A stretch of DNA of 52,720 nucleotides from positions 1 to 52,720 of the forward strand of contig JAFGAV010000005.1 of NCBI GenBank assembly GCA_016933515.1, in the 5' to 3' direction. The translations under genes and the position numbers were made by a program. The stretch comes from Candidatus Aminicenantota bacterium. Its GTDB lineage: Bacteria; Acidobacteriota; Aminicenantia; Aminicenantales; JAFGAV01. The notes beneath the pieces are model-generated. The model was not told the origin of the DNA and searched no databases. It was given only the letters and a program-made list of their open reading frames with translations. This document shows, one piece after another, positions 1 to 52,720 of the stretch (position 1 is the first letter of the stretch; the number at the start of each line of letters is the position of its first letter).

Positions 1-497
1 CCGGCCTCGATCTCGAGGATGGGCTTGTTGGTGTCCACGAGGTCGCCGGCCGAGGCGTGGACCTTTTTCACCGTACCGTCGCCGGGAGACTTGAGCTCGT
101 TCTCCATCTTCATGGCTTCGACCACGGCCAGGGTCTGGTTCCTGTGGACCTGATCGCCCTCGGCCACGACGACCTTGATGACCTTGCCGGGCATGGGCGA
201 GGCGATGCGCCACAGGCCTTCGCTCGCTCCGTCGTCCGCCCCGCGTCCCCGGACGTCCTCGGCTGGCTCCCGAACCTCGAACAGCTCCCCGTCCACCCAA
301 ATGAGGAGCCTGTCTTTGTCCCGGGCGTGGTGCACCTCATGAGAACGGCCGTTGAGAAGAACGGACAGGCCGTTATCCGAAACGCGGCGAATGTCGATCG
401 CGATCGCGCCCTCCGGGCTGAGAATCTTGAACGCGTCCCGGCCCGCCTCGGCCTCGAGCGTTTCCCTGTCCCCGTCGATCAGAAATTCGAATTCCAT
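1..497 (-). CDS. Biotin carboxyl carrier protein (biotinyl-domain subunit of acyl-CoA carboxylase), 3' end runs off window
   Basis: Reverse-strand translation from ATG at 497 (MEFEFLIDGDRETLEAE...) ends in the biotinyl motif VVEAMKMENELKSPGDGTVKKVHASAGDLVDTNKPILEIEA; directly downstream of biotin carboxylase. Confidence 0.9.
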   Translation of the reverse strand, partial: MEFEFLIDGDRETLEAEAGRDAFKILSPEGAIAIDIRRVSDNGLSVLLNGRSHEVHHARDKDRLLIWVDGELFEVREPAEDVRGRGADDGASEGLWRIASPMPGKVIKVVVAEGDQVHRNQTLAVVEAMKMENELKSPGDGTVKKVHASAGDLVDTNKPILEIEA

Positions 498-503
498 GGC
501 TCG

Positions 504-2024
504 TCACTCCCCCTGCCGCCATCGTCCGATCGTTTTCCAGGGCGAATACGCTTCCCGCGCTCCCGCGGCCCCGGGACGGGTCGCGGGTTTGCGGTCCAGG
601 GCGAGATAGGCCGCCGCAGCCAGAGCCAGCCTCCGCTTCTCCCCGTCCTTGGCGCCTTCGACCCAGCCATCCATGTGCTCCTTGATGAATCCCGTGGTCG
701 CCATGCCGTCCCGGAACACCCGATGCCGGACGACGTCCTTGAGGAAAGCAATCGGCGTGCGGATCCCGAGGAGCACGTAGTCGTCGAGCGCGGCCAGCAT
801 CCGGCGACAAGCCGCTTCTCTGTCCTCGGCCCAGACGATGAGTTTGGCCAGGATGGGGTCGTAGTGAATGGGCACGTCCCAGCCGCTGAAGATGCCGCAA
901 TCGTGCCTCACGCCCGGGCCGGAGGGCTCTCTCAGAAAAAGGATGCGCCCCGGCGAAGGCAGAAACCGGTTGGCCGCGTCCTCGGCGTAGATGCGGCACT
1001 CGATGGCGTGCCCGCGCTGCCTGAGTTCTTCCTGCCGGAGCGAAAGTTTGCGGCCCGAGGCGACGAGGATTTGCTGGTGAACGAGGTCCACTCCGGTCAC
1101 CGCTTCGGTCACCGGATGCTCGACCTGGAGCCGGGCGTTGACTTCGAGAAAATAGAAATTCTTGTCCCGGTCGAGAAGGAACTCGACCGTTCCGGCGTTG
1201 TTGTATCCGGCCGTCATCATGACCTTGCGCGCCGTCTCGCCCATCCGCGCCCGAAGCTTCGGGTCGAGCGCGGGCGAGGGCGATTCCTCGATGATTTTCT
1301 GATGCCGCCGCTGGATCGAGCATTCCCGCTCGAAAAGATGGACCGTTTTCCCGAAGTTGTCGGCCAGGACCTGGAACTCCACGTGCCGCGGCTCCTCGAT
1401 GCATTTTTCCAGGTAGACGGAATCGTCGCCGAAAGCCGCTTTGGCCTCGCGTCTGCCCGCCTCGAGCGCCGGCCGGAGCTCGTCCTCGGAACCGACGATT
1501 CTCATGCCTTTTCCGCCGCCGCCGGCCGAGGCTTTGACCATGACCGGATAGCCGATCGTTTCCGCCTGGGAGACGCACGTCTCGTCGTCGGCGGCCGCGC
1601 TCTTCATCCCGGGGATGATGGGCACGCCCGCCTTCTCCATGGCCTGGCGGGCCCGGACTTTGTCGCCCACGAGCTCCAACGCCGCCGAGTTGGGGCCGAT
1701 GAAGACGACGCCTTCTTTCTCGCAACGCCGGCAAAAATCCGAATTCTCGGCCAGGAATCCGTAGCCGGGATGGATCGCCTGGCTCCCCGTGCTGCGGGCC
1801 GCCTCGAGGATGCGGTCCATGTTGAGGTAGCTCTCCAGGGAGGGCGCCGGACCGACAGGCACGGCCTCGTCGGCCATCCGGCAATGGAGGGCGGCGCGGT
1901 CGGCTTCGGAATAGACGGCCACGCTGCGGATGCCGAGCTCGCGGCAGGCGCGGATGATGCGCACGGCGATCTCTCCTCGGTTGGCGACCAGGATTTTGTC
2001 GAAAACCTTGCCTGCGGTCCTCAC
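504..2024 (-). CDS. Biotin carboxylase subunit of acyl-CoA carboxylase (AccC/MccA-like, lacks its own biotinyl domain)
   Basis: 506 aa, FDKILVANRGEIAVRIIRACRELGI..., KASAGGGGKGMR ATP-grasp motif, FLEVNARLQVEHPVTE; start overlaps stop of upstream ECH (ATGA). Confidence 0.95.
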   Translation of the reverse strand: MRTAGKVFDKILVANRGEIAVRIIRACRELGIRSVAVYSEADRAALHCRMADEAVPVGPAPSLESYLNMDRILEAARSTGSQAIHPGYGFLAENSDFCRRCEKEGVVFIGPNSAALELVGDKVRARQAMEKAGVPIIPGMKSAAADDETCVSQAETIGYPVMVKASAGGGGKGMRIVGSEDELRPALEAGRREAKAAFGDDSVYLEKCIEEPRHVEFQVLADNFGKTVHLFERECSIQRRHQKIIEESPSPALDPKLRARMGETARKVMMTAGYNNAGTVEFLLDRDKNFYFLEVNARLQVEHPVTEAVTGVDLVHQQILVASGRKLSLRQEELRQRGHAIECRIYAEDAANRFLPSPGRILFLREPSGPGVRHDCGIFSGWDVPIHYDPILAKLIVWAEDREAACRRMLAALDDYVLLGIRTPIAFLKDVVRHRVFRDGMATTGFIKEHMDGWVEGAKDGEKRRLALAAAAYLALDRKPATRPGAAGAREAYSPWKTIGRWRQGE

Positions 2025-2815
2025 GCATCCTCCGTCCAGCGGGGCGCTCTCTTTTCCAGGAAGGAGGCCATGCCCTCCTGACCCTCGGCGCTCACTCTCA
2101 AGCCGGCAATCATTCGGGCCGTATACTCCTGGACTTCCTCAAAACTCAACCGCGGCGTCGTTTGAATCAGCTCCTTGCACTTGGCCAGGGCTTCGGGCCC
2201 GGAGCCGAGAAGGAGCCTCACCATTCCGTCGACGGCTTCATCGAGCTTCTCCGCGGCCGCGACGCGGTTCACGAGCCCGATCTCGCGGGCTCGGGCCGCG
2301 CCGAACCGTTCGCCCGTCAGAAAATACTCCCGCGCCCGGCTCTCGCCGATCCGGCGCAGGACATAGGGCGAGATCGCGGCCGGAACGAGGCCGATCTTGA
2401 CCTCGCTCAGCCCGAAAACCGCCTCCTCGGAGGCGACGGCGATGTCGCAGGCCGAAAGGAATCCCGTGCCGCCGCCGATGGCCGACCCGTTCACCCGGGC
2501 GATCGTCGGGACGGGCAGGCTGTAGAGCCGGTAGAGGAAATCGGCGATGGCCCGGGACTCGTCCAGGTTCTGCTCGAAGGAATAGCGGATGACCTCGCGC
2601 ATCCAATTCAGGTCCGCCCCGGCGCAGAACGCCTTGCCCGCGCCCGTCAGGACGAGGACCCTCAGGCCGCGCTTTTTTTCGACATCGCCCAGGGCGCCCC
2701 GCAGATCCTCGATCATTCGGGAGTTGAACGCGTTTCGAAGGTCGGGCCTGTGGAGAACAAAGCGGACGACCGCCCCCTCGTCCTCGACACGGATCGTTTC
2801 ATACTCGGCGGCCAT
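2021..2815 (-). CDS. Enoyl-CoA hydratase/isomerase (candidate methylglutaconyl-CoA hydratase by context)
   Basis: 264 aa crotonase fold: VLTGAGKAFCAGADLNWM, RVNGSAIGGGTGFLSACDIAVASEEAVFGLSEVKIGLVPA. Confidence 0.92.
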   Translation of the reverse strand: MAAEYETIRVEDEGAVVRFVLHRPDLRNAFNSRMIEDLRGALGDVEKKRGLRVLVLTGAGKAFCAGADLNWMREVIRYSFEQNLDESRAIADFLYRLYSLPVPTIARVNGSAIGGGTGFLSACDIAVASEEAVFGLSEVKIGLVPAAISPYVLRRIGESRAREYFLTGERFGAARAREIGLVNRVAAAEKLDEAVDGMVRLLLGSGPEALAKCKELIQTTPRLSFEEVQEYTARMIAGLRVSAEGQEGMASFLEKRAPRWTEDA

Positions 2816-2818
2816 GGC

Positions 2819-4426
2819 CTACATCCGGAAAATGCCGACCTTGAAGTCGGGGATGGGCGCGTTGAGGCTCATGGCGATGCCCAGGGCCAGGGCCTGGCGC
2901 GTCTCGAGCGGCTCGAGGATGCCGTCGTCCCACAGCCGGGCCGAGCTGTAGTAGGGGCTGGCCTCCTCCTCGTACTTGTCGAGGATGGGCTTCATGAGCT
3001 TGGCCTTCTCCTCCTCGGTCATCTTGACCCCCTCTTCCTGGAGGCGCTTGATCTTGACCGTGAGGAGGACGTTGGCCGCCTGCTCCCCGCCCATGACGCT
3101 GATCCGGGCATTCGGCCACATCCACAGCAGGCGCGGCCCGTAAGCCCGTCCGCACATGGCGTAATTGCCCGCGCCGTAGGAGCCGCCGACGATGACCGTG
3201 AACTTAGGCACGTCGGCGTTGGCCACGGCATGGACGAGCTTGGCTCCATCCTTGGCGATGCCGCCGTGCTCGTACTGTTTGCCGACGATGAATCCGGTGA
3301 TGTTCTGAAGAAAGACGATGGGGATCTTGCGCATGGCGCACAGCGTGACGAAGTGGGCGCCCTTGACCGAGCTCTCGGAGAAGAGAACGCCGTTGTTGGC
3401 CAGAATGCCGACCGGATAGCCCATGATCCGGGCGAATCCGCACACGATCGTCGGGCCGTAGAGCTCCTTGAACTCCTGGAAGCGGCTCCCGTCCGTCAGG
3501 CGGGCGATGACCTCCTTGATGTTGAACGCCTTGCGCAGGTCCCGGGGGACGATGCCGTAGAGCTCCTGGGGATCGTAGTAGGGATCCTCCGGCTCGGCCG
3601 TGTCCAGCGCGAACCTCGGCGGCCGATCGAGCGTCTCGACGATGTTGCGCGTGATGGCCAGGGCGTGCTCGTCGTCGAGGGCGTAATGGTCCGCGACTCC
3701 CGAGATGCGGCAGTGAACGTCTGCGCCGCCCAGATCCTCGTCGCTGACCTCCTCGCCCGTCGCCGCCTTGACGAGCGGCGGGCCGCCGATGAAGATCGTC
3801 CCCTGCTTTCGGACGATGACGGTCTCATCCGACATGGCCGGAACGTAGGCGCCGCCGGCCGTGCACGATCCCAAGACCGCGCAGATCTGCGGGATGCCCA
3901 GGGCGGAGAGCCTCGCCTGATTGAAAAAAATCCTGCCGAAGTGCTCTTTATCGGGGAATGTGCCCGACTGAAAGGGCAGGAAAATCCCGCCCGAGTCCAC
4001 GAGATAGATGCACGGCAGCCGATTCTCGAGGGCCACTTCCTGAGCGCGGATGTGCTTTTTTATGGTCATGGGAAAGTAGGTCCCGCCCTTGACCGTCGCG
4101 TCGTTGGCCACGACAAGAACCTCCCGGCCGTGGACGAGGCCCACGCCCGTGACCATCGAGGCCGCGGGGGCTTCGTTGTCGTACATGCCCCAGGCGGCCA
4201 GAGGGCTAAGCTCGAGAAAGGGCGTGTTCTTGTCGAACAGCTTGTCCAGGCGCTCCCGGGCGAGGAGTTTCTTTCGCGATTTGTGGAGCTGCCGGTATTT
4301 CTCCGGCCCGCCCAGCTTGATCTCGGCCAGGCGCCGCCTGTATTCCTCGACCGTCCTCCGCATGGCCTCGGCGTTCTCCTGGAACTCCGGGCTCTTGGTG
4401 TCGACCTGGCTCTCGATCCTGAACAC
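2819..4426 (-). CDS. Acyl-CoA carboxylase carboxyltransferase subunit, methylcrotonyl-CoA carboxylase beta type
   Basis: 535 aa; [70 protein letters not shown], typical of MCC beta. Confidence 0.92.
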
Positions 4427-4447
4427 GGCCGCCTCCTTCTTCCGTCC

Positions 4448-4840
4448 TCAGGCGGGGACGAACTTGTATCCGTAGGCGATCACGCCCGCCGGGCCGTCGT
4501 CGGAGACTCGGCGGAATTCGGTCTTGACCTGAAGACCGACTTGAAGACGATCGAATTCGATGTCCACGATCTGGGCGGTCACCCGCACGCCGTTTTCGAG
4601 CTCGACGATGCCCACGGCGTATGGGGCCTGGTCGGCGAAAGGCTGCGGCGGGACGCGGATGACGGTGTAGGTCAAGAGCTTGCCCTGATCGGGCAGGACG
4701 ACGGTATCGAATTCGCGTCCTCGGCAGCGCGGGCAAATGACTCGCGGAGGAAAGGCGACGAATCCGCAATTTTTGCAACGGCCGGCTTCGAACCGATAGC
4801 GCTGCGGCGTTTCTCTCCAGTTGCGCGAAGGTGTCGGCAT
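4448..4840 (-). CDS. DUF35 / OB-fold Zn-ribbon acyl-CoA-associated protein
   Basis: 130 aa; N-terminal CKNCGFVAFPPRVICPRC zinc ribbon followed by OB-like region; next to thiolase. Confidence 0.88.
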   Translation of the reverse strand: MPTPSRNWRETPQRYRFEAGRCKNCGFVAFPPRVICPRCRGREFDTVVLPDQGKLLTYTVIRVPPQPFADQAPYAVGIVELENGVRVTAQIVDIEFDRLQVGLQVKTEFRRVSDDGPAGVIAYGYKFVPA

Positions 4841-4853
4841 CGTTTGTCTCCTT

Positions 4854-6008
4854 TTACATCTTTTCCAAGATGTGGACCACGGAGCTTCCTCCCGAACCCC
4901 CCATGTTCTGGGCCAGGCCCACCCGCGCGTCCTTCACCTGGCGCGGACCCGCCTCGCCGCGGAGCTGCTTGACGAGTTCCACGATCTGGGCCACTCCCGT
5001 GGCGCCCACGGGATGGCCCTTGGATTTGAGCCCGCCGCTCACGTTCACCGGAATCTTTCCTCCCAACCGGGTCAAGCCCTGTTCCACGGCTTCTCCGCCC
5101 CGCCCCTTGGGAAACAGACCCAGAGCTTCGGTGACGCAGATCTCGGCGATCGTGAAACAGTCGTGAACCTCGGCCAGGCTCAGGTCGGAGGGCTTCCGGC
5201 CGGACATCTTATAAGCCTGCTCCGCCGCCTTTTCGACGGCGTCGAGAGAGGTGATGTCCCGGCGGTCGCTCAAAGCGATCGTGTCCGTGGCATGGCCCAC
5301 GCCCGTGATCTTGACCATGGGTTTTTTCAATGTCTTCGCCCATTCGACCGGGGCCAAAACGACCGCCGCCGCGCCGTCCGTGATCGGAGAGCAATCCAGG
5401 ATGCGCAGGGGATCGGCGATGAGCACCGACTTCAGGACCGTGTCGACCGTGATCTTGAAAGGAAACTGAGCCAAGGGATTGAGCGAGCCGTGCTCATGGT
5501 TTTTGACCGCCACCATGGCCAGCTGCTCGCGCGTCGTCCCGTATGTCTCCATGTGCGCCCGGGCGATCAAGGCGTACAGGCCGGGGAAGGTGACGCCGTG
5601 GAAGCATTCATACTCCTGATCGGCGGCCGTTCCCAGGGCGTAAGTGGCTTCGCTGCCGTTGACGTCGGTCATCTTCTCCACGCCGCCCACGAGAACGATG
5701 TCGCTCACGCCCGAGGCGACTTCGAGGAATCCCAGTTTGAAGGCCAGCCCGCCCGAGGCGCAGGCCGACTCGACCCGCACTGCTGGGATCGGGCCGTAGC
5801 CCAAATAGTCGGCCAACAAAGAGGCCAGATGCTCCTGGCCGACGAACACGCCCGAGGACATCGAGCCCACGAACATCGAATCGACCTTGTCCACGCCGGC
5901 GTCCTGGATGGCGAGCAGGGCCGATTCGACGAAATTCGTCCGCAGCGACTTGTCCCAGAGCTCTCCCCAGGGCGTCATGCCCACGCCGATGACGGCTACG
6001 TCTCTCAT
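4854..6008 (-). CDS. Thiolase (archaeal-type acetyl-CoA C-acetyltransferase)
   Basis: 384 aa; [15 protein letters not shown] (Cys nucleophile), [36 protein letters not shown]. Confidence 0.92.
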
Positions 6009-6018
6009 CTTCGTCCTC

Positions 6019-7065
6019 CTACTCGGCCTTCCGAATCTTGTGCCGGAACTTGGCGTACTCGCCGTATTCGAGGTAGCGTTTGTTCGCGTTGAGCAGGTCG
6101 CGCGTTCGGGGGGCGAGGTCCCGGACTTCGTCCAGGCGCGACGTCGTCCTGAGAACGAACGCGTCCGATCCCGCGCCCGAGCCGTAGCTCACGAGCAGGA
6201 TTCTGTCACCCGGCCGGGCGATGTCGAGGGTCGCCGTCAGGCCCAGCGGCGAGGAGCCGGAATACGTGTTGCCCAGCAGCGGGACGAGCCAGCCGGGCTC
6301 GATCTGGGATTTCTTGAAACCGAGCATCTCTCCCGCCCGGAGCGGGAACTTTCCGTTGGGCTGGTGAAAGACGACGTAGGCGAAATCCTCGGGTTTCATC
6401 CCCGTCTGCTTCAGGATGCCGCGCGCCGCGCCGGTGATGTGCTTGAAATAGGCCGGGTCTCCGGTGAAGCGGCCGCCGTGCTGGGGATAGTACTGGTATT
6501 CCCGACGCCAAAAGTCCGGAGTATCGGTGGTGAAGGAATAAGTGGCCAGGACCTCGACCACGATGTTCTCGCGGCCGAAGATGAAGGCCGCCGCTCCGGC
6601 CGCGGCGCTGTACTCCAGCGCGTCGCCGGGAGCGCCCTGCGAGGTGTCGGCGCCCACTCCCAGGCCGTAGGTGATGAGCCCGGCCTTGACCAGCCCGAAG
6701 GCAACGAACATGCCTTCCGTTCCGGCCTTGCAGGCGAACTCGAAATCGGCGGTGCGAACGTCGGGAGTCGCCCCCAGGGCTTCGGCCAGGACCGTTCCCG
6801 AAGGCTTGACGGCGTAAGGGTGCGATTCCGAACCGATGTACACGGCCCCGATCAGGCGGGGATCGATTTTCGCCCGCCGCAGGGCGTTCCGCGAGGCCTC
6901 GACCGACATGGTGATCGTGTCCTGATCGGGCGAGGGAACGGATTTTTCTTCGAGAATGAGTCCCTTTTTGTAGCTGGGCGCGTCCGCTCCCCAAACCTTG
7001 GCGATCTCCTCGACCTTGATGCGGTTGCGGGGGATGTAGGCGCCGTAGCCGACGATGCCTTCCAT
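6019..7065 (-). CDS. Hydroxymethylglutaryl-CoA synthase, archaeal type
   Basis: ATG at 7065 preceded by [32 protein letters not shown]..., [33 protein letters not shown] track extends to 7182 but 7065 has the Shine-Dalgarno. Confidence 0.92.
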
Positions 7066-7194
7066 GGAGCCTCCTTTCCGTCGATGTGAAAAAAGACGGG
7101 CCGTGTCGTCCGGACCCGCGTATCCAAAAAAGTTCAATCCAATTTTCGGGCCTATGCTGTCATATCCGGAGAGGCAAGTCAAGAAGACGGCGGT

Positions 7195-8616
7195 TCACCG
7201 AAGCTTGAGAGTGCCGCCCGTTGTTTCATTCAGGCCGGCGGAGACAAGGAACGGATCGGATTCCCATCCCCGACCGTCGTAATAGAGAACCTGGACCGCC
7301 AAACCGAGGGTGAACGACACTTCGTCCAGTTCGCCGCCCGCGATCCGGCCTTCGGCTTGATACCGGTTGAATTTGCTGCGGAAGCCGTCGCTCAAACGAA
7401 CGGCCGTCAGCTGCCCTTGGCCGTCGATTTCATAGCAGATGTTCGAGGCTCCCGTCCAGAGGGCCATATGCCCGTTCTGTAGAATCTGGATTCCCCTGAT
7501 GACGTCCCCCGCGGGATCTTCGATCTTATCGACGGCCGTTCTCGGAAAAAGAACATAACGTCTTTCCCCGCCTTCCGCGAACGTGTTGTTCCGGTAAGAT
7601 TCGGACATTTGGGGGGAGCCTCCGCGGACGTTCGCCGAGTCGAGGATGACCAGGCACGGCTTGCGGTACTCGTTGTTCTTTCCTCCGAAAACGAGCTCCT
7701 TGCGGCCGTCCCCGTCGAGGTCCACGGCCTCGAACCGGCTGAGACGGCCGGCATGCCAGTATTCCCCCACGACTCTTCCCTCCGCGTTCAGGACCGCGAC
7801 CTGAGTCGGAAAAAAGGGAATCTGATTGGAAACGGTGATGATCTCCGCGCGGCCGTCTCCCTCGAGGTCGCAGACATCGAGCACCTCGACATAGTAATCG
7901 TTGGAGTACGTCCTGCATCCATACGCCATTTCGCGTCCGGGCTCGAACGTCCACAGCCGCCGCCCGCGGTGATCGAAACAGACGAGGGGCCCCATGTCCA
8001 ACGGTTCTTCGGACTGGGCGGCGAAAACCACTTCCGGACGTCCGTCGCTGTTGATGTCGCGGATAACCAGAAAGGGGTATTCTTTGTCGAAGAGATGCGG
8101 GTCCAGCACCGGATAGGGAAAGCGCCGACGGTAGAAATCTTCGCCCCGGAGTTTCTTCACTCCGGTGTCGTAACTCCAAAGCTCCCGCCCCCCTTTGTCC
8201 AAGATCACGAGCGTCGAGCCCCGGATCTTGAAGTCCGCCGGTCCGTCGGACCGATCAAAAAGAACAAAAATCGCCAAGGACAGCACCCCGGCCGCCGCGG
8301 CGACAAAAAACGGCGTTTGCATCCTCTTGAACGCTCTTGCCGCCTGCCTTGCCGTGCGTCCCCCTCGTTCCCGCCTCTTCTGCGGCTCCGGGTCTTCCGG
8401 CGAGGGTTGCCCTTTCCTTTCGGCCAACCACCGATCGAGGTCTCCGGCATAGGCGAAAACGCGGGAGCGCTTGGATTTCGGATCGATTCTGTGAACGGGC
8501 AGACCGAGATTCTTCTCCCACCGCAAGCAAGTTCTCTCATCCCAGCCGAGATACTCGGCGATCTCCTTCCATGACGAGAGGCGCCTTTCCGTCTTGTCCG
8601 GGAGTGTCATTTGCAT
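7195..8616 (-). CDS. Membrane-anchored HTH protein with FG-GAP/VCBS-like repeats
   Basis: N-terminal RRLSSWKEIAEYLGWDERTCLRWEKNLGLPVHRI (MerR/excisionase-like HTH), TM segment TPFFVAAAAGVLSLAIFVLF, then DINSDGRPEVVF, DLEGDGRAEIITV, DLDGDGRKELVFGG. Start is at ATG 8616 or 8610; the listed TTG at 8649 is the -35 box. Confidence 0.85.
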   Translation of the reverse strand: MQMTLPDKTERRLSSWKEIAEYLGWDERTCLRWEKNLGLPVHRIDPKSKRSRVFAYAGDLDRWLAERKGQPSPEDPEPQKRRERGGRTARQAARAFKRMQTPFFVAAAAGVLSLAIFVLFDRSDGPADFKIRGSTLVILDKGGRELWSYDTGVKKLRGEDFYRRRFPYPVLDPHLFDKEYPFLVIRDINSDGRPEVVFAAQSEEPLDMGPLVCFDHRGRRLWTFEPGREMAYGCRTYSNDYYVEVLDVCDLEGDGRAEIITVSNQIPFFPTQVAVLNAEGRVVGEYWHAGRLSRFEAVDLDGDGRKELVFGGKNNEYRKPCLVILDSANVRGGSPQMSESYRNNTFAEGGERRYVLFPRTAVDKIEDPAGDVIRGIQILQNGHMALWTGASNICYEIDGQGQLTAVRLSDGFRSKFNRYQAEGRIAGGELDEVSFTLGLAVQVLYYDGRGWESDPFLVSAGLNETTGGTLKLR

Positions 8617-8620
8617 ATCT

Positions 8621-8649
8621 TTTATAATCAATTTTCGCCGGGCCGTCAA
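8621..8649 (-). promoter_or_regulatory. Sigma70-type promoter for HTH/FG-GAP gene
   Basis: Reverse strand TTGACG - 17 nt - TATAAA. Confidence 0.65.
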
Positions 8650-9038
8650 GAAACCTCGATACGCAACCTGGAAACCGACAAAAAGCGACAGAATCGGAAA
8701 AGAAACGACAATCCGGCGGAAAGCCTTGCTTCCGCTTCGTTCGCGGCTTAATGTGAGGATGGGGAAAAACCCCGGCTCGATACGGACTCAAAGAGGCGGT
8801 GAGGGGGCCGGGGTGATGGGGACGTGGGGGCCGAAGCCCCGTTGAAGGAAAGCCGGGAAGCATCGGAACCTCCGGAAGAGAAAGGGGTTTTCTCCGGCCG
8901 GAGGGCGGGCTTCCCGCTCTTGGATCCGGATGTCCTCCGGACTACAATAAGGCCGGAGCTGTTCCCGGTGTTCCGTCCACGCGCGCCTCGGCCTTTCACA
9001 GGGGTTGTGATCCGCCCCGTAAAATTTTTCCTGCCCAG

Positions 9039-9064
9039 GGAACTCTCGGTCCCTTCCGCTCGTC
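9039..9064 (+). promoter_or_regulatory. Candidate ECF-sigma promoter
   Basis: GGAAC - 17 nt - CGTC, 17 nt upstream of sigma factor GTG start. Confidence 0.4.
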
Positions 9065-9080
9065 TATCGGAGTGTATTGA

Positions 9081-9644
9081 GTGGAAGTGAAAGAGATCAT
9101 CAACGGATGCCTGGAGGACCGCCCGGGAGCGTGGACGATGCTCGTTCAATCGTACGCCGAAAAAATCTTCAACACGGCCTATCAGTTCACCGGGAACCGC
9201 GCCGAAGCCGAAGACCAAACCCAGGAGATTTTCCTCAAAGTCTTCCATTCCCTGCGCACGTTCGACAAGGAGAGAAATTTCGACGCCTGGCTGTTGACCA
9301 TGGCCAAGAATCATCTCATCGACGCCTACCGGCGGACGCGGTGGGAAAAAAGGAACCGGGACGACTTCGAGGAGGCCGTCTCCAGGACGGCGGGGCCGTT
9401 TTCGAATCCCGAGGACAGCCTGGCCTCCCGACAGGACCGCGCCCTCCTTTGGAAAGGCTTAAACGGTCTTCCGCCGGACATGCGGATGGCCGTCATTCTC
9501 AAGGACATCCAGGGCAAAGCCTATGAGGATGTGGCGGAGATCATGAAACTTCCGGTGGGAACGGTCAAATCCCGGGTCAGCCGCGCCAAGCTCAGGCTGG
9601 CCGGACTTCTGCGCCGGGCCGAGGAACAGGGACATGCGCTGTAA
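9081..9644 (+). CDS. RNA polymerase ECF sigma factor
   Basis: 187 aa, GTG start; NRAEAEDQTQEIFLKVFHSL (sigma2), FDAWLLTMAKNHLID, LPVGTVKSRVSRAKLRL (sigma4). Confidence 0.95.
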   Translation: MEVKEIINGCLEDRPGAWTMLVQSYAEKIFNTAYQFTGNRAEAEDQTQEIFLKVFHSLRTFDKERNFDAWLLTMAKNHLIDAYRRTRWEKRNRDDFEEAVSRTAGPFSNPEDSLASRQDRALLWKGLNGLPPDMRMAVILKDIQGKAYEDVAEIMKLPVGTVKSRVSRAKLRLAGLLRRAEEQGHAL

Positions 9645-10131
9645 AGACGTCGAAAAGCTTCTTCCCGGCTACCTCGAGAACAACCTCAGGGCCGAGGAGA
9701 AGGCCCGGATTTCTTTTCATCTCTCCCGGTGCCCGGCCTGCACCGGATGCCTTGAGCTTCTGAAAAGGACCGATGCCGCCCTGGCCGGAATCGGCGACCT
9801 CGATCCCGGACCGGCCCTCATGGCCCGACTGCAGGCCGTGCCCTCGACGGCCGCTCCGCGACGCCGTTTTTCCGTCTTCGTCTTCAAGCCCGCTATTCAA
9901 CCCGTCCTGGCCGGCGCGTTTCTCGTCACGGCCTTCATCGCGGTCCTGGCCTTCACTCCGGTCGGCGGGCGGATGATCAAAACCCTCAACCGCCAGATGC
10001 ATGCCGGCTACAGCAAAATCACCCGGCTCTACGCCCGAGCCGAATCGATCGCGGATTCTCTGGGCGGAGCCCGGGAACAGGTCATCGTTTCGTTGGAAAA
10101 TCTGCCGCCTCTCGGCGGAGATCAGAGATAA
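9634..10131 (+). CDS. Anti-sigma factor with zf-HC2 zinc finger and one TM helix
   Basis: RISFHLSRCPACTGC (HxxxCxxC), TM VLAGAFLVTAFIAVLAF; overlaps sigma gene. Confidence 0.88.
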   Translation: MRCKDVEKLLPGYLENNLRAEEKARISFHLSRCPACTGCLELLKRTDAALAGIGDLDPGPALMARLQAVPSTAAPRRRFSVFVFKPAIQPVLAGAFLVTAFIAVLAFTPVGGRMIKTLNRQMHAGYSKITRLYARAESIADSLGGAREQVIVSLENLPPLGGDQR

Positions 10132-10157
10132 ATCCCACGTAACACGGAGGCACATCC

Positions 10158-10634
10158 ATGAACGACAAAATCATCGTCAAGAAACCCCCCAAGTCGCCGG
10201 GCCTCGCCGGAGTCCTGTCGGCTCTCTTCCCCGGCCTGGGTTCGATCTACAACCGGGAATACACCAAGGGGCTGGTCTACATCGTGATCTTCGCCGGCCT
10301 GGTCACGCTCCAGGAGCACGCGGGCGGACAGCCCTTTTTCGGGCTTCTCCTGGCGGGCTTCTGGTTCTTCCAGCTCATCGAGTCCGTCCAGACGGCCAAG
10401 CGGATCAACCAGGCCGCCCTTCAGCTTGAAGAGGAGCCGGACGGCGGCGGCTTCAAGATCGAGACCGGAAGCGGTTCGATCGTCTGGGGCCTGATCCTGA
10501 TCGCTCTGGGCGCCATCTTCCTCCTGGCCAACTATCAGGTCATCAGTTACGCCCATATCGCCGATTTCTGGCCGGCGGTGATCGTCCTCTTCGGCGTCAA
10601 GCTTCTGACCGACTCTCTCAAAAAAAAGAAATAA
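10158..10634 (+). CDS. Membrane protein, LiaF/DUF5668-like TM modules
   Basis: 158 aa; GVLSALFPGLGSIYNREYTKGL, IVWGLILIALGAIFLLAN...FWPAVIVLFGVKLL. Confidence 0.7.
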   Translation: MNDKIIVKKPPKSPGLAGVLSALFPGLGSIYNREYTKGLVYIVIFAGLVTLQEHAGGQPFFGLLLAGFWFFQLIESVQTAKRINQAALQLEEEPDGGGFKIETGSGSIVWGLILIALGAIFLLANYQVISYAHIADFWPAVIVLFGVKLLTDSLKKKK

Positions 10635-10653
10635 GAGACCGGAGAGATGTGAG

Positions 10654-10872
10654 ATGGCCACCGCGAAAAAATACAAGGATTCCTTTTTCTGGGGCCTCAT
10701 CCTGGTCACGGTCGGCGGCTTGCTGCTGCTCGAGAACTTCGACATCGACGTCCTGCGTCCCTTGGCCCGCCTTTGGCCCCTCGTTCTCATCGCCTGGGGA
10801 GCATGGAAGCTCTTCGTCGGCCTGACGGCGAAAAAAGCGCGCCGGCCGAAGCCGCCCGTACCGGGGGAATGA
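10654..10872 (+). CDS. Small DUF5668/LiaF-like TM protein
   Basis: 72 aa; FFWGLILVTVGGLLLLENFDIDVLRPLARLWPLVLIAWGAWKL. Confidence 0.75.
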   Translation: MATAKKYKDSFFWGLILVTVGGLLLLENFDIDVLRPLARLWPLVLIAWGAWKLFVGLTAKKARRPKPPVPGE

Positions 10873-12206
10873 TGAAAACCCGGGAGTTTTTTCTTCTGCT
10901 CCTGATCATCGCCGCCGGGATCGTGCTCACCCACTACGAAAACGGCGAGATGGAGAACTGGAAAGTCCGCTGGGCCTGGGACGGCCCCTTCATTCGCCTG
11001 GGCCGGGCCTTTACCTTTGAGGAGTCGGGCGAACTCTTGCCTCCCTTTTCCCGGACTCTGGAGGTTGTGAACGAGCACGGAAGCGTGAAGGTCCTGGGCG
11101 AGGCGAGAGAAAACATGACCGTCACGCTGACCAAAACGGTCTGGCGGAGAAAAGAGGCGGACGCGCGCCGCGCCGCCGAACGCCTCGGCCTGATCATCAG
11201 GAACGACGGAGAAAAAGTGATCGTCTCGGCCGGCCGGCCCGACCTCCCTCTTCGCAACCATGAGACGCATCTCACGCTTTCGGTGCCGGAGGGCTTGAAC
11301 GTGACGGTCCGCAATGGCCACGGACGGGTGAAGACCTTCCGGACCGGCGATACGGTCATCTCGAATTCCCACGGTCGGGTTGAGGCCGGCGAGGTCAGGG
11401 GAACGCTCCTTCTGGAGAACAGACACGGAGACGTCGCGGCGGTTGACCTCTCCTCCGATTGTTCGATCAGAAACGGTCATGCCGCGGTCTTCACCGCAAG
11501 AGTCAAAGGAAACCTCAAGATCGAGCACGCCTACGGGCCGGTCACCGTGGAAGACGTCTCCGGCGACGTCACGGTCAACGCTCCCCACTCCCGCGTGACG
11601 GCGCTGCGCCTGGCTGGGACGACAGCCGTCGACAGTTCGTACCAAACCGTGAGCCTGGCGCACACGGGAACGGTCGCGGTCAGGGGCCGGCACGCGGTCG
11701 TCGCGCTGCGGAGCGTCCGGGGCGTCATCGACGTCTCGAATTCCTACGGCCGGACCGAGATCGTGGACGCGACGGGCCGCGTGAACATCCTGGGTCGGAA
11801 CATGACGGTCCGGGGAGAGGGGCTGACGGCCTCCGAGATCGAAATCGCCACGAGCTACGGAGACATCATCCTCAGGAATTTCAGCGGGCGGACGATGATC
11901 AGGCAGAAGCATGCGGCCGTGCGGCTCGAACCCTCATCGGTCGCCGCGGGCATTCGGGTCGAGGGGCAGTACGCCGCCCTCGAATTGCTCTGGCCGGCCG
12001 CGGCCCGGTCGCCTATCGAATGCCGCGCCCGGGACGGCGACATCCGGTGGGAGATTTCCGAGACGCCCTCGCTCAGCAGGAGCAACGGGCTATCTCTGCT
12101 TCGGGTTTTTTCGGACCTGGAAGGAATGCCGCCCGTCCTCCTGTCCACGACCCACGCCGACATTACGGTTCGGGAAGCCTCTCCTGCCGGAGAGCAAGAG
12201 CCCTGA
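10869..12206 (+). CDS. DUF4097 adhesin-like protein, membrane-anchored
   Basis: ATG at 10869 overlaps previous stop; TM FFLLLLIIAAGIVLTHY then repeated NGHGRVKTF/NSHGRVEAGEVRG/NRHGDVAAVD units. Confidence 0.8.
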   Translation: MMKTREFFLLLLIIAAGIVLTHYENGEMENWKVRWAWDGPFIRLGRAFTFEESGELLPPFSRTLEVVNEHGSVKVLGEARENMTVTLTKTVWRRKEADARRAAERLGLIIRNDGEKVIVSAGRPDLPLRNHETHLTLSVPEGLNVTVRNGHGRVKTFRTGDTVISNSHGRVEAGEVRGTLLLENRHGDVAAVDLSSDCSIRNGHAAVFTARVKGNLKIEHAYGPVTVEDVSGDVTVNAPHSRVTALRLAGTTAVDSSYQTVSLAHTGTVAVRGRHAVVALRSVRGVIDVSNSYGRTEIVDATGRVNILGRNMTVRGEGLTASEIEIATSYGDIILRNFSGRTMIRQKHAAVRLEPSSVAAGIRVEGQYAALELLWPAAARSPIECRARDGDIRWEISETPSLSRSNGLSLLRVFSDLEGMPPVLLSTTHADITVREASPAGEQEP

Positions 12207-12246
12207 GCCTCGTTTCAGGGCCCCGGGGGCGGCGGCGCTTTTCCGA

Positions 12247-13179
12247 TCAGCCGGATCGGGATTTGTGCGCCTGGATTTTATGGGCCAGGAGTCCGTTGAC
12301 TTTGATGTTGATGTAGGAAATGAGATTGGTCACGTCCTTTTTGTATTTGGTCACGTAGCGGACGAAATCGGTCTCCTGCTTGTAGCGCAGCAGGTTCTCA
12401 AATTCCCCGAGCTCGTCGTTAAGCTCGATGAGATAATGGTTGATCGTCCGGTACTGGGCGTTGATCTCGATGAGCTCCTTCCCCCCGATTTTTTTGAAGT
12501 CGATTTGAGGCGGAAGCGAATCAAGGATGAACGCGCTTTCTGACTCGAGCTCATTGACCGATTCCTGGATTTCCTGAAGAAAGGACGCATATTCCAACGG
12601 GCTTTTGAGCTTCGGCTGGGCGTTCTCGATGAGCGTTCCCGCCTTGGCCTTCAGGGAAGCCAGGAGATCACGGAGTCCGAAATATTTCCGCGGGAATGCG
12701 AACAAATCGAGAAAATCCCTGCCGATGTAGATCTTGTCCTCGTAGTGCGACAGGAGCTCCATGGGGGCATGGGTGTAAAATTTGATCTCGAAGCGGCGCC
12801 CGCCGGAATCGCGCTCCCTCAGCCGGGCCAGGACGAGATGGCTGTTCTGCTCAATGAAATAGCTGTTGACGTCGAGCAGAACGGAATAGGCGGCCAGGTT
12901 TTGGACGATCGCTTCCTTGAGGAAATCGAGAATCGGCCCGATCTTGGCGATGAGATCTCCGACCGCTTCGCTCGCCCGGGGATTGAGAACGGAATACGAG
13001 GGCGAAAGCATGTAAAGAATGGGCCCCGATCCCAGCTCCAAATGGAGGTTTTTCAATACCTTTTGGTGAAGGTCGTCGAGAAGATGGGAAGGAAGAGCGG
13101 GCAGCGCCTTCACATCCACCTTGGCCAGCTCTTCTAGCTCATTCACCGCGTTCTCCGTTTTCCGGAAAAATGCTAACAC
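12247..13179 (-). CDS. Hypothetical protein, largely helical
   Basis: 310 aa ORF filling a gap without a stronger alternative; no recognised family. Confidence 0.65.
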   Translation of the reverse strand: MLAFFRKTENAVNELEELAKVDVKALPALPSHLLDDLHQKVLKNLHLELGSGPILYMLSPSYSVLNPRASEAVGDLIAKIGPILDFLKEAIVQNLAAYSVLLDVNSYFIEQNSHLVLARLRERDSGGRRFEIKFYTHAPMELLSHYEDKIYIGRDFLDLFAFPRKYFGLRDLLASLKAKAGTLIENAQPKLKSPLEYASFLQEIQESVNELESESAFILDSLPPQIDFKKIGGKELIEINAQYRTINHYLIELNDELGEFENLLRYKQETDFVRYVTKYKKDVTNLISYINIKVNGLLAHKIQAHKSRSG

Positions 13180-13194
13180 CCCGATGACAAAAAA

Positions 13195-14034
13195 TCAACT
13201 CGGCCCCGGCCTCCCGCATTCTTCCCGGCCCGGCCGGGAAAGGCGGCCGGACCACGTCCAGCCCGCGTCTTCATATTTCTCCTTTTGGAGCCGCCTGACG
13301 GCGCCGCGCTCCTCAGGGGAGAACCGCTGTTCCTCCAGATCCACCCCGAAGAACTCGGCGAATCCTTCCCTGAGGCGGCCGGCGGCTTCCCCCCAGGAAA
13401 CCGGACGGCCGAGGAGCTCGCCCAAGGAGGTCATGCGGATTTCCGCCTCCGAATCCGGCAGCCGGGCGGCCGAACGCAACAGGCCTTCGTCGTGCGCCAG
13501 AGGGAGCGAGCCGTGTTGCAGAAACATTCCGCCCCGTCGTTTCTGCGCGCTGCCCAGGATTTTTTTCCCGGCCACCTGAAGCTCGTCCCGTCCGGGATGG
13601 GAAAAACAGGGAAGCGCGCCGCGGGCGTATTCCTCAGGAGGCGCTCCGGCCAAAGCGGCGCGCAGTCCGAGCTTCGCAAGCCCTGCGGCCAGAGCGGCGG
13701 AGATGAGCCGGTAGGATCCCCGGACCGTATCGCCGAACAGATCTCTGTCGGAGGAGGAGAGACAATACGTCACTTCCCTGTCGTGAAGGACCATTTTCCC
13801 GCCCGTGGCGCGACGGACGATGTCCACGCCCTTCCGCCGGCAGAAGTCCTCATCCACAACCCGCTCCGCCTGCTGGGAGCGGCCGAGGGAGACCGTGGGC
13901 CTGACCCAGGCGTAGATGCGGAGAAACGTGACCGGCGCATCGGACAGGCAGGAGAAAAGGTATTCATCCGCGGCCATGTTCCAGGAGCCCCTTTCGGGTT
14001 CGGGCTCAAACCACAGTCGCCAGGTCTTTCGCAT
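13195..14034 (-). CDS. Lipoate-protein ligase A family protein
   Basis: MRKTWRLWFEPEPERGSWNMAADEYLF..., RPTVSLGRSQ, VDIVRRATGGKMVLHDREVTY (RRxTGGxxxxH motif). Confidence 0.88.
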   Translation of the reverse strand: MRKTWRLWFEPEPERGSWNMAADEYLFSCLSDAPVTFLRIYAWVRPTVSLGRSQQAERVVDEDFCRRKGVDIVRRATGGKMVLHDREVTYCLSSSDRDLFGDTVRGSYRLISAALAAGLAKLGLRAALAGAPPEEYARGALPCFSHPGRDELQVAGKKILGSAQKRRGGMFLQHGSLPLAHDEGLLRSAARLPDSEAEIRMTSLGELLGRPVSWGEAAGRLREGFAEFFGVDLEEQRFSPEERGAVRRLQKEKYEDAGWTWSGRLSRPGREECGRPGPS

Positions 14035-14046
14035 GGCCGAAAAAAA

Positions 14047-14121
14047 TGGAGCGGGCAACGGGATTCGAACCCGCGACTCCGAGCTTGGGAAGCTCGCACT
14101 CTACCACTGAGTTATGCCCGC
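14047..14121 (-). tRNA. tRNA-Gly(CCC), CCA encoded
   Basis: Reverse strand GCGGGCATAACTCAGTGGTAGAGTGCGAGCTTCCCAAGCTCGGAGTCGCGGGTTCGAATCCCGTTGCCCGCTCCA: 7-bp acceptor, D-arm, anticodon loop TTCCCAA, T-arm GGTTCGAATCC, encoded CCA. Confidence 0.97.
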
Positions 14122-14330
14122 TCGCTCTCCGGGAAGCGCGCGGCCTCTCCCGGGGCCTTCATCTTAAATGTTTCGCCTGTCCTTTTCAATAGGGCCGCGC
14201 TCCCCTTCTCAACAGGACTGAGACGCGGAATCCCGCGTCCTCGCCCGGCGGACATCGGCCTGGTGATTTGACAATTCGGAATCCTCCGTGCTAAGGAATA
14301 CCCTCGTCAAGCGGCGAAGCGAAAATCTTC

Positions 14331-14873
14331 ATGCGCATCAAGGACGCCCAGATCGTTCCCTGCAAACTCCTCCTCGAATGCGGAGACCGGACGTTTGACG
14401 CTCTGGAAGTCGAATACGCCGTGGATCCCAGCCAGAACATTTCACGCCGGATGGCCTTCGAAATCGAGCAAAGCCCCGCCCGGACCGTCCGATTCCTTTA
14501 CAAGAACGGATGGCTCCCCGTTCAGGGCCCGTTTCTCTGCATCCCCCTCGACTCCAACCGCTTCCTCGCCCCGTCGTTTTCTTATGAAACCAAGATGTTT
14601 CCCCGGATCCGGGAGCTCGAGATCTTCTCCGAAAACCCGAACGGCGCCGACCTGCAGATCCTGGGCCGATACCGCGACACGGCGGACGAGACCCGCCTCG
14701 AGCAAGCCGTCGAAAGGCATTCCCTCCTTCCCCTCTTTTCCATCCGCAAGGCCCTCGTCCCTCTCAAGAAAGGCGTCTTCGAATGGACGCCGGACCTCAA
14801 GGACCACATCCTGATCGTCAGGCTTTGGAACAACAAAATGCTCCGCTCGACGGAAAGCCCCGAAAAAAGCTGA
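14331..14873 (+). CDS. Hypothetical protein
   Basis: 180 aa ORF; TTGACA at 14268-14273 upstream; no recognised family. Confidence 0.6.
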   Translation: MRIKDAQIVPCKLLLECGDRTFDALEVEYAVDPSQNISRRMAFEIEQSPARTVRFLYKNGWLPVQGPFLCIPLDSNRFLAPSFSYETKMFPRIRELEIFSENPNGADLQILGRYRDTADETRLEQAVERHSLLPLFSIRKALVPLKKGVFEWTPDLKDHILIVRLWNNKMLRSTESPEKS

Positions 14874-14987
14874 CGCTCCCCCGTTGAAAAATTCCGGCCC
14901 GGCCTCATTCGGCGTCCGATCGTTTTCGCTTTCGCCCTCGGGCGGACGCCGCGTCGGACAAACCGCCCCGGGGAACGGATCGGAAAA

Positions 14988-16418
14988 TCAATCTCGAAAT
15001 CTTTTCATCAGGGCGGCGATCCGGCCGTAGGCCTCGATCGTCCGGGAGATATCCGCGGCCGCATGGGCCGTGGAGATCGCCCCGCCGCCGTGCATGACAT
15101 GCACGCCCTCGGTCAGCAGGGCGAGCTTGAGAGTTTCCTCACGGAACGCGACGTCGGAATACAGGGGGTCGTTCAGCACTTCCGGGGTCAAGGCCGGCCA
15201 CGGCTTTCTCGGGAAATGCACCATGAAGAGCGAGCTTCCGGTCAGGACGTCTCCGGGCCCGCCGGTACAGGCGGCTTCGACACCCTCGTCGCGGAAAACG
15301 GCTTCCACGCCCCGGCGCAGCCTCTCGCCGGAGGCCGCAAGGCGGGGATAGATGCGGTCTGCCTGTCCGACAAGATGCCGGATCATCGCCGCTCCGGTCA
15401 GGGTGTAGGTCGCATGGGAGGAGAACGTCCCTCCCTGGAACATCACGCGCGGCCCGCCGCCCGGCCGCCGTTCACAGAGCTTCATAATGTCCCAGCGGCC
15501 GACGACGGCGGCGATCGTATGTCCGCCGCCGATGATTTTGCCGAAGGCGGTCAAATCGGGCACGACTCCGTAAAAGCGCTGGACTCCGCTCGGACAGAAG
15601 CGGAAACCGGAGACGATCTCGTCGAAAATGAGGGCGACTCCGTACCGCTCGGTCAGCCTTCGCGCTTCTTTAAGATAGTCGCGCCGGGCGGGAAGAAAGC
15701 CGCCGACTCCCAGGACGGGCTCGAGAATGAAACAGGCGATGCGCTCCCCCCGGCGTTTGAGCATGTCCTCAAGCGCCTGGGTGTCGTTGAAGGGCACGAC
15801 CCACGTCCGCTTGATCAGATCTCGGGGGACGCCGGCCGATTCGGCGGCCCCGAATCCGCGACGCGCGTCGAACTTGATGCCCCGCAAAAGGAACGGCGAA
15901 GCCCCGTGCCATCCCCCCCCGACCTTGAGGACTTCCTCGCGGCCCGTGCGGGCCATGGCCAGCATGACGGTGTACATCGTGGCCAGAGATCCGGACGTTG
16001 TGAAGCGGATCCTGAAATCCTTGTATCCCAGCTGCCCGAGGATGAGCTCGGCCAGCTCGATCTGCGACGCGGCCTCGAAGCCGGTGTGCAGGGCCCCCCT
16101 CTTTTCCGCGGAGCGCAGGGCGGAACGGACCACGGCCGGATTGTGTCCCAGAATGTTGGCGTAATGACCCTGCCAGTAGTCGAGGTACCGGTTCCCGTCC
16201 GCGTCGCGAACGCAGGCTCCTTCGGCGCCGACGATCTGCACGGGGTAGGGAGCGAAGAGGCGCAGTGAATGGCTCCCGCCCTTGATCATGACCTTTTCCG
16301 CCCGGCGGTGGACGGCCAGGCTTTTTTTGGTCTTTTGGCGATAGATTTTTTCCAGATATTCTCTCAGCCGTTTCTGACCGCCGGTTGTCATCAAGTTCAT
16401 TGCCTCCCGAAGAATCAC
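14988..16418 (-). CDS. Class III aminotransferase (glutamate-1-semialdehyde aminomutase-like)
   Basis: 476 aa; DADGNRYLDYWQGHYANILGHNPAV, LIFDEIVSGFRF, LTAFGKIIGGGHTIAAVVGR (PLP Lys). Confidence 0.9.
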   Translation of the reverse strand: MILREAMNLMTTGGQKRLREYLEKIYRQKTKKSLAVHRRAEKVMIKGGSHSLRLFAPYPVQIVGAEGACVRDADGNRYLDYWQGHYANILGHNPAVVRSALRSAEKRGALHTGFEAASQIELAELILGQLGYKDFRIRFTTSGSLATMYTVMLAMARTGREEVLKVGGGWHGASPFLLRGIKFDARRGFGAAESAGVPRDLIKRTWVVPFNDTQALEDMLKRRGERIACFILEPVLGVGGFLPARRDYLKEARRLTERYGVALIFDEIVSGFRFCPSGVQRFYGVVPDLTAFGKIIGGGHTIAAVVGRWDIMKLCERRPGGGPRVMFQGGTFSSHATYTLTGAAMIRHLVGQADRIYPRLAASGERLRRGVEAVFRDEGVEAACTGGPGDVLTGSSLFMVHFPRKPWPALTPEVLNDPLYSDVAFREETLKLALLTEGVHVMHGGGAISTAHAAADISRTIEAYGRIAALMKRFRD

Positions 16419-16502
16419 TCACTTTAGCAATGGTCCGCGCCCTTGTCAAACCGGTTCCGGATCTATGACGCATTGTGCGGTGAATTCCAGTCTGAGGGCC
16501 GA

Positions 16503-16742
16503 GGGCCCGGGGGAGGGTTGAGGTGCCATGAGCGGTTTGGCCCGGAATCGACGGGTTTCGAAGGGTTCCGGCCTCTTCTTGCCGGCCGGCCTTCGCCCGG
16601 CCGGAGACAGCTGCAAATTCGTTCTGGGGAATCAGGAGGGAAAAAGGAAGCTGTCTCCGGATAGGTCGGCCACCCTGAGAAACCCGGAGATTCCGCGGCG
16701 TGAAAAAACCGCGCCCGGGCGCCGGAGCCCTCCCCCAGGCCC
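16503..16742. other. Candidate structured RNA or composite palindromic element: ~240-nt nested rod-like secondary structure
   Basis: GGGCCCGGGGGAGGG(16503-16517)/CCCTCCCCCAGGCCC(16728-16742); GCGGTTT/AAACCGC; GGAATC/GATTCC; GGGTTTC/GAAACCC; GGG/CCC; CCGGCC/GGTCGG, all in nested order. Confidence 0.5.
16601..16660. repeat. Perfect 12-bp inverted repeat CCGGAGACAGCT...AGCTGTCTCCGG around a 36-nt spacer
   Basis: Direct reading: 16601-16612 and 16649-16660. Confidence 0.9.
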
Positions 16743-16904
16743 ATGGCTCGCGCTAAAGGACCGCACAAAACGTCATGGAGCCGCCGGGTCTTGAGAGGAA
16801 AACGGCCGCGAGCCGGCGTCCCGAGCCGGTCACGCCGCTCGGGCCCATCGAGGCGCAGCGGAAACCGCTTTGCTGCGGGCCGCGTCCGAGGCGGCGCGAG
16901 GACC

Positions 16905-16933
16905 TTGAGGCCCGCTCAAAAAAGGTTTATGAT
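16905..16933 (+). promoter_or_regulatory. Sigma70-type promoter for PDO/phosphodiesterase operon
   Basis: TTGAGG - 17 nt - TATGAT, 33 nt upstream of ATG at 16966. Confidence 0.65.
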
Positions 16934-16965
16934 GATAAGGAAATAAACGGAAAGGGACACACAAC

Positions 16966-17679
16966 ATGGATCTTCTCAACACCGAAGTCCGCGAGGCGAC
17001 GAAAAAGAAGTTCGACGCCGATCTGGAAGGAAAAGTCACGCTGATTCATTTCACCCAGGAATCGAGCCGCCTCGTTCTTCCCGAACGCCTCAAAGACCAG
17101 GAATGCCTTTTTTGCCGGGAGACGAAGCAGCTGATCGAAGAGGTCGCCGCACTCTCGGACAAGATCGAGCTTCGTCTCCTGGATTTCACGGCCGACAAGG
17201 AACAAGCGGCCGAGTACGGCATCGACAAGATCCCGGCCCTGGCGGTCTTGAACGAGAAAGATCCCGGGATCCGGTTCTACGGCATCCCCTCGGGCTATGA
17301 ATACTCGAGCTTCATCGAATGCCTCGTCGATGTCTCAAAGGGGACGACCACGCTCTCGGAAAAAACCAAGGCGGCGCTGAAGACGGTCGACCGCGACATT
17401 CATCTCCAGGTGTTCATCACCCCCACCTGTCCCTACTGCTCGATGAGCGTCCGCCTCGCCCATCAGTTCGCCCTCGAATCTCCTTTCATCCGCGCGGACA
17501 TGGTGGAATCCTCGGAATTCCCGCATCTGGCCAACCGCTACAACGTCATGGCGGTGCCGAGGACGGTCATAAACGATACGGCCTTCCTCGAGGGGGCGAT
17601 GCCCGAAGACCGCTTCCTAAAAGAGATCATGAGCGCCGCCGCGTCCATCGATAAAAACGGTTCGCCTGATGCTCTTTAA
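16966..17679 (+). CDS. Protein disulfide oxidoreductase (PDO)-like tandem thioredoxin/glutaredoxin-fold protein
   Basis: 237 aa with two redox motifs CLFC and CPYC, cis-Pro loops KIPALAV and AVPRTVI. Confidence 0.85.
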   Translation: MDLLNTEVREATKKKFDADLEGKVTLIHFTQESSRLVLPERLKDQECLFCRETKQLIEEVAALSDKIELRLLDFTADKEQAAEYGIDKIPALAVLNEKDPGIRFYGIPSGYEYSSFIECLVDVSKGTTTLSEKTKAALKTVDRDIHLQVFITPTCPYCSMSVRLAHQFALESPFIRADMVESSEFPHLANRYNVMAVPRTVINDTAFLEGAMPEDRFLKEIMSAAASIDKNGSPDAL

Positions 17680-18967
17680 AAAGAAAAAAAAACGGGTGTG
17701 CGTCATCGGCCTGGACGGCGTGCCCCACAGTCTGCTCGTCCGTTTGGCGGAAAGCGGCATCATGCCCGCCGCGGCGGAGCTCATCCGCCACGGTCATCTG
17801 CACCGGATGAAGGCCAGCCTGCCGGAGATCTCGGCCGTAAGCTGGACGGATTTCATGACCGGGCTCGATTCGGGAAATCACGGCATCTTCGGCTTCACCG
17901 ACCTCAAGCCCCGGAGTTACGAACTTCGCTTCCCCAATTTCCGCGACGTCAAAGCCGAGACGTTTTGGGACGCGCTCGGCCGGCAGGGGCGCACCTCGAT
18001 CGTCGTCAACCAGCCGTCCACCTATCCCGCCCGTCCGATTCCCGGCTCCCTCGTCTCCGGGTTCGTGGCCCTGGAATTGGCCAAAGCCGTCTCTCCGCCT
18101 TCCCACCGGGCGGCCCTGGAAAAAATGGGATACCAGGTCGACATCGACACGCTCCGCGCCCGTCAGGACGCCTCTTTCTTCTGGAGCGAGCTCGACAAGA
18201 CGTTTGAGGGAAGCCTCCGGGCCCTCGATTATTTCTGGAAACAGGAATGGGATTTCTTCGAGTTTGTCGTCACCGGAACGGACAGGCTCCACCATTTTCA
18301 CTGGACCGCCCTCGAGGACGAAAGCCATCCCTTTCACCGCCGCGCCCTGGATTATTACCGCCGCGTGGACACGCTCATCGGCGACGTGGCCCGCCGCCTG
18401 GACGGCGCCGGCCGAAAGAACTCCGCCCTGTTTCTTCTCTCCGACCACGGCTTCACGGGCATCGAACAGGAGGTCTCGCTCAACGCCTGGCTCGAGCAGC
18501 AGGGATTCCTCGAGTTCGCCCCGGGAGCCGAGAGGGATTTGAGGGCCGTCACCTCCCGGAGCCGGGCCTTCGCCCTGGACCCCAACCGGATTCACTTCAA
18601 CCGCCGGGACCGATTCCCGGAGGGAAGCGTCGGGGAAGCGGACAGCGATGTCCTCAAGGCGGAACTCCGCTCTTCCCTCTCGAAGCTGGAATGCCGGGGC
18701 CGCAAGGTCGTCCGCCGCGTGTTCGACGCGGCGGAGATTTATCACGGACCTTTCGCCGGCCTCGGCCCGGACCTCGTCGTCCTCGCGGAGCCGGGTTTCG
18801 ACATGAAGGGCTCGGCCCGGAAAAAAGACGTGTTCGGCCGAACCCCCGGACTGGAGGGCATGCACACCTGGGATGACGCCGTTTTCCTGGCTCCCGAAGA
18901 ATGCGGAACGGACTTGAAAATTTCCGACCTGGCTTCGATCCTTCTTATGAGGTATAATAATCTGTGA
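17669..18967 (+). CDS. Alkaline phosphatase superfamily (type I phosphodiesterase/nucleotide pyrophosphatase-like) protein
   Basis: 432 aa; VCVIGLDGVPHSLL, ISAVSWTDFMTG, ALFLLSDHGFTG. Confidence 0.85.
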   Translation: MLFKKKKKRVCVIGLDGVPHSLLVRLAESGIMPAAAELIRHGHLHRMKASLPEISAVSWTDFMTGLDSGNHGIFGFTDLKPRSYELRFPNFRDVKAETFWDALGRQGRTSIVVNQPSTYPARPIPGSLVSGFVALELAKAVSPPSHRAALEKMGYQVDIDTLRARQDASFFWSELDKTFEGSLRALDYFWKQEWDFFEFVVTGTDRLHHFHWTALEDESHPFHRRALDYYRRVDTLIGDVARRLDGAGRKNSALFLLSDHGFTGIEQEVSLNAWLEQQGFLEFAPGAERDLRAVTSRSRAFALDPNRIHFNRRDRFPEGSVGEADSDVLKAELRSSLSKLECRGRKVVRRVFDAAEIYHGPFAGLGPDLVVLAEPGFDMKGSARKKDVFGRTPGLEGMHTWDDAVFLAPEECGTDLKISDLASILLMRYNNL

Positions 18968-21132
18968 ATCGAAAAACGCTCTGCGCCGTTCCCGCCTTCC
19001 TCGGACTGCTCCTCCTGGCCGCGGCGCCCGCCGGCGCCTATATCGGCCCCGGCGCGGGATTCGCCTTCCTTTCCTCTTTCCTCGTCCTCTTCCTGACCTT
19101 TGTCCTGGCGATTTTTTCCTTCCTCTCCTGGCCTTTCCGGCTGCTTTTCCGCATCCTGAAAAGCGGCAATCCCTATAAGAAAAGCCGCATCGATCGGGCG
19201 GTCATCATCGGTCTGGACGGGCTCGAGCCGACTCTTGTCGAGCGCTACATGCAGGACGGGATGCTTCCCCACTTCTCGGCCCTCAGGAAGGAGGGAGGCT
19301 ACGCCCCGCTCCAGACGACGACGCCGGCCATATCGCCGGTGGCCTGGTCATCGTTCATGACCGGCACGCACCCGGCCAAGCACAACATCTTCGACTTTCT
19401 GAGCCGCGACCCTCGAACCTATCTTCCCGACCTCTCCTCGGCCCGCATCGGCCGTCCGCGGCGGGTCCTGTCGCTGGGCAAATACAACATTCCCCTCTCC
19501 AAACCCACGATCCAGGGACTTCGCCGGAGCATTCCCTTCTGGAAGATTCTGGGCGAAAACGGCATCTCCAGCACCGTGCTGCGCGTTCCGATCACCTTCC
19601 CGCCCGAGCCGTTCAAGGGGCACCTCCTTTCGGGGATGTGCGCCCCCGACCTCAAGGGCAGCCAGGGAACGTTTTCGTTCTACACTTCGGACCCGGAAAG
19701 AATCCGGAAGCGGGAGGGCGGAATCGCCGTTCCCGTGGAGGTCAAAGACGGCGCCGTCGCCACCTTTCTTTCCGGTCCCGAAAATACGATGCTCAAGGTA
19801 CCCGAGGAGCTCCGGCTGCCGATGACCATCCGCCTGGACCCGGACCGCTCGTCGGCGACCGTCGCGGTCGATGGGCAAAAAATCCCTCTGCGTCCCGGCG
19901 TCTTTTCGCCGTGGGTGCGCCTCGCCTTCAAACCGGGGCTGGGCGTGAAAATCCGGGCCGTCTGCAAATTCCTCCTGTTGCGGGCCGAGCCTCACTTCGA
20001 AATGTACGTCACCCCCCTGAACATCGACCCGGAAAAGCCGGCCTTGCCCATCTCCCATCCCTACATCTACTCCGTCTATCTGTCGAAACTCCTCGGCCCG
20101 TTCATCACCTTGGGCGAAGCCAACGACACCTGGGCCCTCAACGAGGGTGTGCTCGACGAGCGGGCCTTCCTCGACCTGACCTACGCCAACCATGCCGAAT
20201 GGGAAGCCATGTTGGCCAACGCCATGAAGAAGACCCGGAGGGGGATGATCGCCTGCGTCTTCGAAACCACGGACAGCATCTCCCACATGTTCCTCCGCTA
20301 CCTGGACCCGAAGCACCCGGCGCTGCGGACGGGACAGGCCAAGATGAGTGAAGACGTCATCAAGGATCTGTTCCGGAGAATGGACGGCCTCATCGGGCGC
20401 GTCCGAAGCCGTCTCGGTCCCCGGGACTTGCTGCTCGTCATGTCCGACCACGGCTTCAAGTCTTTCCGCCGCGGCGTCAACCTCAACACCTGGCTTCATC
20501 GCCACGGCTACCTGTCGCTCAAGGACGGGAAAACGGAATCGGAGGAGTGGTTCAAAGACGTGGACTGGGAGCGCACCCGGGCCTACGGCCTGGGACTGGG
20601 CGGCATGTATATCAACCAGAAAGGGCGGGAACATCACGGAACGGTCGAGCCGGGAGAGGAAACCCGGCGCCTGAAACAAGAGCTCGCCGGCCGCCTGACC
20701 GGCCTGCGCGATGAGGAAAAGCAGGAGATCGGCATCACCCGCATTTACGATCGGGATGAGCTTCCGGCCGGACCTTACAAGGACAACGGCCCGGATCTCA
20801 TCATCGGCTACAACATCGGCTACCGGGTCTCCTGGGATTCGGTCACGGGCAAGGTCGGCGGTCCCGTCTTCGAGGACAACGTCAAGGCCTGGAGCGGAGA
20901 CCACTGCATCGACCCGGCCCACGTTCCCGGCGTGCTCTTCAGCAACCGGCCTTTCAACGCCCTCACGCCGGCCATCATCGACATTGCGCCGACCGTCCTT
21001 GATCTTTTCGGGATTCCCGTTCCGTCCCACATGGACGGACGTCCGCTCCTCGCCGACTCGGAGGAAAAGACGTCTTCGGGACACGGCGCCGCACCGCCCC
21101 ATAACATCAAAAAAAAGAAGGGGAAAAAATGA
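18964..21132 (+). CDS. Alkaline phosphatase superfamily protein, signal/TM-anchored
   Basis: 722 aa, GTG start; signal-like N-terminus, VIIGLDGLEPTLVERYM, SPVAWSSFMTGTHP, LLLVMSDHGFKSF, IIDIAPTVLDLFGIPVPSHMDGRPL. Confidence 0.88.
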   Translation: MNRKTLCAVPAFLGLLLLAAAPAGAYIGPGAGFAFLSSFLVLFLTFVLAIFSFLSWPFRLLFRILKSGNPYKKSRIDRAVIIGLDGLEPTLVERYMQDGMLPHFSALRKEGGYAPLQTTTPAISPVAWSSFMTGTHPAKHNIFDFLSRDPRTYLPDLSSARIGRPRRVLSLGKYNIPLSKPTIQGLRRSIPFWKILGENGISSTVLRVPITFPPEPFKGHLLSGMCAPDLKGSQGTFSFYTSDPERIRKREGGIAVPVEVKDGAVATFLSGPENTMLKVPEELRLPMTIRLDPDRSSATVAVDGQKIPLRPGVFSPWVRLAFKPGLGVKIRAVCKFLLLRAEPHFEMYVTPLNIDPEKPALPISHPYIYSVYLSKLLGPFITLGEANDTWALNEGVLDERAFLDLTYANHAEWEAMLANAMKKTRRGMIACVFETTDSISHMFLRYLDPKHPALRTGQAKMSEDVIKDLFRRMDGLIGRVRSRLGPRDLLLVMSDHGFKSFRRGVNLNTWLHRHGYLSLKDGKTESEEWFKDVDWERTRAYGLGLGGMYINQKGREHHGTVEPGEETRRLKQELAGRLTGLRDEEKQEIGITRIYDRDELPAGPYKDNGPDLIIGYNIGYRVSWDSVTGKVGGPVFEDNVKAWSGDHCIDPAHVPGVLFSNRPFNALTPAIIDIAPTVLDLFGIPVPSHMDGRPLLADSEEKTSSGHGAAPPHNIKKKKGKK

Positions 21133-23105
21133 AAAGACGGGAATTCATAAAGGTTGGAGCCGCGGGCATCGCCTGGGCGGGCATGGGAACGACGGCCGGC
21201 CTGGCCCAAAAAATCGCCGGCCGCCGAGAGACCGCCCGCAAGGTCATCATCCTCGGCTGTGACGGATTGGATTTTCCGCTGTTCACGTCCTGGCTCAAGG
21301 AGGGGCGGCTTCCCGCTTTTCGGAAACTCCTCGCCGGAGGGAGCTTGCGCCGTCTGGGCACGAGCATCCCGCCCCAGAGCCCCGTGGCGTGGTCGAATTT
21401 CATCACCGGCTGCGACCCGGGCGGGCACGGCATCTACGATTTCATCCACCGCGATCCGAAAAATTATTTTCCTGTTTTCAGCGGCACCCTGACCGAAGAC
21501 GCCAAGCGGACGCTCCGGATGGGGAACGTCGTTCTGCCGCTCTCGGGAGGCACGGTCACCAACCTGCGGAAGGGCAAGGCGTTCTGGCAGCATCTGGAAG
21601 AGCAAGACATCCCGGCCACGATCTTCAAGATGCCCTCCAATTACCCGCCCGTCGACACACGGCAGCGGACGCTGTCCGGCATGGGCACCCCCGACATCAT
21701 GGGCAGTTACGGCATTTGCAACTACTACACCACCCGGGTCCTGGACATCAACGAGGACATCGGCGGAGCCCGCGTCCACGAGGTCTACGTCATCGGCAAC
21801 CGGGTGGACGCGCGCCTGCCCGGCCCGGTGAACGCCTTCAAGTCCGATCGGCCCGAAGCCTCGATCGATTTCCAGGTGCGGATCGACCCCGTCCATCCCG
21901 TGGCCAAGATCAGCCTCCAGGGACAAGAGTTCATCCTCAAAGAAAAGGAATGGAGCGGCTGGCAGCGGGTGCGCTTCAACCTCATCCCCACGCAGAGCGT
22001 GAGCGGCATCTGCCTGTTCTATCTCAAGGAAGTGCGTCCCGAATTCAAGCTCTACGTCTCGCCGGTCAACATCGACCCCGCCTCGCCCAGCCTGCCCATC
22101 AGCACGCCCGAGAGCTACGCGCGCGAGCTCGAGAAGAGGTTCGGCCCCTTCTTCACCAAGGGCCTCCCGGCCGACACTTCGGCTCTGGACAACAACCTCC
22201 TGGACGAGGAGGAGTTCCTGGCCATGGACGACCTCATCCTCGAGGAAAGCAAGGTGATGCTGGACTACGAGCTCGACCGGTTCGACTCGGGGCTGCTGTT
22301 CTACTATCTCTCGAGTACGGACCAGCGGCAGCACATGTTCTGGAGGCTCCTCGATCCCTCGAGCCCGACCTATGACCCGGCTCTCGCGGCCCGCTATGGG
22401 AACACGATCCGGGACATCTATATCCAGGCCGACCGCATCCTGGACCGCGTGCTCGGCCGGGCGGACAAGAACACGGTCGTCATGGTCATGTCCGATCACG
22501 GATTCAATCCCTTCTACCGCGAGTTCAACCTCAACACCTGGCTCAAAGACAACGGCTACCACCGTCTGGCCAAAGCCTGGCGCGGCGGCGAGGAGCCGTT
22601 CTTCGAAAACACCGACTGGTCGAAGACTCGGGCCTACGGCCTGGGCATGAACGGCCTGTATCTCAATCTCCGGGGCCGCGAAGGGGAAGGCATCGTCCGC
22701 CCCGGGGCCGAAGCCGACAATCTCCTCCATGAGATCGCCTCCAAACTCGAACAGACCACGGATCCCCGGACGGGCCGGAGGGCGATCCTCCATGCGTTCC
22801 TGGCCAAGAACGTCTACCAGGAGGCCTACCGGGACAGCGCTCCGGACATCATTCTGGGGTTTGACCGCGGATACCGCATCTCCTGGGGGTCGCCGACCGG
22901 CCGCATGCCCCGGGAAATCTTCACCGATAACAAGGAAAAATGGAGCGGCGATCACATGGGAGCCCCGGAGACCCTGCCCGGCATCGTGGCCGTCAACCTG
23001 CCGGTTCGGGCGGATTATCCCGCCCTTTATGATCTCACGCCTTCGATTCTGGCCCTGTTCGGCATCGACCGCCCGCCGGAAATGCGGGGCCGGTCCGTAT
23101 TTTGA
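21129..23105 (+). CDS. Alkaline phosphatase superfamily protein, Tat-like signal
   Basis: 658 aa; MKRREFIKVGAAGIAWAG, VIILGCDGLDFPLF, SPVAWSNFITGCDPG, TVVMVMSDHGFNPF. Confidence 0.88.
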   Translation: MKRREFIKVGAAGIAWAGMGTTAGLAQKIAGRRETARKVIILGCDGLDFPLFTSWLKEGRLPAFRKLLAGGSLRRLGTSIPPQSPVAWSNFITGCDPGGHGIYDFIHRDPKNYFPVFSGTLTEDAKRTLRMGNVVLPLSGGTVTNLRKGKAFWQHLEEQDIPATIFKMPSNYPPVDTRQRTLSGMGTPDIMGSYGICNYYTTRVLDINEDIGGARVHEVYVIGNRVDARLPGPVNAFKSDRPEASIDFQVRIDPVHPVAKISLQGQEFILKEKEWSGWQRVRFNLIPTQSVSGICLFYLKEVRPEFKLYVSPVNIDPASPSLPISTPESYARELEKRFGPFFTKGLPADTSALDNNLLDEEEFLAMDDLILEESKVMLDYELDRFDSGLLFYYLSSTDQRQHMFWRLLDPSSPTYDPALAARYGNTIRDIYIQADRILDRVLGRADKNTVVMVMSDHGFNPFYREFNLNTWLKDNGYHRLAKAWRGGEEPFFENTDWSKTRAYGLGMNGLYLNLRGREGEGIVRPGAEADNLLHEIASKLEQTTDPRTGRRAILHAFLAKNVYQEAYRDSAPDIILGFDRGYRISWGSPTGRMPREIFTDNKEKWSGDHMGAPETLPGIVAVNLPVRADYPALYDLTPSILALFGIDRPPEMRGRSVF

Positions 23106-23122
23106 TCTCAAAGGAGCACGCC

Positions 23123-23314
23123 ATGGGAACGGCGAAAGTCAAACTCGACAAAGACCTGTTCGAAAAAATCAAAAAAACCGCCGCGCTGGCGGGATACGCT
23201 TCCCCCGAAGAATTCGTCACCCACTGCCTGGAAAAAGAGCTGTCGGCCATCGAGGAGTCGGACTCGGAGGAAGAAGTCAGGAAAAAGCTCAAGGGGCTGG
23301 GTTACATCTCCTGA
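23123..23314 (+). CDS. 63-aa ribbon-helix-helix-like protein with C-terminal LKGLGYIS
   Basis: KVKLDKDLFEKIKKTAALAGYASPEEFVTHCLEKEL resembles a beta-helix-helix RHH; near-contiguous in operon. Confidence 0.65.
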   Translation: MGTAKVKLDKDLFEKIKKTAALAGYASPEEFVTHCLEKELSAIEESDSEEEVRKKLKGLGYIS

Positions 23315-23368
23315 CCGCGCAAGCGGAAGGAGAGGGAGAAAGAGAAGGAGAAGGAAGGCGAGGCCGAC

Positions 23369-24196
23369 ATGGGATCCGTGAACAGCGTGCTGAACACAAT
23401 TTTCAACTGGCTCCTCTTTCCTTTTTCCCGGATGAATCCCTGGTGGGGGATGATCTTCATGTCCCTGCTCACCGGATTGCTGCTGCTCCTCATTTTCCGC
23501 CTGGCTTCGGATCAGAAGGCCATCCGCCTCACCAAGGACCGGATCAAGGCCCATCTTCTGGAATTCCGCCTCTACAAAGACAGCCTGGCCGCCACCGGAC
23601 GCGCGTTCGGCGGCATCCTTCTTCGGAACCTTCGCTACCTGGGTCTGACGCTTAAGCCTCTGCTGGTCATGATCATCCCCCTCGCTCTGATCCTGATTCA
23701 GCTCAACGCCCGTTTCGGGTATCGGCCTCTCGAGCCCGGGGAAGCGTTTATCCTCAAAGTCAAAACCGCCGAAGGGACAAACCCTCTCGAAACCGACATT
23801 TCGATCGCCCCGTCTTCCGCCTACGTCGTCGAGACGCCGCCTCTCCGCATAGCGGAAGAGCGCGAGGTGAACTGGAGGCTGCGGGCTGTCGCCGGCGGCC
23901 GACAGACACTCACCCTCATGCTGAACGACTCCCTGCTCTCAAAGACATTGGATGTCGGACCCGCGGGCCTCAAAATCCTTTCTCCGCGACGGCCGGGCGG
24001 AAGCGTCCTGGACGTTCTTCTCAACCCGGGCGAAAAACCCCTGGCGGGCGGCTCGAAGCTGTCCGCGGTCGAAATCGCTTATCCCCCGGCCCGTTTTTCC
24101 CTGTTCGGCCTTCCCTTGCACTGGCTTCTCGTTTTCTTCGCCCTGTCTATGGTGTTCGGCCTGGGGCTGAAGGGATTGTTCAAGGTCGAAATCTGA
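23369..24196 (+). CDS. Integral membrane protein of unknown function (three predicted TM segments plus a periplasmic-type domain)
   Basis: 275 aa; TM PWWGMIFMSLLTGLLLLLIFRLA, charged helix, TM LTLKPLLVMIIPLALILIQL, C-terminal TM LPLHWLLVFFALSMVFGLGL. Confidence 0.75.
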   Translation: MGSVNSVLNTIFNWLLFPFSRMNPWWGMIFMSLLTGLLLLLIFRLASDQKAIRLTKDRIKAHLLEFRLYKDSLAATGRAFGGILLRNLRYLGLTLKPLLVMIIPLALILIQLNARFGYRPLEPGEAFILKVKTAEGTNPLETDISIAPSSAYVVETPPLRIAEEREVNWRLRAVAGGRQTLTLMLNDSLLSKTLDVGPAGLKILSPRRPGGSVLDVLLNPGEKPLAGGSKLSAVEIAYPPARFSLFGLPLHWLLVFFALSMVFGLGLKGLFKVEI

Positions 24197-24234
24197 ACCG
24201 GGCGCGAAGAAAAATCGATTACCCGGAGGAACCC

Positions 24235-25347
24235 ATGAAAATCGAAACCTTCAAAATGGAACGGATGCAGTCCGCCTGGGAGAATGTCGTCGACTACAAC
24301 CTCTCCGAAAGCGGCGTCCATCCCTTGAGTCTCCGGGAGCTCGTTTCGGATGACGCGCTCGAGGAGATCCTGCGCCTCGAGCTGGGCTACACCCAGACGA
24401 ACGGCACCCTTCCGCTTCGCCGGAACATCGCCCGCCTCTATCCCGGCGCGGATACGGAACAGATCTTGGTCACGGCCGGATCCTCCGAGTCCAATTTCCT
24501 GCTCATGTGGCGGTCGCTCGACGCAGGGGACGAGGTTCTCTTCGAACTTCCCAATTACATGCAGATGTGGGGCCTCCAGAGGGGCTTTCGGGCGAAGCCC
24601 AAGTGTTTTTGGCTCCGCGAGGAGAACGGTTGGGCCCTCGATCTCGACGCGCTCAGGAAACTCGTCACCCGCAAGACCCGAATGATCGTCCTGACCAATC
24701 CCAACAACCCCACGGGCGCGATCCTCACGCCGGCGGAGATGGACGCCGTGGTCGACCTGGCGGACAGGTGCGGCGCCTGGATCGTGTCGGACGAAGTCTA
24801 TCAGGGCGCCGAGCGCGACGGACGCCCGACGCCGTCTTTTTGGGGGCGCTACGACAAAACCGTCGTGGTCAACGGTCTGTCCAAGGCTTACGGCCTGCCC
24901 GGCCTCCGGGTCGGGTGGATGGTCGGGCCGCGGGATGTCATTCAGGGAGTCTGGCCCTATCACGACTACACGACCATCTCTTTAAGCGCCCTGAGCGACA
25001 AGCTGGCCTCGATCGTCCTCGAGCCCGATAAACGCGAAAAAATTCTGGGACGGACGCGCTCGATCCTGCAGCGCAATTATCCCCTTCTCGAGTCCTGGCT
25101 CGCCGGTCACGGCGCCCTTTTCCGCTTCGTCCCTCCCCGGGCCGGGGCCATCGCTTTCGTCCGCTACGATCTGAAAATTACCTCCGTCGCCCTGGTCGAA
25201 AAGCTCATCCGGGAACAGAGCGTTCTCCTTGTCCCCGGCGACCATTTCGAGATGGACGGCCATCTCCGCTTCGGCTTCGGCTCCGAGGAAAGCCGCCTTC
25301 GCTACGCCCTGGCGCGAGTGGACAAGGTTCTCGCCGAAGTCTCGTGA
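24235..25347 (+). CDS. PLP-dependent aminotransferase class I/II
   Basis: 370 aa; LTNPNNPTGAILT, SDEVYQGAE, NGLSKAYGLPGLRVGW. Confidence 0.9.
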   Translation: MKIETFKMERMQSAWENVVDYNLSESGVHPLSLRELVSDDALEEILRLELGYTQTNGTLPLRRNIARLYPGADTEQILVTAGSSESNFLLMWRSLDAGDEVLFELPNYMQMWGLQRGFRAKPKCFWLREENGWALDLDALRKLVTRKTRMIVLTNPNNPTGAILTPAEMDAVVDLADRCGAWIVSDEVYQGAERDGRPTPSFWGRYDKTVVVNGLSKAYGLPGLRVGWMVGPRDVIQGVWPYHDYTTISLSALSDKLASIVLEPDKREKILGRTRSILQRNYPLLESWLAGHGALFRFVPPRAGAIAFVRYDLKITSVALVEKLIREQSVLLVPGDHFEMDGHLRFGFGSEESRLRYALARVDKVLAEVS

Positions 25348-25348
25348 G

Positions 25349-26335
25349 ATGAACGTCCGCCTGCTCACCGAGACCCAGATCCGGGGGCTCCTGGACTTCG
25401 GCGAGACGATCGCCGCGGTCGAAAAAAGCCTGGCCGATTTCTCCTCGGGCAAAATCCTTCAGCCGCCGGTCGTCCATCTCGATCTTCCGTTTTTCCAGGG
25501 CGAGGTCCACGTCAAATCGGCCCACGTCCGGGGGGAGGAATTCTTTGTCATCAAGGTCGCCTCGGGCTTCTACGCCAATCCCTCCCGCGGCTTGCCCGTG
25601 GGAAACGGTTTGATGCTCGTCTTTGAAGCCGAAACGGGCCGCCCCCTGGCCCTCCTGTTCGACAACGGCCTCATCACCGAAATGCGGACGGGAGCGGCGG
25701 GCGCCGTGGCCGCCCGGCACCTGGCTCGGTCCTCCGTTCCGATCGTCGGCCTGGTCGGCGCCGGAACCCAGGCCCGATTCCAGCTGCGCGCTTTGATGGA
25801 AGTCCGCTCTCCCCGGGAAATCCGCGTTTGGAGCCGCGATCCCTCCCGGACCCGGTCCTTCATCGAGGACATGAAGCCTCTTTTTGCCGTCGACTTCCGC
25901 GCGGTGAGCAGCCCGGCCGAGGCCGCCGGCGGAGCGGATCTCATCGTCACCGCGACGCCCAGCAGGGTTCCGCTGCTGAAACGCTCCTGGCTCAGCCCCG
26001 GAGTTCACATCACCGCCGTGGGAAGCGACGGCCCCGAAAAGTGCGAGCTCGACCCGGACATCCTGGCCGGCGCGGACCTCCTGTATTGCGACTCGATCGC
26101 TCAGTGCTCCCTGTTCGGCGAAACGCATCGCGCCCTGGAGAAAAAGGCGATCGCCTCCTCAAAAATCAGCGGCGAGCTGGGCGAGATCATCCTCGGGGCG
26201 AAGCCCGGCCGCTTCGACGCCGGTCAGATCACCGTCGCCGACCTCACCGGCCTGGGCGCCGAGGATGCGGCCGCGGCGGCGGTCGTCTATCGAAAAGCCT
26301 TGAGCTCGGATCTGGGAGTCTTCATCGAGATTTGA
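25349..26335 (+). CDS. Ornithine cyclodeaminase/mu-crystallin family protein
   Basis: ATG at 25349 adjacent to aminotransferase stop; MLVFEAETGRPLALLFDNGLITEMRTGAAGAVAARHLAR, VGLVGAGTQARFQLRAL. Confidence 0.9.
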   Translation: MNVRLLTETQIRGLLDFGETIAAVEKSLADFSSGKILQPPVVHLDLPFFQGEVHVKSAHVRGEEFFVIKVASGFYANPSRGLPVGNGLMLVFEAETGRPLALLFDNGLITEMRTGAAGAVAARHLARSSVPIVGLVGAGTQARFQLRALMEVRSPREIRVWSRDPSRTRSFIEDMKPLFAVDFRAVSSPAEAAGGADLIVTATPSRVPLLKRSWLSPGVHITAVGSDGPEKCELDPDILAGADLLYCDSIAQCSLFGETHRALEKKAIASSKISGELGEIILGAKPGRFDAGQITVADLTGLGAEDAAAAAVVYRKALSSDLGVFIEI

Positions 26336-26438
26336 CCCCCGCGGCGCAGGCCGGGCGCTCCGGTGAAGACATGCCTTCACCGGAGAGTTTTCCCCCCTAA
26401 ACGCCCCAAGGCTCGGAGAAGCGCTTCCCGGCCGGCGC

Positions 26439-29006
26439 TCACCGCAGGTGAAGAACGATTGTCCGGGACAGAAAACGGCCCTGAGGGCCGGAAGGAAATT
26501 CGATTCTCAGGCCGCCGGTCTCGAGCGCGGCGCCTTCGACCGAGAGAACGAGCCTGAGACCGGCTGCGGGAAGGACGTAGGATTCCCCGGCGCAGCCCCA
26601 AACCTTAATCTCCAGGCGGCGCTCGTCTCCTTGGAAGCTTTCGATGCGCAGGCCGCGGCTCGGCGACCCGATCTCCGGACGAGCCTCGGGAGGGAAGATC
26701 TCCACGAAAGGCGGCGCGTCGTATTCCAGAATGTCCGAGCCGGAGGAGGAAAACCTCGTTTCCGCCCTCACCGCCCGCTCCGAGCGGCCATCGACGAAAG
26801 GAACGGACGCGCCGTTGAGCCGGACCTCACGGACCCGCCGGCCGGGACCGAAGGCCGGAGCCGCGGCCACGGTCCATCCCTCTCCCCCCCGGCTTGTGAC
26901 CCGGAGGGTGATTCCGTCTTGGCCGCGCCGGTACTCGATATCGAAACGGGCTGCCGCGGCTCGGATCCCCTCGAGCGAAACCTCCTGCCAGCCTGCGGGA
27001 AAAGACGGCCGAAAAACGAGCGTCTTGGATCGGGCGTCGACCTCCAGCCCCATCATCCCCTTGACGAGGGGCAGGGCGACGCCGCCGGTCGAAAACCCCT
27101 GGTGGGCGACCGCTTCCGTCAGCCAGATGTTCCGAGCGCCCGAATACAGCTCCGCGACCGTTCCGAGTCCGTTGTCGAACGTGTGACGGACATTGGCCCG
27201 CAGCGCGGCATAGCCCTGGAGCGGAAAATCGTTGGCGTAAAACGCCGTGGACAGCCATCCGGTGAGAAACGGCCAGACCGCGCCGTAGTTGTAGCTCAGC
27301 GGATCGTAATGCCGGCTTTCCGAGGAGATCATCCGCGCTCCCCAGTCGGTGATGACATCAGGTCGGCCCAGCCGCTCCAGCGTCCTCGTTGCCGCCTCTC
27401 CGCCGCCCATTCCCCAGGCGAGGCCGAACGACGGCCAGGGCGTGACCTCGCGGATCAGGCGACCGTCGGCGTCGAGGGCATAAACATAGAATCCCGCGTC
27501 CGGATCCCAAAACCGCTTCCGGAAAGCGGCGAGCGCCTTCGCCGCCGCGGCTCGCGCCCTCTCCGCCGCGGCTCTGTCGCCCCGGTCGACGGCCAGCCGC
27601 GCCATGGCATCCGCCGCCCGGCACCAGGCCGCGGCCAGAAAGATGTCGGTCTGGATCCCCGTCAGGGAGCCGAACTCGAGAGCGCCCAGCCCGGCCCGGC
27701 GGTTGTCCATGAGCCCGTCCCCGTCGGCGTCCGTGCTCAGACACCAGGCGAAGGCTTTTTTGAGCGACGGCCAACTGTCGCGGAGAAAAGACGCGTCGCC
27801 CGAAGAACGGACGTAATCCTCCGCGGCGGCGATGAAGAGCGGCGTGGTGTCGGCGTGAATGTAGGCGTAAGGATAATCTTCGAACCAGCGGATGAGGGCC
27901 GCCGACTGGGAGACTTCATGGGCCATCTTTCCGTCGGCGCGCTGCCACCGCCGCGTGAAGGCCAGGACGTCGCGCACGGTCTCGAAAGCGCCCATGCCCG
28001 TCAGGCTGAACGCGTTCATATAAGCGTCACCCCCGAAAAACCAGCCGAAACCGGGTCTTCCCGACGTGCCCGACAAACCCAGACCGGCCACCAATCCCCG
28101 GCCGAGATCGGGATTGTCCACGACGAGGTTGTCGTAAGCCGCCTTGGCCCACTCCCAGGCGAGGTTGATTTCCGGATCGGGTGTGCGGATTCGGAGCGTC
28201 GCCTTGCGGAGGGAACGGAAATGCTCCTCCGCCCGGCGGACGCATTGCTCCGGTTCGGCGGCCAGGCTCCCATAGGCCGATTTCACCGTCTCCCGGTCTC
28301 CCCTCCCCCCGGCCAGGACGAGGGGGATATATTTGTCCCTGACCTCGCCGGGATCGGAGACGACGATCAGAAACTCATGGGGCGCGTCGGACAGCATGTG
28401 GGCCGGCGGGGAGGAGACGCGGCGGGCGGCCGGCGAGCCGACGAAGGCGTGGTTTCTGCGCGTCGGCTCGGAAAGGAGATAGGCCTTAAGCTCCTCGTCC
28501 CAGGAGGCAGACTGCCCCCCCAGCCCCGCCGGCCACATGGGTTCGAGCACGGGCAGGAAGCGGCAAACCACGGTCAGGGGTTCGAGCGAATCCACGGCCA
28601 GAAGGATGACGGCGCCGGGCTCGTCGACCGCGACCGCGAACACGGCCCGCACGGTGAACGCTTGATGAACGTAGGTCAGGGTCGTGGCCGCGGGCGTTGC
28701 GGCGATCGTGCTCACGATATCGCGGCCGGGAATCGGAGTCGTGCTCGTCCTCAGCAGAAAGGACAGCTCGAAATTCCTCACCAACTTCAAAGGATACGCC
28801 CAAGCCTCGAACGTCCCGCTCTCCGTCCCCAGCACGGCGAACCGGCGGCCGGCCTTGTCGAAATACGCGTCGGGCCGCGCCCCGCGACGAAGCATGATGT
28901 CGCACGGCTCGAGGTCGAATCGCGGCACGAGACCGTCCAGGGCCGCGAGGAGCGGCGAGGACAGGAGGAAGGCCAAGGACAGGACGGTGGAGATCGCGCG
29001 TTTCAT
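26439..29006 (-). CDS. Secreted (alpha/alpha)6-barrel glycosidase, amylo-alpha-1,6-glucosidase/debranching-like
   Basis: Signal MKRAISTVLSLAFLLSSPLLAA; FFGGDAYMNAFSLTGMGAFETVRDVLAFTRRWQRADGKMAHEV, DADGDGLMDNR, SYNYGAVWPFLTGW. Confidence 0.8.
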   Translation of the reverse strand: MKRAISTVLSLAFLLSSPLLAALDGLVPRFDLEPCDIMLRRGARPDAYFDKAGRRFAVLGTESGTFEAWAYPLKLVRNFELSFLLRTSTTPIPGRDIVSTIAATPAATTLTYVHQAFTVRAVFAVAVDEPGAVILLAVDSLEPLTVVCRFLPVLEPMWPAGLGGQSASWDEELKAYLLSEPTRRNHAFVGSPAARRVSSPPAHMLSDAPHEFLIVVSDPGEVRDKYIPLVLAGGRGDRETVKSAYGSLAAEPEQCVRRAEEHFRSLRKATLRIRTPDPEINLAWEWAKAAYDNLVVDNPDLGRGLVAGLGLSGTSGRPGFGWFFGGDAYMNAFSLTGMGAFETVRDVLAFTRRWQRADGKMAHEVSQSAALIRWFEDYPYAYIHADTTPLFIAAAEDYVRSSGDASFLRDSWPSLKKAFAWCLSTDADGDGLMDNRRAGLGALEFGSLTGIQTDIFLAAAWCRAADAMARLAVDRGDRAAAERARAAAAKALAAFRKRFWDPDAGFYVYALDADGRLIREVTPWPSFGLAWGMGGGEAATRTLERLGRPDVITDWGARMISSESRHYDPLSYNYGAVWPFLTGWLSTAFYANDFPLQGYAALRANVRHTFDNGLGTVAELYSGARNIWLTEAVAHQGFSTGGVALPLVKGMMGLEVDARSKTLVFRPSFPAGWQEVSLEGIRAAAARFDIEYRRGQDGITLRVTSRGGEGWTVAAAPAFGPGRRVREVRLNGASVPFVDGRSERAVRAETRFSSSGSDILEYDAPPFVEIFPPEARPEIGSPSRGLRIESFQGDERRLEIKVWGCAGESYVLPAAGLRLVLSVEGAALETGGLRIEFPSGPQGRFLSRTIVLHLR

Positions 29007-30253
29007 GTCCCCGGCTCCCCGAGAAGCGAGGCCTTCCATCGCGACTCGAGTTCGGCTACGGAATATCCGAACGTTTTTTCGAAAGACCCGACGCCGTCCT
29101 TCTCCGGCGACAGGAGCCAGGCTTTAAGCTTCGCCGGGCCGTGGCTTCGGATCAGATAATCGACCACCGTGGCGGCCTCCAGGGAGTAGGCCTTGCGCCG
29201 GCGCGACCGGAAGGCCGCGCCTTCCCGAATGAGCTTGGCCAGAGGGATGCATTCCTTTGAGCCGAGAATGTCTTTCATCATCTCTCCGGGAGAAGCGAGA
29301 AGCGGCCAGCGGGGGGTGAGAACCCGATAATAAAAAATGTAATCTCCGATTCCCTCTTGAAGAAAGGGCGGAATGGGCTTGTAACCGTCAAAAAAAGCCT
29401 TCCGCAAATCCGCCTTGCCCTGGAGAGGTTCGGCCGCCAGCGGGGCGGCATCGAAACTTCCCAGGAAGAGGGCGGCATGGGCGATTTCATGATGAAGAAC
29501 GGCTAGGGAGAGGGCGTTGAGGTAAAGAACGTCGATGCGAGCCGTCAGGCGTCCCGCGCCCTTGTCCGCCCCTTCGGAGAGAATGGTCGCTCCGAAGCTC
29601 ATCGCGCCCATGGTTTTATTGAACTTTTTTCCCGCCGAAGCCCGTCCGGGATGCAGAAAAACCGAAATCTTTCCCGCAGAGGGGATGTCGTTTTCCGGGG
29701 CTGAGCCCGGCGGGCGCGGGACGTGAAGAACCTCGGCGTTCTCCAGGGCCTCGCTTCTCATGTCCAAGCCGGCCAGGATGGCGGACAGCGCTTCCTCGGA
29801 GGAAGCGGCGAGGAACTCCGCGTCTTCCTCAGCCCGGCTGCCGGGCCGGTAGAAAAACACAAAGCGGTCTGAGACTGCGGCCCTCCAAGAATCCAGAGCC
29901 CCCGGTTTTCCTTTATCAGCCCGCTGCTCGAAATAATCGAACATTCCGCCGCCAAAATCGAGGACATCGGGCCCGACCTGCTTGGCGAGAAGGGCGCGCA
30001 ATTCGGCCGTCGATCCGGCCCGATAGAGCGGATCCATCTCCGCTTCGGAGCATAGAGAGCGGAGATAATCGAAAAGAGGCGGCGTAAGCTTGCGGAGATA
30101 AGCCGCTTCGACGTCGTCCAAACCGTCGGCTCCGATGAGCCGTTCGATAAGAACGGCCGCGTGATCCGGGCCCGCGCCCGCCGCGGAATGAGGAAAGACC
30201 ACAAGGAACAATGCGCCAAGCAAGGTCAAAACGCCTCCGCGTCGATGGATCAT
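29003..30253 (-). CDS. Secreted putative zinc metallopeptidase (gluzincin/peptidase MA-like)
   Basis: Signal peptide; HExxH in LAVLHHEIAHAALFLGSF, downstream LQEGIGDYIFYY; start overlaps GH gene (4 nt). Confidence 0.7.
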   Translation of the reverse strand: MIHRRGGVLTLLGALFLVVFPHSAAGAGPDHAAVLIERLIGADGLDDVEAAYLRKLTPPLFDYLRSLCSEAEMDPLYRAGSTAELRALLAKQVGPDVLDFGGGMFDYFEQRADKGKPGALDSWRAAVSDRFVFFYRPGSRAEEDAEFLAASSEEALSAILAGLDMRSEALENAEVLHVPRPPGSAPENDIPSAGKISVFLHPGRASAGKKFNKTMGAMSFGATILSEGADKGAGRLTARIDVLYLNALSLAVLHHEIAHAALFLGSFDAAPLAAEPLQGKADLRKAFFDGYKPIPPFLQEGIGDYIFYYRVLTPRWPLLASPGEMMKDILGSKECIPLAKLIREGAAFRSRRRKAYSLEAATVVDYLIRSHGPAKLKAWLLSPEKDGVGSFEKTFGYSVAELESRWKASLLGEPGT

Positions 30254-30431
30254 GTTTCTCTCCTGCCCCCGTACCGATAGTATCCCGCCGTCCCGCCGGA
30301 ATCAATAGCCGCGCGCGGCGGCGCCGGAGGCGCGGCTCGGGAAAGGAAAGGTAGCCGAAAAAGTCCACCTGCCTTATACTGGCCTTCGGCGCACGGTGAC
30401 AACACCGAAAAGAAAATCCGCCAGGCTAAGG

Positions 30432-31772
30432 ATGATGAAAAAGCCCAACAGTCTCGAACGCCGGCTGGGGCTCTTCCCGGTGACGAATATCGTCGTCGCC
30501 AACATGATCGGCGCAGGGATTTTCACCACCTCCGGCCTGCTCATGGAGCAGCTCCGCCATCCCCTGCTGCTTCTGGGGCTGTGGGCCGTCGGCGGCCTCA
30601 TCGCCCTGGCCGGCGCTTTTTCCTACAGCGAGCTCGGCGCGGCCTTTCCGCACGCCGGAGGAGAATACCTCTTCCTCTCCCGCTTGTATCATCCCCTTCT
30701 GGGTTTTCTCAGCGGCTGGGTGTCTTTCTTCGTGGGTTTCTCGGCGCCCATCGCCGCCGCGGCCATCGGCCTGACGGAATACCTGGCCCGGGCTTTTCCG
30801 GAGATCCTGAATGTCGCGGGAATTCCGGGCGCCTTGATGATGAGGCTTTACGCCTTGTCGGCCATCCTCCTTTTTACTCTCCTTCATCTTCAGGGACTCC
30901 GCTGGGGGGCACGTATCCAGAACATTCTCACCGCCCTCAAAGTCGGCTTGATCGCGGCGCTCCTCATCGCCGGTCTGACGCGAAGCGGCGGCGACTGGTC
31001 CCACTTCACCGCCGCCGGATCGTTCCGCTTCGACCTCGGCGGCTGGAAGGTCATCGGACTGTCGCTGATGTGGATTCTGTTTTCCTACAGCGGCTGGAAC
31101 GCCGCGGCCTACATCGGATCGGAAGTCCTCGACCCGGCCCGAAACATCCCCCGCTCCCTGCTGATGGGGACGGGGGCGGTCATTCTTCTTTATGCCGGCT
31201 TGAACGTTTTCTACATCTACGCCCTTCCGGCGGCGGAGATGAGCGGCGTCATTCCCGTGGGCAGCCTGGCCGCCGGCCGCCTGTTCGGCGCTTCTTCAAC
31301 CCGGCTCATCACTCTGCTCATCGCCTTCGCCCAGTTCTCATCCCTGAGCGCCTTCATCCTCCTCGGCCCACGGGTGTATTATTCCATGGCCCGGGACGGG
31401 CTGTTCTTCAAGAAAGTGGCCGAGGTCCATCCGCGCCGCCGTGTGCCCTCGACGTCCATCCTGCTCCAGGCGGCCATCGCCGGGGTCATCGTCTTCTCGG
31501 GATCCTTCGACCAGATTTTGACCTACATGGGATTTTCGCTCGGGATCTTTCCTCTTCTGGCCGTCCTGGGCGTCTTTGTCTTGAGACGCCGGCAAAAGCC
31601 GCCTTACCGCATGCCGGGATTCCCCGTCTTCCCCTTAATCTACCTCTTGGCCGGGGTTTCGATCCTCGCCCTGGGATTCATGGAGCGGCCGGTCCCCTCT
31701 TCGATCGCCCTGCTGACCGTCGCCCTGGGTGTTCCGGCGTATTTCGTCTTTCGGCGGACGGCGTCATCCTGA
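30432..31772 (+). CDS. APC-family amino acid permease
   Basis: LGLFPVTNIVVANMIGAGIFTTSGLL and ~12 TM segments; GTG at 30396 is an alternative start. Confidence 0.88.
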   Translation: MMKKPNSLERRLGLFPVTNIVVANMIGAGIFTTSGLLMEQLRHPLLLLGLWAVGGLIALAGAFSYSELGAAFPHAGGEYLFLSRLYHPLLGFLSGWVSFFVGFSAPIAAAAIGLTEYLARAFPEILNVAGIPGALMMRLYALSAILLFTLLHLQGLRWGARIQNILTALKVGLIAALLIAGLTRSGGDWSHFTAAGSFRFDLGGWKVIGLSLMWILFSYSGWNAAAYIGSEVLDPARNIPRSLLMGTGAVILLYAGLNVFYIYALPAAEMSGVIPVGSLAAGRLFGASSTRLITLLIAFAQFSSLSAFILLGPRVYYSMARDGLFFKKVAEVHPRRRVPSTSILLQAAIAGVIVFSGSFDQILTYMGFSLGIFPLLAVLGVFVLRRRQKPPYRMPGFPVFPLIYLLAGVSILALGFMERPVPSSIALLTVALGVPAYFVFRRTASS

Positions 31773-31856
31773 CAGCGCCGCCTCAGCCGGAGTCGGACCT
31801 CAACGTCCGCCTACGAAACTCCTTGTCCCGGCTCGTGGAGCGGCGCGCTTGAAGCC

Positions 31857-32429
31857 TCAGCCCTGGAAGCGGTTGAAGAAGGCGATCTCTTCCAGAGCCT
31901 TCCTTTTTCGCTCTTTTCCTTCCCGAGGCTCGGCCGTTCCCATAGCGATCAGTCCGGCGATCTTGTACCTCTTGGAGATGCGGAAAAACCGCCGCGTCCG
32001 GCGGGTGTTGAACCAGCCGATCCAACAGGTGCCGAGGCCCAGCTCCGCGGCCCGGAGAACCAGGTGCTCTCCGGCGATGCCGGCATCGATCAGCTGGAAC
32101 GGGATGCCCTGGATCCGCTGTCCCAGCCTGTGGGTCCTGAATTCCGTCTTGGAAAGGATGAGAACGATCACCGGCGCGCGCTCGGCGAAGCGGGTGGGAC
32201 CGTAGAGGCCGCCGAACGCTTCACGGCAGAAGGCGTCTTTGACCTGAGGGTCGTCGATAACGACGAACCGCCAGGGCTGAGCGTTCTCGGCCGAGGGAGC
32301 GAGGCGGGCGGCCTCAAGACAGGCGACAATCTTGTCCCTCTCCACGGGCGCGTCCAGAAAGCGTCGGACGCTCCGGCGCCGTTCCATGATTTTCAGCAAG
32401 GGCGAACTCGCGCTCTCCGTTTTTTTCAT
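31857..32429 (-). CDS. Nitroreductase family protein
   Basis: 190 aa; RRSVRRFLDAPVERDKIVACLEAARLAPSAENAQPWRFVVID, LGLGTCWIGWF. Confidence 0.9.
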   Translation of the reverse strand: MKKTESASSPLLKIMERRRSVRRFLDAPVERDKIVACLEAARLAPSAENAQPWRFVVIDDPQVKDAFCREAFGGLYGPTRFAERAPVIVLILSKTEFRTHRLGQRIQGIPFQLIDAGIAGEHLVLRAAELGLGTCWIGWFNTRRTRRFFRISKRYKIAGLIAMGTAEPREGKERKRKALEEIAFFNRFQG

Positions 32430-32647
32430 GGACCTTCTCCCGGACCCATTCTATTTTTTATGGCCTCGCTGTTCAATCCCGCTTCCCTCGATACGCGACG
32501 GGGGGCGGGGACGGGCGGGCGCGGCGCCCGGAATCGCCGGCGAGCTTCCGCGGGCCCGGCCGGATTTGCGGCCGGGCGGTTCTTCTGCTATAGTGGAAAC
32601 GCGTCGGCTCGGAGGCGCACAACACACTTCCTCAGGAGGGATCGAAA

Positions 32648-33679
32648 ATGAGAAAAACCGCGGTCTTTGGGCTGTCCGTTCTGCTCATTGTCACTGCCTT
32701 TTGGGCCTGCAAGCCGAAAGCGGGAGGAGTAGCCGCCAAATCCCAGGATCTCTTGTCTCTGCTTCCCCAGGATGTCCAAGGCGTCCTCGTCATCGACGTC
32801 CAAAACGGCATGAAAATCGAAACCGTCGCCGACTTCATGAACAAAGCCCAGGAAGAGGAGGAGTTCAAGGAGTTCATCGGGAAGACGGGCATCGACCCCC
32901 GGACGGACATCCGCTTCCTGGCCGTCGGACTGAAAATGGGCGGCGAAAAGCAGGAAGGCGTAGGCGTCGTCAACCTGGACTACGACCGCGAGGCGCTTCT
33001 GGCGGCCATGAGCAAGGACGGAGAGGTCGGGAAAGCCGACTACAAGGGCGTGACGATCTACACCCCTCCGAGCGACTCCGAGGGCGAGGAGGAAGCCGAG
33101 GCCGAAGAGATGCGGATCGCTTTTCTTGACGAGGCCAACATCGCCGCCGGATCGCCCGCCCTCCTCGAAGCGGTCATCGACGTCTTCCAAGGAAGCCAGC
33201 CCGGCGTGACCAAGAACACCGAACTCATGCCCCTCGTTCGGGAAGCCAAGAAAACCTCGCTCGTCTGGGGCGTTTTTCTTGTTCCCGCCGAAGCCCTGAA
33301 AGAAACAGCCGGACAGGTCCCGATGCTGGGCAATATGGACGCCATCCAGTCCGTCCTGATGGCCATCGACTACAAAAACGAAAACGTCGTTATGGAGTTC
33401 AAGGGCAAGGGAACGGACGAAGCCAAGCTCAAACAGATCGGGGACGCGCTCACCGGAATCAAGGGACTGGGGGGCATGATCGCCCAGGAGAAGCCTGAAA
33501 TCGGCGAGCTCCTCAATAAAATCGAAATCACCTCTGGCAAGGACTTCGTCATGATCTCCGCCGTCTTGCCCGAAGAACTGATTAAAAAGCTTGCGGCCAT
33601 GGCCGAGGAAGCCGCCCCCAAAGCGGAACCCGAGATTTTCGAGGAACCGACCGAGGAGCTGCCGCCCGACCTGCAGTAG
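32648..33679 (+). CDS. Putative lipoprotein of unknown function
   Basis: 343 aa; signal with lipobox-like VTAFWAC; acidic C-terminus. Confidence 0.7.
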   Translation: MRKTAVFGLSVLLIVTAFWACKPKAGGVAAKSQDLLSLLPQDVQGVLVIDVQNGMKIETVADFMNKAQEEEEFKEFIGKTGIDPRTDIRFLAVGLKMGGEKQEGVGVVNLDYDREALLAAMSKDGEVGKADYKGVTIYTPPSDSEGEEEAEAEEMRIAFLDEANIAAGSPALLEAVIDVFQGSQPGVTKNTELMPLVREAKKTSLVWGVFLVPAEALKETAGQVPMLGNMDAIQSVLMAIDYKNENVVMEFKGKGTDEAKLKQIGDALTGIKGLGGMIAQEKPEIGELLNKIEITSGKDFVMISAVLPEELIKKLAAMAEEAAPKAEPEIFEEPTEELPPDLQ

Positions 33680-33683
33680 CGCT

Positions 33684-34463
33684 TCAGTTTTCGGTCACAT
33701 ACTCCTTTTGGGAAAAGACCAGCCCGGCCGCGGCCAGGAAAACGACGGTTAAACCCGCAAGAATGAGGACCGCGAAGAGGGGCGGGCTGGGCTCGAGCAT
33801 CAGTCGCAGGAAGGAAAAGGTTTGTCCCGGCGGCTGGGGAATGAGCGATTTGACGTAGTGGGCGATGGCCAGCTTCTGGGTCAGGCCCGGAAAAAAGGCG
33901 ATCACGTTTTCCCATCCGAAACAGAACAGCAGTCCGAAGAAAATCGCCCTTTTGACGAACGTCCCCATCAGGGTGAACAGGGACAGATAACAGAGCAGGC
34001 TGAGGTCCAAAACCGCCGAATCTCTTGCGACCGAAAGCCAGGCCGACGGATCGCCGGCCCTCTCGATTTTCAGGATCAGAAATGAACCGAAAAGGCCGAT
34101 GTTCAGCACCGCCAGCGCATGGCCGGCCGAGGCCGCGAATTTCCCCAGGACCGCTGCCGGCCGCGACAGAGGCCGGGTGAGCAGATAGGCCAAGGTCCGC
34201 CCTTCGACCTCCTCGAGGACGACGGACGTCCCGAAGAAAAGCGCCAGCATCAACACCAGAAACTGGACATAAAAAGGAAGGATGACGTTGGAGTAGAAAA
34301 ATTCTCCCGAAAAGCCGCGCGGAGCGATCGAAAGGGCATGGCGCATCCTGAAGAGCAGGGAAAGCAGCACGGGAACGAGGCCCAGGGCGAAAAAGACTTT
34401 CGTCCTTTTGGCTCTCCGCCCCAGGCCGAAAAAGAAAACGGCGGCTCTCCATGCGGCTCTCAT
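33684..34463 (-). CDS. ABC transporter permease (ABC-2 type)
   Basis: GTSVVLEEVEGRTLAYLLTRPLSRPAAVLGKF plus multiple TM; directly after ATPase gene. Confidence 0.82.
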   Translation of the reverse strand: MRAAWRAAVFFFGLGRRAKRTKVFFALGLVPVLLSLLFRMRHALSIAPRGFSGEFFYSNVILPFYVQFLVLMLALFFGTSVVLEEVEGRTLAYLLTRPLSRPAAVLGKFAASAGHALAVLNIGLFGSFLILKIERAGDPSAWLSVARDSAVLDLSLLCYLSLFTLMGTFVKRAIFFGLLFCFGWENVIAFFPGLTQKLAIAHYVKSLIPQPPGQTFSFLRLMLEPSPPLFAVLILAGLTVVFLAAAGLVFSQKEYVTEN

Positions 34464-34464
34464 G

Positions 34465-35388
34465 TCATTTCCCCACCAGATAATCGAACACCGCCTGGAG
34501 GTTGTCGTCGGGCGAGGTGATCTCCTCAATCTCCAGATCGAGCTCCACGACGAGGGCCGGCAGTCCGCCGAAGAACAGGTCCCGGTTGTCGGTCTCGAGA
34601 GTCAGGAGCCCGTCGGGGCCGAAGTGAACCTTGAGGACGTGCGGCTCTTCCATCAGCCGGGCGGCGAGCTTTCGCGGCCGGTCGCAACGCAGGGCGACGA
34701 CGTGCGGATGGGCGTCGATGAGATCCCGGATGTCATGGATGTCGCCCGCAGCGATAATCTTTCCCTGATGCAGGAGACGGATATCCCGCGTCAGAGCTTC
34801 GACCTCGGGCAGGACATGGCTGGAGACGAGAATCGTTCTGTTCCCGGCCTTCAGCTCCTTGATCAGCCTGATGATCTTGCGCTTGCCGAGCGGATCCAGG
34901 CCGTTAAGCGGCTCGTCCAAAATCAGGATCTCCGGATCGTGGGCCAGAGCCTGGGCGACTTTCAGCCGCTGGCGCATGCCCCGGCTGTAGCCGCGGATAA
35001 GACGGTTCTCATCGCCCCAGATCTCCACGAGCCGCAGGGCCGATTCCGTCCGGCGCGCCGCTTCCGCGGCGCCGAAACCGTGGAGGCGGAGAAGACCGTC
35101 CAGGAATTGCCGGCCGGTCGTATCCTCGTAGAAGCTGTCGTGCTCGGGACAATAGCCGATCCTGCGGAACAGGGCGGGATTGTTCCAAACCCCTTCCCCG
35201 GCGAGGAGGACGCGGCCCAGGCTGGGCTTGAGCTGTCCGGTGAGAAGCTTCATCAGCGTCGATTTTCCCGCGCCGTTGGGACCCAGAAGCCCCGTGATCC
35301 CCGGCCCGATTTCAAGGCTGACCTCGCTCAGGCCGAGGATGTTGCCGTACCATTTGGACAGCTTCCGGGTTTGGATGACAGGCGTCAT
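34465..35388 (-). CDS. ABC transporter ATP-binding protein
   Basis: GLLGPNGAGKSTLMKLL, YSRGMRQRLKVAQALAHDPEILILDEPLNGLDP. Confidence 0.95.
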   Translation of the reverse strand: MTPVIQTRKLSKWYGNILGLSEVSLEIGPGITGLLGPNGAGKSTLMKLLTGQLKPSLGRVLLAGEGVWNNPALFRRIGYCPEHDSFYEDTTGRQFLDGLLRLHGFGAAEAARRTESALRLVEIWGDENRLIRGYSRGMRQRLKVAQALAHDPEILILDEPLNGLDPLGKRKIIRLIKELKAGNRTILVSSHVLPEVEALTRDIRLLHQGKIIAAGDIHDIRDLIDAHPHVVALRCDRPRKLAARLMEEPHVLKVHFGPDGLLTLETDNRDLFFGGLPALVVELDLEIEEITSPDDNLQAVFDYLVGK

Positions 35389-36254
35389 TTTATGATCGTG
35401 ACTCCGCGGATTCTTCGGTTCATCACCCACGCGCCCGCGGCGACGACCGCGGCCAGGACGACGAACGCATAGACGCTCGGCACCTCCAGGACCGGCTTCG
35501 TTCCGAAGAGCGGCGCGGCCGCGAGTTTGAGATTGGTCTTCACGGACACGAGCCCGACGTAAGGAGTTCGGAAGATGCCCCGCAGGATCTCGGCCAGCAT
35601 GTCCGAGAAGACGTAAATCCCGAAAATGAGAAAAGACGCCGTCCGCCTGTTGCGGCTGAGGGAGGAAAGCAGGAGGCTGTAAGAGGCGAAAAAGACCGCC
35701 GCCGCGGCGGAGTAAACGACGATCGCCAGAGGCAGCCCGGGATGGTCGCGCAGGAGCCCGAAGCTGCCGCTGAAGACGATCTTGAAGACGACGAGCAGCA
35801 GGCCGGGAACGAGCGTCAAGAGAAGAACGAAGAACATGACCACGGCCGCCTTGCCCAGGACGTAATCCCTCTTGGCCAGCGGGCGGGCGAAGTAAAGCTG
35901 CAGGGCGTTGTGCTTCAGGTCGTCGGCCACCAAGCCGGCGGCGCAGAAAATCAGAAGGACGACGGTCATGAACAACACGAAATCGGCCGTCAGGTAGGAG
36001 AGGAAGTATCCGGGAACCACACGGAGGGGCATGGCGCCCTTTCGGACGATCCCCTCGAAGTCCTGGAGCCTCTCCGAAAGGTAGATGCCCGCCAGGAACA
36101 CGAAGGCGGGGAGGAACGACAGGCTGAACGCGAACTTGAAATGCTTCCTCTTGAAGGCCAGACGGATGCCGAGGCGGGCGATGGGTTTCCAGCCCCGTCG
36201 ACGCTCTTCGAGGCGGCCGTCCCAGCGGTGATAGCCCTTCTCCCTGATGCTCAT
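35385..36254 (-). CDS. ABC transporter permease (ABC-2 type)
   Basis: ATG at 36254 overlaps ATPase stop; multiple TM; NALQLYFARPLAKRDYVLGK. Confidence 0.82.
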   Translation of the reverse strand: MSIREKGYHRWDGRLEERRRGWKPIARLGIRLAFKRKHFKFAFSLSFLPAFVFLAGIYLSERLQDFEGIVRKGAMPLRVVPGYFLSYLTADFVLFMTVVLLIFCAAGLVADDLKHNALQLYFARPLAKRDYVLGKAAVVMFFVLLLTLVPGLLLVVFKIVFSGSFGLLRDHPGLPLAIVVYSAAAAVFFASYSLLLSSLSRNRRTASFLIFGIYVFSDMLAEILRGIFRTPYVGLVSVKTNLKLAAAPLFGTKPVLEVPSVYAFVVLAAVVAAGAWVMNRRIRGVTIIK

Positions 36255-37183
36255 CCCTCCACCCCCACGCTCTGGGCGAAGAGATCCTCCAGGGAAGTCC
36301 GGCTGGGGAGAAAATGCCGGATCTGGGTGCGGTCCTCGGCCGCCAGGCGGAAAACTTTCTTTCTGTCCAGTCCGACCGGCATAAAAACGCGGAGAAGCCC
36401 GTCCTCGGTTTCCTCGACGCGGCATCCCAGACCCGTCAGATCCTTGAGGAATTTCCCGCTTCCTCCCTTGACGCGCATCTCGAAGAGATTGAAATTCGGT
36501 TGCCTCAAGTCGGCGAGCCGGCCAAGGGCCGCCACACGGCCTTTGTTCAAGATGACCGCCTGGGAGCAGACGGATTCGATGTCCGACAGGATGTGGGAGG
36601 AAATGAGGACCCGGATGTCCTTCTTGGCGGCGATGTCGGCGATGAGTTCCAGAATGTCCGTCCGCCCCCGCGGGTCCAGGTTCGCGGTCGGCTCGTCGAG
36701 GAAAAGAAGGGGGGGGTCGTGGACCAGGGCCTGGGCGAGCTTGAGTCTTTGTTTCATCCCCGCGGAGTAGGTCTCCAGAAACCGATAGCGGGCCTCTCCC
36801 AGTCCGACATAGAACAGAACGTCGTGCGCCCTTTTCATGGCCTCCTGGCGCGGCATGCCCGCCAGCTCCCCCAGGTAGGAGGTGAACGTCACGGCGTCCA
36901 TTCCGGGCAGGAGGCAGTCGTCCTCGGGCATGTATCCCACCCGTCGCCGGATGTCGTCGCGTTCGAACCTGATGTCATAGCCCAGGACCCGGCCTTCGCC
37001 GGAGTCGGGCTCCAAAAAACCGAGCAAAATGCGCAGCAGCGTGCTCTTGCCGGCTCCGTTGGGCCCCAGAAGCCCCGTCGCGCCTGCCCCGAGGGAAAGG
37101 CTGACTCCTCTGAGCGCCTCGATCGGGCCGTAGCTGTAAGCGATGTCTTTGAGCTCGATATCGACCGTTTTTCCGGCGCTCAC
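36251..37183 (-). CDS. ABC transporter ATP-binding protein
   Basis: GLLGPNGAGKSTLLRILLGF, YSAGMKQRLKLAQALVHDPPLLFLDEPTANLDPRG. Confidence 0.95.
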   Translation of the reverse strand: MSAGKTVDIELKDIAYSYGPIEALRGVSLSLGAGATGLLGPNGAGKSTLLRILLGFLEPDSGEGRVLGYDIRFERDDIRRRVGYMPEDDCLLPGMDAVTFTSYLGELAGMPRQEAMKRAHDVLFYVGLGEARYRFLETYSAGMKQRLKLAQALVHDPPLLFLDEPTANLDPRGRTDILELIADIAAKKDIRVLISSHILSDIESVCSQAVILNKGRVAALGRLADLRQPNFNLFEMRVKGGSGKFLKDLTGLGCRVEETEDGLLRVFMPVGLDRKKVFRLAAEDRTQIRHFLPSRTSLEDLFAQSVGVEG

Positions 37184-37250
37184 GAAGGATCCTCTCCCTC
37201 CACGATAATCCCGCCCGCCTCCTCAACTCAAGCCAAAAAATCGCCCCCGG

Positions 37251-38888
37251 TCATCCGGAACCGCCGTCCTCCTTCGAAGACCGGACGAGCGTTCCCCGTC
37301 CGAAAACGATGGCCTCGTAGGCCTTGCGGACACGGTCCCAATTCTCCTCGCGGTCAAGCGGCCAGAATCGGCCCATGACCGTCACCACCCGGCCGCATCC
37401 CAGGCGGAGGCATTCCTCCTCGACCTTGTCCACGTACACGGCTCCGCTTTCGGGAATTTCGCCGCGCCGACCGATGAAACCGTGAATGAAAACGCGCTCC
37501 AACCCGCTGTCCCTCGCCAACCGGAGAAGGGCGAACAGATGTTCCAGAGTACCGTGGGAGCTGTAATGGGAGACGATGCCCATGAGATGAAGAGCCCGTC
37601 CCCGGCGCCGGGCCGCATCCGTCGCTTCCCGGAACGCGGCGTTGGAGGCAAAGCTCCCGTCCTCGATCGACCGGTCGATGCGGACCCGGTCGAGAGGAAC
37701 CCTCCGCCCGGCGCCGAGATGAAGATGCCCCGCCTCGGAGTTGCCCACCGTTCCGGCCGGCATGCCCACCGCCTCGCCCGCGGCTTGGAGCAAAGCTCGG
37801 GGATAACGGGACCAGAGACGGTCGAAGTTCGGCGTCCGGGCCTGAGCGATCATGTTGCCGCGGATCTCCTCCCGCATCCCCCATCCGTCCAAGACCAGGA
37901 AAAGAAGACGGGACCTCCGGGGAGTCCCGTCATTCGAAACCGTGTCCACAAGGCTTCGTCCGTTCATCTCTGCGGGCCGGCGGATTCCCAACATCGTCAA
38001 TGCGGTCGGAGCCGCGTCGGCCAGCTCGCCTTCGGGAGCCAGCCGCACGGATTCGGGACGGGGGAATCGAAAGTCGGCCACGAGGAACGGCACGCGGTTC
38101 CGGGTGTGGCCGGTGTTGATGGAACCGTCGTCATAAAGCCAATCCTCTACCGTTCCGTGGTCGGCGGTGACGACGAGCGCCGCGCGCTTCCGCTCGGCCG
38201 CCTCGGCGATCCGGCCGAGAACGAAGTCCACCGTCTCCACGGCGGTGAGAACGGCCTCCCGGCTCTCAAGATGACCCACCACGTCCACATTGGCCAGATT
38301 GGCGACGATGACGTCGGCGGTTTCATCGTCGAGGGCGCTTAAAATTTCCCGGCACACGTCCTGGGCGCTCATTTCCGGCCTTCGGGCGTATGACACATCG
38401 CCCGGCGGGGAGGGCACGACGATCCTGTGCTCTCCGGGGAAGGGCTCTTCGCGCCGGCCGTTGAAAAAAAATCCGACATGGACGGCTTTCTCGGACTCGG
38501 AGATCTTGACGACCTTGCAGCCGGCCCGGGTGAGGACTTCGGTCAGCGTGCCGCTCAGCCGCTCGTTCGGCGGGAAAGCGACCTTCACCCGGAGCTGCGG
38601 AGAGTATTCGATCATGGTCACGAAATGAAGGCTCAGGCCTTTTTTCACGGGGAAATGAGGGAAATTCTCATCGGTCAGGCTCCGGGTGAGTTCGACTTCA
38701 CGCTCGCCTCGGATGTCGTAGAAAACAATAGCGTCTCCCTCTTCCGGGCGCCCCAAGGGATTTCCCTCCGCATCGGCCAGCACGATCGGTTCCAGGGCCT
38801 CGTCCTCCTGACCCTTCCTGTAGGCGTCACGAACGGCCCTTCCCATCAGGGACGGGACCGGGAAGGCCGGCGGCGGTTTTGCGTTCAT
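37251..38888 (-). CDS. Circularly permuted cofactor-independent phosphoglycerate mutase (iPGM)-like protein
   Basis: 545 aa, ATG at 38888 with upstream GGGGGAG. Residues ~17-314 match the canonical C-terminal part (AIVFYDIRGER, HVGFFFNGRREEPFPGEHR, NLANVDVVGH, VTADHG, TGHTRNRVP, PAEMNGRSL); residues ~327-533 match the canonical N-terminal part (LVLDGWGMREEIRGN, GTVGNSEAGHLHLGAGR, HLFALLRLA, MGRFWPLDREENWDRVRKAY). Confidence 0.92.
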   Translation of the reverse strand: MNAKPPPAFPVPSLMGRAVRDAYRKGQEDEALEPIVLADAEGNPLGRPEEGDAIVFYDIRGEREVELTRSLTDENFPHFPVKKGLSLHFVTMIEYSPQLRVKVAFPPNERLSGTLTEVLTRAGCKVVKISESEKAVHVGFFFNGRREEPFPGEHRIVVPSPPGDVSYARRPEMSAQDVCREILSALDDETADVIVANLANVDVVGHLESREAVLTAVETVDFVLGRIAEAAERKRAALVVTADHGTVEDWLYDDGSINTGHTRNRVPFLVADFRFPRPESVRLAPEGELADAAPTALTMLGIRRPAEMNGRSLVDTVSNDGTPRRSRLLFLVLDGWGMREEIRGNMIAQARTPNFDRLWSRYPRALLQAAGEAVGMPAGTVGNSEAGHLHLGAGRRVPLDRVRIDRSIEDGSFASNAAFREATDAARRRGRALHLMGIVSHYSSHGTLEHLFALLRLARDSGLERVFIHGFIGRRGEIPESGAVYVDKVEEECLRLGCGRVVTVMGRFWPLDREENWDRVRKAYEAIVFGRGTLVRSSKEDGGSG

Positions 38889-38925
38889 CGACTCCCCCGG
38901 CATGAACAAATCCGCGCCTCGGCGA

Positions 38926-39813
38926 TCACTCCAACCCCAGACAGAGAAGCGAGTAGGGATCCACGCGCGCTCCGCGGGCCCGAACGCTCCAATGAAGATG
39001 AGGCCCCGTGGAACGTCCGGTGCTGCCGACCGCGGCGATGACTTCCCCGCGCGCGACGGACTGCCCGGTCCGAACTTCAAGGCGCGAGCAGTGACAGTAA
39101 ACCGAAAAAATGCTCAGTCCGTGGTTGATGATCACGGTCCGGCCGGAAAAATAGAGATCCATCGCCAGCGCCACCTGTCCGGAATTGGAAGCCCGGATCG
39201 GAGAGCCCGCTTCGGCCGGGATGTCGACGCCGGTATGGCGGGAACGCGGGACGCCGTTGTACAGTCGATGCTCGCCGAAATTGAGCTTCGGCGCGTCGGG
39301 CAGGGGGGCGATGAAATCGCCGGAACCCAGCCATTCGGGGACGGCGTTCCGGTAGACTTCGGCCAAAATCGTTCTCTCCCGCGCCAACCGCTCCTCGAGC
39401 TCGGCCGGGGGTGTGACCAGCCTGGGATCCATTGCGATGTCGCGGCGCGAAAAAGACCGCTCATGAAGCCGAATGTATTTCTGAACGGTTTCCTTCCGGC
39501 CGGACGTATCGCTGAAGACGACCTCGACGCGGTACGATCCGGGTTCGGTCAAGAAATCCACTCCCACCAGAGCCAGGCGTTTTCCGGCCGGACCTCCGGA
39601 ATGGAAGTCATAGCTCTTTCTAAGAAAAGTGAGCCGGGCCTCCTGTCCTTCCTCCGCGGGGCGGAAAAGGGCGAGAAGCATTTCCCCCGGCCGGAGAGAG
39701 CGGGCCGTGATTTCGACGATCGCTCCGGAATGAGATTCAAAACGCAGAACGCCGAGCGCCCCGAGCCGGCAAAAGCCGAAAAGGACGGAAACCGTCAGGA
39801 TCCGCTTCCACAT
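38926..39813 (-). CDS. M23-family metallopeptidase
   Basis: SRHTGVDIPAEAGSPIRASNSGQVALA, VYCHCSRLEVRTGQSVARGEVIAAVGSTGRSTGPHLHWSV; signal-like N-terminus. Confidence 0.9.
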   Translation of the reverse strand: MWKRILTVSVLFGFCRLGALGVLRFESHSGAIVEITARSLRPGEMLLALFRPAEEGQEARLTFLRKSYDFHSGGPAGKRLALVGVDFLTEPGSYRVEVVFSDTSGRKETVQKYIRLHERSFSRRDIAMDPRLVTPPAELEERLARERTILAEVYRNAVPEWLGSGDFIAPLPDAPKLNFGEHRLYNGVPRSRHTGVDIPAEAGSPIRASNSGQVALAMDLYFSGRTVIINHGLSIFSVYCHCSRLEVRTGQSVARGEVIAAVGSTGRSTGPHLHWSVRARGARVDPYSLLCLGLE

Positions 39814-39839
39814 GACGGGCAGCCGTGAGCCTCGGGAAA

Positions 39840-40025
39840 TCATCGTTCAGCCCGCGGCCTCTTCCCCGACAAGGACTTCAAGATTTTTCCGGGGAGCCGC
39901 CCGCTGCGATCGAAGCGGAATTTCTCGGCGCTCCCTCTCCTCCAAGGGCCTGGGCCGCCGGATCCGGCCGCCGCGGCGGCCAAAATCCCGGTCACGAATT
40001 CCCCTCCCAACGTCCTCTCGAGCAT
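39840..40025 (-). CDS. Possible small protein (61 aa)
   Basis: ATG with GAGGAG upstream; TM-like FVTGILAAAAAG; weak support. Confidence 0.25.
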   Translation of the reverse strand: MLERTLGGEFVTGILAAAAAGSGGPGPWRRGSAEKFRFDRSGRLPGKILKSLSGKRPRAER

Positions 40026-40257
40026 CGCGTCTCTCTCCTCGGGAGATGATAAAGGAAAAAGCGTGTCGCGTCCACATACAGGCGCTCAAGGATGCCTCTC
40101 CTTTTCGGCGAGTTTCCTTGGGGTGCGGCCTCACGAAGCCGCTTTGGAAGAGGCGACGCATCTCCGCGTTCAAACAAGCCGGCGGTTTGCGATCGGATCT
40201 TTCTAACGGGCAGGCGTCTTGGAGCTATCGGCAGTGTTTATGAAAATCCGGCTGCCG

Positions 40258-41079
40258 TCAGAAGCGGACGGCGAGGCCGAAGGAAACGGGAGTGACGGCG
40301 GCGGAGACGCGGGCCCCGCTCTCCGCCGCCCGGTTCAGGTCGGCGATCTTTAAGGCGACGACATGGCCGAGGGCCGCGCCAAGCAGGACGTCCGAGGCCC
40401 AGTGCTTGTTGTCGTGGACGCGCGAGGCGGCCACGAGTCCGGCCAGGCCGTAAAGCAACGCATCCGCGACGAAGCTGTCCGTGCGGCAGGCGATCGACGT
40501 CGCCACGGCGAACGCGGAGGCCGCGTGGCCCGAAGGAAGGGACAGGTAGCCGGCCTGGAAGGTGAACGGCCGGAAATGATTCGCCGGCAATCCGAGCTCG
40601 GGCCGCGCCCGGCCGAGAAGGCATTTCAAGGTCAAAACGACGGCTCCCGATACCGCGAGACTCTCAAGACTCAGGACGGCCGTCTTCCGGGCGCCCCGGC
40701 TGGGCGCGACTTCGCCGGCCAGATAGAGTCCGGCCAGAAAAGCGGTCAGGTAGGCGGCGTCTCCTCCGTTCTCCATGAAACTCATGAAGCGGTTCGAATT
40801 CGGCGTGCGCCGTTCCTGAGCCCAGTCCCGGATGTCCTCGTCGCGGCTGTAGGCCAGTCCGGTGACGCCCAAAACGGCGGCACAGCCTAAAAATTCAACG
40901 GGTTTCCAGGAGAAAGGCGAAGCCAGTACGCCGCCCGCATCCCTGGCCAAGTGCGTCCAGAACTCGTTGTCGAGATGATACGCCCTCATCTCGGCGGGCT
41001 GGCCTCCGAAGGCCGGGACCGTCGAGACCAGAAGCGCCGCGGCCAAGAGAGCGGCGGCCTCGGGCCGGGATCCCCTCAT
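40258..41079 (-). CDS. PAP2-family phosphatase
   Basis: KCLLGRARPELG, SLPSGHAASAFAVATSIA, ASRVHDNKHWASDVLLGAALGH. Confidence 0.9.
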   Translation of the reverse strand: MRGSRPEAAALLAAALLVSTVPAFGGQPAEMRAYHLDNEFWTHLARDAGGVLASPFSWKPVEFLGCAAVLGVTGLAYSRDEDIRDWAQERRTPNSNRFMSFMENGGDAAYLTAFLAGLYLAGEVAPSRGARKTAVLSLESLAVSGAVVLTLKCLLGRARPELGLPANHFRPFTFQAGYLSLPSGHAASAFAVATSIACRTDSFVADALLYGLAGLVAASRVHDNKHWASDVLLGAALGHVVALKIADLNRAAESGARVSAAVTPVSFGLAVRF

Positions 41080-42392
41080 GACTTCCTCCGCGCGACGTCA
41101 GGGACGTCATAACTCTCAATGGCTTCCACGGTCCGCCCCGTGGCGCCCTGCAGGCTCTTCAGAGTCAGACGAGACCTCTCGCCCTGAACCTTCAGGCGGG
41201 CAGGGTCAGGGAAAAGAAACATTTCCCTCAGGTCCTCCGGAGTCCTCACCACCTGGGCGCCTCCGCCGGCCAGGAAGGATTCCGCCAGGCTCGAGAAATT
41301 GTGCATATGGGGTCCGAAAAAAATCGGTTTGCCGAAAGCGGCTGCTTCAAGCAGGTTGTGACCGCCCCAGGGAACAAGGCTTCCCCCAATGAAGGCCGCG
41401 TCGCCCAGGGCGTAAAATCCCGCGAGCTCGCCGATCGTGTCCAGAACGAGAACTTCCCACTCCCCTTCCTGCGGCGCGGCGGTCCGTCGGCGGACCCGGA
41501 GCCCCCGTTCCCGACAGGCCCTTTCGACGTCCGCGGCCCGTTCCACGTGCCGGGGCGCAAGGATGAGGAGAACGTCTTTCCGGACTTTCCTGGACTCGCA
41601 AAAAGCGTCCAGGAGAAGGACGTCTTCGCCCTCGCGGGTGCTGCCGGCGACAAGGAGCCTGTTCTCGGGGGCCAAGGCGATTTCTTTTCGGCGGCGGATC
41701 AGACTTTCCTCATCGATATCGTCAGGCACGATTTCACATTTGAGGTTCCCGGCAACGCGCACCTTTTCCGGATTCGCACCCGACCGGATCAACCTCTCCC
41801 GGTCCTGCTCGGTCTGAACGAGGAACAAGGAAACGTCGTTGAAAAGGCGTCGGGCCAGAAGTCGAAGTCTCCCGTATCGTCGAAACGACCTTTCCGAGAC
41901 CCGGCCGTTGACGACCAGCACCCCTCGGGTTCTTTTTCGGGCCTGGCGGAGAAGGTTGGGCCAGAGCTCGGACTCGGCCAAAACCAAAAGATCGGGTTCG
42001 AAGCGGCGAAGAAAACGGCGCACCGTCCAGCCGAAATCCAACGGGGCGAAGAACAGCCTGTCGGCCGCGTCCAGTTTTTTCCGGGCGACGTCCATGCCCG
42101 CCTGGGTCAGAACCGAGACATAGAGCGCCCAGTCGGGGTGCCTGTCCTTGATTTCCCGAGTCAATTTTTGGAGAGAGGTGACCTCTCCCACGGAAACGGC
42201 GTGCATCCAGAGGGAGAAGCGGCCGGGGGCCCGGGGCGGAAGGAGAAAACCCATCCTCTGCCGCAAGAAAAGGGGGGCCCTCCTTCCCAGCCTCATCCGA
42301 ACGAAATACGCGGGCAGCAGAACCGCCAAACCGAGGGTCAAGAACAAAGAATACAGAAAATACAAAATGTGCACGGGAGATGGACTATACAC
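41076..42392 (-). CDS. waaA: 3-deoxy-D-manno-octulosonic acid transferase
   Basis: SLWMHAVSVGEVTSLQKL, LFFAPLDFGWTVRRFLRRFEPDLLVLAESELWPNLL, GGHNLLEAAAFGKPIFFGPHMHNF; start position uncertain (GTG). Confidence 0.92.
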   Translation of the reverse strand: MYSPSPVHILYFLYSLFLTLGLAVLLPAYFVRMRLGRRAPLFLRQRMGFLLPPRAPGRFSLWMHAVSVGEVTSLQKLTREIKDRHPDWALYVSVLTQAGMDVARKKLDAADRLFFAPLDFGWTVRRFLRRFEPDLLVLAESELWPNLLRQARKRTRGVLVVNGRVSERSFRRYGRLRLLARRLFNDVSLFLVQTEQDRERLIRSGANPEKVRVAGNLKCEIVPDDIDEESLIRRRKEIALAPENRLLVAGSTREGEDVLLLDAFCESRKVRKDVLLILAPRHVERAADVERACRERGLRVRRRTAAPQEGEWEVLVLDTIGELAGFYALGDAAFIGGSLVPWGGHNLLEAAAFGKPIFFGPHMHNFSSLAESFLAGGGAQVVRTPEDLREMFLFPDPARLKVQGERSRLTLKSLQGATGRTVEAIESYDVPDVARRKS

Positions 42393-42489
42393 AAATCATC
42401 GGGCCGGCGCAACGGTCCGCGCCGTATCCTCCGTCCGTCTCCGGCCGTTCCGGAAGGGCGGACGCCGCTTTCGGCCTTCGCGGCGGTTG

Positions 42490-42518
42490 TTGCGTGAAAC
42501 GGACGATTCTGATAGAAT
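42490..42518 (+). promoter_or_regulatory. Sigma70-type promoter for small ORF
   Basis: TTGCGT - 17 nt - TAGAAT. Confidence 0.5.
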
Positions 42519-42574
42519 GCCAGGGAAAAAGAAAGATTCAACAGCACGCCGCCGAAGCGGCGAAAGGATCAGAC

Positions 42575-42766
42575 ATGGCTGAACAGGAAAAGAAGGAAGG
42601 GGAAGCGGCAGAAAAAACCGAAGGCGCTTCCAAAAGAAAGAAAATCAACCGTCTGTCCCTGGCGGAAATCGAAGCTAAAATCGAACAGCTCAAGACGACC
42701 CCCGGAGGCATGAAAACCCGCTATGCGCAGCATCTCCTCCGGCGGGCGGCCGTCCTGAAAACATAG
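42575..42766 (+). CDS. Small basic/acidic hypothetical protein (63 aa)
   Basis: MAEQEKKEGEAAEKTEGASKRKKINRLSLAEIEAKIEQLKTTPGGMKTRYAQHLLRRAAVLKT; own promoter-like site. Confidence 0.6.
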   Translation: MAEQEKKEGEAAEKTEGASKRKKINRLSLAEIEAKIEQLKTTPGGMKTRYAQHLLRRAAVLKT

Positions 42767-42770
42767 TCCT

Positions 42771-42792
42771 CGGGCGGATCCGGATCCGCCCG
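42771..42792. terminator. Perfect 22-nt palindrome between small ORF and rpsO promoter (no T tract)
   Basis: CGGGCGGATCCGGATCCGCCCG. Confidence 0.35.
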
Positions 42793-42811
42793 GCGTCTTC
42801 CCTCCCCTAAA

Positions 42812-42840
42812 TTGACTTCCCGCCGGGATTTTGTTAGCAT
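42812..42840 (+). promoter_or_regulatory. rpsO promoter with extended -10
   Basis: TTGACT - 17 nt (ending TGT) - TAGCAT. Confidence 0.7.
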
Positions 42841-42867
42841 GAAACAGAAAAAAAAGGAGATAGAGAA

Positions 42868-43134
42868 TTGTTAAACAAGGAATCCAAGACAAGAATTGTC
42901 GATGACAACAGGATTCACTCCACGGACACGGGCTCGACGGAAGTCCAGGTGGCCCTCCTCAGCGAGAAAATCCGCGTCCTGACCGACCACATGACGAAAT
43001 CCAAGAAAGACCACACCTCGAAAACCGGACTGTTGAAATTCGTCGGACAGAGAAAGCGTCTGCTGTCCTACCTGAAAAGAGAAGATCCGAGCCGCTACGA
43101 AACGCTCATCAAAAAGCTGGGGCTGAGGAAATAA
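42868..43134 (+). CDS. rpsO: 30S ribosomal protein S15
   Basis: 88 aa, TTG start with AAGGAGA; HSTDTGSTEVQVALLSEKI, GLLKFVGQRKRLLSYLKREDPSRY. Confidence 0.97.
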   Translation: MLNKESKTRIVDDNRIHSTDTGSTEVQVALLSEKIRVLTDHMTKSKKDHTSKTGLLKFVGQRKRLLSYLKREDPSRYETLIKKLGLRK

Positions 43135-43158
43135 GCCCCGTTCGGCTGAAAAACCGCC

Positions 43159-45348
43159 ATGTCTCAGACCATCACCATCGACATCAACAACCGCCCGATT
43201 CAGATCGAAATCGGAAAAATCGGCCGGCAGGCCGACGGATCCGCCCTGGTGAGGGCGGGCGAAACCATCATGTTTCTGGCCGCCACTTCTAAGAAAGAAA
43301 TCAAGGAGCCCAAGCCGTTCCTGCCCCTGATCGTGGACTACCGCGAAAACACCTATGCCGCGGGCAAGATCCCGGGCGGCTTTTTCAAGCGCGAGGGGCG
43401 GCCCTCGGAGCGGGAAATCCTGATCAGCCGTCTCATCGACCGGACCATCCGGCCTCTTTTCCCCGAAGGATTCACCTTCGACACCCAGATCGTCGCCTTG
43501 CTTCTTTCGGCCGACTTGGTGAACGACAACGACACCCTGGGCATCATCGGGGCTTCGGCCGCCCTGTATTTCTCCGAAATCCCGTTCTTCACCCCTCTCG
43601 GAGCGGTCAAGGTCGGCCTCGTGGACGGCCAGTTCATTCTCAGCCCCACAGCCGAGGAACAGGACCGCAGCACCATGACCATGATCGTAGCCGGCACCGA
43701 AGAGGGCATCAACATGATCGAGGCCGGAGCGCTCGAAGCCGACGAAGAAAAAGTCCTCGAGGGCTTGGCCCTGGCCGAGGAAGCGATCCGCAAGATCATT
43801 CGGGCCCAAAAAGAGGCCTTCGCCCAGGCGGGCATCGTCAAGCGCGCGTTCCAAGCCAAGACCGTCGATCCGGCCAGGAAGGAAGAGCTTTCACCCCGCA
43901 TCGCCGCCGACCTCCTCCAGGCCGTGGAAATCCCGAGAAAAAAGGAGAGCGAGGCGGCGGCGAGGAAAATCCTCGACGACCTCCTGGCCGAGATCCCCGA
44001 AGACCAGGAGGAGTTGATTTCGGAAACCAAGGAAATCTTCCATCAGGTTCATAAAAAAATCGTCCGCGATCACATCCTCGAGCGGGGAAGACGGGTCGAC
44101 GGCCGGGCCCTGGATGAGATCCGGCCCATCCAAATCGAAGTCGGCCTTCTGCCCCGGACTCACGGTTCGGCGCTCTTCACGCGTGGGGAGACGCAGTGCC
44201 TGGCCACGGTCACTCTGGGGACGTTCGAGGACGTGCAGCGTCTGGACACCCTGAGGGAAGACGACCTTCACAAGCGCTTCATGCTCCACTACAATTTCCC
44301 CCCTTTCAGCGTCGGAGAAGTGGCGTTCCTCCGCGGCCCGGGACGCCGCGAGGTGGGACACGGCGCCCTGGCCGAAAAATCCATTCTGCCCTCCATCCCG
44401 ACCGAGGACATTTTCCCCTACACCATCCGCATCGTGTCCGACATCCTGGAGTCCAACGGGTCTTCCTCGATGGCCACGGTCTGCGGAGGCGTGCTGGCTC
44501 TCATGGACGCAGGCGTTCCGTTGTCCATGACCGTGGCCGGCATCGCCATGGGCCTGGTAAAGGAGGGCGACCGGTTCCGGGTGCTGACCGACATCGCCGG
44601 TCTCGAAGACCATTTCGGCGACATGGATTTCAAGATCAGCGGCACGAACAAGGGCATCACCGCCATCCAGCTCGACCTGAAGATTTCCCACCTGACTCCG
44701 GAGATCCTGCGGCAGGCCGTCTTCCAAGCCCGGGAAGCGCGGCTTCGGGTCCTGGACACAATGAACGAGGCGATATCCGCCCCGCGTCCGCAGATCTCGC
44801 CCTACGCCCCCCAGATCCTCACCCTGGTCGTCAACACGGAAAAAGTCGGGGAAATCATCGGTCCGGGCGGAAAAATCATCAAGCGCATCCAAGCCCAAAC
44901 CAAATCGAAAATCGACGTCGACGAAAACGGAAAAATCACGATCGCCGCCGTGGATAAAGAGGGCGCCGAACGCGCCCGGGAGATGATCCGGGAGATCACG
45001 ATCGAGGCCGAGGTGGGCAAGATCTACGAGGGCAAGATCGTGCGCCTGGAGGAATACGGCGCTTTCGTGGAAATTCTGCCCAGCATCGTCGGCCTGCTTC
45101 ACATCTCCGAGGTGGCGCCCCAAAGAATCCGCAGCATCCACGACCACCTCAAGCTCGGCCAGATGATCCGGGTCAAGGTCCTCAACGTCGGTGAGGACCA
45201 CAAAATTAAGCTCAGCAAAAGGGTCTTGGAGGAAGGCGGCGACGCCGCTCCGGACACCGAGCCTCCGAAGGAAGGCGGACAAGCGCCGCGGTCCTTTCCC
45301 CGTCGTCCCTTCCACAAAGACAGGCCGAAAAAGAGAGGGTTCTTCTGA
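43159..45348 (+). CDS. pnp: Polyribonucleotide nucleotidyltransferase
   Basis: 729 aa; two RNase PH domains, GEIIGPGGKIIKRIQAQT (KH), GKIVRLEEYGAFVEILPSIVGLLHISE (S1). Confidence 0.98.
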   Translation: MSQTITIDINNRPIQIEIGKIGRQADGSALVRAGETIMFLAATSKKEIKEPKPFLPLIVDYRENTYAAGKIPGGFFKREGRPSEREILISRLIDRTIRPLFPEGFTFDTQIVALLLSADLVNDNDTLGIIGASAALYFSEIPFFTPLGAVKVGLVDGQFILSPTAEEQDRSTMTMIVAGTEEGINMIEAGALEADEEKVLEGLALAEEAIRKIIRAQKEAFAQAGIVKRAFQAKTVDPARKEELSPRIAADLLQAVEIPRKKESEAAARKILDDLLAEIPEDQEELISETKEIFHQVHKKIVRDHILERGRRVDGRALDEIRPIQIEVGLLPRTHGSALFTRGETQCLATVTLGTFEDVQRLDTLREDDLHKRFMLHYNFPPFSVGEVAFLRGPGRREVGHGALAEKSILPSIPTEDIFPYTIRIVSDILESNGSSSMATVCGGVLALMDAGVPLSMTVAGIAMGLVKEGDRFRVLTDIAGLEDHFGDMDFKISGTNKGITAIQLDLKISHLTPEILRQAVFQAREARLRVLDTMNEAISAPRPQISPYAPQILTLVVNTEKVGEIIGPGGKIIKRIQAQTKSKIDVDENGKITIAAVDKEGAERAREMIREITIEAEVGKIYEGKIVRLEEYGAFVEILPSIVGLLHISEVAPQRIRSIHDHLKLGQMIRVKVLNVGEDHKIKLSKRVLEEGGDAAPDTEPPKEGGQAPRSFPRRPFHKDRPKKRGFF

Positions 45349-45353
45349 CGCTG

Positions 45354-45821
45354 ATGCGCAGGGCTTTCACCCTGACGGAAATGCTGGTCACGGTGGCCAT
45401 TCTGGCCATCTTGGCCGGCGCGGCCATCCCCCTGGCCAAAAACGCCGTCCAGCGCGAAAAAGAAATCGAGCTCGCGCGGGCGCTGCGCGAAATGCGGGAA
45501 GCCATTGATCTCTACAAGCGCCTGGCCGACGAAAAGAAAATCGATGCCGATCCGGACTCCGAAGGATATCCGCCCGACTTGAAAGCCCTGGTGGAGGGTG
45601 TCGAGCTCAAAGGCGGGCAAAACGACCCCTCGGCCCGCGCGAGAATCATCAAGTTCCTGCGCCGCATCCCCCGCGACCCGATGACCCGGTCGACCGACTG
45701 GGGGCTGCGCTCCTACCAGGATAAGCCGGACGACGCTTCCTGGGGGGGGGAAAATGTCTATGATGTCTACACGAAGAGCCGGGGCCGGGCCCTGGACGGG
45801 ACGCTTTACCGGGAATGGTGA
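45354..45821 (+). CDS. Type II secretion GspG-like pseudopilin
   Basis: RRAFTLTEMLVTVAILAILAGAAIPL; DPMTRSTDWGLRSYQD. Confidence 0.85.
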   Translation: MRRAFTLTEMLVTVAILAILAGAAIPLAKNAVQREKEIELARALREMREAIDLYKRLADEKKIDADPDSEGYPPDLKALVEGVELKGGQNDPSARARIIKFLRRIPRDPMTRSTDWGLRSYQDKPDDASWGGENVYDVYTKSRGRALDGTLYREW

Positions 45822-45822
45822 G

Positions 45823-46224
45823 ATGACGGCCAGAACGCGCCAGGGCTTCACCCTCATCGAGCTCATCATCGTTTTCACTCTCATCGGCATCCTCGTCGGC
45901 CTCGGGCTGCCTCAGTACAAGTACGCCACCCGGAAGGCCCGGGAGGCCGTTCTGAAGGAAAATCTTTTCCAGATGCGCAAGCTCATCGATCAATACTTCA
46001 CGGACAAGGAGAAGCGTCCGGCTTCTCTCCAGGCGCTGGTCGACGAAGACTATTTGCATTCGATCCCCGTCGATCCCTTCACCAAATCCCGAACGACCTG
46101 GCAGGAAATCCGCGAGGAGCCCTCCGAGGACGCCGTCCTGACCGCCGAAGGTCTGGGCATCATCGATGTCCGCTCCGGTTCCGAGGAAAAGGGGCTGGAC
46201 GGAACGCCCTACAACACCTGGTGA
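45823..46224 (+). CDS. Type II secretion/type IV pilin-like pseudopilin
   Basis: RQGFTLIELIIVFTLIGILVGLGLPQYKYATRKAREAV. Confidence 0.88.
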   Translation: MTARTRQGFTLIELIIVFTLIGILVGLGLPQYKYATRKAREAVLKENLFQMRKLIDQYFTDKEKRPASLQALVDEDYLHSIPVDPFTKSRTTWQEIREEPSEDAVLTAEGLGIIDVRSGSEEKGLDGTPYNTW

Positions 46225-46230
46225 CCGGCC

Positions 46231-46758
46231 ATGACGGAACGCCGCGGCGCCGCCCTGATCATGCTCCTCCTGATCCTGTCGGTGATGGCCGTGGGCCTTC
46301 TGGCCGCCGTTCCGCTGTGGCAAACCCAGATGCAGCGGGAGAAGGAAGCGGAGCTCATTTTCCGCGGCCGCCAGATCGTCGAGGCCGTCCGCGTCTATGC
46401 GGCCCGTTACCCGGGACAGTACCCGGAGTCGCTTGAGGAGCTCTACGAAAAACGCTGCCTGCGCCGTCTTTACGCCGACCCGATGACGCCGGGCGGGGAA
46501 TGGAATCTCCTTCTCCTTCCGGGCGACGCCGGAACGGGGACCGGGGGCTCGGCCCAGAGGGTGCTTCTCGTTCCCGAAAAGAGACTTTCCGCCGTTCAGG
46601 CTCCCCGGCTCATCGGCGTGGTCAGCTCTTCGACAAAAACATCCTTTAAAATCTTCAACCGGGCCTCGTCCTACGACCGGTGGCTGTTCTATTACGGGCA
46701 GGACCCGGAGCAACAAACCCAGGTCATTCGCGTCGGCGGGGACGGAGAGGATCGTTGA
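46231..46758 (+). CDS. Pseudopilin-like protein lacking Glu5
   Basis: RRGAALIMLLLILSVMAVGLLAAVPLWQTQMQREKEAELIFRGRQIVEAVRVYAARYPGQYPESLEEL. Confidence 0.78.
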   Translation: MTERRGAALIMLLLILSVMAVGLLAAVPLWQTQMQREKEAELIFRGRQIVEAVRVYAARYPGQYPESLEELYEKRCLRRLYADPMTPGGEWNLLLLPGDAGTGTGGSAQRVLLVPEKRLSAVQAPRLIGVVSSSTKTSFKIFNRASSYDRWLFYYGQDPEQQTQVIRVGGDGEDR

Positions 46759-47924
46759 CCTCCGTTCTCATCGTCGCCGGGGAAAACTCGGGTGAACAGT
46801 ACGGCGCCGGACTGGTCCGCGCCGTGCGCCGGATCCGGACCGGCGTCCGATTCTTCGGCATCGGCGGCCGTGAGATGGACCGGGCCGGCGTTGAAATCCT
46901 TCACCGCCTGGAAGACCTGGCCGTGGTCGGCGTTTTCGAGGTTCTGTCTCGGCTCCCGCGGCTGCGCGGGATTTTCCGGAGTCTCGTCGCGGAAGCGCAG
47001 GTCCGCCGCCCGGCGGCGGCCGTTCTCATCGATTCGCCCGATTTCAACCTCCGGTTGGCCAAGAAGCTCAAGGCGGCCGGAGTCCCCGTTCTGTACTACG
47101 TCAGCCCCACGGTCTGGGCCTGGCGCCGCGGACGGCTGAAAACCATCCGCCGGGCCGTGTCGCGCATGCTGCTCATCTTCCCTTTCGAGCAGGCCCTCTA
47201 CGACCGGGCCGGCATCTCCGCGACGTATGTCGGCCATCCCCTCTCGGAGTATCTCACCGTCCGTAGGCCGCGGGAGCGGTTCCTTCGGTCTCACGGTCTG
47301 AATCCGCGGCACAAGCTCGTGGCCGTTCTTCCAGGGAGCCGGAAGGGAGAGGTTGAGCGCCACATGTCGGTCTTGACGCGCGGCCTCGCCCTTCTGAAAG
47401 CCCGAATGCCGCTCAACGTTCTTTTCGTCCTGGCGGAAAACCTTGATCCGCAGATTCTGTCCGAACGCCTTCCTCCCGGCTTGAAGGATGCGAACATCGT
47501 CAGCCGAAACCGTTATGAAGCCCTGGCCGCAGCCGATCTCGTCCTCTCGGCCTGCGGCACGGCCAACCTCGAGGCGGCCATGCTGGGCCGCCCCCTGGTG
47601 ACGTTTTACCGGATTTCCCCGCTGACCTATTTCTTCGGCCGCCGACTGGTCCGGATCAACCGATTCAGCATCGTAAACATTCTCGCCGGCCGGGACGTGG
47701 TTCCGGAGCTTATCCAGACGGGATTCACTCCGGAAGCGGTCTGCGACCGCGCCCTGGAAGTCCTGACCGACGCCGGAATCAGGAAAACCATGGACAGCGA
47801 GTTCCGCAGGCTGAGAAAGATGATGGGCCGGAAAAAGCCGTCCCTGGCGGCCGCCCGGGAACTCGGGAAACTCCTCGACGCCGCCGAGCCTTCACGCCTC
47901 CGCGCCGAGGAGCCGACGGCTTAG
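46755..47924 (+). CDS. lpxB: Lipid-A-disaccharide synthase
   Basis: TTG start; LIVAGENSGEQYGAGLVRAV, IDSPDFNLRLAKKLK, YYVSPTVWAWRRGRLKTI, FVGHPL-like YVGHPLSEYL. Confidence 0.94.
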   Translation: MTSVLIVAGENSGEQYGAGLVRAVRRIRTGVRFFGIGGREMDRAGVEILHRLEDLAVVGVFEVLSRLPRLRGIFRSLVAEAQVRRPAAAVLIDSPDFNLRLAKKLKAAGVPVLYYVSPTVWAWRRGRLKTIRRAVSRMLLIFPFEQALYDRAGISATYVGHPLSEYLTVRRPRERFLRSHGLNPRHKLVAVLPGSRKGEVERHMSVLTRGLALLKARMPLNVLFVLAENLDPQILSERLPPGLKDANIVSRNRYEALAAADLVLSACGTANLEAAMLGRPLVTFYRISPLTYFFGRRLVRINRFSIVNILAGRDVVPELIQTGFTPEAVCDRALEVLTDAGIRKTMDSEFRRLRKMMGRKKPSLAAARELGKLLDAAEPSRLRAEEPTA

Positions 47925-49756
47925 GTTTCGAGCACTTCGAGCGCCAAGTCGAGTCGCCCCAGGGGGGGGGAAATCTGAACGCCGTGGACCAAATCCCTCA
48001 CCCGGTCGAGGACTTCTCGGGCGATGAGCACGCCTTCCTTCCGCGCGTGCTCGGGACTCTTTTCCTGCGCCTTTCTCATGCGGCTCATGATTTCCTCGGG
48101 GATGAGGGCGCCGGGAACCTCGTTGTGCATGAACTCGGCGTTCCTCAAGCTGACAAGAGGCCAGATTCCGGCCAGGACGGGAATCTCCCACTCCTTGACG
48201 CGCTCCAGGAACGTCTCCAGGAGACGCACGTCGAAGACCGGCTGGGTGACGCAGAACTCGGCGCCGGCTTCCACCTTCCAGCGGAATCGTGAGAGTTCGT
48301 ATTCGGCGTGGACCGCGCCGGGATTGACGCCCACGCCGATGAGAAAGGCCGTGGGCGATTCGAGGCGCTTCCCGCCGATGTCCCGGCCGCGGTTCAGGGT
48401 GCTGACCATGTTGGTCAGGCCGATGGAATCGACGTCGAACACGGCCGTCGCGTCGGGGTAGTCCCCGAGTTTGGGCGGATCGCCGGTGATGACGAGGAGA
48501 TTGCGCACCCCGTGAGCGTGAATGCCGAGCAGGTCGGACTGCATGCCCAGAAGGTTCCGGTCGCGGCACGTGTAATGGAGGAGGACCTCGATTCCCGTTT
48601 TTTCCGAGAGGAGGAACGCCAGAGCCTGAGAGCTCATCCGGGCGCTGGCCCTCGGCCCGTCGGGAATGTTGACGCAGTCGATGCCGTGCTCTCTGAGCGT
48701 CTTCACGGCCTCGAACGCCGGGCCGGGATTGTGCCCGCGCGGAGGGACGATCTCGACGCTGACGACGAAGCGCCCTTCGTCGAGCTTCAAGCCGAGAGCC
48801 GATTTGTCCCGCCGGGGGACGGCCGGCCCGGCGCTTTCGTCGCGGGGAACGCTCACCGCCACGACGCGCCGTTCGGGAGGCTGGAGCGCGCGAATCGCGC
48901 CGCGCATGGCCTTGATGTGCGGCGGGGCGGTGCCGCAGCAGCCGCCCAAGATCTTGACCCCGCTCTGGATGAACCTTTTGGCGAACTCGGCCATGTATTC
49001 CGGGGAGCAGAGATAGATGTTCCGGCCTTCGACCTCGCGCGGCATTCCGGCATTGGGCATGGCCGAGAGCGGGAGCTTGGTGACGCGGGCCATCCGTTCG
49101 ATGCTCTGAAGCATGAGCGCCGGTCCGACGCTGCAATTGAGGCCGACGACATGAGCCCCCCACTCCTCGAGCATGCGGGTGAACACCTCGGGCGTCGTCC
49201 CGTACAGGCTGTTGCCGTCCTCGCCGATCGTCATCTGGGCCACGACCGGAAGCTCCGCCGCCGTCTTCACCGCCCTGAGCGCCTGGTGGATCTCATTGAT
49301 GTCCGAAAACGTTTCCAAGATGAACAGGTCCGCCCCTCCCTCGGCCAGGGCGGATGCCTGCTCCCGAAAAGCGGACTCGGCCTCCTCGATCGAGGTCGGG
49401 CCCCAAGGTTCGATTTTCAGGCCCAGGGGACCGATCGAGCCCGCAACAAAGACCGCCTCCCCGGCTTCTTCCTTCGCCAGCCGCGCTCCGGCGCGGTTGA
49501 TGTCGCCCACTTTGTCGTCCAGGCCGAATTTCTTCAGCTTGTATCGGTTGGCGGCGAACGTGTTGGTCTCGATGAGATCGACGCCGCATTCCAGGTACTC
49601 CCGGTGAACCTCCCGGACCAGCCCGGACTGGGACAGGTTGAGCTCATCGAAACAGGTTTGGAGGTAGATGCCCTTGTTGTAGAACTGGGTGCCCATGCCC
49701 CCGTCGCAGAGGAGGACGCGGCGGCGGACGAGGTCCAGAAAGTTTTCGGCAGGCAT
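47921..49756 (-). CDS. Bifunctional homocysteine S-methyltransferase / methylenetetrahydrofolate reductase
   Basis: 611 aa; N-term LLCDGGMGTQFYNKG, GGCCGTAPPHIKAM; C-term VSVEIVPPRGHNPGPAFEAVK, FCVTQPVFDVRLLE. Confidence 0.93.
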   Translation of the reverse strand: MPAENFLDLVRRRVLLCDGGMGTQFYNKGIYLQTCFDELNLSQSGLVREVHREYLECGVDLIETNTFAANRYKLKKFGLDDKVGDINRAGARLAKEEAGEAVFVAGSIGPLGLKIEPWGPTSIEEAESAFREQASALAEGGADLFILETFSDINEIHQALRAVKTAAELPVVAQMTIGEDGNSLYGTTPEVFTRMLEEWGAHVVGLNCSVGPALMLQSIERMARVTKLPLSAMPNAGMPREVEGRNIYLCSPEYMAEFAKRFIQSGVKILGGCCGTAPPHIKAMRGAIRALQPPERRVVAVSVPRDESAGPAVPRRDKSALGLKLDEGRFVVSVEIVPPRGHNPGPAFEAVKTLREHGIDCVNIPDGPRASARMSSQALAFLLSEKTGIEVLLHYTCRDRNLLGMQSDLLGIHAHGVRNLLVITGDPPKLGDYPDATAVFDVDSIGLTNMVSTLNRGRDIGGKRLESPTAFLIGVGVNPGAVHAEYELSRFRWKVEAGAEFCVTQPVFDVRLLETFLERVKEWEIPVLAGIWPLVSLRNAEFMHNEVPGALIPEEIMSRMRKAQEKSPEHARKEGVLIAREVLDRVRDLVHGVQISPPLGRLDLALEVLET

Positions 49757-49875
49757 GGGCGACTCCGTCTCGAAACGATCGAAAATTCCGCGTTATTATA
49801 TGCCCGCCGGGAACGTGTGTCAAAAAGCGCGACCTGATCCCGCGGAGCCGATCGGCTTTTTTGAGGTCCGATGTC

Positions 49876-50346
49876 TCAGCGAAGCTTTCTGGGCAGGACA
49901 AACTCCAGCCTGTCGGAGAGCTTGAGACCGCGGGCTTCGGCCTCCCCGCTTTTCAATTCGAGCACGAACATCGCCGGCAGCGGCGAGGGATAAGAGGGGC
50001 AGGGGTCCCTGAGGCAGGGCGGAACGCGAGAGGCGATGTGGACGACGCGCCGGTTTTTATCGAGCCAGAGGATGTCGATGGCGAAGCGCACGTTTTTCAT
50101 CCAAAAAGGGTGGAAATCCTCTTCGGCGAAGACGAACAGCATGCCCTGGTCGGCGTTCATGCGCGGGCGGTGCATCAGGCCCATCTGCCGCTCCGCGTCG
50201 GTTACGGCCAATTCGGCCGTCACCGCGCTTCCGTCCGGAAAAAACACTTTGACCGACGGCCTCATCCCCTCGGCTAAAATGCAACCCGCAAGGACCGGAA
50301 GTGCCGCCGCCCAGGAGAACCGCGAAAAGCTTCTCCGGAAACGCAC
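49876..50346 (-). CDS. DUF192 protein, secreted/lipoprotein-like
   Basis: AERQMGLMHRPRMNADQGMLFVFAEEDFHPFWMKNVRFAIDILWLD; LAGC lipobox; GTG at 50346 follows GGAGG. Confidence 0.85.
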   Translation of the reverse strand: MRFRRSFSRFSWAAALPVLAGCILAEGMRPSVKVFFPDGSAVTAELAVTDAERQMGLMHRPRMNADQGMLFVFAEEDFHPFWMKNVRFAIDILWLDKNRRVVHIASRVPPCLRDPCPSYPSPLPAMFVLELKSGEAEARGLKLSDRLEFVLPRKLR

Positions 50347-50492
50347 CGTATTCACCTCCGCTGCCGCGCCTCGCCCGACAGGATTTTCGTTCCGTCCTCT
50401 TCCTGACGGGATTATACCATGCCTTTCCTTTCGGAAACACGCGCCGGCGGCGCCTGCAAGAAAAGACTCGCGCACCGAGAGGTTCCGCGCGG

Positions 50493-51125
50493 TTAGTGAA
50501 CGGTCACCAGGGGCACGAACCTCACCGGAAGGAGCTCCGTGCGGTGGAAGTCTTTCCCCTCGCGGACGATGAGAACGAGTTCCTGCGCCGCGGTCCCCAC
50601 CGGCAGAATCAAGCGCCCGCCGTCACCAAGCTGGGACGGAAGGGCCGCGGGCACGGCCTCGGCGGCCGCCGTAACGATGATGCCGTCGTAAGGGGCGTTC
50701 TCCGGCCAGCCTCGGCTGCCGTCGCCGACCCGGAAGCGGATGTTCTCATAGCCCAAGCCGCCCAGCGTTTCACGGGCCCGCCGGGACAATTCCTCGATCA
50801 CTTCCACGCTGAAGACCTCGGCCGCCGATTCCGCCAGGACGGCTGTCTGGTAGCCGGATCCGGTTCCGATCTCGAGGATTCTCTCCCGGCCGCCGAGCTT
50901 TAAGGCTTCGGTCATGAAAGCGACGATATAAGGCTGGGAAATCGTCTGTCCCTCGCCGATGGCCAGGGGCTCATCCTCGTAGGCTTCCTCCCGTCGGTTT
51001 TCCGGAACGAACAGGTGCCGCGGCACGCGTCGGAGAACTTCCAAGAGGCGCGCATCCTTGACGCCCCGGGACGCGATCTGCGTTTCGACCATCTTCAGCC
51101 TCAGATCGGTGAATCGGTCTGCCAT
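50493..51125 (-). CDS. pcm: Protein-L-isoaspartate O-methyltransferase
   Basis: 210 aa; QTISQPYIVAFMTEAL, ILEIGTGSGYQTAVLAE, VGDGSRGWPENAPYDGIIVTAAA. Confidence 0.95.
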   Translation of the reverse strand: MADRFTDLRLKMVETQIASRGVKDARLLEVLRRVPRHLFVPENRREEAYEDEPLAIGEGQTISQPYIVAFMTEALKLGGRERILEIGTGSGYQTAVLAESAAEVFSVEVIEELSRRARETLGGLGYENIRFRVGDGSRGWPENAPYDGIIVTAAAEAVPAALPSQLGDGGRLILPVGTAAQELVLIVREGKDFHRTELLPVRFVPLVTVH

Positions 51126-51167
51126 GTTTCCCAGAGGCCTCCGCGCCGGACGCCCGGCGCGCCGGAA

Positions 51168-52619
51168 TCAGTAGGCCCGGGCGAACACCGCCCGCGACAC
51201 CGATTTCCGTCCGCAGGCCAGACAGCGCCCTTCGGGCATCGGGTCCTCATCCAAGGGGAGGATCCGGATGCCGGCCGCGGTTTCCTGTTTCACCTTTTCC
51301 TCGCATTCGCGGGCGCCGCACCACGGCGAAAGGAGGAATCCCCTCCGGCTTTCGACCAGGCGCTTGAATTCCTCGTAATCGTCCGTAACGCGGGTGTTGT
51401 CGGCGAGGAAGGCTCTCGCCTGCCGGAGAAGGCCGGCCTGAATCTCGTCCAGAAGCCGATTGACCGTTTCCGGAAGGGAATCCATGGGAATCGACGCCTT
51501 GCGGCGCTCGTCCCGCTTTACGGCGACGGCTTTTCCTTCCTTGACGTCCCGCGGACCGACCTCCAGACGCAGCGGCACGCCGCGCATCTCCCAATCGGAG
51601 AACTTCCAGCCCGGTGTGAATTCCTCGCGGTCGTCGAGCGTCACCCGGATTCCGGCCCCGAGGAGATCCTCCTTGATCCGGCGGGCGACGGGGAGAACGG
51701 TGTTCTTCCAATCGCCCATGGAGATGGGAATGATCACGACCTGGACGGGCGCCACGGCCGGAGGAAACCTCAGGCCGGAATCATCGCCGTGAACCATGAC
51801 CACGGCGCCGATGAGGCGGGTGGAAACGCCCCAAGACGTCTGCCAAACATGCTGCAGAGCCTGGTTTTGGTCCTCAAAACGGATGCCGAACACGTTGGAG
51901 AAATTCTGGCCCAGATGGTGCGACGTGCCCATCTGCAGGGCTTTTCCGTCCGACATCAGGGCTTCCAGAGAATAGGTTTGAAGGGCGCCGGCGAATTTGT
52001 CCCAGTCGGTTTTCCGACCGGCCACCGTCGGGATCGCCAGTTCGGTTTCTATGAACTCCCGGTAAATGTTCAGGATATCCAGGGTCTCCTTCCGCGCCTC
52101 TTCCTCCGTGGCATGGGCGGTGTGACCTTCCTGCCAAAGAAACTCCGTGGTCCGGAGGAAAGGCCGGGTGACCTTTTCCCAGCGGACGATGTTGGCCCAC
52201 TGGTTGATGAGGACGGGAAGGTCCCGGTAAGACTTGATCCATTTGGCGAACATGCTGCCGATGATGGCCTCCGAAGTCGGCCGAACGGCCAGACGCTCCT
52301 CAAGCTCTTCGCGCCCGCCCTGGGTCACCCAGGCCACCTCGGGAGCGAACCCCTCGACGTGGGCCATTTCCTTCTGGAGGAAACTCTCGGGGATGAAAAG
52401 GGGAAAATAAGCGTTGACATGCCCGGCCGCCTTGAGCCGCCGGTCGAGCAGTCTCTGGATGCTCTCCCAGACCGCGTAACCGTAGGGACGGATGACCATC
52501 ATGCCTTTCATGGGTGCGTAATCGGCCATCTCCGTCTTGCGGATGATTTCCAGGTACCACTTGGAAAAGTCTTCGCTCTTGGGGCTGACCTGCTTGACCA
52601 GACGTTCTTCCTCGGCCAC
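51168..52619 (-). CDS. proS: Prolyl-tRNA synthetase (archaeal/eukaryal-type short form)
   Basis: SPKSEDFSKWYLEIIRKTEMADYAPMKGMMVIRPYGYAVWE, TSEAIIGSMFAKWIKSYRDLPVLINQW; start moved to GTG 52619 preceded by GGAGAG (ORF track start 52679; ATG alternative 52652). Confidence 0.93.
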   Translation of the reverse strand: MAEEERLVKQVSPKSEDFSKWYLEIIRKTEMADYAPMKGMMVIRPYGYAVWESIQRLLDRRLKAAGHVNAYFPLFIPESFLQKEMAHVEGFAPEVAWVTQGGREELEERLAVRPTSEAIIGSMFAKWIKSYRDLPVLINQWANIVRWEKVTRPFLRTTEFLWQEGHTAHATEEEARKETLDILNIYREFIETELAIPTVAGRKTDWDKFAGALQTYSLEALMSDGKALQMGTSHHLGQNFSNVFGIRFEDQNQALQHVWQTSWGVSTRLIGAVVMVHGDDSGLRFPPAVAPVQVVIIPISMGDWKNTVLPVARRIKEDLLGAGIRVTLDDREEFTPGWKFSDWEMRGVPLRLEVGPRDVKEGKAVAVKRDERRKASIPMDSLPETVNRLLDEIQAGLLRQARAFLADNTRVTDDYEEFKRLVESRRGFLLSPWCGARECEEKVKQETAAGIRILPLDEDPMPEGRCLACGRKSVSRAVFARAY

Positions 52620-52650
52620 GTTTCTCTCCGCGCGCTTCGAATTCGTGGCC

Positions 52651-52679
52651 ATTCTAGACGGGGGGGGAATCTTTGTCAA
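52651..52679 (-). promoter_or_regulatory. proS promoter
   Basis: Reverse strand TTGACA - 17 nt - TAGAAT. Confidence 0.75.
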
Positions 52680-52720
52680 GAAAACAGCCCGGCGGTGCGG
52701 CGGGGGGGGGGGGAGAAAGA

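Follow-up and report, generated by a model that had tools for sequence, protein, structure and literature searches.

Does a protein that contains all of cofactor-independent phosphoglycerate mutase (iPGM), but with its two halves exchanged, represent a genuine natural circular permutant, and if so, does it remain a phosphoglycerate mutase (PGM)? These questions are raised by a gene located within a stretch of 52,720 nucleotides from a Candidatus Aminicenantota bacterium (hereafter called the window), which an earlier note made from the sequence alone had interpreted as a circularly permuted iPGM. The reading that we prefer, and to which we assign a probability of roughly two in three, is that the protein is a true natural permutant of the iPGM fold. 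It would belong to an ancient paralogous family of one likely origin that is present in at least three phyla, and whose substrate is probably not simply 2PG or 3PG.

One open frame with the halves of iPGM in swapped order

The gene is a single open frame that lacks internal stops, and the sequence GGGGGAG lies immediately 5′ of its start codon. It resides on the minus strand (Table 1), a detail that had not been given previously. A phmmer search against the PDB aligns its product with 1EJJ as two collinear blocks whose order is swapped, wherein each canonical block occurs exactly once, and the E-values (phmmer 6e-119) rule out chance as the source of this match. The second block matches 1EJJ without gaps over 209 residues (query 329-537 to 7-215). 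Block 1 comprises the C-terminal parts of the transferase domain B and of the phosphatase domain A, and block 2 comprises the N-terminal parts of domains A and B. Furthermore, the NCBIfam model TIGR01307 gives the window protein 455 bits as the sum of two stretches, exceeding the cut-off of 330.65, and two Pfam domains are detected, Metalloenzyme and iPGM_N, whose best stretches are 105-302 and 404-533, respectively. Thus, the phmmer and TIGR01307 results bear out the original description of an uninterrupted frame of 545 codons that carries every iPGM block once and in exchanged order. A new linker indeed connects the canonical C- and N-termini, but its location had to be amended from 37910-37949 to approximately 37908-37946. 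Both the sequence and the length of the linker region vary among relatives.

Table 1. Coordinates of the permuted gene, its parts and its conserved neighbors in the window
Feature	Position	Strand	Details or basis
Permuted iPGM homolog, CDS	37251..38888	-	545 aa; ATG at 38888, stop ends at 37251
Block 1, residues 18-314 = canonical iPGM 219-509	37947..38837	-	phmmer to 1EJJ, 196.8 bits
Linker DTVSNDGTPRRSR, residues 315-327	37908..37946	-	Joins canonical C-terminus to canonical N-terminus
Block 2, residues 328-537 = canonical iPGM about 6-215	37278..37907	-	phmmer to 1EJJ, 204.8 bits
SSHG motif, residues 443-446 = canonical 121-124	37551..37562	-	Alignment of permuted and canonical proteins
GRRGE motif, residues 473-477, in place of canonical DGRD[TV]	37458..37472	-	Asp154 to Gly, Arg153 retained
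M23 peptidase, upstream, conserved neighbor in the window's subfamily	38926..39843	-	Pfam PF01551, E 2.6e-30; synteny
ABC transporter ATPase, downstream, conserved neighbor	36251..37183	-	Domain search; synteny
ABC-2 permease, ABC ATPase, ABC-2 permease, downstream, conserved neighbors	33684..36254	-	Domain search; synteny
PAP2-family protein and Kdo transferase (WaaA-type), upstream, conserved neighbors	40258..42392	-	Domain search; synteny

An AlphaFold2 model derived from 45 permuted sequences has a pLDDT of 88.9 and a pTM of 0.82. When this model is compared to 1O98 with Foldseek, which preserves sequence order, 301 columns align with an rmsd of 2.4 and a TM score of 0.50. Such a partial match of the predicted structure would be expected if a method of this kind aligns only a single block at a time. 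A model of block 2 folded alone was poor (pLDDT 63.9) and was left unused.

Distribution and ancestry of the permuted form

The genome from which the window derives is a draft in 123 contigs, and a misassembly, a chimeric contig or frameshifted tandem gene copies might merely resemble a permutation. We reject this explanation and consider its remaining chance negligible, because tens of independent assemblies carry the identical block order and breakpoints, including single-contig genomes of 4.4 Mb (L015, G003), and the permuted order is seen in three phyla. A search of other genomes for the same order and a check for misassembly had both been proposed in the earlier note, and both outcomes favor its central claim of a natural circular permutation: the halves occur once each, are collinear and swapped, are joined by a new linker, and have breakpoints common to relatives. 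The permutant is therefore real, and it is not an isolated case: it belongs to a family that spans several phyla and likely arose once.

Scanning GTDB genomes recovered the permuted order in 16 records, most titled Candidatus Aminicenantes and including a 4.35 Mb chromosome (L015); Bipolaricaulota records and one Eubacteriales record from the same scan were canonical. This first scan used query peptides that are particular to the window protein, so it missed a second subfamily, and its narrow taxonomy does not reflect the range of the family. By whole-genome search, the permuted form is present in about 59 of the 143 genomes of the window's class, in a few cases as contig-split fragments. Elsewhere in the phylum Acidobacteriota it is found in families f29, f15 and f79, with approximately 200 other genomes being canonical, and one genome (G316) yields three matches that include a permuted one, with a canonical copy apparently also present. 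More divergent permuted members were recovered from Bipolaricaulota (10 of 100 genomes) and from a third phylum, that of a MAG titled Eubacteriales (11 of 399), and these proteins exhibit 36-45% identity and the same breakpoints as the window's. Their per-stretch TIGR01307 scores fell below the cut-off in the genome search. These counts come from sampled genomes that are mostly incomplete MAGs, and in-depth probing was limited to three phyla.

Relatives were absent from viral contigs, as was any viral structural match at E <= 0.001. Eight plasmid records that were fetched all carry canonical gpmI, and the plasmid matches listed have less than 41% identity except for short ones. Among the records encountered, a 4.9 Mb E. 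coli entry listed as a plasmid (L091; NZ_CP134663.1) is probably a mislabeled chromosome. Similarly, a record titled Clostridiales bacterium (L008, the same as G091; JARYMI010000003.1) has an Aminicenantes-type gene cluster, is placed in the window's order, and is probably a mislabeled MAG. The open-access literature searched yielded no description of a permuted iPGM or of any permuted member of the alkaline phosphatase superfamily. This is weak negative evidence.

To examine ancestry, 67 permuted and 25 canonical proteins were aligned after the former had been de-permuted to canonical order, and trees were computed without inferring a root. One branch separates all permuted from all canonical proteins (bootstrap/SH-aLRT 100/99), and a quick mixture-model tree supports this split at 92. 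Within the permuted clade there are two subfamilies, both supported at 100/100: the Acidobacteriota proteins, that of the window among them, make up subfamily 1, and those of Bipolaricaulota and the third phylum make up subfamily 2. Trees built from either half alone, which were made for subfamily 1 only, recover the same permuted/canonical split with support of 100 and 99. Because each half of the subfamily 1 proteins yields this split, we rejected separate sources for the two halves, and with them a fusion of two unrelated iPGM halves. Since all 67 de-permuted proteins group together to the exclusion of canonical iPGMs, a single ancient permutation event is likely and would be the simplest reading of the sequence data, although it is formally possible that the same site was permuted twice. 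Sequence, independent assemblies and phylogeny thus agree on the order B(C-part)-A(C-part)-A(N-part)-B(N-part) that had been inferred previously, with domain A contiguous and domain B split. An origin by tandem duplication and trimming, also suggested at the time, remains an inference, and no intermediate was found.

Active site and coexisting phosphoglycerate mutases

The center for phosphoryl transfer is intact. All metal ligands (D12, S62, D403, H407, D444, H445 and H462 in 1EJJ numbering), and thus both the two-metal site and the nucleophile serine, do not vary among the 67 permuted proteins. Nine residues contact phosphoglycerate in iPGM, namely S62, H123, R153, D154, R185, R191, R261, R264 and K336 (PMC3886921), and eight of these are likewise invariant in every permuted protein. 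The exception is Asp154, which is lost in 67 of 67. Position 154 is Gly in all 46 proteins of the window's subfamily and Ser in all 21 of the second, and it is Asp in 26 of 26 canonical proteins, with the DGRD sequence remaining intact in canonical copies from genomes that also carry a permuted gene. Gly262, Glu265 and the sequence Ser121-Ser122-His123-Gly124 are common to all permuted proteins. In canonical enzymes positions 121-124 are of the GVHS/GVHA type; His123 is retained.

Fixed changes are concentrated in the pocket of the transferase domain: in subfamily 1, they affect 18 of 56 conserved columns in domain B versus 9 of 80 in domain A (Fisher p 0.004). An intact catalytic center combined with a remodeled but strictly conserved pocket suggests an active enzyme that may have an altered substrate or reaction, albeit one for which there are no activity data. 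It might also be that Glu155, which adjoins Gly154 in the window's subfamily, stands in for Asp154.

The presence of other PGMs in the same hosts bears on this issue. Within the window's class, apgM occurs in 53 of 59 permuted genomes and in none of 10 genomes with canonical iPGM (p 2e-8, uncorrected for relatedness), and two further permuted genomes (G036, G037) carry gpmA. Among 21 genomes of the second subfamily, canonical iPGM is present in 8, apgM in 10 and gpmA in 1, with none found in two. In the window's own genome apgM is apparently split, with fragments that reach the ends of two contigs (C7, which ends at 11263, and C61, which ends at 33522). The permuted enzyme is usually an additional mutase-type enzyme in its host, and we reject a role as sole PGM for most genomes. 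Given that nearly all hosts have another PGM, the substrate is therefore probably not simply 2PG or 3PG. However, coexistence alone cannot prove a new function, because bacteria often carry additional PGMs (PMC2964296).

The protein could instead be a bona fide PGM that happens to be permuted, serving as a redundant or condition-specific isozyme for 2PG and 3PG. Retention of all metal ligands and of eight of the nine substrate residues means that PGM activity is not excluded, and the window protein exceeds the curated PGM cut-off. In addition, no other PGM was seen in six permuted-gene genomes (G991, G895, G017, G023, G025, G093), and a cyclic diphosphoglycerate pathway would also require 2PG (PMC10690619). 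Nevertheless, we consider this explanation unlikely in view of the universal loss of Asp154, the clustering of fixed changes in the transferase pocket, and the second PGM in nearly all genomes, the carriers without one being incomplete MAGs wherever completeness is stated. Because every permuted protein lacks one of the substrate-contact residues and almost every host encodes a conventional mutase as well, the permuted protein is probably not the housekeeping mutase but performs a different job on a substrate that remains unproven. Of the original assignment as a cofactor-independent PGM, the homology stands, whereas the function is not established and is doubtful.

Gene neighborhoods, candidate substrates and known systems

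By inference from iPGM, the metal-bound serine of the permuted enzyme would accept the phosphoryl group of a small phosphorylated acid held in the closed cleft between domains A and B. This group would then be returned to another position, as in a mutase, or passed to water, as in a phosphatase. Neighboring genes offer hints as to what the substrate might be, and they differ between the two subfamilies.

In subfamily 1, the cluster waaA-PAP2-M23-permuted gene-ABC-permease-ABC-permease is conserved in several families of the class. An M23-type peptidase gene directly adjoins the permuted gene in the window, and such a gene also adjoins canonical gpmI in Enterobacter, Qingshengfaniella and Ruegeria. 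An association with a Kdo transferase, a PAP2 protein, an M23 peptidase and ABC-2 exporters could indicate a phosphatase or divergent phosphotransferase that acts on cell-envelope precursors in the window's lineage. We find this proposal improbable, and weaker than that of a PGM isozyme, since adjacency alone is poor evidence when canonical gpmI of Proteobacteria is likewise found beside M23/EnvC genes, and since subfamily 1 members in families f10, f29, f15 and f79 have other neighbors. The cluster that surrounds the window's gene is of an envelope type, but it leaves the substrate open.

Genes of subfamily 2 are located near an organophosphate-type, PhnSUT-like ABC importer, encoded as a run of a solute-binding protein, a double permease and an ATPase. 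The nearest models for these components are those of a putative 2-aminoethylphosphonate transporter, whose cut-offs are not reached. Furthermore, at 12 loci of this subfamily a homolog of cyclic 2,3-diphosphoglycerate synthetase (cDPGS) is part of the same gene run. It is directly upstream and overlaps the permuted gene at eight Bipolaricaulota loci (L108, L109, L112-L117), and it heads the run at four loci of the third phylum (L098, L100, L104, L107). The homolog at L109 matches 8ORK with 399 bits over 10-429. No cDPGS was seen near the window's gene or at other subfamily 1 loci, where neighborhoods but not whole genomes were inspected.

A few loci have neighbors of another kind. One genome (G991) has two permuted copies (L110, L111), each near a homolog of PEP mutase/phosphonopyruvate hydrolase, and the L110 copy is also near two proteins that by eye resemble glycerophosphodiester phosphodiesterases. 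At L069 (G101), a pair resembling sulfopyruvate/phosphonopyruvate decarboxylase subunits lies 3′ of the permuted gene, below curated cut-offs. These occurrences are too sporadic for phosphonates to be the main explanation.

From these neighbors, the substrate in subfamily 2 might be 2,3-diphosphoglycerate, its cyclic form, or a compound of phosphonate chemistry, and we infer, in the absence of activity data, that these enzymes act on glycerate phosphates or close analogs. Within our preferred reading of an ancient family with a substrate other than 2PG or 3PG, a more specific proposal can be offered only tentatively. The family may constitute a new enzyme, a mutase or phosphatase working through a phosphoserine intermediate, whose substrate is 2,3-diphosphoglycerate, cyclic diphosphoglycerate or a phosphonate analog, and in Bipolaricaulota and the third phylum it may form part of an undescribed bacterial pathway for uptake and cyclic-diphosphoglycerate metabolism, together with the ABC importer and the cDPGS homolog.

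A natural permutation that spans a clade, and that affects an enzyme of central metabolism, implies that the hinged two-domain cleft of iPGM functions, or has been put to another use, when the phosphatase domain is contiguous and the transferase domain is divided, and questions regarding the domain hinge become testable with natural instead of engineered sequences. Annotation pipelines likely label these proteins as PGMs, which may be wrong for a multi-phylum family in which one substrate residue has changed in every member and whose hosts normally have a second PGM. Moreover, the link to cDPGS homologs suggests that chemistry involving cDPG, a compound described as restricted to hyperthermophilic methanogens (PMC10690619), may occur in bacteria. 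That methanogen pathway (2PGK and cDPGS) resembles the second-subfamily loci in its cDPGS component, but no phosphoglycerate mutase is named in its description, and the window's gene lacks the cDPGS neighbor.

Among other known systems, eukaryotic glutathione synthetase is a natural circular permutant (cited in PMC2876114) that has undergone the same type of rearrangement, but in a different fold and enzyme. ApgM (TIGR00306) shares the alkaline-phosphatase superfamily with the permuted protein, which is nonetheless not a member: the similarity is weak (33 bits, far below the cut-off), and a separate apgM exists in the same genome. The closest relative is GpmI/iPGM (TIGR01307; 1EJJ, 1O98), with which the permuted family shares every sequence block, a mean identity of approximately 40% after de-permutation, and the catalytic and substrate residues described above. 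Unlike GpmI, its halves are swapped such that domain A is not discontinuous around an inserted domain B, its pocket carries Gly or Ser for Asp154, SSHG for the GVHS-type loop and E265, and most of its hosts have another PGM besides it. Taken together, these comparisons indicate that the fold and chemistry are of a known, iPGM-like type, that the domain order and the pocket are new, and that the function is probably different.

Follow-up and report, generated by a model that had tools for sequence, protein, structure and literature searches.

The minus strand of contig JAFGAV010000005.1 of Candidatus Aminicenantota bacterium (GCA_016933515.1) encodes, within the 52,720-nucleotide stretch analysed here (the window), a homologue of cofactor-independent phosphoglycerate mutase (iPGM; PGM, phosphoglycerate mutase) whose two halves are swapped by circular permutation. 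The gene belongs to a real, maintained subfamily of Aminicenantes and relatives. Its product is very likely catalytically active, as judged from its conserved residues, and is probably not the housekeeping glycolytic mutase.

The permuted gene and its product

The gene is an open frame of 545 codons, whereas the plus-strand frame is interrupted by stops. In the translated protein, Pfam recognizes the domains Metalloenzyme (PF01676) and iPGM_N (PF06415), each in two stretches, and phmmer aligns both halves with iPGM of G. stearothermophilus (1EJJ; E = 6e-119), with the halves swapped. The iPGM equivalog TIGR01307 is matched with 455.1 bits (cut-off 330.65); this score and the 1EJJ alignment rule out a chance match or a misreading. 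With the stricter equivalog NF003897 (cut-off 862) the protein scores 383.7 bits; note that distant bacterial relatives with canonical order also fall below this cut-off (645 and 703 bits). The aPGM model TIGR00306 (cut-off 320 bits) gives 33.4 bits over 103 residues, which places the protein outside aPGM, and the Pfam search revealed no match to His_Phos_1 (PF00300, dPGM). An assembly artefact is ruled out, because 39 sequences drawn from many assemblies have their halves in the same order. The linker that joins the old termini varies among relatives in length and sequence.

An AlphaFold2 model of the protein (mean pLDDT 79, pTM 0.81) superposes with residues 13-315 on 1EJJ 214-510 (292 residues, 2.4 Å). 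In a fold search, iPGM entries reached Z 15-17, and every other fold Z ≤9. A match over a single segment should be the expected outcome when a sequence-order aligner is applied to a modelled permuted iPGM.

Table 1. Features of the permuted gene and its neighbours (window coordinates)
Feature	Position	Strand	Basis
Permuted iPGM-like gene, 545 aa (P0001)	37251..38888	-	ORF, Pfam, NCBIfam, 1EJJ alignment
Residues 18-314 = canonical iPGM 219-509; transferase domain (second half) and most of the phosphatase domain, with R60, R63, K134, D202, H206, D243, H244, H261	37947..38837	-	phmmer against 1EJJ, model fold alignment
Linker, ~14 residues (315-328), canonical C-terminus to canonical N-terminus	37905..37946	-	gap between matched blocks
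Residues 329-537 = canonical iPGM 7-215; start of phosphatase domain (D334, S384) and first half of transferase domain (H445, R475, R507, R513)	37278..37904	-	phmmer against 1EJJ
Altered loop 1, SHYSSHGT (canonical SDGGVHSH)	37548..37571	-	alignments
Altered loop 2, FIGRRGEIP (canonical FLDGRDVGP), D154 -> G476	37452..37478	-	alignments
Altered loop 3, FYDIRGERE (canonical FNFRxDRA), with R60/R63 (= R261/R264)	38697..38723	-	alignments
M23 peptidase, upstream neighbour, same direction	38926..39843	-	PF01551, synteny
ABC transporter ATPase, downstream neighbour	36251..37183	-	PF00005, synteny
ABC-2 permease	35385..36254	-	PF12679, synteny
Second ABC transporter ATPase	34465..35430	-	PF00005, synteny
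Second ABC-2 permease	33684..34529	-	PF12679, synteny
PAP2-family membrane phosphatase	40258..41079	-	PF01569, synteny
Kdo transferase (WaaA/KdtA)	41076..42392	-	PF04413, synteny

Substrate site and phylogeny of the permuted clade

The first-pass annotation had proposed that all seven metal and nucleophile residues are preserved, and the 1EJJ and family alignments agree (canonical/permuted: D12/D334, S62/S384, D403/D202, H407/H206, D444/D243, H445/H244, H462/H261). Its equivalences for the substrate site (R185/R507, R191/R513, R261/R60, R264/R63, K336/K134, H123/H445, R153/R475) are correct as well, and so are the two rewritten loops that it described, including the loss of D154 (loops 1 and 2, Table 1). 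Loop 2 carries the further replacements D151 -> G473 and G152 -> R474; the change of loop 3, M189L and D192E were absent from that annotation. Nine residues are published as contacts of 2PG/3PG, namely S62, H123, R153, D154, R185, R191, R261, R264 and K336 (PMC3886921). The permuted protein retains eight of them, D154 (Gly476) being the sole loss, and thus lacks the complete set of nine. One residue further lies an invariant glutamate, E477, in a region modelled only with pLDDT ~61; it could stand in for D154 upon a shift of the loop.

Full-length relatives (54-78% identity) are present in the order of the window genome, where the permuted gene was found in 27 of 40 genomes (the raw search tally of 28 included one weak unrelated match). 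Seven further genomes of the phylum sample, from families f7, f10, f15 and f29, possess it, and a contig scan for the permuted form returned matches in Aminicenantes-type contigs only. Besides Aminicenantes, the permuted clade comprises members of a few further families of this phylum. A contig labelled Clostridiales, JARYMI010000003.1 (L041), has the Aminicenantes gene block and probably comes from a mislabelled MAG.

In a tree of de-permuted sequences, the 39 permuted rows form one clade (support 100/100), whose stem has a length of 0.91 changes per site. The f10, f15 and f29 sequences nest within the Aminicenantes clade, and this placement suggests transfer. Permuted order and altered loops (GRRGE-PESG, SSHG[T/S], YD-RGERE) co-occur in all informative relatives: wherever a permuted row spans these sites, it shows [I/L/M]GRRGExPESG, SSHG[T/S] and RGERE together with intact catalytic residues, so that the loop change is not an oddity of one genome. 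Canonical-order rows retain DGRD and H123; the three most divergent ones (f15) align poorly in the loops and still have DGRD. Position 154 is Asp in all 24 alignable canonical relatives and was lost in all informative permuted rows.

Altogether, the permuted clade has 23 positions with a near-invariant residue that the 24 canonical relatives almost entirely lack. Among positions conserved within both groups, those lying at most two residues from the nine contacts differ between the groups in 9 of 15 cases, those elsewhere in 8 of 61 (Fisher p = 0.0004; the p value is indicative, given that proximity is sequential rather than spatial and that the rows share ancestry). Wider neighbourhoods around the contacts gave p = 0.001-0.006 in the same test. 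The suggestion of the first-pass annotation that an intact phosphatase-type centre is combined with altered recognition of the phosphoglycerate is therefore supported, as the invariant substitutions specific to the class lie preferentially around the substrate contacts.

Other phosphoglycerate mutases and the gene neighbourhood

A search for a further PGM, as the first-pass annotation had recommended, revealed an archaeal-type PGM (aPGM; NF003160/TIGR00306) in the window genome (G000), so the permuted gene need not be the glycolytic mutase. Apart from the permuted gene, PF01676 matched two fragments at the ends of contigs C7 and C61. Together they make up a single aPGM, the first covering its N-terminal part (positions 1-243 of the TIGR00306 model) and the second its C-terminal part (217-403), and they score 268 and 277 bits on NF003160. 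They share the peptide ANTILLRGFSRLPTLPSMSEVYKLRPAA. The two pieces (C7:10567-11259 and C61:33008-33520) overlap by ~28 residues, and C7 and C61 are thus probably neighbours on the chromosome. A full-length Aminicenantes aPGM reaches 591 bits on the NF003160 equivalog (cut-off 468). Neither a canonical iPGM (no iPGM_N match besides the permuted gene) nor a dPGM (no match to His_Phos_1/PF00300) was detected in the window genome.

In the order, 38 of 40 genomes possess aPGM; the exceptions are G035 and G015, and in G015 the search matched nothing but the permuted gene. An aPGM accompanies the permuted gene in 26 of 27 genomes (the remaining one is a 70% complete MAG) and is present in 12 of the 13 genomes that have no permuted gene. 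Among the seven permuted-gene genomes of the phylum sample, six have aPGM and one (G223) a divergent canonical iPGM. Both aPGM as the only PGM of a bacterium and two PGM types within one bacterium have been documented; the same survey of 702 genomes found iPGM paralogues to be rare and does not mention permutation (PMC2964296). The Aminicenantes aPGMs (L063, L064, L066, L068, L144-L148) have GED where the P. horikoshii enzyme (2ZKT) has GHD, i.e., the His of the D-x3-H metal motif is replaced by Glu. Because this His is a metal ligand in 2ZKT, their activity is only presumed from their family.

Six genomes (G002, G014, G022, G027, G029, G039; L057-L062) carry a second type of aPGM, with ~457-473 bits on TIGR00306, whereas the common type scores ~340-384. 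His_Phos_1 proteins of full length (195-213 bits) are encoded in G017, G021, G026, G032 and G035, i.e., in the sampled genomes of genus g12 except G038. These His_Phos_1-bearing genomes have no permuted iPGM, and no genome with the permuted iPGM has a full-length match to His_Phos_1.

The gene order KdtA-PAP2-M23-pIPGM-ABC-permease-ABC-permease is strongly conserved across the order. Readable blocks persist in genomes without the permuted gene (most of f7 and part of f2); in G029, just 51 bp separate the M23 and the first ABC gene. In f10, f15 and f29, the permuted gene is located elsewhere, next to other neighbours. As the block outlasts loss of the gene and the gene also occurs outside the block, the neighbourhood looks like inherited gene order and names no pathway; we therefore do not infer a functional link to the envelope or ABC genes. 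The permuted gene is dispensable, since 13 of the 40 genomes do without it. A glycolytic organism could not tolerate such a loss from the retained block if the gene encoded its sole PGM.

Neither a substrate nor a partner gene indicative of a particular reaction emerged from the loci read. In one f10 genome, a split pair of genes similar to phosphonopyruvate/sulfopyruvate decarboxylase (L158:6866-7911), below both equivalog cut-offs, lies two genes from the permuted iPGM; it was not seen at the other permuted-gene loci read, and a link to phosphonates is a weak lead. The two tandem ABC-2 exporters (ATPase-permease-ATPase-permease, window 33684-37183) include a first permease that every one of the 40 genomes encodes and that matches no NCBIfam model.

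Possible function and comparison with known enzymes

The first-pass annotation had further suggested a different substrate or a phosphatase/transferase variant. The second PGM in the genome and the remodelled loops speak for this, whereas the eight retained contacts, the many unchanged flanking residues, which would fit a 2PG/3PG-like ligand, and the score above the TIGR01307 cut-off speak against it, and E477 may replace D154. Because the loss of D154 and the rebuilt loops alter the part of the site that holds the glycerate, a changed acceptor or substrate or a bias towards phosphatase activity appears preferable to a redundant isozyme, and we give it about an even chance. An isozyme that still interconverts 2PG and 3PG, with E477 compensating for D154, and that serves beside aPGM in different conditions or when flux is gluconeogenic is a serious though less probable alternative. 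It would account for the retention of all catalytic residues and of eight of the nine contacts and for the TIGR01307 score, and several PGM types per bacterium have a precedent (PMC2964296); it sits uneasily with the invariance of D154 in canonical relatives and its disappearance from the informative permuted rows, with the gathering of invariant differences at the contacts, with the long stem branch and with the many genomes that keep aPGM and have no permuted gene.

It is improbable that glycolysis depends mainly on the permuted protein as its PGM while the aPGM-like protein has another role. The Glu in the metal motif leaves room for it, and so do related models, including PhpG and a proposed homoserine kinase, and the existence of aPGM-family members whose function differs or is unknown. 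Yet the full-length aPGM lies well above the NF003160 cut-off, with both pieces of the window genome matching as well, and aPGM is the more widespread of the two genes, 12 genomes having aPGM and no iPGM. A pseudoenzyme retained for binding, scaffolding or regulation is very doubtful: nothing direct apart from the altered loops would suggest it, and the seven metal and nucleophile residues are intact in every informative permuted row of several families, with open frames.

A further-reaching reading, to which we assign just under an even chance, is that the substrate of the permuted iPGM is now a small phospho-acid distinct from 2- and 3-phosphoglycerate, on which it acts as phosphomutase or phosphatase, forming a previously undescribed family that would have spread in the phylum by vertical descent, loss and some transfer. 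With the metal site, the nucleophile and the Arg/His/Lys anchors for phosphate and carboxylate intact, the protein would form a phospho-Ser384 intermediate, as expected from the iPGM mechanism, with a small phosphorylated carboxylic acid as donor. The phosphoryl group could then pass to another hydroxyl (mutase, with a substrate other than 2-/3-phosphoglycerate) or to water (phosphatase), while aPGM would perform the housekeeping 2PG/3PG conversion. A general route to circular permutations is duplication of a gene, fusion of the copies in frame and trimming, and the permuted gene most likely came about in this way; the new termini would lie within the transferase domain and leave the phosphatase domain continuous.

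The open-access literature searched (5.39 million papers) contains no description of a permuted iPGM; phosphoglycerate mutase and circular permutation are mentioned together just in passing. The permutation of a two-domain glycolytic enzyme and the remodelling of its substrate site correspond one-to-one, which makes the clade a natural case tying a change of topology to functional divergence, and the invariant differences provide a directly testable list of residues. Furthermore, the TIGR01307 cut-off would label the permuted proteins as gpmI, and metabolic reconstructions of Aminicenantes would assign them to glycolysis, probably wrongly.

Compared with iPGM/GpmI (TIGR01307; G. stearothermophilus 1EJJ/1O98), the permuted protein has both domains, the seven metal and nucleophile residues and eight of nine contacts in common, and each half is ~38-49% identical to the closest canonical relatives. 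It differs in having its termini near canonical 215-219 and the old termini joined by a short linker, in the absence of D154 and the change of three substrate-site loops, and in its TIGR01307 scores (~455-495 bits for permuted proteins, 706-742 for canonical relatives). With aPGM/ApgM (TIGR00306, NF003160), encoded in the same genome, it shares the superfamily and the nominal reaction; however, aPGM is a separate, shorter and unpermuted protein, and the similarity is confined to ~100 residues of the metal site. PhpG (NF038358, CMP-5'-phosphonoformate--3-phosphoglycerate phosphonoformyl transferase) is a model of the iPGM/aPGM group with another annotated reaction; it belongs to the aPGM side and is not permuted, and the permuted protein matches it weakly (25 bits, far below the 545-bit cut-off). 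PhpG illustrates, however, that enzymes of the iPGM/aPGM group are able to change their substrate.
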